From: Kiritimatiellia bacterium
Lineage (GTDB): Bacteria; Verrucomicrobiota; Kiritimatiellia; RFP12; UBA1067
DNA: 32,186 bases
NCBI GenBank assembly: GCA_017418445.1
Contig: JAFONM010000045.1
Span: forward strand, 1 to 32,186
Direction: 5' to 3'
Under the pieces are notes generated by a model that was not told the DNA's origin, made no database searches, and saw only the letters and a program-made list of their open reading frames with translations. This document shows positions 1 to 32,186 of this stretch, piece after piece. The position numbers and the translations under genes were made by a program. Within the stretch, counting starts at the first letter, position 1. Each line of letters starts with the position of its first letter.

Positions 1-920
1 CCCTGGAAGCCGCCTGCGATCGCGTTCCTGCCGACCGCCTCCTCGCCGAAGCCCATCTCCTTGAGCTTGGGATTGCCGGCCATCATGTCGCGGACGATGA
101 TCGCCATCTTCGCGATGAACTCCCAGTCCTTGTCTTTCTCGGCGCGCGACTTCTGTATCTTGACCGGATTGTAGTCCTTCCCTTCCTTGAGGTTCTTCTT
201 CATCCACGCGAGCGCCTTCTTGTACTCTTCCTTGTCGTAGATGCCTTCCTCGATGCGGCGGAGAATCTCGCACTCGTCCATGTTCTCCGGCGCGATGCCG
301 AGATAGTCCTGCATGAAGTTGACGTCGACGAACGAGCCCGCGATGCCCATCGCGGAAGTTCCGATCGAGAGATAGCTCTTGCCCTTCATCATCGCGACGG
401 CGAGCCCGGCCTTGGCGAACCTAAGGATCTTCTCTGAGACGTCTGCGGGAATCTTCGTCGTCTCGTCGCGGTTCTGCACCTCGTGGCCGTAGATGCCGTA
501 GGCGGGCATTCCGCGCTGCGCATAGCCCGCGAGCATGCACGCGAGATAGACCGCGCCGGGACGCTCCGTGCCGTTGAAGCCCCACACGGCCTTTGGCATC
601 ACGGGGTCGAGATCCATCGTCTCGGTGCCGTAGCACCAGCACGGCGTCACGGAGAGCGAGACACCCACGTTGTTCGCTGCGAACTTGTTCGCGCACTGGG
701 CCGCCTCGAACCTGCCGCCGATGGTGGTGTCGGCAATGACGCACTCCACCTTCGACCCGTCGGGGTACCTGAGGTTGTCGGAGATGAGCTTCGCCGCGGC
801 CCTGGCCATGTCCATCGTCTGGTCCTCGAGCGACTCGCGGACTCCGCGCCGGCGGCCGTCGATGATCGGACGTATGCCGACTCTCGGAAATTCGTTATGC
901 GTGAATACGGTCTGAGACAT
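1..920 (-). CDS. fucI: L-fucose isomerase, 5' part (runs off the window)
   Basis: Converts L-fucose to L-fuculose in the cytoplasm, the first step of fucose breakdown. The visible 306 residues begin [18 protein letters not shown] and contain the family's hallmark stretches [66 protein letters not shown] and RNAIAGGFQ, in the same order as in E. coli FucI (about 590 aa). The metal-binding and catalytic Glu/Asp/His of the family lie beyond the window edge, so activity cannot be judged. The ATG at 920 is supported by an excellent Shine-Dalgarno, AAGGAGGG, a few bases upstream, and by the protein alignment. The frame is intact throughout the visible part. It follows parA and a small overlapping ORF, but probably has its own promoter. 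Family assignment is secure from memory of the family. Confidence 0.95.
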
Positions 921-1062
921 CTTTTCCCTCCTTGTTTTTGTCAATATTTGTTATTTTATCATATTTCTCCGCCCTGTGCGCGGCCGCATCGGCCATGATG
1001 CGCCGAAAGCGGGCGAGCTCCGCCTCGCGCGGAAAGCGCCGCTCGTAGGATCCGTCAGCCAT
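895..1062 (-). CDS. Possible small protein (55 aa) between parA and fucI
   Basis: Short ORF beginning [19 protein letters not shown] and ending VSDRIHA; not recognised. The protein would be highly charged, with a probable single helix (residues about 10-36) and no membrane segment. In favour: its ATG overlaps the parA stop (ATGGCTGA, 8-nt overlap), and GGAGG is placed 9 nt upstream, so translational coupling to parA is plausible. Against: its 3' part is AT-rich, covers the likely fucI promoter and Shine-Dalgarno, and overlaps the fucI start by 26 nt. This suggests either that the real coding part is shorter or that the ORF is fortuitous. Function unknown. Confidence 0.35.
953..961 (-). promoter_or_regulatory. 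Candidate extended -10 promoter for fucI
   Basis: On the minus strand the sequence TGATAAAAT resembles the extended -10 consensus TGnTATAAT, which is seen more perfectly elsewhere in this window. It sits in an AT-rich island in otherwise GC-rich DNA. A start about 7 nt downstream would give a leader of about 26 nt carrying the fucI Shine-Dalgarno. No convincing -35 box is visible. It lies inside the possible small ORF 895-1062. Confidence 0.4.
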
Positions 1063-1942
1063 TTGCACCCGCCTCCGCGGCGTTCTGCGCCGATGCCGCG
1101 GCATCGACCTTCTCCTCCGGCTGCGGAGCGGGCGCAGGCTGCGGCGCGGGAACGGCCTCGAAGCGCGTCGGATTCTTCGCCATGAACTCCCATGCGAAAG
1201 CCTTGTAGCTCTCCGCGCCCTTGGAGCGCGGATCGAGGAAGACCACCGGAGTCCCCATCGACGGAGCCTCCGAGACGCGGACGTTGCGTGGAATCGTGGT
1301 CTCGTAGACCCTGTCGCCGAAGTGCTTCCTGACCTCCTCCATCACGTCCTGCGTGAGGCGCGCGACGGAGTTGACCATCGTGAAGACGATTCCGTTCAGC
1401 TCGAGAGACGGATTGACGGACGCCCTGATGCGGTCGATCGAGCCGGTGATCAGGGCGAGGCCGTCCATCGCGAGAAACTCCGCCTGGATTGGAATAAGGA
1501 CCCCGTCCGACGCGACGAGCGAGGATGTCATTACGATTCCGAGGGACGGCGGACAGTCGAGGACGATGTAGTCGAAGGCACCGGCCTCCTTGACGGGCGC
1601 AAGGGCGTTCCTGATCATCTCGAGGCGGTCGGGACGCGCGCCGAATTCGAGTTCCGCGCCAGCGAGGTCGACCTCGGACGGGATGACGTTGAGGTTGTTC
1701 CACTTCGTCGGCTGGATCACGTCCTCCACGGCCTTCTCCCCGAGAAGGACGCGATAGAGTGAAATGCCGGGCTGCTTCTCGAGTCCGAGCCCGAGCGTCG
1801 CGTGCGCCTGCGGATCGAGGTCCACGACCAGGACGGCGCGCTTCCGCGCCGACAGCGCCGCGGCGAGGTTGACCACCGTCGTCGTCTTGCCGACCCCGCC
1901 CTTCTGGTTTGCCACTGCGATTATCTTCGTTCTGCGTTCCAT
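1055..1942 (-). CDS. parA: ParA/Soj-family chromosome partitioning ATPase
   Basis: 295-residue Walker-type ATPase of the ParA/MinD superfamily. Such proteins bind DNA non-specifically as ATP dimers and, with ParB, move replication origins or other cargo. Visible motifs: deviant Walker A ANQKGGVGKTTT at residues 11-22 with the signature lysine (K14), VVDLDPQAHAT (Walker A'), and YIVLDCPPSLG (Walker B). The C-terminus after about residue 265 is a Pro/Ala/Glu-rich tail (VPAPQPAPAPQPEEK) likely to be disordered. No parB and no parS site (TGTTTCACGTGAAACA) is visible here, so whether it is the chromosomal Soj or an orphan ParA is open. Its ATG directly abuts the stop of the unknown protein upstream, and it is the last clear member of the long minus-strand operon. 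Confidence 0.88.
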   Translation of the reverse strand: MERRTKIIAVANQKGGVGKTTTVVNLAAALSARKRAVLVVDLDPQAHATLGLGLEKQPGISLYRVLLGEKAVEDVIQPTKWNNLNVIPSEVDLAGAELEFGARPDRLEMIRNALAPVKEAGAFDYIVLDCPPSLGIVMTSSLVASDGVLIPIQAEFLAMDGLALITGSIDRIRASVNPSLELNGIVFTMVNSVARLTQDVMEEVRKHFGDRVYETTIPRNVRVSEAPSMGTPVVFLDPRSKGAESYKAFAWEFMAKNPTRFEAVPAPQPAPAPQPEEKVDAAASAQNAAEAGANG

Positions 1943-2473
1943 TTAGAATAGCTTGCCTTTCTCGTGAAGTTCGCGGATGTTCTTTCCGGTGCTGCGCTCG
2001 ACCTCCCTGCGCCACAGCACGATGAGCGCCACGTCCCACGGATCGTCGACCGTCTGGAGGACCGCACGGAACGGATCGTTCCTGGAGAGGACGTCGTTCT
2101 TGACGCGCTCGGTCACGGCCGCGAGGGAGTCGGTGACTATCTGCTCGGAAAAGTTGTCGCTCTTCAGATGGTATCCGTAGCGGAGTATCCGGAGATTCTC
2201 CTCCGTCTCGCGAAGGAACTCGAGATACTCCTTCGCCTCCTCGCCGAAGCCCTCCAGGGTCGGCGGAACGAAATGGGGCGCGATCACCTCCGGCTGGTGC
2301 GCCTCGAGGCGTCCTTCGCGGACACGTATCTTGCCCGGATGGTCGTCGAGTTCGGATATGACGTGATAGTTGACGAGCGTGGAGCCGAACGTCTCGAGCC
2401 TGTGCGTGGGCGAGACGATGATCTTCACGTGGCGCGCCGCATACCACCTGTCGAAATCCGGATTCGAACTCAT
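1943..2473 (-). CDS. Conserved-looking protein of unknown function upstream of parA
   Basis: 176-residue soluble protein, [18 protein letters not shown]..., not recognised. It has no signal peptide or membrane segment. The N-terminal half looks beta-rich (KIIVSPTHRLETFGS, NYHVISEL, GKIRVREGRLE) and the C-terminal half helical and charged (FGEEAKEYLEFLRETEENLRIL, then ERVKNDVLSRNDPF and VDDPWDVALIVLWRREVERS). The start is fixed by a 4-nt ATGA overlap with the HAD gene stop and by GGGGGAG 8 nt upstream. The stop abuts the parA start with no gap, so the two are probably co-translated. A link with ParA is therefore possible but rests only on position. No function is proposed. Confidence 0.75.
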   Translation of the reverse strand: MSSNPDFDRWYAARHVKIIVSPTHRLETFGSTLVNYHVISELDDHPGKIRVREGRLEAHQPEVIAPHFVPPTLEGFGEEAKEYLEFLRETEENLRILRYGYHLKSDNFSEQIVTDSLAAVTERVKNDVLSRNDPFRAVLQTVDDPWDVALIVLWRREVERSTGKNIRELHEKGKLF

Positions 2474-3126
2474 GCGGAGAACTCCCCCTCGATGTCGAAC
2501 TCGGAGAGGTCCCTGACCGTCCAGGTCGCGCCGGAAAGATCCATGGGGACCCTGCTGCGGTCGAGTGCGAGAACCTTCATGCCCGCCGCGACGCCCGAGG
2601 CGACGCCGACGGCCGAATCCTCGACGACGACGCAGTCCGCGGGAGCGACGCCCAGCCTCTTCGCAGCCTCGAGGAATCCGCTCGGATCGGGCTTGCCCTT
2701 CGCGTAGTCGCCGGCGCCGAGAACCAGATTCGTCACGTCGTCGACTCCGCACAGTCTCGCGGCGGCCTCGACGTCCCTGCGCGGAGATCCCGACACGATG
2801 GCGCACGGCGCCATCGCGGAGACCCTCCTGAAGAAATCCACCGATCCCCTGACGATCATCGACTCGGGGTTCGCGGCGTGCTTCGAGTAGTATCCCCTCA
2901 GAACGCGCGCGTCCTCTTCGGGAACGGCGACTCCCAGTTCCGGATGCTCCGAATGCAGCCAGCGGTCTATGTCGAGCCAGTTGCGTCCCACGACGTTGAC
3001 GAGTATCGTCTCCGCGTCGGCACTGCCGCCGCGCGAGGCGATCCAGTCGCACATTGCCGCCGCCCAGGCCGGCTCCGTGTCGACCAGCGTCCCGTCAAGG
3101 TCGAAGAGGAACGCCGCCGGCTTCAT
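2470..3126 (-). CDS. HAD-family phosphatase, beta-phosphoglucomutase/PGP-like
   Basis: 218-residue haloacid dehalogenase-like hydrolase. Motif I is [11 protein letters not shown] (nucleophile D9, general acid D11); motif II is [10 protein letters not shown]; motif III lysine is in [19 protein letters not shown]; motif IV is [20 protein letters not shown] helical cap lies between motifs I and II (residues about 15-85). This subfamily (IA-3) acts on small sugar phosphates such as hexose phosphates or phosphoglycolate; the substrate cannot be read from the sequence. The start MKPAAFLF is chosen because the longer reading frame upstream runs through the SEC-C gene, and its ATG overlaps that gene's TGA (ATGA). 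It also overlaps the next gene by 4 nt. Confidence 0.88.
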
Positions 3127-3626
3127 TTTCCCCTGCCGCAGCACTTCTTGTACTTCTTGCCGCTCCCGCAGGGGCACGGATCGTTCCTGCCGACCTTCGG
3201 CTCCTCGCGCACGATCGGCTTCTCGCCTACGAGATCGCCGTCCTCGAACTTCCAGCCGTCGGCCTCCTTCACGAATGTGGAGACCTCGTGGTGGTTGCAG
3301 AACTCGCCGTTCGCCGTATAGGAGGCGCGGAACTCCACGACTCCCGTCGTGTCGTCCGGCCCGCCCTTCTCGGTGCGGATGATTTCAAGCCCGTGCCATT
3401 CGGCCGAGCGGCTCCAGGCGCGCGATGTCGCCTCGTCGAACTCGTCCTGGACGGCCTTCACGGCGCTCGTCTTCAGAAACGGAATGTGCTCCGTGGCGTA
3501 CGCGGTATAGCGCGCGCGCATGAGAGCCTCCGCGGTCGGAGCCTTCGCCCCGCCGTCGAGAATCGGACCGCAGCATTCGCCGTAGGTCCTGCCGGAATCA
3601 CATGGACACTTTTCTTCGTTGTTCAT
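3123..3626 (-). CDS. YchJ-like protein with two SEC-C zinc motifs
   Basis: 167-residue protein with a SEC-C type zinc-binding motif at each end: [13 protein letters not shown] near residue 7 and [13 protein letters not shown] near residue 149. Between them is the UPF0225/YchJ central domain ([33 protein letters not shown]), an NTF2-like fold in related structures. SEC-C motifs bind zinc and in SecA mediate contact with SecB and ribosomes; the role of YchJ proteins is not established. The start overlaps the end of lnt by 29 nt and has only a weak Shine-Dalgarno (AAGGC). An extended -10-like sequence just upstream may drive it separately. The stop overlaps the HAD start by 4 nt. Confidence 0.9.
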
Positions 3627-5241
3627 AGCTTGCCTTATATTCTACCATACCAATCGCCGTTAGTAAAACGAGAAAGGCGCAAAAAAGCGGCACGTCTCCG
3701 AGGCGGACGTAGACCGTAGGGGTCCAGTCCGACGGCATGTCGATCCGCGCGCACATCGCTCCCGCCTCGTCCACGATCGGCCGCCCGTCCCCGTCGACAA
3801 GCCATGACGCCTTTCCATCCGGCGAAATCGTGCCCGTGACGCCGGAATTGCCGACGCGCGCGACGGGAAGCCCCGTCTCGATCGCGCGCGCCACGGCCTG
3901 CCAGGCGTGCTGCACGGGCTCGACCGAGTTCGAGAACCAGTTGTCGTTGGTCATGAAGACGAGAACCCTGGCACCCTTCTCCGCGAGCCGGCGCATCTGG
4001 GCGGAATCCGTGTCTTCGTAGCATATCGCGACGCCCAGCTTCGCGGTGGAGGCGTCGAGCGCGAGTTCGAGCGTCTTCAGCTCGCCGGGCGTGCAGCTTC
4101 CGACCGGGGCGAGCTTCTGGAGGACCGTGAAAACCTTGTCGAACGGTATGAATTCCCCGAACGGCACGAGATGGACCTTGTCGTAGACGTCGGAGCACCG
4201 GGGGCGGGACTCCGGGTGCCGGGAGTAGAGGGCGGCGGAGTTGTAGAGTTTCTCCCCGGACCTGCGCGAGCCACCGGCAAGGACGGCCTTCGCCCCCGTC
4301 ACGGACATCGCCTGACGGGCAAACAGCGACGCCCGCGGCGAGTCGACGGCACCCACTTCGCAAAATGCGCTTTCGGGAAGAACCAGAACATCCGGCTTCG
4401 CATGGGCAAGAGTCGAGAAAAGGAACGAATACCGCTCCTCCGTGTCCTCCTCGACGCCCTGCGACATCTCGAAGACGGACGGGAAGTTGCGCTGGACGAG
4501 TCCCGCGCTCATCTTGACGTGGCAGGAGGACCCGAAGAAATCCCTGCAGACTCCGGCAATCTGATAGACGCCTATGACGAGGACGAGCGGGACGATCGTC
4601 TCGACGGACCGGAGCCAGCGCGGCGGCGCGCCGACCTGCTCCGAATCGCGCATGAAGCCGGCGAACATTCGCTCGGCGATGGAGACGAACGTCCCGTTCA
4701 CGAGGACTGCAATCGCACTCACGAGATAGACGCCGCCGAGCATGGCCGGCCCGCCAAGACCCGCGTTCACCGGAGCTACGCCGAGCTGGTTCCATGCGAA
4801 ACCGCCGAAGAGCCGCGAGCGGACGATTTCAAGGCCCGCCCAGAGGACCGGTTCGGCGACAAAGATCGCAAGGAGCCTCCATCCGTAATGGCGCGTCCGG
4901 ACCCAGCGCCACACGATGGCGGCGAGCCACCCGAACAATCCGAAGTAGAGCGCGCAGTACGCGGCGAGCGCCCCCCAGCCGAGGACGACGAGAGGCCACG
5001 GACCGCCGTTCTTGACTATCGCCGGCATCCAGGAAAGCGTGGCCGTCCAGAAAAAGAGTCCGTTGGAGAACCAGCAGAGGAACGAGCGCTTCGGGGAGTT
5101 GCGGCGCGAGAACCATATTGCGGGCGCAAGAGCGAAGAACACGTCCGCGCTCTCGCCCATCGGCGGAAAGCTCGCCCACAGGAGGAATCCCGGGACGAAC
5201 CAGAGCAGCAGCGGAAGCTTTTCGAGCAGTTTTCGAATCAT
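3598..5241 (-). CDS. lnt: Apolipoprotein N-acyltransferase
   Basis: 547-residue integral membrane enzyme that N-acylates the lipid-modified cysteine of lipoproteins, the last step of lipoprotein maturation. Its presence argues for a diderm envelope. The N-terminal half has about seven hydrophobic segments ([53 protein letters not shown] and others), followed by a periplasmic nitrilase-fold domain and a final anchor near residues 520-538. The catalytic triad is intact: E290 in [10 protein letters not shown]355 in [15 protein letters not shown], and C407 in VAICYED. The start ATG forms a 4-nt ATGA overlap with the U32 gene stop. The partner gene lgt is also in this window (26261-27052) in another operon; lspA is not visible. 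Confidence 0.95.
3639..3647 (-). promoter_or_regulatory. Weak internal promoter candidate before the SEC-C gene
   Basis: Minus-strand TGGTAGAAT inside the last codons of lnt is one base off the TGGTATAAT motif found at four other gene starts in this window. It ends 12 nt before the SEC-C gene ATG, so transcripts would be near-leaderless. It lies inside a coding region and may be chance. Confidence 0.25.
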
Positions 5242-7466
5242 GTCCGGCTCCACGACAGGTCGACTCGCGTCGCGACGCCCTTCGGCGGATCGAACGTCCG
5301 CGGCAGGGCGCGCGTCGTGATCCAGAGTCCGCTCTGGCGGTGGACCACGAGTCCGCTCTCGGCCGACGGCTCGGCACCGGGCCTGGTAAGCGAGATGAAA
5401 AGAGGGACGGACTGCTGCACGAGGAACTCGACGTCGTATCCGCTCTCGGCGAGGAAGGAAATGTTTCCGCGCCCGTTCTCGGGACTCGCCACGAAGCGAC
5501 GGACCCCGAGTTCGGAAAGCTGCCTCAGCGCGCTCGCGTTCATCGCATAGAGCGTCCAGTCCGCAGTGATGTCCGCGACGCCGCACTCCTTCAGGAGACT
5601 CAGGGTCGAAAGGTCCGCCGCCTCCCATGAGCCGTATCCGGCGCGGACGAGCCGCTTCACGGCGACGCGAAGCTTCGAGAAGTCGGACTCCTGAGTGAAC
5701 ACGGGCAGCGCGAGACGGACGCGGCCTGCGTCCGCATTGTCAAGAAATGAAAAATCGGTTCCGCCGTCGACGGCATATACGACCTCGTCCCAGTCGCCAT
5801 CCGGCAGCTTCTGCTCCGGACGGAGCCTGATCGTGCGGCGCGGACCGGACGCATCGTCCGATCCGGCCGCGGTCAAAGGCGCGGCATCGTCCCCGAGCGC
5901 CGCGGAAAGCCTCCTCCCCTCCTCCGCCTCGCGCACGGCGTCCAGCCGCTCCACCAGGTCGCGCCTCAGGTCGTTCAGGAGGCGTGGCGGAGCGAAAAGT
6001 CCGCATGGATCCTCCACCTTGAGCGTTCCGAGGGCGTAGTCCGTATCGCCGAGCTTGGAGAACGCCTTGCGGACGGCGTCCGCGGTCCGTTCCGGATGCT
6101 GCGCCGGTTCGAGGTCGCAGGGAAGCCTGCACTCGATACCCCCGGGCATGGCCGTCGCCGCAATCGAGTCCTTTGCAAGCCTCACCTCGACATCCATCCT
6201 CGTGCAGCCGGGATAGTCGCCGGACCTGTAGCCCGGGACGGGGAACATGCGCTTGACGGCGTTGGACATCGAGCAGTAGACCTTCGCGCCGTCCCTGATG
6301 GTCGCGGCCAGGTCGGGTCCGTCGCCCTGCGGCTCGGGGAGCAGCAGCTCGACGTCCGTCCCCGCGGACACCTCGAACACCGGAACGCGTGATATCGCGT
6401 TGCGCATGTAGGTGATTCCGAACCCGAGCGGCTTTCCGCCGTCCGGCGACGGCACCTGGATTCCATCGTGGCGTTCCAGCGCGCGGGCCGTGTGGAACCT
6501 CAGCCAGGCGCGTCCCTCGCGGTCGCGCGTGACGCGCTTGACGGTCCCTATCGCGGCGCCGAGATGTCCAAGCGATTCCGTGTCGACCGGCGAATCCGAC
6601 GTGTCCGTCCTGCCGTTCAGATACAGTTCGGTGGTTCTTCTGGAGAACACCGTCTCGAGGTCTCCGGGCGTCACACGCGGACCGTCCCCGCGGCCGTCAA
6701 GCATCTGCCTGTACCACCTGACGACGCTGGCGACGTAGAGCGCGCTCTTCATGCGTCCCTCGATCTTGAGGGACGAGACTCCGGCGGCGACGAGCTTCCC
6801 GACGTCCTCGCCGAGGCGGAGGTCCTTCATGGAGAACGGAAAGACCTTCTTCCCGTTCGGTGCGGACTGCGGAAGCCTGCAGCAGTACGCGCACTCGCCG
6901 CGGTTTCCGCTGCGCCCCTTCTCCATCGCGGAAAAAAGGCAGAGCCCTGAAATCGAATAGCAGAGCGCCCCGTGTATGAAGCATTCGAACTCCATTCCGC
7001 CTGAACGCTTCACCAGAAACTCGACTTCCGCGGCGCTCAGTTCGCGGGCGGGGACGACGCGCCTGAACCCGAGGCTCCTCAGCGCATTGACGCCTGCGAG
7101 GTTGTGCGCGGCGAGCTGCGTCGAGGCGTGGAGCTCCAGGGACGGGAAGTACCTGCGGCATATGCGCGCGACGCCGAGGTCCTGTACGATCAGCGCGTCG
7201 GGTCCGATCCTGTCGAGTTCCGCCAGCTCGCGGACCGCGCGCTCCATGTCCCCTTCGTCGACGAGCGTGTTGAAGGTGACGTAGACCTTCTTCCCGTCGC
7301 GGCGCGCGACCCGGACGAGCTCGCGGAGACGGTCGGGCGTGAAGTTCTTTGCGAAGGCCCGGGCGGAGAAGGAGCCGAGGCCGCAATATACCGCATCGGC
7401 GCCCGCGTCAAACGCCGCGAGCGCCGTGTCGAAATCACCTGCAGGTGCTAGAAGTTCCACGCTCAC
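5238..7466 (-). CDS. U32-family peptidase / rRNA hydroxylase-like protein (RlhA-like)
   Basis: 742-residue member of the U32 family. The start is GTG (MSVELLAPAGDFDTAL); GTGA overlaps the lysA stop and there is no ATG nearby. Residues 1-100 form the usual barrel start (ELLAPAG, DAVYCGLGSFSARA). The signature follows at about 163-200: FIHGALCYSISGLC then SGNRGECAYCCRLPQ, with C169, C176, C192 and C195/C196 as candidate Fe-S ligands, then KDLRL and SLKIEGRMKS. The long C-terminal extension (about residues 300-740) resembles the DUF3656-type region of E. coli RlhA (YdcP, about 650 aa), which makes 5-hydroxycytidine in 23S rRNA. RNA hydroxylation is thus more likely than proteolysis, but by homology only. 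Its stop overlaps the lnt start. Confidence 0.87.
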   Translation of the reverse strand: MSVELLAPAGDFDTALAAFDAGADAVYCGLGSFSARAFAKNFTPDRLRELVRVARRDGKKVYVTFNTLVDEGDMERAVRELAELDRIGPDALIVQDLGVARICRRYFPSLELHASTQLAAHNLAGVNALRSLGFRRVVPARELSAAEVEFLVKRSGGMEFECFIHGALCYSISGLCLFSAMEKGRSGNRGECAYCCRLPQSAPNGKKVFPFSMKDLRLGEDVGKLVAAGVSSLKIEGRMKSALYVASVVRWYRQMLDGRGDGPRVTPGDLETVFSRRTTELYLNGRTDTSDSPVDTESLGHLGAAIGTVKRVTRDREGRAWLRFHTARALERHDGIQVPSPDGGKPLGFGITYMRNAISRVPVFEVSAGTDVELLLPEPQGDGPDLAATIRDGAKVYCSMSNAVKRMFPVPGYRSGDYPGCTRMDVEVRLAKDSIAATAMPGGIECRLPCDLEPAQHPERTADAVRKAFSKLGDTDYALGTLKVEDPCGLFAPPRLLNDLRRDLVERLDAVREAEEGRRLSAALGDDAAPLTAAGSDDASGPRRTIRLRPEQKLPDGDWDEVVYAVDGGTDFSFLDNADAGRVRLALPVFTQESDFSKLRVAVKRLVRAGYGSWEAADLSTLSLLKECGVADITADWTLYAMNASALRQLSELGVRRFVASPENGRGNISFLAESGYDVEFLVQQSVPLFISLTRPGAEPSAESGLVVHRQSGLWITTRALPRTFDPPKGVATRVDLSWSRT

Positions 7467-8725
7467 AGTCCGGGGTAGTCCAGGGTCGCGAAGTAGTCGT
7501 CCAGAGTCTCGGCGCGCCGAATCTCCTTCACGGAGCCGTCCTTCGACATGAGAAGCTCGGCGCTCCTGAGCTTTCCGTTGTAGTTGAAGCCCATCGCGTG
7601 CCCGTGGGCGCCGGCGTCGCAGACGACGACCCAGTCGCCTATGTCGAGCTTCGGAAGGCTCCTCTGGATGGCGAACTTGTCGTTGTTCTCGCAGAGGGAT
7701 CCGGTGACGTCGTAGACGGTGTCCGCCGGCATGTCCTCCTTGCCGGGGACGACGATCTCGTGGTACGCGCCGTAGAGCGCGGGACGCATGAGGTTCGCCA
7801 TGCAGGCGTCGAGTCCGGCGTACCTGCGGAAGGTGTCCTTCATGTGGATGACCTTCGAGACGAGGTATCCGTACGGACCCGTTATGCAGCGTCCGCACTC
7901 CATGTAGAGCTTGAGGGGCCTCATGCCCTTTGCGACGACGAGCTCCTCGTGCGCCCTGCGTATTCCGTCGCCGACGCGCCCGAGATCCATGGGCTTCTGA
8001 TCGGGCCTGTACGGGATGCCTATCCCGCCGCCGATGTTGACGAACTCGAACTCGATCCCGAGCTTTTCGTGCAGCTCTCCGGCGAGCTCGAAGAGGAGGC
8101 GCGCCGTGTCGATTATGTACTCCGGGTCGAGTTCGTTGGAGGCGACCATCGTGTGGAGTCCGAAGCGCGTGACGCCGGCCTTCCTCATGGCGCCGTAGCA
8201 CTCGAAGATCTGTTCGCGAGTCATCCCGTACTTCGCCTCCTCGGGCTTGCCGATGATGGCGTTGCCGCCCTTCAGGGGGCCTGGATTGTAGCGGCAGCAC
8301 ATGATGCGGCCGGCGAAGTCGACGTCCTCGCCGACGGCGTCGAGAAGGCACTGCCAGTGCGTGACGTCGTCGAGGTTCACTATCGCCCCGAGCTCCCATG
8401 CCTTCCTGAACTCCTCCTCCGGAGTGTCGTTCGAAGTGAACATGATGGAGTCGCCGACGTTGCCGACGGCCCTGGCGAGAATCAGTTCGGCGAGGGACGA
8501 GCAGTCGCTCCCGAAGCCGAACTCGTCCCTCAGGAGCTTCATGAGGTGGGGATTCGGGGCCGCCTTGACGGCGAAGTACTCGCGGAAGCCCTCGTTCCAT
8601 GCGAACGCCGCCTTGAGCCTGCGCGCGTTGTCGCGGATGCCTTCCGCGTCGTAGACGTGGAACGGAGTGGGCCACTTCGCGGCCGTCCTCTCGATCCACG
8701 CCCTGTCGAAGGGAATCTTTCTCAC
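7463..8725 (-). CDS. lysA: Diaminopimelate decarboxylase
   Basis: 420-residue PLP enzyme of the alanine-racemase-fold decarboxylases; removes CO2 from meso-diaminopimelate to make lysine. The PLP lysine is K54 in EYFAVKAAPNPHL. Other family motifs: FEFVNIGGGIGIPYRP, YMECGRCITGPYGY, TGSLCENNDKFA (subunit-bridging Cys and acidic residues), and DAGAHGHAMGFNYNGKLRSAELL. The last has His where classic LysA has Tyr (GAYG), a variant I associate with a LysA subgroup in anaerobes rather than loss of function. Carboxynorspermidine decarboxylase is the main alternative, but the CENND and NGKLRSAE motifs favour LysA. The start is GTG, overlapping the etfA TGA (GTGA), with AAGGGG just upstream. Confidence 0.88.
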   Translation of the reverse strand: MRKIPFDRAWIERTAAKWPTPFHVYDAEGIRDNARRLKAAFAWNEGFREYFAVKAAPNPHLMKLLRDEFGFGSDCSSLAELILARAVGNVGDSIMFTSNDTPEEEFRKAWELGAIVNLDDVTHWQCLLDAVGEDVDFAGRIMCCRYNPGPLKGGNAIIGKPEEAKYGMTREQIFECYGAMRKAGVTRFGLHTMVASNELDPEYIIDTARLLFELAGELHEKLGIEFEFVNIGGGIGIPYRPDQKPMDLGRVGDGIRRAHEELVVAKGMRPLKLYMECGRCITGPYGYLVSKVIHMKDTFRRYAGLDACMANLMRPALYGAYHEIVVPGKEDMPADTVYDVTGSLCENNDKFAIQRSLPKLDIGDWVVVCDAGAHGHAMGFNYNGKLRSAELLMSKDGSVKEIRRAETLDDYFATLDYPGL

Positions 8726-9750
8726 GCCTGCCCCTTGATCGCCTTGATCATCCTGGGGACGACCACGTTCAGGTCGCCGACGATCCCGTAGTTCGCGACC
8801 TTGAAGATCGGCGCGTCGCGGTCCGTGTTGATCGCGATGATCTTGGCGGAATCCTGCATTCCGGCGAGATGCTGGACCGCGCCGGAGATTCCGCAGCTGA
8901 TGAAGAGCGCGGGACGGACCGTGACGCCCGTCTGTCCGATCTGGCGCTCGTGCTCGCAGTAGCCGAGGTCGACAGCCGCGCGCGAGGCCCCGACCGCTCC
9001 GCCAAGCGCCTCCGCGAGGTCGAAGAGAAGCCTGAAGTTCTCCTTCGAGCCTACGCCCGCTCCGCCGGCGACGATGATGCGTGCGCCCTTGAGGTTCACG
9101 CTGGAGTGGCGGCGGACGATCTCGAGGACCTCGACAGGGATGTCGACGCCCGCGAGATGCGAGTCGTGACGGACAATCTCGCCCTTCCTGCCCGGGACGG
9201 GCTCGAGGGGCTTCATGACGCCTTCGCGGACGGTCGCCATCTGGGGCCAGTGGCGCGGATTGACGATCGTGGCGATGATGTTGCCGCCGAACGCCGGACG
9301 GATCTGCTGAAGGATGCCGTCGAACTCCTCCTTCGTCTTCGGGTCGGTGTAGGAACCGATCTGGAGGTCCGTGCAGTCCGCGGTGAGTCCGCAGCGGAGA
9401 GCGGAAGCTATCGCCGGGGCGAGATCGCGGCCCATGTGCGTCGCACCGAAGATGACGATCTGCGGGGCCTCCTCCCTGATCAGCTCGACGAACGCGTGCC
9501 GGTACGCCTTGCCGCGGAAGACCTTGAGCTCCGGATCCTCGACCAGATGCACCTTGTCGGCGCCGGCCGCGAAGAGTTCCGCGGCGAGCGACTCGACTCC
9601 GTCGCCGAGGAGGACCGCCGCGAGCGGAACTCCCAGCCTGTCGGCGAGCTCGCGTCCCTTGCCGAGAAGCTCGCGCGGGACGTCTCCAAGACAGCCCTCT
9701 TCCTGTTCGGCGAAAACCCAGACTTCGCCCTTCGATCGATCTTGTGTCAT
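8722..9750 (-). CDS. etfA: Electron transfer flavoprotein, alpha subunit
   Basis: 342-residue EtfA, partner of EtfB. The heterodimer carries electrons between flavin dehydrogenases and quinone, ferredoxin or other acceptors. The C-terminal FAD domain is typical: GARIIVAGGAGVGSKENF, ASRAAVDLGYCEHERQIGQTG, TVRPALFISCGISGAVQH, and IIAINTDRDAPIFKVANYGIVGD. The N-terminal domain (residues about 10-190) is the adenine-nucleotide alpha-hydrolase-like fold shared with EtfB (FGATHMGRDLAPAIASAL, LTADCTDLQIG). No N-terminal ferredoxin domain is present, unlike some clostridial EtfA. The start is 5 nt after the etfB stop. The stop overlaps the lysA GTG. Confidence 0.95.
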   Translation of the reverse strand: MTQDRSKGEVWVFAEQEEGCLGDVPRELLGKGRELADRLGVPLAAVLLGDGVESLAAELFAAGADKVHLVEDPELKVFRGKAYRHAFVELIREEAPQIVIFGATHMGRDLAPAIASALRCGLTADCTDLQIGSYTDPKTKEEFDGILQQIRPAFGGNIIATIVNPRHWPQMATVREGVMKPLEPVPGRKGEIVRHDSHLAGVDIPVEVLEIVRRHSSVNLKGARIIVAGGAGVGSKENFRLLFDLAEALGGAVGASRAAVDLGYCEHERQIGQTGVTVRPALFISCGISGAVQHLAGMQDSAKIIAINTDRDAPIFKVANYGIVGDLNVVVPRMIKAIKGQA

Positions 9751-9755
9751 GTCTT

Positions 9756-10604
9756 TTACCCTATCGTATGGTCGGCCACGAGTTCCGCGACGAGTCCCCT
9801 GACGCCCTCTTCGGACGCGGGGATTTCCTTGAAGTCGCCGCCCGCGAGGACGACGGAAACGATCTTGTTGACGTTCGTCGGCGAGCCGGCGAATCCGCAG
9901 CGGTCGCTCTCGCATCCGACGTCGTCGCAGGAGAGCTGCGTGATCGCGAGGTCGCCTTCCATGGCGACTCCGCCGTTCTCGACGGGAGCCTTGGCGCGCT
10001 TGTACTTCATGACGCGCCTGACGTCCATGGGCCTTAGCTCGCCGAACCTGTCGGTGACCGTGAAGAGCGCCGGGAGCTTCACGCGGTCCTTCTCGACCCC
10101 GGTCCCGATGTCGCGCGTGACGATCGCATGGTCGCCGTCCATCTCGATGTCCTCGAGATAGGTGATCGCGGCGAAATCGAGCTTCTCCGCGATCTGGGGA
10201 CCGACCTGCGCGGTGTCGCCGTCTATCGCCTGGCGTCCGCAGAAGACGAGGTCGGGCTTCAGGGACCCTACCGCCCGCGAGAGGATGTAGCTGGTCGCGA
10301 GCGTGTCGGATCCCGCCGCCCTGCGGTCCGTGAGGAGGTACGCCCTGTCCGCCCCGCACATGAGCGCGACACGCAGTATGTCGCACGCCTTGGGGAGGCC
10401 CATGGTGACGACGCTCACCGTGCCGCCGCACTTTTCCTTGACCCTGAGCGCCGCCTCGAGGGCGCACTTGTCCTCCGGATTGAAGATCGCGGGCAGTGCC
10501 GCGCGGTTGATCGTGCCGTCCGCCTTCATGGCCTCGCCGGTCACCTTCTTGGTGTCCGGGACCTGCTTTATGCAGACGACTGAATGGTAGCCTTTGTTTT
10601 TCAT
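9756..10604 (-). CDS. etfB: Electron transfer flavoprotein, beta subunit
   Basis: 282-residue EtfB. Motifs: SVVCIKQVPDT near the N-terminus, FNPEDKCALEAALRVKE, VVTMGLPKACDILRVALMCGADRAYLLTD, and CGRQAIDGDTAQVGPQIAEKL. The last motif reads DGDTAQVGP rather than the DDDCNQT of mitochondrial-type EtfB. I associate the former with the FixA/bifurcating branch, so flavin-based electron bifurcation is possible. No acyl-CoA dehydrogenase, Bcd or lactate dehydrogenase is near, so the electron donor is unknown. The start ATG has AGGAT 5 nt upstream. A 79-nt spacer separates it from fabD upstream and holds a small hairpin but no clear promoter. Confidence 0.95.
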   Translation of the reverse strand: MKNKGYHSVVCIKQVPDTKKVTGEAMKADGTINRAALPAIFNPEDKCALEAALRVKEKCGGTVSVVTMGLPKACDILRVALMCGADRAYLLTDRRAAGSDTLATSYILSRAVGSLKPDLVFCGRQAIDGDTAQVGPQIAEKLDFAAITYLEDIEMDGDHAIVTRDIGTGVEKDRVKLPALFTVTDRFGELRPMDVRRVMKYKRAKAPVENGGVAMEGDLAITQLSCDDVGCESDRCGFAGSPTNVNKIVSVVLAGGDFKEIPASEEGVRGLVAELVADHTIG

Positions 10605-10641
10605 GATATCCTGATGAGCGTTGCCTGTCCTTGACCTGTCC

Positions 10642-10661
10642 GGACCGAATCCCTCCGGTCC
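10642..10661 (-). other. Small hairpin between fabD and etfB
   Basis: GGACCG and CGGTCC (6 bp) around an 8-nt loop in the 79-nt spacer. It could act as an attenuator or processing site between fabD and etfBA. It has no U-tract and is weak on its own. Confidence 0.25.
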
Positions 10662-10683
10662 CGATCGCGCCTGGGAAGAGGAT

Positions 10684-11604
10684 CTACAGCGCGGCGACCG
10701 TCGCCTCGAGCGTGGCGAGATCGGAGACGTTCGCGGTCTCAAGCGTCGCGTCGATCTTCTTGACGAGTCCGGAGAGGACCTTGCCCGGACCGAACTCGAC
10801 GAACCGCGTGACGCCGAGCTCCTTCGCCGCGGCGACGTCCGCCGCCCAGTTGGTGGTGGAAGTGACCTGCTCGAGCATCATCGCCTTGATCGCGCCGGCA
10901 TCGGACGAATGGGGCCTGCCCGTGACGTTGGAAAGGACGGGCATCCCGGGCGCCTTGAACTCCACGGACTCGAGGACCTTCGCGAGCTTTTCCCGCGCCG
11001 GAGCCATGAACGGGGAATGGAACGCGCCGGCGGTGGCGAGCGGAATCGCGCGCTTGATGCCGAGCTCCTTGGCGGCCGCGGCGGCCGCGGCTATCGCGTC
11101 CTTCGCCCCGGAGAGGACCTGCTGCGCGGCGGAATTGACGTTTGCGACGGTGCAGCCGGACTTCTCGCAGACGGCCTTCAGCTGGTCGGGCGTCGCGCCT
11201 ATTATCGCGATCATGCCGGAAGGCGTCGCCTCGCACGCCTCCTGCATGAACCGTCCGCGCGCCTCGAGGACCTTGAGCGTCGAATCGAAGTCGAGGACCC
11301 CGGCGGCGCAGAGCGCGCCCCACTCGCCGAGGGAGAGCCCGGCGGCGCACGCGAACTCCGTCGGACGCTTCTTCTGGAGCGAAAGATACGCCGCGTATGA
11401 AGTCACGAAGATGGCCGGCTGGCAGACGTTGGACTTTGTAAGCTCCTCGGCCGGTCCTTCAAAGCAGATCTTCCTGATGTCGAAGCCGAGCACCGCGTTC
11501 GCGGTGTCGAAGAGTCTCATCATCTCGGGATCGGATTCGGCAAAATCCTTGCCCATGCCAGGCACCTGTGCGCCCTGGCCGGCGAAAATGCAGCAATTTG
11601 ACAT
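10684..11604 (-). CDS. fabD: Malonyl-CoA:ACP transacylase
   Basis: 306-residue FabD, which loads malonyl groups onto acyl carrier protein for fatty acid synthesis in the cytoplasm. Motifs: CCIFAGQGAQVPGMGKDFAE at the N-terminus; catalytic S91 in AGLSLGEWGAL; R116 in EARGRFMQEA, which binds the malonyl carboxylate; catalytic H196 in TAGAFHSPFM; and VEFGPGKVLSGL. The nucleophile elbow reads GLSLGE instead of the textbook GHSLGE. The nucleophile and its downstream Glu are retained, so the enzyme should work. No other fab genes are adjacent, which is unusual for fabD. The ATG is 12 nt after the stop of the surface-repeat protein, and the Shine-Dalgarno TAAGGAAT overlaps that stop. Confidence 0.95.
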   Translation of the reverse strand: MSNCCIFAGQGAQVPGMGKDFAESDPEMMRLFDTANAVLGFDIRKICFEGPAEELTKSNVCQPAIFVTSYAAYLSLQKKRPTEFACAAGLSLGEWGALCAAGVLDFDSTLKVLEARGRFMQEACEATPSGMIAIIGATPDQLKAVCEKSGCTVANVNSAAQQVLSGAKDAIAAAAAAAKELGIKRAIPLATAGAFHSPFMAPAREKLAKVLESVEFKAPGMPVLSNVTGRPHSSDAGAIKAMMLEQVTSTTNWAADVAAAKELGVTRFVEFGPGKVLSGLVKKIDATLETANVSDLATLEATVAAL

Positions 11605-11616
11605 TTACGGGATTCC

Positions 11617-12345
11617 TTAGAACTGGACGTTGAGAAGCGGCATGACCGGCAAATAGCCGCGATCGATTATGTTCAGGACGCCGAACTGCACGCCTGAATA
11701 GGACTTCGCGCAGTTGAAGACGCCGAGCTGAAGGCCGTTGCCGTAGTCTCCGGCGACGTTGAGGACGCCGAACTGGAGACCCTTGAAGCGCTCCGCGTAG
11801 TTGACTACGCCCACGGACCACCCCCGGTGCTCGGCCACGGCGACGTCGACTATGCCGAGCTGCACGCCGGTGCACTCGCCCTTGCTGTAGTTCACGACGC
11901 CGGTCTGAAGTCCATGGAACACGCCGTCGATGTTCACGAGGCCGAGCTGCGCGCCGCGGAACTCGTCTCCGACGTAGTTGCATCCGGCCGCGGCGATCTG
12001 GCAGCCCTTGGTGTCGCCCAGAACGACATTGCCGAAAACGGATATCTGGAGACCGTCGTAGTCGCCGTCCGTCCAGTCGGTCAGAACGTCCAGGGTGACG
12101 CCAGCGCCGAAGGAATTGTTCATTCCCACCAGTCCCAGATCAAGCCCGTATACGCCGAAACTCGTGCCATAGATGAAGTTGAGCCTTACTCCGTCGACCT
12201 CGTAGGTGGAATTGGGATACTGCAACGGCGTCGCAAGGGCGCCCTTCAGCCAGGCCACCGGATGCTCCTCCGAACTGTAGAGATCCTTGGCCATCGCCGC
12301 GCTGGAAGCCAGGAACGCCATCAGAACAAAACATGCTTTCTTCAT
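11617..12345 (-). CDS. Exported LA_2272-type surface repeat protein
   Basis: 242-residue protein with a clear signal peptide (MKKACFVLMAFLASSAAMA, cleavage before KDLYSS). After about 50 residues it consists of 14-16-residue repeats of the form GLQxGVVN: GAQLGLVN, GLQTGVVN, GVQLGIVD, GWSVGVVN, GLQFGVLN, GLQLGVFN, GVQFGVLN. This matches the repeat family named after Leptospira LA_2272, presumed outer-membrane or surface proteins that form a repeated beta structure. Their function is not known. The start at 12345 is chosen over an upstream in-frame ATG (12381) because it yields the signal peptide and has AAGGAG at good spacing. It has its own likely promoter and appears to head the long fabD-etf-lysA operon. 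Confidence 0.82.
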   Translation of the reverse strand: MKKACFVLMAFLASSAAMAKDLYSSEEHPVAWLKGALATPLQYPNSTYEVDGVRLNFIYGTSFGVYGLDLGLVGMNNSFGAGVTLDVLTDWTDGDYDGLQISVFGNVVLGDTKGCQIAAAGCNYVGDEFRGAQLGLVNIDGVFHGLQTGVVNYSKGECTGVQLGIVDVAVAEHRGWSVGVVNYAERFKGLQFGVLNVAGDYGNGLQLGVFNCAKSYSGVQFGVLNIIDRGYLPVMPLLNVQF

Positions 12346-12370
12346 CGTGTCACTCCTTGATTCGGCCATT

Positions 12371-12387
12371 CCGGGACCCACTCCCGG
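12371..12387 (-). other. 5' leader hairpin of the surface repeat protein gene
   Basis: CCGGGA and TCCCGG (6 bp, 5-nt loop) lie between the proposed transcription start and the Shine-Dalgarno of the gene starting at 12345. It could stabilise the message. No ligand-binding structure is evident. Confidence 0.25.
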
Positions 12388-12399
12388 ACAGCGTGTGAT

Positions 12400-12428
12400 A
12401 TTTTCTCATATTCCCCCGTTTTCCGCAA
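12400..12428 (-). promoter_or_regulatory. Promoter of the surface repeat protein / fabD operon
   Basis: On the minus strand, TTGCGG (12423-12428) and GAAAAT (12400-12405) are separated by 17 nt, with TG one base upstream of the -10 (extended form). The region is AT-rich, lies just after the hairpin that ends the upstream gene, and would give a leader of about 48 nt. Confidence 0.42.
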
Positions 12429-12478
12429 GGGGTAAAATACACCGAAATCGGCAAGCTCGCCTGGGCTAAATTGCAATT

Positions 12479-12511
12479 TTGTCCGCTCGGCGGCGTGCGC
12501 CGAACGGACAA
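12479..12511 (-). terminator. GC-rich hairpin after the barrel-like protein gene
   Basis: 14-bp inverted repeat with one mismatch (TTGTCCGCTCGGCG / CGCCGAACGGACAA) and a 5-nt loop, 24 nt downstream of the stop at 12536. The position suits a terminator or mRNA 3'-end stabiliser. No run of U follows on the minus strand, so intrinsic termination would be atypical. Confidence 0.5.
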
Positions 12512-12535
12512 GAGCGCATTGTCGCGGCGGGTCCG

Positions 12536-13429
12536 TCAGAAGTTGAAGGTAACTCCTACGCCGCCCCAGGCGAAGTCCTTGTACTGGCCATAGTCGGCTC
12601 CGGAACCATGCTCTGCCGCGGCACGCAGCGAGTGGTCCCACGTGTGGCACCAGTAGGCCTTCGCGAAGAGCCCGAACCAGTCCGTGAACATGTACGTCGC
12701 CTCCGCTCCAAGGCGGAAGGAAGCCATTCCGCCGCCGTGGAACTCGGTGAATCCAGCTGTCGGGAAGCACCAGTTGTAGCGGCTGGAGCGGTAGACCCAC
12801 TCGGCCTGGGGCGTGACGGTCAGACCCTTGCAGACCGACACGGACTTCTTGAATCCGCCGAGAAAGAGGTTCGCCTTGTTCTCGTGGTACTCGTGCACCC
12901 ACTTGAAGTAGGGCGTCACGTACGGGTTCTTGAGCTCGAAGGCGTGGTTCCAGTCCATCGTAGTGGCGGTCGAGCCCCACATGGTGTTGTGGCGGCGGTG
13001 GGGATAGTAGTACCAGACGACCTCGGTGCGGTAGTCGAGTCCCCACGTCTTGTCGTCGTCGAACCAGAACGTCTTGCCCCAGTGGATGTTCGGATCCCAT
13101 TCGTTGAACGCCTTGCCGTAGCTGTTGCGGCGCTTGTCGGTGAGGTCCGTGTTGGACCAGAGTCCGATGCCGAGGTAGCCGAAGTCCATGTCGTCGTACA
13201 GGAACTGCATGTTGCCTTCGAGGTAGCCCTGCAGGGTGGGCTCCGAGTTGACGAGCGATCCGTAGAGCTGGTAGCCGGAGTACATGCCGTAGTTTCCGAA
13301 GCCCCAGAAGGCGACCTTGGCGCCGCCGGACTCCTTCCCGGCGACTTCGGCCCCTTCCGGCGCATCGTCTGCGAAGGCATTGAGCCAGATTGCGGATGCG
13401 GCGGTCACTGCGATCATCATTCTCTTCAT
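12536..13429 (-). CDS. Probable outer-membrane beta-barrel protein
   Basis: 297 residues with a signal peptide (MKRMMIAVTAASAIWLNAFA, then DDAPEG). The mature protein is rich in aromatic, alternating strands: AFWGFGNYGMYSGYQLYGS, GYLGIGLWSNTDLTD, LDYRTEVVWYYYPHR, FRLGAEATYMFTDWFGLFAKAYW. It ends GGVGVTFNF, with the terminal Phe typical of outer-membrane barrels recognised by the Bam complex. The size and motif pattern suggest 10-14 strands. I do not recognise a specific family, and the ligand is unknown. It follows apt by 62 nt with no visible promoter, so it may be the last gene of the nucleobase operon, though function gives no firm link. A strong hairpin follows the stop. A nearby alternative ATG (MMIAV) would change little. 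Confidence 0.7.
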   Translation of the reverse strand: MKRMMIAVTAASAIWLNAFADDAPEGAEVAGKESGGAKVAFWGFGNYGMYSGYQLYGSLVNSEPTLQGYLEGNMQFLYDDMDFGYLGIGLWSNTDLTDKRRNSYGKAFNEWDPNIHWGKTFWFDDDKTWGLDYRTEVVWYYYPHRRHNTMWGSTATTMDWNHAFELKNPYVTPYFKWVHEYHENKANLFLGGFKKSVSVCKGLTVTPQAEWVYRSSRYNWCFPTAGFTEFHGGGMASFRLGAEATYMFTDWFGLFAKAYWCHTWDHSLRAAAEHGSGADYGQYKDFAWGGVGVTFNF

Positions 13430-13491
13430 CGTCTAGTTCCTTGTTTGGTTGGTGGTTGACTGTTTCGGAAACGGATTCGCGGCTGATTTCG

Positions 13492-14019
13492 TCACTTCCC
13501 CGGATAGCTTACGAGCGACGCGACGTCGTACCCGGCGAGGAGCCTGCGGCGCGCGTCGAAGCCTGCGAGCTCGAGCGGGAATATCATCTTGACGACGACT
13601 CCGCCCTTCCGCTCCACGAGCCTGGCGGCCGCCGCCGCCGTACCGCCGGTCGCGAGGAGGTCGTCGACGACAACCACCCGCTGCCCGGGCCTGACCGCGT
13701 CGTCGTGCATGTGGAGCTGCGCCCTGCCGTATTCGAGGTCGTACTCCTCGAAGATGGTCCTGCGCGGAAGCTTCCCCGGCTTGCGCATGGGGACGAACGC
13801 CTTGCGGAAGCGGTCCGCCACGGCGGACCCGAAGATGAATCCGCGCGAATCGGGGGAGGCGACGAGGTCGAACTCGGTCCGCGCAAGGATGCCGACGATG
13901 AGATCGAGCGCGAGCTGGAAGGCGTCCGCCGACTCGAGGATGCCTGTAACGTCCCGGAAGAGGATGCCGGGCTTCGGGAAGTCCGGCACCGTCACGATGT
14001 AGTCTTCAAGGTTTTTCAT
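13492..14019 (-). CDS. apt: Adenine phosphoribosyltransferase
   Basis: 175-residue type I PRTase: adenine + PRPP to AMP + PPi, in the cytoplasm. Motifs: VPDFPKPGILFRDVTGIL; SRGFIFGSAVA; RKPGKLPRRTIFEEYDLEYG (the flexible catalytic loop region); and the PRPP-binding VVVVDDLLATGGTAAAAARL. The ATG at 14019 overlaps the end of the UraA-type permease by 14 nt, with GAGGAAAG upstream. A TTG two codons earlier is possible but unnecessary. It is the last enzyme of the salvage operon, so the operon covers uracil (upp) and adenine (apt) with one permease of each class. Confidence 0.95.
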   Translation of the reverse strand: MKNLEDYIVTVPDFPKPGILFRDVTGILESADAFQLALDLIVGILARTEFDLVASPDSRGFIFGSAVADRFRKAFVPMRKPGKLPRRTIFEEYDLEYGRAQLHMHDDAVRPGQRVVVVDDLLATGGTAAAAARLVERKGGVVVKMIFPLELAGFDARRRLLAGYDVASLVSYPGK

Positions 14020-15676
14020 CCACAAACCGCTTTCCTCGGTTCTTCTTGCCTCCCCAGCGCTCGGGATCCTTGATGGTCGGGTCGCTCTCCGAGAAGACGA
14101 AGTCCTTGCCGGGCAGGACGGCGTTGAGGATGATGCCGGTCATGGCGCCCACGGCGAGTCCGGAGAGCGCGAAGCTGACGCTGCCGACCGCGAACCTGAT
14201 CGCCCCCGCCTTGGAGAACGAGATGCCGAGCGTCAGCACCAGGATGATCGCCGAGATGAGCATGTTTCGGCTCTTGGAGAGGTCGACCTGGCTCTCCACG
14301 AGGTTGCGGACGCCTACGGACGAGATCATTCCGTAGAGGACGAACGAGACGCCGCCGATCGTGGCGCCCGGTATGGTGCCGATGAAGGCGGAGAACTTCG
14401 GGCAGAACGAGACGAGGATCGCGAGACACGCGGCGATGCGTATGACCCTCGGATCGTACACCCTCGACAGCGAGAGGACTCCCGTGTTCTCTCCGTACGT
14501 CGTGTTCGCCGGCGCGCCGAAGAGCGACGCGAGGCAGGTGGCGAGTCCGTCGCCGAGCATCGTCCGGTGGAGCCCCGGGTTCTCGAAGAAGTTGCGCTTC
14601 ACCGTCGAGGAGATGGCCGAGACGTCGCCGACATGCTCCATGATGGTCGCGAAGGCGAGCGGGATGATGATGGCGAAGGCCGTGATCGCCAGACCCCAGT
14701 CGAAGCTTCCGCCGACGACGAGCTGGAGCGCGGTGTCGCCCCAGCGGATCGGAAGCCCCACCCACGGCGCGGCGGCGACGCCGGAGTAGTCGATCTTGTC
14801 CGCCCAGCCGACGCATCCGAAGATCACCGCGGCGACATATGAGGCGATGACGCCGCACAGGATGGGGATGATCCTGATCATGCCCCTGCCGAAGATGGAC
14901 GCGACGAGAACCGTGGCGATGGCGACGAGCGCGACCGGCCAGCCGCCGTTGCAGGAGTTGATCGCGACCGGCGCGAGGACAAGTCCGATGCCGATGATGA
15001 TGGGCCCGGTCACGACCGGCGGGAAGAACTTCATGACCCGCTTCACGCCGCACGCCTTCACGAGCGCGGAGACGACGAAGTAGATGACCGAGCTCGCGGC
15101 GACGCCGAGACATGCGTACTGCAGCGCCACGCCCTTGGCGAGCCCTTCGTAGCCCTCGGTTCCGACGAGTCTGGTGAGCGCGAAGTATCCCGCGAGGTAG
15201 GCGAAGGAACTGCCGAGGAACGCGGGGACGATGCGCCTGGTGACGAGGTGGAACAGGAGCGTGCCGAGTCCGGCCCAGAGCAGCGTCGCGGACGGGGAGA
15301 GTCCGGTGAGGATCGGCACCAGGATGGTGGCGCCGAACATGGCGAACATATGCTGGACGCCGAGCACGCCCATCTTGGGCAGCCCGAGCGTCCGCGCATC
15401 GTAGACGGCGTCCGCGGTAGCGTACCTGGTCTCCAGCCGGCTGATGGTCGCCGCGAGCCGGGCGGACTCCTCGGCGGTGACGATTCCGTCCGCCGCGATG
15501 TCGACGAGCAGCCTCTCGAGGGCGGCGAGGTCCTCGTCCCGGCCGGCGAACGGATGGACCGCCCCGATCATGGCCTTGGTCTCGGCGATGTCGGCCTTGC
15601 CGTCCGCATACACGAAACCGCGCAGCGAACGCATGAACATTGCAAGCGAGGAGGAATCGATCTTTTCGTTTTCCAT
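14006..15676 (-). CDS. UraA-type uracil/xanthine permease with N-terminal DG-E domain
   Basis: 556-residue NCS2-family nucleobase:cation symporter with an extra soluble N-terminus. Residues about 95-535 form the 14-segment permease, beginning MGVLGVQHMFAMFGATILVPILTGL and including FFPPVVTGPIIIGIGLVLAP, IIIPLAFATIMEHVGDVSAIS (the Glu of the substrate-binding helix region), GAPANTTYGENTGVLSLSRV and IPGATIGGVSFVLYGMI. This is the UraA/PyrP pattern, so uracil is the likely substrate. Residues 1-90 are a helical acidic domain absent from ordinary UraA, with DGKADIAE (25-32) and DGIVTAEE (63-70). The same domain, same spacing, is on the AzgA-type permease of this operon. It starts 2 nt after the phosphatase gene, with AAGGAA as Shine-Dalgarno. 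The domain may be TerB-like or EF-hand-like; function unknown. Confidence 0.9.
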   Translation of the reverse strand: MENEKIDSSSLAMFMRSLRGFVYADGKADIAETKAMIGAVHPFAGRDEDLAALERLLVDIAADGIVTAEESARLAATISRLETRYATADAVYDARTLGLPKMGVLGVQHMFAMFGATILVPILTGLSPSATLLWAGLGTLLFHLVTRRIVPAFLGSSFAYLAGYFALTRLVGTEGYEGLAKGVALQYACLGVAASSVIYFVVSALVKACGVKRVMKFFPPVVTGPIIIGIGLVLAPVAINSCNGGWPVALVAIATVLVASIFGRGMIRIIPILCGVIASYVAAVIFGCVGWADKIDYSGVAAAPWVGLPIRWGDTALQLVVGGSFDWGLAITAFAIIIPLAFATIMEHVGDVSAISSTVKRNFFENPGLHRTMLGDGLATCLASLFGAPANTTYGENTGVLSLSRVYDPRVIRIAACLAILVSFCPKFSAFIGTIPGATIGGVSFVLYGMISSVGVRNLVESQVDLSKSRNMLISAIILVLTLGISFSKAGAIRFAVGSVSFALSGLAVGAMTGIILNAVLPGKDFVFSESDPTIKDPERWGGKKNRGKRFVDEKP

Positions 15677-15678
15677 AG

Positions 15679-17382
15679 CTATTCCTTGATCACAGGTTTC
15701 ACGTCAAGAGCCATCATGGTGATGTCGTCGGACTGCTCCGCGCCGTCCACGAAGGCGGCGACGTCCTCGCGGATCGCGGTCGCGAACTCGCGTCCGGCCG
15801 CGGCGAGCGCCTTCTCCAGCCGCTCCTCGCCGTAGAGTTCGCCGGCGCGGTTCATCGCCTCGGTCACGCCGTCCGTGTAGAGCAGTATCGAGTCGCCGGG
15901 GCCGAGCACGAGTTTTTCCGCGCGGTACCTCGTCCCCGCCATCGCCGCGAGCACGAGCGACGGCTTCCCCTTCACCCATTCGACCGATCCGTCCGCGCGC
16001 TTGATCAGCGGCGGATTGTGCCCCGCGTTGACGTACTCGACCTCGCCCGTCCTTTCGTCGTAGGCGCCGAGCCAGGCGGTGACGAACATCTGCGCGTCGT
16101 TGTTCTCCGCGAGCCGGTTGTTGGCCTCCGCGACCGCCTCGGCCAGCCCCTCGTACTGGAAGGCGCACGCCTTGACGATCGCCTTCGCCTGCATCATGAA
16201 CAGCGCGGCGGGGATGCCCTTGCCGGAGACGTCGGCGATGAGGAAGAATGTGCGTCCGGAGGGGACGGTGTAGAAGTCGTAGAAGTCGCCGCCGACCTCG
16301 CGGGCGGTGGCCATGAGCGCGAATATCTTGAACACCGGGGTGTCGGGGAACACCACGGGCAGCGAAGACGTCTGGATGAGCTTGGACATCGACAGGTCCT
16401 TCTCCTGGCGCTCCGCCTCGGCCGCGATGTACCGCCGGAGCGTGGCGACGAGCGCGGACAGCCTGGTCACGAGGCAGGCGGCCGCCGCGAAGACCACCAG
16501 CAGCACCAGCACGACGACGACGATGGTGCGCACGCTGCCGCCGCGGATCTCCGACAGCGGAATCGCCGCGATGAAGCGGTGGAAGCTGCACACCTCGGTC
16601 AGGCAGAGGCACTCCACGCCGTACAGCGTCGCGGTGAAGAACGTGTCCGGATCCCCGGGCGCGGCGGCGGCGTCGAAGCCGATGGACGCGAGGGTGTCGC
16701 CCTTGCGGTGGACGAATCCCCCGGCGGCGTCCTCCATGCCGCACGAATCGACCAGTCCCGTCCCCTCGTTGGCGACGACGAAGAACCCGGTCTCGCCGAT
16801 GTGCCAGCCTTCGGCGAGGGTTCCGAACCAGTAGTCGATGCCGTCCTTGACCCGGTCCTCCTCGAAGCCGATCTGGATGTAGCCCTTCGCGGGCGGCGGA
16901 AACGCGATGCCGGCGTATTTGCGGCGGATCCGGGGATCCTCGATCGATCCGCGGAACGCCTGGCAGTAGGTGGTGACGCCCTCCAGCAGGCGGTTGAACT
17001 CGGCGGACTTGGGATTCGACCCCATGTCGTAGCCGATGTCCGCGATCGCGCCGGCGATGACGATGCCCTTGGAGTCCACGACGTTGAGCTCGTCGATGTT
17101 GTAGCGATCCATCACCTCGTCGACGATGGACTGGGTCATCGCCTCCGGACGCTTGTAGTGGCGGCAGATGGCGTTGCCGATGTAGTACAGCTGCTCGTCG
17201 ACGCAGGCGGCGATTTCCTTGCGGATGTCGTCGGACGCCGCCCGCAGCCGCTCCTCGGCCTCGCGCATCGAAGCGCGCGAGATCGCGAACCAGCTCACCG
17301 TCGCCGCGATGGCGAAGGAGACGAGGCAGGTGATGGTCACGGCACCCGCCAGTCGCTTGAAATATCCGTCACATGAGAGCAT
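15679..17382 (-). CDS. Membrane-anchored SpoIIE/RsbU-type PP2C phosphatase with periplasmic sensor
   Basis: 567 residues. TM1 at about 11-34, a periplasmic sensor of about 250 residues with Cache-like features (ELNVVDSKGIVIAG, KGYIQIGFEEDRV, HIGETGFFVVANE), TM2 at about 286-305, a short linker helix, then a SpoIIE phosphatase domain from about 340 to 560. The metal-binding acidic motifs are all present: EVGGDFYDF (D366), LIADVSGKGIPAALF (D384), LYTDGVTEAM (D504) and QSDDITMMAL (D552/D553). Such enzymes dephosphorylate phospho-Ser/Thr on anti-anti-sigma (STAS) proteins or other partners in response to an outside signal. No STAS, anti-sigma or kinase gene is adjacent. It lies between, and is translationally linked to, two nucleobase permeases: 14-nt overlap upstream, 2-nt gap downstream. 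A role in controlling them is plausible but inferred. Confidence 0.9.
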   Translation of the reverse strand: MLSCDGYFKRLAGAVTITCLVSFAIAATVSWFAISRASMREAEERLRAASDDIRKEIAACVDEQLYYIGNAICRHYKRPEAMTQSIVDEVMDRYNIDELNVVDSKGIVIAGAIADIGYDMGSNPKSAEFNRLLEGVTTYCQAFRGSIEDPRIRRKYAGIAFPPPAKGYIQIGFEEDRVKDGIDYWFGTLAEGWHIGETGFFVVANEGTGLVDSCGMEDAAGGFVHRKGDTLASIGFDAAAAPGDPDTFFTATLYGVECLCLTEVCSFHRFIAAIPLSEIRGGSVRTIVVVVLVLLVVFAAAACLVTRLSALVATLRRYIAAEAERQEKDLSMSKLIQTSSLPVVFPDTPVFKIFALMATAREVGGDFYDFYTVPSGRTFFLIADVSGKGIPAALFMMQAKAIVKACAFQYEGLAEAVAEANNRLAENNDAQMFVTAWLGAYDERTGEVEYVNAGHNPPLIKRADGSVEWVKGKPSLVLAAMAGTRYRAEKLVLGPGDSILLYTDGVTEAMNRAGELYGEERLEKALAAAGREFATAIREDVAAFVDGAEQSDDITMMALDVKPVIKE

Positions 17383-19087
17383 ACTTGGCGATGAACAGAA
17401 GGGTGAGTATGTACATGATCCAGTGGATGCGCCTGAAGCGCCCGCACAGCGCGTTGATGACAGTGTACGAGATGACGCCGAACATGATGCCGTCCGAAAT
17501 CGAGTAGGCGAACGGCATCGCCACGATCGCGAGGAACGCCGGCACCGCCTCGCCCACGTCCGCGAAGTCGATCTCGACGACGGACGAGAGCATCATGTAG
17601 CCGACGATGATCAGCGCCGGCGCGGTCGCGAACGCCGGAATCGCTAGGAACACCGGCGCGAAGACGATCGCGAGCGCGAAGAAGAGCGCCGAGACGACGG
17701 CGGTGAGTCCGGTCCGTCCGCCGGCCATCACGCCCGCGGCGGACTCGACGTAGGTCGTGGTCGTCGAGGTGCCGAGCACCGCGCCGACAGAGGTCGCTAT
17801 GGAGTCGGCGTAGAGCGCGCCGGAGATGCGCGGGAGCCGTCCCTGGCGGTCGAGGAAGCCGCCCTTCATCGACACGCCGATCAGGGTCCCGAGCGTGTCG
17901 AAGAGGTCCACGAAGAAGAACGCGAACATGACGACGAAGAAGTCCAGGGACTTGACCAGCGACCAGCCGGACCCGACGACCTGCCTGTCCACGGTGTGCG
18001 TCCAGCCATCCGGATCGAACAGCGCGCCGACGGTGGAGCCGAACTCCCTGAAGGTCGCGCCGATGCCGCCCACCGAGAAGCTCGGATAGAGCGAGAAGCA
18101 CTTGACCTCGGGATTGACCGCGTATATTCCGGCAGCCTGGCAGACCATGCCGGCGATCCAGGTGGCGAGGATTCCGAAGAGGATCGCGCCCTTCACCTTC
18201 TTCACCAGCAGGAAGCCCGTGAGCAGCGTGCCCGCGATCGCGAGGATGGCGCAGATTCCGCTGGTGCGGAAGTCGGCGAGGTGGAAGTTCACAAGCCCCA
18301 CCAGCGTCGCGTCGTTGTCGACGATGATGCCGGCGGTCTGCATCGCGATGAAGCAGATGAAGAGTCCGATGCCCGCCGCGACCGCCTTCTTGAGCGTGAA
18401 CGGAATCGCATTGAAGATTCCCTCGCGCACCGGGGTGAGCGAGAGCGCCAGGAACACGAGACCCTCCACGAACACCGCCAGCAGCGCGAACTGCCAGCTG
18501 TAGCCCATGCCGAGCACGACGCCGAAGGTCAGGAAGGCGTTGAGCCCCATGCCCGGCGCGAGCACGAACGGATAGTTGGCGAAGAACGCCATCAGCAGCG
18601 TGCCGACGCACGCCGCGATCGCCGTGGCCATGAAGACGCCTCCGCGCGGAATCCCCGCAATCGACAGGAGGTTGGGGTTCACGGCGAGGATGTACGCCAT
18701 CGTCATGAAGGTGGTGAGACCCGCGGCGAATTCGACGCGGACGCTCGTCCCGTTGTTGGCCAGCCTGAAGAGCCGCCCGAGGAGTCCATGCTCCTGCACC
18801 TCCTCGGGGGGATTCGCGCGGAACCACGGACGGACCAGCGAGGATATCATCGAGATGATCCGCTCGGACTCCTCCTTGGTCACCACCCCGTCCTCGCGGA
18901 CGTCCTCCAGGAGCCTGACGAATTCACGGAACCTCGAGTTCCGTTCCTGCTGGGTCCTGGCGTACGCCAGCAGAACCTCGGTCTCCTGCAGGTCGATCTT
19001 GCCGTCGGCAAGCATCGACTTCTCCCACTTCTCCATCACGGATGCGACATCCGCCCGCAGACCCATCACTTCACTGACCGTATCCAT
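17369..19087 (-). CDS. AzgA/PbuG-type purine permease with N-terminal DG-E domain
   Basis: 572-residue purine:cation symporter of the AzgA branch (adenine, guanine, hypoxanthine in characterised members). The permease starts near residue 108: GTSVRVEFAAGLTTFMTMAYI, NPNLLSIAGIP, NYPFVLAPGMGLNAF, FFVDLFDTLGTLIGVSMKGG, GTSTTTTYVESAAGVMAGGRTGL and IVGYMMLSSV are family hallmarks. The first 95 residues are an extra helical domain with DGKIDLQE (28-35) and DGVVTKEE (66-73), matching the N-terminus of the UraA-type permease in the same operon. Ordinary AzgA/PbuG proteins (about 430-450 aa) lack it. The ATG at 19087 is preferred; a TTG at 19111 is in frame. The stop overlaps the phosphatase start by 14 nt. 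A hairpin lies between it and upp. Confidence 0.9.
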   Translation of the reverse strand: MDTVSEVMGLRADVASVMEKWEKSMLADGKIDLQETEVLLAYARTQQERNSRFREFVRLLEDVREDGVVTKEESERIISMISSLVRPWFRANPPEEVQEHGLLGRLFRLANNGTSVRVEFAAGLTTFMTMAYILAVNPNLLSIAGIPRGGVFMATAIAACVGTLLMAFFANYPFVLAPGMGLNAFLTFGVVLGMGYSWQFALLAVFVEGLVFLALSLTPVREGIFNAIPFTLKKAVAAGIGLFICFIAMQTAGIIVDNDATLVGLVNFHLADFRTSGICAILAIAGTLLTGFLLVKKVKGAILFGILATWIAGMVCQAAGIYAVNPEVKCFSLYPSFSVGGIGATFREFGSTVGALFDPDGWTHTVDRQVVGSGWSLVKSLDFFVVMFAFFFVDLFDTLGTLIGVSMKGGFLDRQGRLPRISGALYADSIATSVGAVLGTSTTTTYVESAAGVMAGGRTGLTAVVSALFFALAIVFAPVFLAIPAFATAPALIIVGYMMLSSVVEIDFADVGEAVPAFLAIVAMPFAYSISDGIMFGVISYTVINALCGRFRRIHWIMYILTLLFIAKYALM

Positions 19088-19094
19088 AAATACC

Positions 19095-19120
19095 CCGGAT
19101 TGAAAATTCAAGCGGTCCGG
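19095..19120 (-). other. Imperfect hairpin in the upp-azgA spacer
   Basis: TTGAA/TTCAA (2-nt loop) nested in CCGGA/TCCGG with a 4-nt bulge on one side. It fills most of the 40-nt spacer, and its distal arm abuts the GGGG that could serve as ribosome binding site for the permease. It may modulate permease translation relative to upp; weak evidence. Confidence 0.3.
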
Positions 19121-19127
19121 ACAATTC

Positions 19128-19748
19128 CTACAGCGTCCCGAAAATCCGGTCGCCCGCGTCGCCGAGCCCGGGGACGATGTAGTAGTGGCTGTTGAGCCTC
19201 TCGTCCTTCGCCGCGGTGAAGACCGGGACGTCCGGATGCTCCTTCTCGAACTTCGCCATGCCCTCCGGCGCGGCGATGAGATTGAGGAACTTTATGCGCA
19301 TGTAGCCGAGCTTCTTGAGCTGTCCGACCGCGTCGCAGGCTGATCCGCCGGTCGCGAGCATCGGATCGATGACGATCGCCAGCTCCTCGCCCTTCGCGGG
19401 CGGGACCTTGGCGTAGTACGGAACCGGCTCGGCGGTCTGCTCGTTGCGCTGCATCCCGAGGACGCCCACCTTCGCGTACGGGAGGACGTGCAGCATCGCG
19501 TCCAGCATTCCCATTCCGGCGCGCAGGATTGGCACCAGCACGATGCGCTCGTCCACCAGCGCACCCCTGGCCTTCGCGACGGGCGTGACGACATCGACGC
19601 ATTTCATGTTGATGTCCCTCAGCGCCTCGAAGGCCAGAAATTCCGTTATCTCGCTGACGAGTTCACGAAAGAGCTTCGGGGGAGTGTTCTGATCACGCAT
19701 CAAAGTAACGCGGTGATTCACCAACGGATGCTGAATGACTGTATGCAT
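19128..19748 (-). CDS. upp: Uracil phosphoribosyltransferase
   Basis: 206-residue Upp: uracil + PRPP to UMP + PPi. Nearly every family motif is present: MHTVIQHPLVNHRVTLMRD at the start, FRELVSEITEFLAFEALRD, VLVPILRAGMGMLDAML, EPVPYYAKVP, the PRPP loop IDPMLATGGSACDAV, AAPEGMAKFEKEHPDVPV and YIVPGLGDAGDRIFGTL at the end. The ATG at 19748 is chosen because it aligns with the conserved Upp start and because an upstream in-frame ATG (19787) falls inside the promoter. The -10 box ends only 10 nt before this ATG and no Shine-Dalgarno is present, so the message is probably leaderless. It heads the operon upp-azgA-phosphatase-uraA-apt. Confidence 0.95.
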   Translation of the reverse strand: MHTVIQHPLVNHRVTLMRDQNTPPKLFRELVSEITEFLAFEALRDINMKCVDVVTPVAKARGALVDERIVLVPILRAGMGMLDAMLHVLPYAKVGVLGMQRNEQTAEPVPYYAKVPPAKGEELAIVIDPMLATGGSACDAVGQLKKLGYMRIKFLNLIAAPEGMAKFEKEHPDVPVFTAAKDERLNSHYYIVPGLGDAGDRIFGTL

Positions 19749-19758
19749 GGCTGCGGCT

Positions 19759-19787
19759 ATTATAGCACCTTGTCCGAACGGATTCAA
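19759..19787 (-). promoter_or_regulatory. Strong promoter of the upp salvage operon
   Basis: Minus strand: TTGAAT (-35, 19782-19787), exactly 17 nt, TATAAT (-10, 19759-19764), with TG in the extended position (TGCTATAAT). The expected start lies at 19752-19758, leaving only about 3-9 nt before the ATG at 19748. Confidence 0.75.
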
Positions 19788-19821
19788 ACGCCACCATTCA
19801 ATTCAGCCCAACTCGGACATT

Positions 19822-19854
19822 GGTCCGCGGCGCCCGAAAAAAACGCCGCGGACC
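19822..19854 (-). terminator. GC-rich hairpin after the cation antiporter gene
   Basis: Perfect 11-bp inverted repeat (GGTCCGCGGCG / CGCCGCGGACC) around an 11-nt loop that, on the minus strand, contains seven T's. It sits 47 nt after the stop at 19901 and 35 nt before the upp -35 box, so it would insulate the two units. No U-tract follows the stem. The rest of the 19788-19900 gap shows nothing else. Confidence 0.5.
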
Positions 19855-19900
19855 AGCAGTATCGGGGTGAAAACGCGACGGCTTTGTCACAAATCGGCAA

Positions 19901-21034
19901 TTAGGCCGCAGTTATCGACAATCCGGCACGCGCAAAAGAAAATGAGTTATCTACATCAGGACGAAAGAGGACGGCACTGCTGCCGCCCTCTTCGGGAGCA
20001 GACCGCCCGTTCGCGGCCTCGTTCCTCTCCTGACAGAACATCACCACGGTATAGACGACAAAGACAAGAAGCCAGAGCACCGCCTCGCGGCGGACGATCG
20101 CGCCGGGCCACTTCGGATGGCGCCAGTTGATGCCGAAAAGCGATATCGAGAGCGAGAGTCCGATGAGAAGCGGCAGGTCGCGCGTAATGACGTACGGCGA
20201 GAACGCGGGCCTGCCGTCTGCGGGAACAAGCGGACTTATCACCGTCGCGAGCCCGACGACCGCGAGCATGTTGAAGAGATTGGAGCCGACTATGTTGCCG
20301 AGGACGAACTCGTGCTCGCCGCGACGGGCGGACGCTATCCCGCTCGCGAGCTCCGGAAGCGACGTCCCGACGGCGACGATCGTGAGGCCGATCACGAGGT
20401 CCGAGACCCCCATCGCCTTCGCGAGGTCGACGCTGCCCCAGACCAGGATGTGCGAGGATCCCACGAGGATGCCGAGACCGGCGACGACCTTGACCAGCGC
20501 CGTCGCAATCGAAGGCCGCCTGCCGTCCTGCGCCGGCTCCTCGGACGGCCTGTCCTTCGAGCCGGACGTCTTCTGGTCGAACCAGCAGTAGAGCGGAAGA
20601 AGAACCGCGAACAGCCCCAGGAGCGCGCACGCCTCGCCGCGCGTGCAGCTCCCGTCGCACAGCATCCAGAAGGAAAAGAGCGCGACAAGCGCCTCTCCGG
20701 GGCCTGCGACGTAGGTTATCGCCGGCTTCACGACAAGCGGAAAGATCATTACGGCGATGCCGAGTATGACGGCGATGTTGAACACGCAGCTGCCGTATGC
20801 GTTGCCCAGAGAAAGGTTCGCGTGGCCCGACGCTCCGGACATCACGGAAACCGCGAGTTCGGGGGCGCTCGTCCCGAAGCCTATTATGACCATGCCGATG
20901 ATGAACGGCGAAATGCCGAGAACCTTCGCGATCGTCGCCGCCCCGTCCACGAACATGTCGCTCGACCACGCGAGCGCGACGAGACCCACGGCTATGAACA
21001 CGAGCGAAAGCCAGAGTGGTATTTCAGAATACAT
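19901..21034 (-). CDS. CaCA-family Na+(or K+)/Ca2+ antiporter-like membrane protein
   Basis: 377-residue inner-membrane protein of the Ca2+:cation antiporter superfamily, with two inverted halves. Half 1 has ISPFIIGMVIIGFGTSAPELAVSV followed by LGNAYGSCVFNIAVILG. Half 2 has VSDLVIGLTIVAVGTSLPELASGI followed by LGNIVGSNLFNMLAVVG. GTS-PEL and the GN..GS.-FN elements are the alpha-repeats that bind the ions. About ten hydrophobic segments are visible, with a charged cytosolic loop (KTSGSKDRPSEEPAQDG) between halves. The C-terminal tail of about 45 polar residues is longer than usual. The ATG at 21034 is only 13 nt from the 3' end of tRNA-Arg and has no clear Shine-Dalgarno, so it is probably transcribed with the tRNA. 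Ion specificity cannot be read. Confidence 0.88.
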   Translation of the reverse strand: MYSEIPLWLSLVFIAVGLVALAWSSDMFVDGAATIAKVLGISPFIIGMVIIGFGTSAPELAVSVMSGASGHANLSLGNAYGSCVFNIAVILGIAVMIFPLVVKPAITYVAGPGEALVALFSFWMLCDGSCTRGEACALLGLFAVLLPLYCWFDQKTSGSKDRPSEEPAQDGRRPSIATALVKVVAGLGILVGSSHILVWGSVDLAKAMGVSDLVIGLTIVAVGTSLPELASGIASARRGEHEFVLGNIVGSNLFNMLAVVGLATVISPLVPADGRPAFSPYVITRDLPLLIGLSLSISLFGINWRHPKWPGAIVRREAVLWLLVFVVYTVVMFCQERNEAANGRSAPEEGGSSAVLFRPDVDNSFSFARAGLSITAA

Positions 21035-21047
21035 CTGTTTCAAAGGT

Positions 21048-21124
21048 TGGTGCGACTGACTGGGATCGAACCAGCAACCTTCGGCTTCGGAGGCCAACGC
21101 TCTATCCAATTGAGCTACAGTCGC
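21048..21124 (-). tRNA. tRNA-Arg (anticodon CCG)
   Basis: 77-nt cloverleaf: acceptor GCGACTG/CAGTCGC, D-arm GCTC...GAGC, anticodon stem TTGGC/GCCGA with loop CTCCGAA, so anticodon CCG (reads CGG, arginine), T-arm GCTGG-TTCGATC-CCAGT, discriminator A and encoded CCA. All stems pair with at most one G-T per stem. It has its own extended -10 promoter 14 nt upstream, and the antiporter gene begins 13 nt downstream. Confidence 0.96.
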
Positions 21125-21138
21125 GCATGTGATTCAAT

Positions 21139-21147
21139 ATTATACCA
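21139..21147 (-). promoter_or_regulatory. Extended -10 promoter of the tRNA-Arg / antiporter unit
   Basis: Minus-strand TGGTATAAT, placing the start about 8 nt before the mature tRNA 5' end. No good -35 is visible, which extended -10 promoters tolerate. It is the mirror image of the cysK promoter: ATTATACCATA at 21139-21149 and TATGGTATAAT at 21175-21185 form an 11-bp inverted repeat. Confidence 0.7.
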
Positions 21148-21176
21148 TAAATCGCGGCGGCAGGTCCGCACGGATA

Positions 21177-21185
21177 TGGTATAAT
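21177..21185 (+). promoter_or_regulatory. Extended -10 promoter of cysK-larE::bioB
   Basis: Plus-strand TGGTATAAT, 26 nt before the cysK ATG. The -35 position (GCGGCA near 21157-21162) matches consensus at only three of six bases. The transcript leader of about 20 nt contains AAGAAGGAAG as Shine-Dalgarno. No T-box, SAM or biotin-operator sequence is recognisable in the short leader. Confidence 0.7.
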
Positions 21186-21211
21186 AGTCGGCACAGGGAA
21201 AGAAGGAAGAG

Positions 21212-22132
21212 ATGGGCAACATAAGGTCGAACATCCTTGAGGCGATCGGAAACACGCCGCTGGTGAGGATCAACAGGATGAACAGGTCCTCCGCCGAGGT
21301 CCTCGTCAAGGTCGAGTATTTCAACCCGGGGCTCAGCGTCAAGGACCGCATCGCCGTCGCGATGGTCGACGCCGCGGAGAAGAACGGGACTCTCAGGCCG
21401 GGCGGAACCCTGATCGAACCGACCAGCGGCAATACAGGTATCGGACTCGCGCTCGTCTCCGCCGTCAGAGGCTACCGCCTCGTGCTCACCATGCCCGACA
21501 CGATGTCCATCGAACGCCGCAGGCTCGCGGCCGCATACGGAGCCGAAATCGTCCTCACGCCAGGCGCGGACGGAATGCAGGGCGCGATCGACAGGGCCAG
21601 GGAGCTTCACGAGTCGACGCCGAACTCCATAATCCCCCAGCAGTTCGAGAATCCGGCGAACCCCGAGAGGCACGAGGAGACCACCGGACCCGAGATACTC
21701 CGCGACACGGACGGCAGGCTTGACGCCTTCGTCGCTGGAGTCGGCACCGGCGGAACCCTCACCGGCATCGCCCGCGCGCTCAGGGCGAAACTCCCTGACG
21801 TAAAGGTGTTCGCAGTGGAACCGGACACATCTCCCGTCCTCTCGCAGGGGCACGGCGGACCCCACAAGCTCCAGGGCATCGGAGCCGGATTCGTCCCCAG
21901 GACGCTCGACACAGGCGTCTACGACGGCGTCATAACCGTCTCCGCGGCGGACGCCGGATCCACCGCGCTCGCAGCCGCAAAGGAGGAGGGACTCCTCGTC
22001 GGCATATCCTCCGGCGCAGCGCTGTGGGCGGCGCTCGACCTCGCGAAGAAGCCCGAGTGGGCCGGCAAGCGCATCGTCGCGCTGCTCCCGGACAACGGCG
22101 AGCGATATCTCTCGACCTGGCTTTTCGAGTGA
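21212..22132 (+). CDS. cysK: Cysteine synthase (O-acetylserine sulfhydrylase)
   Basis: 306-residue fold-type II PLP enzyme that makes cysteine from O-acetylserine and sulfide. Motifs: ILEAIGNTPLVRINRM; PLP lysine in EYFNPGLSVKDRIAVAM; substrate loop EPTSGNTGIGLAL; QQFENPANPERHEETTGPEI; phosphate-binding GVGTGGTLTGIAR; HKLQGIGAGFVP; and GISSGAALWAAL near the C-terminus. Length is standard and all key residues are present. The ATG at 21212 follows AAGGAAG. The larE::bioB gene starts 12 nt after its stop, so cysteine or sulfide supply and sulfur insertion are co-expressed. A cystathionine beta-synthase-type enzyme is a less likely alternative. Confidence 0.94.
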   Translation: MGNIRSNILEAIGNTPLVRINRMNRSSAEVLVKVEYFNPGLSVKDRIAVAMVDAAEKNGTLRPGGTLIEPTSGNTGIGLALVSAVRGYRLVLTMPDTMSIERRRLAAAYGAEIVLTPGADGMQGAIDRARELHESTPNSIIPQQFENPANPERHEETTGPEILRDTDGRLDAFVAGVGTGGTLTGIARALRAKLPDVKVFAVEPDTSPVLSQGHGGPHKLQGIGAGFVPRTLDTGVYDGVITVSAADAGSTALAAAKEEGLLVGISSGAALWAALDLAKKPEWAGKRIVALLPDNGERYLSTWLFE

Positions 22133-22144
22133 CGCGGCAGACGG

Positions 22145-23911
22145 ATGAAAACCGCGGCAGAGAAACTCGAGAGCCTCAGGCGGACCCTGCGCGATGCCGG
22201 GTCCGTCGCGATCGCGTTTTCGGGAGGGACCGACTCGACGTTCCTCCTGAAGGTCGCCCACGACGAGCTCGGCCCGAAGGCCGCCGGCTTCATGGTCGTC
22301 TCCCCTTTCGTCCCGTCCCGCGACGCCAGGGAGGCCGGGGCCTGGTGCGGGAAGGAGAACATCCAGCTCCACATCCTCGACGCCGACCCCGTCTCGGACG
22401 CGCAGATCGCGTCCAATCCGCCCGACCGCTGCTACTTCTGCAAGAAGACCGACTTCTCGATAATAGGCACCTTCGCGAAGGCATGCGGATTCAGGGTCAT
22501 GTGCGACGGATCGAACGTCGACGACTCCGGGGACTACCGTCCCGGAGCGAAGGCCATGATGGAACTCGGCGTCAGGAGTCCGCTGAAGGAATGCGGACTC
22601 GCCAAGGCGGAAATACGGGAGCTCTCCCGCGAAATGGGCCTTCCGACGTGGAACAAGCCCGCCGCGGCGTGCCTCGCCTCCCGCATCCCCTACGGCGAGA
22701 CCATTACGCTCGAGAAGCTTCAGACTGTCGACAGGGCGGAGAACCTGCTTTTCGACGAAGGTTTCCGCGGCGCAAGGGTCCGGCTCCACGGCGGAACGCT
22801 CGCGCGCATCGAGGTCGCGCCGGCGGACATGGAAAGGCTTCTTTCGATGCGGGAGACGATCGTCCAGGACTTCAGGTCGATAGGCATCAGGTACGTCGCG
22901 ATGGACATGGAAGGATACCGCACGGGAAGCTTCAACGAGATGTTCAACGTCGAATCGACAGTCTCGAGGCTGGAGCGCGGCGGCGAACTGACGAAGGAGG
23001 AGGCGGTATGGTTCCTCAGGGCGGTTCCCCGCAGGACTCTCCGCGAGGCGGCGCACCGCGTCACCAAGGCGCGGACCCCGCAGGTGTTCGACTTCTGCGG
23101 AATCGTCAACGCGCGTTCGGGGCGCTGCGGCGAGGACTGCAAGTGGTGTGCGCAATCGGGGCGCTACCGCACCGCCTGCGAGAACCACGGCTGGATCGGC
23201 GCGGACGAATGCGTCAAGGCCGCAAAGGCCGCCGAGGCGAAGGGAGCGGTCCGCTTCGCGATCGTCACTTCGGGGCGGGGACAGTCCCCCGGACAGATCG
23301 ACGAAATATGCGAGGCTCTCAGGAAGATCAGGTCCGAGACCCGCCTCCACCTCTGCGCCTCGCCGGGACTCGTCACGGAGGATGACCTCGGGAAGCTCAA
23401 GGCCGCCGGACTCGAGCGCCTCCACTGCAACCTCGAAACCGCGCCGTCGCGGTTCGGGAAGCTCTGCACGACGCACACGACGTCCGACAAGATCGCGACG
23501 ATCAGGTCCGCGAAAAAGCTCGGACTCGATGTCTGCTCAGGCGGAATAATCGGAATGGGCGAGAGCGACGAGGAGCTCGTCGAATTCGCCTTCGCGCTGA
23601 AGGAAGTCGAGCCCGTGTCGATTCCGGTGAACGTCCTCCATCCCGTCAAGGGGACGCCGCTGGGAGAATCCGGTTTTCTCGACCCGGACCGCATCATCGA
23701 CTCGATAGCGCTCTTGCGCCTGGTGAACCCGACAGTCCCCCTGCGCTTCGCGGGCGGACGCCGCGACATGGACGACGCAACGGCGGAAAAGGCGGTATAC
23801 GTCGGAATATCGGCGGGGATAGCAGGCCCGCTTCTCACGACTCCGGGCGCGGACTACGACGACGACAGGCATCTCGCCGTCAAGGCGGGCTACGCCGTGG
23901 CGAAACTTTGA
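22145..23911 (+). CDS. LarE-type sacrificial sulfur transferase fused to biotin synthase
   Basis: 588-residue fusion in one uninterrupted frame. Residues 1-270 are LarE-like: PP-loop AFSGGTDSTFLL (26-32), NPPDRCYFCKK, DGSNVDDSGDYRPGAKAM, and LPTWNKPAAACLASRIPYGE with C176, the cysteine that L. plantarum LarE sacrifices to thiolate a nicotinate derivative. Residues about 280-588 are BioB: radical-SAM cysteines C328, C332 and C335 in SGRCGEDCKWCAQS; candidate auxiliary-cluster ligands C404 (LHLCASPG), C464 (DVCSGGIIGMGE) and R534 (LRFAGGRRD); and GPLLTTPGADYDDD near the end. C428 (LHCNLETA) sits where E. coli BioB has NHNLDTS, offering a possible fourth cysteine ligand. The reaction would be desthiobiotin plus sulfur to biotin. 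The LarE half may deliver sulfur to the cluster (inference). No lar genes or other bio genes are in the window. Confidence 0.9.
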   Translation: MKTAAEKLESLRRTLRDAGSVAIAFSGGTDSTFLLKVAHDELGPKAAGFMVVSPFVPSRDAREAGAWCGKENIQLHILDADPVSDAQIASNPPDRCYFCKKTDFSIIGTFAKACGFRVMCDGSNVDDSGDYRPGAKAMMELGVRSPLKECGLAKAEIRELSREMGLPTWNKPAAACLASRIPYGETITLEKLQTVDRAENLLFDEGFRGARVRLHGGTLARIEVAPADMERLLSMRETIVQDFRSIGIRYVAMDMEGYRTGSFNEMFNVESTVSRLERGGELTKEEAVWFLRAVPRRTLREAAHRVTKARTPQVFDFCGIVNARSGRCGEDCKWCAQSGRYRTACENHGWIGADECVKAAKAAEAKGAVRFAIVTSGRGQSPGQIDEICEALRKIRSETRLHLCASPGLVTEDDLGKLKAAGLERLHCNLETAPSRFGKLCTTHTTSDKIATIRSAKKLGLDVCSGGIIGMGESDEELVEFAFALKEVEPVSIPVNVLHPVKGTPLGESGFLDPDRIIDSIALLRLVNPTVPLRFAGGRRDMDDATAEKAVYVGISAGIAGPLLTTPGADYDDDRHLAVKAGYAVAKL

Positions 23912-23912
23912 C

Positions 23913-24563
23913 TCAGGCCTCGGCGCCGATGTCCGCCGGAGTCCTCGCTATGCGCGTCGCCTGCGCAAGTTCACCGGGATCGCCGTATCCCCATGCGACG
24001 CCTACGGACTCGATCGAATTGGCCCTGGCGGCCTCGAAGTCGCTGCAGGTATCGCCGACCAGGACGCATTCGCCGCACTTCGCGCCATGTTCGCGCATGA
24101 TGAACGCGATGAGGGCGGGCTTGCGCATCCTGCCGATCTTCGGGTCGTCCATGTGCATGTCGCCGGCGTAGACCTTCTCGAACACGGCGTTCCACCCGAA
24201 GTGCTCCGCCATCGCGACCGCCCCCGCATAGCGCTTGTTCGTCGCGATGAACACGCGTCCGCCCGCGGCGGAAATCCGCTTCACGGCGTCGAGGACGCCG
24301 GGATACTCCTTCGTGAGGGGAAATCCGTCGTGGTCGTAGCGGAGTGCGAACCGCTCGCGGATGCGCATGCCGATCTCGGGCGTGTAGACGTCGTGAAGCA
24401 GCTTCTTCGCCATCTCCTCAATGGGCGGACCCGCGACGAAGTCCCGGTCGAACGTCGGCGCGGAGAGCCCGAGGTCCGCGAGCGCCGCCTTCCACGCCCC
24501 GCGTATGTCAGGATCGGTGTCCGCGAGAGTCCCGTCGAGGTCGAAGAACCAGAAGCGCTTCAT
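23913..24563 (-). CDS. HAD-family phosphatase, phosphoglycolate phosphatase-like
   Basis: 216 residues. Motif I is FWFFDLDGTLADTDPD (D8 nucleophile, D10); motif II threonine is in VFIATNKRYAGA; motif III lysine region is IGRMRKPALIAFIM; motif IV is CVLVGDTCSDFEAARAN, followed by the family-typical VGVAWGYGDPGEL. The cap is alpha-helical (IEEMAKKLLHDVYTPEIG). The order and spacing match Gph/phosphoglycolate phosphatase, which clears 2-phosphoglycolate; pyrophosphatase PpaX-like activity is an alternative. The start overlaps the EIIA-like gene stop by 4 nt (ATGA). It ends one base from the end of larE::bioB, which converges from the other strand, with no terminator between them. Confidence 0.87.
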   Translation of the reverse strand: MKRFWFFDLDGTLADTDPDIRGAWKAALADLGLSAPTFDRDFVAGPPIEEMAKKLLHDVYTPEIGMRIRERFALRYDHDGFPLTKEYPGVLDAVKRISAAGGRVFIATNKRYAGAVAMAEHFGWNAVFEKVYAGDMHMDDPKIGRMRKPALIAFIMREHGAKCGECVLVGDTCSDFEAARANSIESVGVAWGYGDPGELAQATRIARTPADIGAEA

Positions 24564-25273
24564 TTCGCGTACTCCTCCTCGCATTCGCGTATGGCCGTCG
24601 TCACGTCCTCCTTCACGGTCGCGGCGTCGAGGCGCTCCAGGAGATTCGTGCCGTGCGCGAGGACCGCGAGACGCGCAAGGATGTGGAGGTGCGTTTCGTG
24701 GTCGGTCGAGCAGACGATGAAGAAGTGCCTCGTCCCCTCGCCGTCCGGAGCGCCGAAGAATATGGGCCGCTGCGCGCGTCCGTACCCGATGAACGTCTCC
24801 TCGAAGAAGTACGGATCGTGGTAGCGGGGATGGAGGAACGCGGCGCCCATTCCGACCGCCGTCGGCGCCGCGTCCTCGCGCGCGACGAGCTCCGCGTAGA
24901 GTCCCTCGTCGTCGTAGACGAGTCCCGTCGCGACGGCGAGGTCGGTCATGTCGCGTATCGCGCCCGCCTTCGCCTTCGCGCGCAGGTCGAGCGTGATGCC
25001 GGACGGCGGGAACAGATCCGCGATCGAGAACGTCTCCTGCGTCGCGCGGCGACGGCGGTCCGTCAGCGCGCTCTCCGCCACGTCGACATCCTTCTTCGAC
25101 GAGGCGAGAAGGTTGCGCTGCGCCCACTCGTCCAGCGTGCGGTGCTCGAAATACCAGTCGTCCCCGCGCTTCACGGACTCTATCTCGCCGCGCTGGGCGC
25201 AGTGCTTCAGCTCGTTCTCGTCGACGAGCGCGTGCTCCGCCGCGGACTTGAGGTCGAGAAGCCGCCCCCTCAT
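24560..25273 (-). CDS. HTH (excisionase-like) + PTS EIIA (PtsN-type) domain protein
   Basis: 237 residues, two domains. Residues about 5-55 (LLDLKSAAEHALVDENELKHCAQRGE...DWYFEHRTLDEW) look like the small winged-helix/excisionase DNA-binding motif. Residues about 80-232 resemble PTS EIIA type 2 (fructose/nitrogen class): ELVAREDAAPTAVGMGAAFLHPRY with candidate phospho-acceptor H148, RPIFFGAPDGEGTRHFFIVCST, and DHETHLHILARLAVLAHGTNLLERL. The usual PH before the active site is LH here, but the His and following R are kept. Without membrane PTS genes nearby, this is likely a regulator whose state follows a PTS phosphorelay, as for PtsN. It overlaps both neighbours by 4 nt (holA upstream, HAD downstream). 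Confidence 0.75.
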   Translation of the reverse strand: MRGRLLDLKSAAEHALVDENELKHCAQRGEIESVKRGDDWYFEHRTLDEWAQRNLLASSKKDVDVAESALTDRRRRATQETFSIADLFPPSGITLDLRAKAKAGAIRDMTDLAVATGLVYDDEGLYAELVAREDAAPTAVGMGAAFLHPRYHDPYFFEETFIGYGRAQRPIFFGAPDGEGTRHFFIVCSTDHETHLHILARLAVLAHGTNLLERLDAATVKEDVTTAIRECEEEYAK

Positions 25274-26286
25274 CTCGCGCCTCCCCTCCCGCAGGCGCGG
25301 ACCAGTTCGGTGACGACCAGGTCGCCGACCCCGTCGGACGACGTCACCGCGCGTTCGCGCAGCGCGGCGAAACGCGCTCGCGCGAAGCGCAGTTCGTCGA
25401 GCCGCCAGCGGGAAAGGAACTGCAGGTTCCTCCTCGCCGCCCACGGCGTCATTCCGGACGTCGCCTCCTCGAGGCGTCCGCGCATCGCGGCGTCCTTGAG
25501 TTCCGCGAGCTGGCGGAAGAATCCCTCCAGCACTGTCGTCATCGAGACGGCGAAACTCGTCTCGCCCTCGAACGGACGCATCGCGTCGATCGCCTTCGCG
25601 AGGTTGCGGACGCCGAGTGCGTCGGTCACCGACCACATGTTCGGCTCGACGCCGACGCCCTGCGACGTCACCTCGCCTATCGCGGCGGGCGTTATCCTGC
25701 GCTCCTTCGGCCCAAGCCAGTCGCGCATCTTCTCGATCTCCGAACGCAGCGAGCGCGTATCGGTCCCGACCCTGGAGACGAAGAGCTCCGCGGCGCCGGG
25801 CGCGAACTCGAGGCCGAGCTCCGCGGCGAAGGCGAGGACGCGTCCGACGGCCGCCTCGCCCTGCGCGCGCGCGCCGGTCTTCGCCTGCATGTGGAGCCGG
25901 GCGGAATTCCCGAAGTTCCTGACAAAGACGGAGGTCTTGAGGAGCTTCGGACCGGATATGATGAGCATCTGGCTGTCGGAGGGCGGAGTCGCCGCGACCT
26001 TCTTCGCGAACCTCTCCATCGCCTCCTTGACGTCCGCGGACGGAGCGCCGCCGCCCTGGTGCGGGAGGAACATGACGTTCTTCCACCACGTCACCCTGCG
26101 CGGATCGAGGAACGGCGGGGTCGAGAAGCTCATGTCGACCTCGGCGATGTCCCTGAGCTGCAGCTCGGCGTTCGTCGAGGTCGCCGAGTCGACGACCTCG
26201 AGTCCCGTGCCGTCGCCGTAGAGCGACTTCGCGGTCTCGTTCACGAGGTAGTCGTCCTCGTCAATTATAAGATGAACGCCTGCCAT
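25270..26286 (-). CDS. holA: DNA polymerase III delta subunit
   Basis: 338-residue HolA-like protein, the clamp-loader subunit that opens the sliding clamp. Visible features: an N-terminal AAA-like domain without Walker motif (VHLIIDEDDYLVNETAKSL, VDMSFSTPPFLDPRRVTWWKNVMFLP, DSQMLIISGPKLLKTS), the lid (LFVSRVGTDTRSLRSEIEKMRDWLG), and the C-terminal collar domain (SVTDALGVRNLAKAIDAMRPFEG, then FFRQLAELKDAAMRG and RNLQFLSRWRLDELRFARARFA). These match the HolA layout and length, but the family is divergent. The ATG at 26286 overlaps the end of lgt by 26 nt, and the stop overlaps the next gene by 4 nt. Confidence 0.83.
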   Translation of the reverse strand: MAGVHLIIDEDDYLVNETAKSLYGDGTGLEVVDSATSTNAELQLRDIAEVDMSFSTPPFLDPRRVTWWKNVMFLPHQGGGAPSADVKEAMERFAKKVAATPPSDSQMLIISGPKLLKTSVFVRNFGNSARLHMQAKTGARAQGEAAVGRVLAFAAELGLEFAPGAAELFVSRVGTDTRSLRSEIEKMRDWLGPKERRITPAAIGEVTSQGVGVEPNMWSVTDALGVRNLAKAIDAMRPFEGETSFAVSMTTVLEGFFRQLAELKDAAMRGRLEEATSGMTPWAARRNLQFLSRWRLDELRFARARFAALRERAVTSSDGVGDLVVTELVRACGRGGAR

Positions 26287-27052
26287 GTTCCTTGATCGAC
26301 CATATCAGCACGACGAGACCCGCCACGACGAGCGGAATCGAAAAGAGCTGCGCGCTGGAGAGTCCGAGCGCGGACGGACGCGCGTCGTCCCTGAGGAACT
26401 CTATCGCGAAGCGCCAGAGTCCGTAGCCGACGAGATACGCCGCCGCGGTGAAGGCCCGCTTCCGGCGGTAGAGCCAGAGGAGAAGCGCGAAGAGGGCGAA
26501 CAGGAACGCCGACTCGAAGAGCTGCGTCGGAAGGACGGGGAGCGAATGCGCGGCCGTGCGGGCAATGAGTCCGTCGCGGACCTGCGAGCACCAGACCGGC
26601 GAGCCCGAAGGGAAGGCGACGGCGAAAATGGAGTCCGAGAGCCTTCCCCAGCAGCATCCGTAGCAGAAGCATCCGATCCTGCCGAAGGCGTGCCCGAGAG
26701 GGACTCCGACCGCGAGGACGTCGAGAAGCGCGAGGACGTCAGGCTTCTTCGCGACACACCACGCGGCGAAAGCCAGGACCGCCGCGGCGAGCCCGCCGTA
26801 GAACACCAGTCCGCCCTTCCACACCGCGAACACGCTCGCGAAGTCATCGCCGAAGCCGTCCTCGCTCCAGTACTCGACCACGTGCGCGATGCGGCCTCCG
26901 GCTATTCCGGCGATCACGAGGATGAAGACGAGCGTCGAGAGGTCCCGCCCCTTCCAGATCTTTTCGACGACCTTCCACGATATGAGAATCCCCGCGGCGA
27001 TCATCGCGCCGAAGGTCTGGATCGGAAGTCCCGGTATGAGTTCAGGATACAT
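26261..27052 (-). CDS. lgt: Prolipoprotein diacylglyceryl transferase
   Basis: 263-residue inner-membrane enzyme that adds diacylglycerol to the lipobox cysteine, the first step of lipoprotein maturation. About seven membrane segments are visible. Motifs: IPGLPIQTFGAMIAAGILISW, VIAGIAGGRIAHVVEYW, GGLVFYGGLAAA (the YGG motif) and VPLGHAFGRIGCFCYGCCWGR, the signature region, with the essential Arg of GRIG kept and the GCCWG variant common outside Proteobacteria. LPTQLFESAFLFALF and GLWRFAIEFLRDD (Arg-Glu) follow. The start ATG overlaps the metallopeptidase gene stop by 11 nt. lnt is also present in this window, in another operon. Confidence 0.94.
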   Translation of the reverse strand: MYPELIPGLPIQTFGAMIAAGILISWKVVEKIWKGRDLSTLVFILVIAGIAGGRIAHVVEYWSEDGFGDDFASVFAVWKGGLVFYGGLAAAVLAFAAWCVAKKPDVLALLDVLAVGVPLGHAFGRIGCFCYGCCWGRLSDSIFAVAFPSGSPVWCSQVRDGLIARTAAHSLPVLPTQLFESAFLFALFALLLWLYRRKRAFTAAAYLVGYGLWRFAIEFLRDDARPSALGLSSAQLFSIPLVVAGLVVLIWSIKEHGRRSSYN

Positions 27053-27716
27053 GGGAGAAAGCCTTTGACATCAGGGTCCATGTGAATGCGTATGCCGACC
27101 AGACGCATCCGAAGAGCGTCCTCGCCGTTTCCACGAACGCCGCTCCGTTCACCGCCGCCAGCGCCACGAGGACGAGGACGATGTTCGCGAGAAAGATGAA
27201 CGTCCACGAGAAGAGCCGCCCGTACTCGCGGACGTCCGGCTGGGGACGGGAGAGGGAATCCACCGTGAAGACGACGTGGAACGCCCACGTGAAGCCGACG
27301 GCGAAGACCCACGCGAGCGGCCACGGAAGAGGCTTCACGAAGATGCCCGTGACGAGCGCCGCCGCCAGGACGACAAGCGTGTAGAACGGAATGAAGTAGG
27401 GCGAGAGCGTGATTATGACGTTGGACTTTGTCAGGTTCACGCTGCCGCCGCGGTCGCTCACCCTCAGACGCGACGGAACGGCGCCGAACATCATCCCGGT
27501 CATGGCGTGCGTCAGCTCGTGGCCGAGCACGTACGTCTTGACCGGATGGCCGACGGCCAGCCACAGGGCGACGAACGCGGCCATGCCCCCTGTGAACGAA
27601 AGGACCCCGGCGGTGAGGCCGGCGGCGACGGCCGTGGTCTTCACGAGTGCGTGCGCCGCCCCCCAGCATGCAGGCGCGAGCAGCAGGGCGAGGACCAGTC
27701 TGAGAAATCCGGCCAT
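27042..27716 (-). CDS. Membrane metallopeptidase-like protein with HELTH motif (M50-type)
   Basis: 224 residues with five or six hydrophobic segments. The zinc-protease motif HExxH is HELTH at residues 66-70 (TYVLGHELTHAMTGMMFGA) at the end of a membrane helix, as in intramembrane M50/site-2 proteases. Later membrane text includes NVIITLSPYFIPFYTLVVLAAAL, which may hold the second active-site element, and a final segment near residues 178-198. No PDZ domain is seen. M50 enzymes cut membrane-bound regulators or leftover signal peptides; the target here is unknown. It sits 2 nt after the FtsB-like gene and overlaps lgt, so an envelope role is likely. I do not recognise the exact subfamily. Confidence 0.72.
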   Translation of the reverse strand: MAGFLRLVLALLLAPACWGAAHALVKTTAVAAGLTAGVLSFTGGMAAFVALWLAVGHPVKTYVLGHELTHAMTGMMFGAVPSRLRVSDRGGSVNLTKSNVIITLSPYFIPFYTLVVLAAALVTGIFVKPLPWPLAWVFAVGFTWAFHVVFTVDSLSRPQPDVREYGRLFSWTFIFLANIVLVLVALAAVNGAAFVETARTLFGCVWSAYAFTWTLMSKAFSHVS

Positions 27717-27718
27717 GG

Positions 27719-28027
27719 TCACTTCCCGCCGTCGGAACCGTCGTCCTCGATGACGAACTTGACCTCTCCCGGCTTGCACAGACCGTTCTCGCGCGCGATG
27801 GACTCGACGCACTCCTGGTCCGTCTCGAACCGCCTCTCGAGCTCCGTCGTCTCGGCAATCCTGGAGTCGACGTCCATGATCTTCGCGTCGAGGTCGGCCT
27901 CCTGCGCCCTGAGACCCTGGCCGCGCATGAACTTGGGCCACACCCAGTATATGCCGCCGACGACTATCAGCAGCAATATGACTACGGTGAACCACCTGCA
28001 AACCCTGGCGTTGACTTCGTCCTTCAT
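27719..28027 (-). CDS. FtsB/DivIC-like septum formation initiator protein
   Basis: 102 residues: short cytosolic N-terminus, one membrane helix (residues about 13-32, FTVVILLLIVVGGIYWVW), a coiled coil (about 38-75, RAQEADLDAKIMDVDSRIAETTELERRF), then the family's closing motif CVESIARENGLCKPGEVKFVIED. FtsB/DivIC proteins bridge FtsL and FtsQ in the divisome. The family is short and repetitive, so the name rests mainly on layout plus the IARE...PGE motif. The ATG at 28027 is the only start before the membrane helix, has no Shine-Dalgarno, and lies 10 nt from a perfect -10 box, implying a leaderless message. It heads the operon running down to 23913. Confidence 0.85.
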   Translation of the reverse strand: MKDEVNARVCRWFTVVILLLIVVGGIYWVWPKFMRGQGLRAQEADLDAKIMDVDSRIAETTELERRFETDQECVESIARENGLCKPGEVKFVIEDDGSDGGK

Positions 28028-28037
28028 GCGTGCGGAG

Positions 28038-28046
28038 ATTATACCA
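28038..28046 (-). promoter_or_regulatory. Extended -10 promoter of the ftsB-like operon
   Basis: Minus-strand TGGTATAAT; the -10 hexamer (28038-28043) ends 10 nt before the ATG at 28027. No consensus -35 is present at 17 nt; an A/T-rich run (AAAAAAATT) lies just upstream. The expected start is about 3 nt from the ATG. Confidence 0.7.
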
Positions 28047-28067
28047 AATTTTTTTCACATTTGGGCA

Positions 28068-28097
28068 TTGACAAATCAAAAAAATATGAGATACTAT
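28068..28097 (+). promoter_or_regulatory. Promoter of the CBM48 small-protein gene
   Basis: Perfect -35 TTGACA (28068-28073), 18-nt A-rich spacer, -10 TACTAT (28092-28097). It is back to back with the ftsB-like promoter. The leader to the ATG at 28168 is about 65 nt and holds two small hairpins (CCCCG/CGGGG and GGAAG-GCGA-CTTCC) and the Shine-Dalgarno AAAGGA. Confidence 0.65.
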
Positions 28098-28167
28098 TGC
28101 CCCGTTCACGTCGGGGAAGGCGACTTCCCGCAACAACGACGCAAGACAAAAGGAAAAGAACAGCAAA

Positions 28168-28530
28168 ATGAAGATCAAGGCAACGAAGAAGGCGTCGACG
28201 GCCGTCAAGGTCGTCGCCAGGAAAACAACCAAGCCCGCGGCCAAGAAGGCGTCGGCGAAGAAGCCGGTCGCCAAGACCGTCACGTTCACGGTCCATGCCG
28301 ACAAGGGCAAGGCCGTCTACGTTGCAGGCGAGTTCAACAACTGGAACCCGACCGCCAAGAAGATGGCGTACAAGGCGTCGTCCGGCGTCTACGCGGCGAG
28401 CGTCAAGCTCGTCCCCGGCGTGTACCAGTACAAGTTCGTGATCGACGGCACGTGGGCCGCCGACCCCGAGAACGTCAACTCGGTCCATAACGACCAGGGC
28501 ACGTTCAACTCCGTCGTCACCGTCAAGTAA
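28168..28530 (+). CDS. Small Lys/Ala-rich protein with CBM48/AMPK-type glycogen-binding domain
   Basis: 120 residues. Residues 1-36 form a basic, Lys/Ala/Pro-rich tail (KKASTAVKVVARKTTKP, AAKKASAKKPVAK) like histone H1 tails or PVC DNA-binding proteins. Residues 37-120 are an early-set/CBM48 domain: KAVYVAGEFNNWNPTAKKM, GVYAASVKLVPGVYQYKFVIDGTWAADPEN and the closing FNSVVTVK. The two Trp (W59 and the one in GTWAADP), with nearby Lys and Asn, are those that line the glucan-binding face in AMPK-beta domains. No enzyme domain is attached. It probably binds glycogen or another alpha-glucan and, through the tail, nucleic acid or another acidic partner; the tail role is inference. It is monocistronic, with a strong promoter and a strong 3' hairpin, suggesting high expression. 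Confidence 0.85.
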   Translation: MKIKATKKASTAVKVVARKTTKPAAKKASAKKPVAKTVTFTVHADKGKAVYVAGEFNNWNPTAKKMAYKASSGVYAASVKLVPGVYQYKFVIDGTWAADPENVNSVHNDQGTFNSVVTVK

Positions 28531-28554
28531 GACGTCCAAACAGGCAGCAAAGCC

Positions 28555-28584
28555 GAAGGACCGCGGCAATCGCCGCGGTCCTTC
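28555..28584 (+). terminator. Shared bidirectional terminator-like hairpin
   Basis: Perfect 13-bp stem (GAAGGACCGCGGC / GCCGCGGTCCTTC) with a 4-nt loop, 25 nt after the CBM48 stop and 27 nt after the tadB stop on the other strand. It can serve both convergent units. Only a loose T-rich stretch follows on the plus strand (TTT then CCCCTTTT). Confidence 0.75.
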
Positions 28585-28610
28585 ATGTTTCACCCCTTTT
28601 GCCTTCCGCC

Positions 28611-29288
28611 TCAGATCTCGATCCTGGTGATCTTGCGGATTATCAGCCAGCCCACGGTGATAAGGAAGATCACGGCGACGACGGAAATCAGGCCCGTCCA
28701 GCTGAGGAGGAACGGAATCATCATCTTCGGCTTCAGGAAGACCATCGCGACGCCGAGAACCAGCGGCATCAGCGAGACGATGATGCCCTGCATCCGACCC
28801 TGGGCCGTGAGCGTCCTTATCTTGCGCTCGATCTTCATGCGCTGCCGGATCGTGTCGGAGATCTTGTCGAAGATCTCGGTGACGTTGCCGCCCGTCTTGC
28901 GGCTGACCAGTATCGCCGTGATGACGAGCGTGAGGTCGTCGGATCCGACGCGGTCCGACATGGACTGGAGCGCGTCCTCGAAGCCCATGCCGATCCTGAG
29001 CTGCTGCTGGAGTATCGAGAACTCCTCGCACATCGGCTTCTCCCCCTGCTCGACCACGCTGTCGAAGGCCTGGGCGAGCGAGAATCCCGCGCGAAGCGCG
29101 TTCGACATCGTCGCAAGCGCCTCCGGAAGCTGGTCGTTGAACCTGCGCCGGCGGCGCCCGTCGAGCCAGCGGGCGATCGGACCGTCCCCGTTCTGCCAGC
29201 CGGACTTCACCTTTATGCCGGTCAGGCAATAGGCGCCGAGTCCGCCGACGGCGAAGGCGAAGAGCGAGACTATCAGCCAGCCGATCAC
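28611..29288 (-). CDS. tadB: Tad/Flp pilus inner-membrane platform protein (T2SF domain)
   Basis: 225 residues. One N-terminal membrane helix (VIGWLIVSLFAFAVGGLGAYCL), then a cytosolic type II secretion F domain: DQLPEALATMSNALRAGFSLAQAFDSVVEQGEKPMCEEF, GFEDALQSMSDRVGSDDLTLVITAILVSRKTGGNVTEIFDKISDTIRQR, and two C-terminal helices. It is shorter than typical TadB (about 300 aa) because the N-terminal part is reduced. The start is GTG: GTGA overlaps the tadA stop, and GGAGG sits at proper spacing inside the end of tadA. The usual partner tadC is absent downstream; the operon ends here at the shared hairpin. Confidence 0.86.
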   Translation of the reverse strand: MIGWLIVSLFAFAVGGLGAYCLTGIKVKSGWQNGDGPIARWLDGRRRRRFNDQLPEALATMSNALRAGFSLAQAFDSVVEQGEKPMCEEFSILQQQLRIGMGFEDALQSMSDRVGSDDLTLVITAILVSRKTGGNVTEIFDKISDTIRQRMKIERKIRTLTAQGRMQGIIVSLMPLVLGVAMVFLKPKMMIPFLLSWTGLISVVAVIFLITVGWLIIRKITRIEI

Positions 29289-31024
29289 CTGCGCACCTCC
29301 AGGTCGACATTTCCCTCGAAGTCCGGATCGAACATCCTCGGATCGCACTTTATGCCGCGGCCCGCAAGCTGGTCGTACCACGTGGGCATCGCCCCCGTCG
29401 GACGGAAATCCCCGAGGACCCTGCCGTTCGCGCCCACCCCGGTCTGCCTGAAGGCGAATATCTCCTGCATGACTATCTGGTTGCCCTCGATTCCCGTCAC
29501 CTCCGATATGGCGACGACCTTGCGGGAGCCGTCGGAGAGCCGCGACTCGTGGATGATGACGTCGACGGCGCTCGCGATCTGCTCGCGGATCGCCTTCGAG
29601 GGGAGTTCCATCCCGCTCATCATCACCATCGTCTCGAGACGCGACACGACGTCGCGCGGCGAGTTCGCGTGCACCGTCGTCAGCGAGCCGTCGTGTCCGG
29701 TGTTCATCGCCTGCAGCATGTCGAGCGCCTCTCCTCCGCGGCATTCGCCGACGATGATGCGGTCGGGACGCATTCGCAGGCAGTTCCTCACGAGATCGCG
29801 GATCGTCACGGCGCCCTTCCCCTCGATGTTCGGGGGACGCGCCTCGAGGCGGACGACGTGCGGCTGCTGGAGGCGCAGTTCCGCGGCGTCCTCGACGGTC
29901 ACGATGCGCTCGTCGTGCGGAATGTAGCCGGAAAGAAGGTTCAGGAGGGTCGTCTTGCCGGAACCGGTTCCGCCCGCGACGATCACGTTCTTCCTCAGGA
30001 GGACGCAGAGCCGCATGAACTCGGCGGCATTGTGCGTCCACGTGCCGAATCGGATGAAGTCGTCCGGCGTCAGCGCCTTCTTGGAGAACTTTCGGATCGT
30101 GATCGTCGGACCCGACAGCGCCAGCGGAGGAATTATCGCGTTGACGCGGCTGCCGTCCGCGAGTCGCGCGTCAACGTACGGCTGGCTCTCGTCGATGCGG
30201 CGCCCGAGCGGGGCTACGATGCGCTCTATGACCGCGAGAACGCTCGCATCGTCCGTAAACTGGCAGTCCGAAAGCTGCAGCTTGCCCCCGCGCTCCACGT
30301 AGACCTTCGAGGCCCCGTTGACCATGATCTCGCTGACCGTGTCGTCCGCGAGAAGATCCTCGAGCGGACCAAGCCGCATCGCCTCGTTGAAGACGTCGTC
30401 CTCGAGCCGCACCGGGTCGATTCCGTCCGGGAGCCTCCCCTTCGCCACGACCTCGTCGATGATTCCGCGTATCTTCTCGCGCGCCGTGTCCTCGAGTCCC
30501 TCGTGGTCCACGCCCTGGAGCGTGAGCTTCTTCATGTCCATGCGCTTGAGAAGCTCGTGCTGGATCTGCTCCTGGACGTTCCTGCGAATCTCGCGCATCG
30601 GATCGGGCGGCGGCGACTCGTCTTCCTGCCGCGGCGCCTCCGGCTCGGACGCCGGGACCGCCTCGGGATGCGCGTCCGCAGTCCAGCCGGCAGGATGCGG
30701 CTCTGCATATTCAGACTGCGGTTCCGCCGTCCCTGCGTCCGCCTCCGATATGCGCAGCATGCTCGAGCCGATCTGGACGACCTTGGATCCGTCGAGCTCG
30801 ACGGGCCTGTCGATCTCCTCGCCGTTGACGTACGTTCCGTTGGCGCTGTGGAGATCCTCGATGACCGCCCGGCCGTTCCTTACGGTGAGGAGCGCGTGGC
30901 GCTCGCTGACGTCCTGAAAGTCAAGCCTCAGGCGGCACATGTCGCCGCGGCCGATGAGCCACACGCCGTCCGAGATGCTGCACCTTTCGCGGTTTCCGTC
31001 GATGAGGGTCGTGAGTTCGAGCAT
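29285..31024 (-). CDS. tadA: FHA domain fused to TadA/CpaF pilus ATPase
   Basis: 579 residues. Residues 1-95 are an FHA phosphothreonine-binding domain: WLIGRGDMCRL (G25-R26), DVSERHALL (S40, R42, H43), DLHSANGTYVNGEEI (N62-G68). A Pro/Glu-rich linker (about 96-140) leads to the secretion ATPase: LADDTVSEIMVNGASKVYVE, Walker A VAGGTGSGKTTLLN (351-359), VTVEDAAELRLQQPHVVRLE (Asp box), Walker B region DRIIVGECRGGEALDMLQAMNTGHDG, and the His box TTVHANSPRDVVSRLE. It powers assembly of Flp-type pili. FHA domains occur on separate proteins in some Tad and type VI systems; a direct fusion suggests control of the motor by a Ser/Thr kinase (inference). The Shine-Dalgarno is GAGGAG. It starts 12 nt after cpaB. 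Confidence 0.93.
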   Translation of the reverse strand: MLELTTLIDGNRERCSISDGVWLIGRGDMCRLRLDFQDVSERHALLTVRNGRAVIEDLHSANGTYVNGEEIDRPVELDGSKVVQIGSSMLRISEADAGTAEPQSEYAEPHPAGWTADAHPEAVPASEPEAPRQEDESPPPDPMREIRRNVQEQIQHELLKRMDMKKLTLQGVDHEGLEDTAREKIRGIIDEVVAKGRLPDGIDPVRLEDDVFNEAMRLGPLEDLLADDTVSEIMVNGASKVYVERGGKLQLSDCQFTDDASVLAVIERIVAPLGRRIDESQPYVDARLADGSRVNAIIPPLALSGPTITIRKFSKKALTPDDFIRFGTWTHNAAEFMRLCVLLRKNVIVAGGTGSGKTTLLNLLSGYIPHDERIVTVEDAAELRLQQPHVVRLEARPPNIEGKGAVTIRDLVRNCLRMRPDRIIVGECRGGEALDMLQAMNTGHDGSLTTVHANSPRDVVSRLETMVMMSGMELPSKAIREQIASAVDVIIHESRLSDGSRKVVAISEVTGIEGNQIVMQEIFAFRQTGVGANGRVLGDFRPTGAMPTWYDQLAGRGIKCDPRMFDPDFEGNVDLEVRR

Positions 31025-31036
31025 CGCGTCGTCTCC

Positions 31037-31864
31037 TCAGCGCCTGCGGTCCTTCTTGTTGCGGAGCTTGTTGAGGTCCTCGATCTCCTCGCGTATCTTG
31101 GAGAAGTCGACCGTCGGAAGAGTCTCCTCGGTGACAAGATCGTCGTAGCGCCTGAGAGTGAGGACGAGCCGTCCCTTGATGTGCTCCGCGAAGGCCAGCA
31201 TCTCCGCCTCGCGGGGAGTCACGGCGAGGGTGACCAGCGAATAGCCGCCGGAGCGTCCCGAGCCGCCCATCTCCGCCCTTCTCGCCGCGGTCCGCGACGT
31301 GTCGGATCCGGTCGCGAGGACGAGGACCTTCTGGAGGATCGTGCACGTCACGGGATCGCCGCGCTTGATCTTGCCCTCGTCGTTCGGAAAGTCGAAGGTG
31401 CCTATCACGTCCACGCTGTCGCCCGGACGGATCATTCCCGACACCGAGGCGGAACCGGTCACGTTGATCGACATCGCCCTGAGGTGGCCTTCCTTGGGAA
31501 GCATGGAGGAAAGTCCGTTGCGACGCTCCTCGGCCCCTTCGATGTACGAGCGGCGCAGCGGAACGTTGCGCCTGTGCGCGCCTACGGTCTTCGCTCCGAC
31601 GATGTCCATCATGTCCTTCTTGGTCAGGACGTCGTCGTTGCCCTTCTCTATTGTCGGGCACTCCGAAATGTCGCCGATCGTTATCACCGTCCCGCTCGGC
31701 ATGTCGCGGTTGAAGCAGAGCGCCATCATCTCGCCGTACTCCCTGTGGAACTTCGCCTTCATGCGCGCGAATTCGTTTTCCTTGGCGGAGATGTACGTGC
31801 GGGTGAGCAGCGCCGCCAGGAGGCCCGCGACGAGGCTTGCGATAAGGACGATCTTGCGTTTCAT
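31037..31864 (-). CDS. cpaB: Flp pilus assembly protein CpaB (RcpC)
   Basis: 275 residues. N-terminal anchor (KIVLIASLVAGLLAALLTRTYI), then an SAF-like domain (FNRDMPSGTVITIGDI) and the CpaB core: MSINVTGSASVSGMIRPGDSVDVIGTFDF, KVLVLATGSDTS and YSLVTLAVTPREAEMLAFAEHIKGRLVLTLR. The last segment is the most diagnostic. CpaB is periplasmic, attached to the inner membrane, and helps assemble the secretin. The usual next gene (secretin cpaC/rcpA) is missing; the ATPase gene follows instead. The start codon has a distant AAGGG. The gene has its own extended -10 promoter about 42 nt upstream and heads the three-gene operon. Confidence 0.88.
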   Translation of the reverse strand: MKRKIVLIASLVAGLLAALLTRTYISAKENEFARMKAKFHREYGEMMALCFNRDMPSGTVITIGDISECPTIEKGNDDVLTKKDMMDIVGAKTVGAHRRNVPLRRSYIEGAEERRNGLSSMLPKEGHLRAMSINVTGSASVSGMIRPGDSVDVIGTFDFPNDEGKIKRGDPVTCTILQKVLVLATGSDTSRTAARRAEMGGSGRSGGYSLVTLAVTPREAEMLAFAEHIKGRLVLTLRRYDDLVTEETLPTVDFSKIREEIEDLNKLRNKKDRRR

Positions 31865-31905
31865 GTCGATGATTTTCCCTTGTGGTCCCTAACCGAGTTT
31901 GCGAT

Positions 31906-31914
31906 ATTATACCA
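31906..31914 (-). promoter_or_regulatory. Extended -10 promoter of the cpaB-tadA-tadB operon
   Basis: Minus-strand TGGTATAAT followed by an expected start about 35 nt before the cpaB ATG. No clear -35 box. It is the fourth exact copy of this 9-mer at a gene start in this window. Confidence 0.65.
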
Positions 31915-31948
31915 CAATTCCACGCACAGCGGCGGCAGACTCATCCAT

Positions 31949-31970
31949 GGCAGCCGCAGGATGCGCTGCC
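31949..31970 (-). terminator. Hairpin after the glycoside hydrolase gene
   Basis: GGCAG-C-CGCA / TGCG-CTGCC: a 9-bp stem with one bulged base and a 3-nt loop, about 40 nt after the stop at 32010 and before the cpaB promoter. No U-tract follows. Confidence 0.35.
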
Positions 31971-32009
31971 TCGCATACAGAACGGTCCGGCCCCTTTTTC
32001 GACCTCGCT

Positions 32010-32186
32010 TTATTTCCCGGCATAGTGGCGCTTCACCGTCGCCGCCGCCATCTTGGCGTTGCGGTGGCGGTCGAAGAGCCCGGCCATGTTGTAGCCGAGG
32101 GGCTTCGTGCGGATGTCGCTGCCGCCGCGGAAGAACGTGCGCGCGTCGCAGAACTGCCACACCGTGAAGCCGCTCATCTCGGGCGA
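32010..32186 (-). CDS. Glycoside hydrolase family 2 protein, C-terminal end (runs off the window)
   Basis: The last 58 residues of a protein reading SPEMSGFTVWQFCDARTFF...RTKPLGYNMAGLFDRHRNAKMAAATVKRHYAGK. The pattern G-x-x-V-W-x-F-x-D, then GxNxxGLFxRxRxxKxAA, matches the end of the TIM barrel of beta-glucuronidases and related GH2 enzymes (E. coli UidA has GEQVWNFADF then KGIFTRDRKPKSAA). The catalytic Glu pair lies outside the window, so substrate (glucuronide, galactoside, mannoside) cannot be decided. With fucI at the other end of the window, it fits a host- or plant-glycan degrader, though the two are 31 kb apart. Confidence 0.8.
   Translation of the reverse strand, partial: SPEMSGFTVWQFCDARTFFRGGSDIRTKPLGYNMAGLFDRHRNAKMAAATVKRHYAGK

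Follow-up and report, generated by a model that had tools for sequence, protein, structure and literature searches.

The window (the whole stretch of 32,186 nucleotides analysed here, from a Kiritimatiellia bacterium whose genome, G000, is 65% complete) contains one in-frame, stop-free ORF of 588 codons on the + strand (22145..23911), encoding a LarE-BioB fusion protein designated P0001. The LarE half covers residues 1–267 (22145..22945, +) and was recognized by model TIGR00268 over residues 6–264 (306 bits, cut-off 150); the BioB half covers residues 281–588 (22985..23908, +), was recognized by TIGR00433 over residues 282–583 (331.5 bits, cut-off 225), and was matched to BioB by both sequence and fold. 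Upstream lies cysK, for cysteine synthase A (21212..22132, +; TIGR01139, 442 bits, cut-off 351), separated from the fusion gene by a gap of 12 bases, and the two genes likely form one operon. P0001 had a single match in G000, and among the matches listed from a 387-genome draw of the phylum none but that of the window itself was full-length and in one piece. Elsewhere in the window, a frame on the - strand (29285-31024) resembles a TadA-type secretion ATPase and includes an FHA-like stretch (residues 16–91) that scored under that model's cut-off.

The solved structures nearest in sequence to the BioB half were 8VDW from V. parvula (E 3.8e-70) and 8VCW from B. obeum (3.4e-62), both named biotin synthase, followed by the E. 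coli enzyme, 1R30 (1.4e-41); fold comparison gave Z scores of 43.4 and 43.3 for 8VDW and 8VCW versus 39.6 for 1R30. We take 8VCW and 8VDW to be the Type II enzymes of Lachowicz 2024. The auxiliary-cluster ligands of E. coli BioB are C97, C128, C188 and R260; E. coli residue numbers throughout follow 1R30 numbering as recovered from our alignments. PMC11138216 describes the ligands of the E. coli-type cluster as three Cys and one Arg, and PMC11099021 and PMC11138216 both describe a [4Fe-5S] cluster as used by the BioB of anaerobes, one of the two calling this enzyme Type II.

Residues were compared over 113 aligned BioBs, comprising the window, 29 relatives, 80 named loci and 3 PDB segments, the named loci being the best 80 of 591 found by two peptide patterns. 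The radical SAM motif CXXXCXXC (C328/C332/C335; 23126..23149) was present in all 113, as were C404 (23354..23356; E. coli C128), C464 (23534..23536; E. coli C188) and R534 (23744..23746; E. coli R260). Two further cysteines, C318 (23096..23098) and C441 (23465..23467, within LCTTH), were each found in 111/113, the exceptions in this set being Ser in 1R30 and Gln in L108 for C318, and Ile in 1R30 and Val in L071 for C441. By alignment with 1R30, the site of the E. coli ligand C97 is occupied by A372 (23258..23260), the Cys having been lost; all of these features lie on the + strand. C318, C404, C441 and C464 are common to P0001, 8VCW and 8VDW and the C97 position is Ala372, and on these residues the BioB half is therefore classed as a Type II (anaerobe-type) biotin synthase and not as a Type I enzyme with the C97/C128/C188/R260 set. 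The four shared cysteines would hold the auxiliary cluster, which by analogy with the anaerobe enzymes is expected to be [4Fe-5S]. The likeness to 8VCW and 8VDW extends to the HxNxET motif and to the fold (Z about 43), and P0001 differs from both in having Cys at 428 (theirs are H and S), in having Cys at 356 (theirs is Ile), and in being fused to LarE. With the Type I enzyme 1R30 it shares the fold, the radical SAM motif and the counterparts of C128, C188 and R260, but it is without the C97 counterpart, has the extra C318 and C441, and has Cys in place of H152. The presence of bioD in the same genome and of rumen genomes among the closest named BioB relatives (in the best 80 of 591 loci) fits, as supportive observations only, the making of biotin from dethiobiotin in an anaerobe.

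A sequence-only reading of this DNA had named C404, C428, C464 and R534 as a possible ligand set of a variant auxiliary cluster, of the kind reported for BioB proteins of anaerobes. The named residues are real and have the E. coli counterparts given here; C318 and C441 had been missed, as had A372 at the C97 site, and the span of 23400-23620 attached to the set holds C428 but leaves C404 and R534 outside. The idea of a variant cluster survives in the form of the Type II cysteine set, of which C428 is not the mark. Two rows other than 1R30 depart from this set. The BioB of L108 (Nitrospirales; ORF 3857-4933) has a Cys aligned with E. coli C97 together with C441, yet Gln at 318, and judging from these residues its ligand set is possibly intermediate between those of Type I and Type II; the BioB of L071 (Anaerobiospirillum; ORF 3518-4996) keeps C318 and C428 with Val at the C441 position, and, 1R30 aside, was the only row of the 113 (including the best 80 of 591 loci) without C441.

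C428 (23426..23428, +), in the context LERLHCNLETA, aligns with E. coli H152, so the proposal that a Cys replaces the His of the E. coli motif was correct; the replacement is not a chance one, Cys being present at this position in 30/30 aligned BioBs of the same order, fused or unfused (30 of 36 BioB-like matches at least 36% identical, the remaining 6 being without a locus). Variability among close homologues, named beforehand as a ground for refutation, was thus absent within the order, but position 428 does vary across Type II enzymes: alignment with the characterized anaerobe-type BioBs showed C404 and C464 to be common to them, and position 428 to be H in 8VCW and S in 8VDW, and among Bacillota Type II enzymes it is H, N, A, E or D. 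The overall count was C 90, H 11, N 6, A 2, E 2, D 1 and S 1 in the 113 BioBs (including the best 80 of 591 loci), a share of Cys that is not a census because the loci were gathered by two search patterns and only the best 80 of 591 were kept. A tree built by a quick method from 111 distinct rows (two duplicates dropped from the 113, and column 428 itself included) had a single branch (SH-aLRT 90) dividing the 88 Cys428 rows from all others, so that Cys428 amounted to 1 change, where shuffling gave a mean of 21.2. The Cys428 clade contains Bacteroidota as well as the group to which the window belongs and isolated rows from other phyla, and the Bacillota rows carry the other residues. C428 co-varied with W334 and F535, which is in essence the contrast between two clades, W334 also being part of a search pattern. 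As position 428 varies across Type II enzymes and both solved enzymes are without the Cys, C428 appears on this distribution to be an inherited lineage residue, a clade marker outside the Type II signature, although its invariance throughout the clade suggests some constraint.

That C428 itself might be a ligand, completing a set with C404, C464 and R534 in place of the lost C97, would be consistent with A372 at the C97 site, with the 30/30 conservation in the order, and with the Anaerobiospirillum protein that is without C441 but has C428. We consider this very improbable, and rejected C428 as fourth ligand as the leading reading, given the variation at 428 among Type II enzymes and given that C318 and C441, both near-invariant, are also found in the solved Type II enzymes, where residue 428 is H or S. 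The BioB half of the predicted model is well determined (most ten-residue blocks near or >90 pLDDT). Position 428 alternates along its strand with H427, N429 and E431, which are polar and conserved, and this suggests that the C428 side chain points away from them and so probably faces the other way. The adjoining N429 is the counterpart of E. coli N153; this, and the invariance of C428 over the 88 distinct rows of its clade (including rows from the best 80 of 591 loci), could also be read as signs that C428 acts close to the auxiliary cluster as a thiol relay, carrying the persulfide with which the cluster is reloaded in one branch of Type II BioB, that of Bacteroidota/Kiritimatiellota. Other Type II enzymes manage without Cys428, and we judge the relay quite improbable. 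A literature search for mutagenesis of the E. coli motif yielded nothing useful. The suggestion that C428 may explain the fusion did not hold, because Cys428 also occurs in BioBs that are not fused, among them BioBs from genomes in which no LarE was detected; as C428 is invariant in unfused relatives, it was rejected both as a cause and as a consequence of fusion.

The LarE half contains an SGGTDS PP-loop and C96-X2-C99 plus C176, which together form the CXXC-C motif, and S179, R211 and R213 correspond to the proposed P2CMN phosphate-binding residues. In T. maritima LarE, according to PMC9283937, the CXXC-C motif binds a [4Fe-4S] cluster, for which a non-core sulfide has been proposed. The SGGXDS PP-loop and CXXC-C (motif as given in that paper) and the phosphate-binding Ser and two Arg are those of [4Fe-4S]-type LarE; C176 and the S/R/R residues were kept in 17/17 LarE rows and the CXXC in the 16/16 rows covering that stretch. 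P0001 shares the PP-loop, CXXC-C and the P2CMN-phosphate S/R/R with [4Fe-4S]-dependent LarE (T. maritima; 8CNZ), and differs from it in being fused to BioB beside cysK, with larC on another contig. With the sacrificial LarE of L. plantarum (5UDQ) it shares the fold, the PP-loop and the S/R/R site, but it does not belong to that type, since the residue aligned with the sacrificial Cys176 is A175 and CXXC-C is present instead. The stretches around the LarE CXXC (82-86, 90-99 and 127-134) are of low confidence in the predicted model. LarE-only rows in one alignment were only 23-26% identical where about 51% was expected, i.e., they were misaligned, and the alignment that served for folding was made without them. 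G000 also encodes LarC, a LarA-like protein and BioD, and the LarE half most likely keeps its own job, that of nickel-pincer nucleotide synthesis with LarC.

LarE and BioB were found in one frame in two genomes, G000 and G031 (named record L033), and a fusion of the reverse order, BioB-LarE, was found in G028 (L004). In L004 the single frame (1375-3225, +) runs from BioB into LarE, with a HydE gene and cysK lying before it. At three other loci (L031, L036 and L039) larE and bioB overlap in different frames, so one indel could join them, and the genomes are drafts; the fusion in the window might on this basis be an artefact, two neighbouring genes having been joined by misassembly or a frameshift. 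The second LarE-BioB fusion and the one of reverse order, each with zero stops across the junction, make an artefact extremely improbable. cysK lies directly 5' of bioB at four loci with no larE there (L008, L012, L019 and L037), and for this reason cysK-bioB looks like the basic unit, one that received larE or hydE. At two loci the larE and bioB genes are separated by an unrelated gene, which on visual inspection is small and transposase-like in L009 (411-1489) and amidohydrolase-like in L011 (749-1474). Six Bacteroidales BioB frames of 744-823 residues (L042, L043, L044, L045, L059 and L067) consist of BioB plus an extra stretch of roughly 400-430 residues. A literature search of titles and abstracts found no LarE joined to BioB; prior publication is still possible.

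Co-occurrence was scored in 58 relatives. LarE and LarC were both present in 27, LarE only in 3, LarC only in 3 and neither in 25 (p=8e-10), and BioB and BioD were similarly distributed (28 both, 6 BioB only, 4 BioD only, 20 neither; p=7e-7); the figures for LarE and BioB were 21 both, 9 LarE only, 13 BioB only and 15 neither (p=0.11). These p-values are rough, the genomes being drafts and related to one another, and as most are incomplete the absences are soft; the LarE count of 30 takes in a partial match (G009), one at a contig edge (G057) and a weak match with two stops (G042). LarE was fused to BioB or lay within 1.2 kb of it in 11/21 genomes having both. In 9/30 LarE genomes (G036, G041, G042, G045, G049, G052, G053, G055 and G006) LarE lay within 1 kb of a LarC match, never also near BioB, so that within one order larE has two alternative neighbourhoods, larC or bioB. 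LarE went undetected in 13/21 BioB-bearing genomes of the genus, and among the named loci (best 80 of 591) it stood beside BioB in 6/80, all of them among the ten closest and rumen-type. LarE as an obligatory partner of BioB was rejected on co-occurrence, since it tracks LarC and not BioB.

Fusion in both orders, together with the proximity or fusion in 11/21 genomes, argues for some functional link between the two proteins, whereas the co-occurrence argues against dependence. The link might be that the LarE half is a dedicated donor, passing the extra sulfide of its own [4Fe-5S] cluster to the BioB auxiliary cluster and so making P0001 a self-recharging biotin synthase. Fusion in either order (G000 and G031 versus G028), adjacency or fusion in about half of the genomes with both genes, and the presence of CXXC-C in LarE and of the Type II cysteines in BioB would all suit such a donor; the BioB-bearing members of the genus with no LarE detected, the tracking of LarC by LarE, the confinement of LarE-BioB neighbours to a few rumen-type loci (6 of the best 80 of 591), and the P2CMN residues kept in LarE speak against it, and we think it unlikely. 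A fuller version, in which a [4Fe-5S] LarE half would catalytically recharge a [4Fe-5S] Type II BioB via the non-core sulfide, C428 possibly taking part in the relay, we regard as distinctly unlikely; if it were true, a single polypeptide would be a catalytic, self-recharging biotin synthase.

Our preferred explanation, which we hold to be highly probable as a whole, is that P0001 joins a Type II BioB, with C428 outside the ligand set, to a LarE with its own job, through a shared operon and sulfur supply. The radical SAM [4Fe-4S] cluster would sit on C328/C332/C335 and the auxiliary cluster, expected to be [4Fe-5S], on C318, C404, C441 and C464, with the extra sulfide of the latter going into dethiobiotin; C428 would be a lineage residue beside the conserved Asn429 with no ligand role. 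The LarE half, of the CXXC-C [4Fe-4S] type, would most likely still make the nickel-pincer nucleotide with LarC. The halves would have been joined because of the common operon with cysK, and plausibly a common sulfide or persulfide supply, and not because BioB needs LarE; such a shared supply, preferred though unproven, fits both the fusion in either order and the co-occurrence. Of all this, homology, residues, conservation, co-occurrence and gene order are observed, and the cluster type, the assignment of ligands, the division of labour and the common sulfur supply are inferences. C428 alone is of low interest, and C318 and C441 are the residues to mutate for study of the auxiliary cluster. 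Of more interest is the fusion of LarE with BioB, which occurs in either order: it unites on one chain two enzymes that are both believed to draw on a non-core cluster sulfide, giving a one-protein system for asking whether LarE reloads BioB, i.e., how anaerobe-type BioB may turn over.
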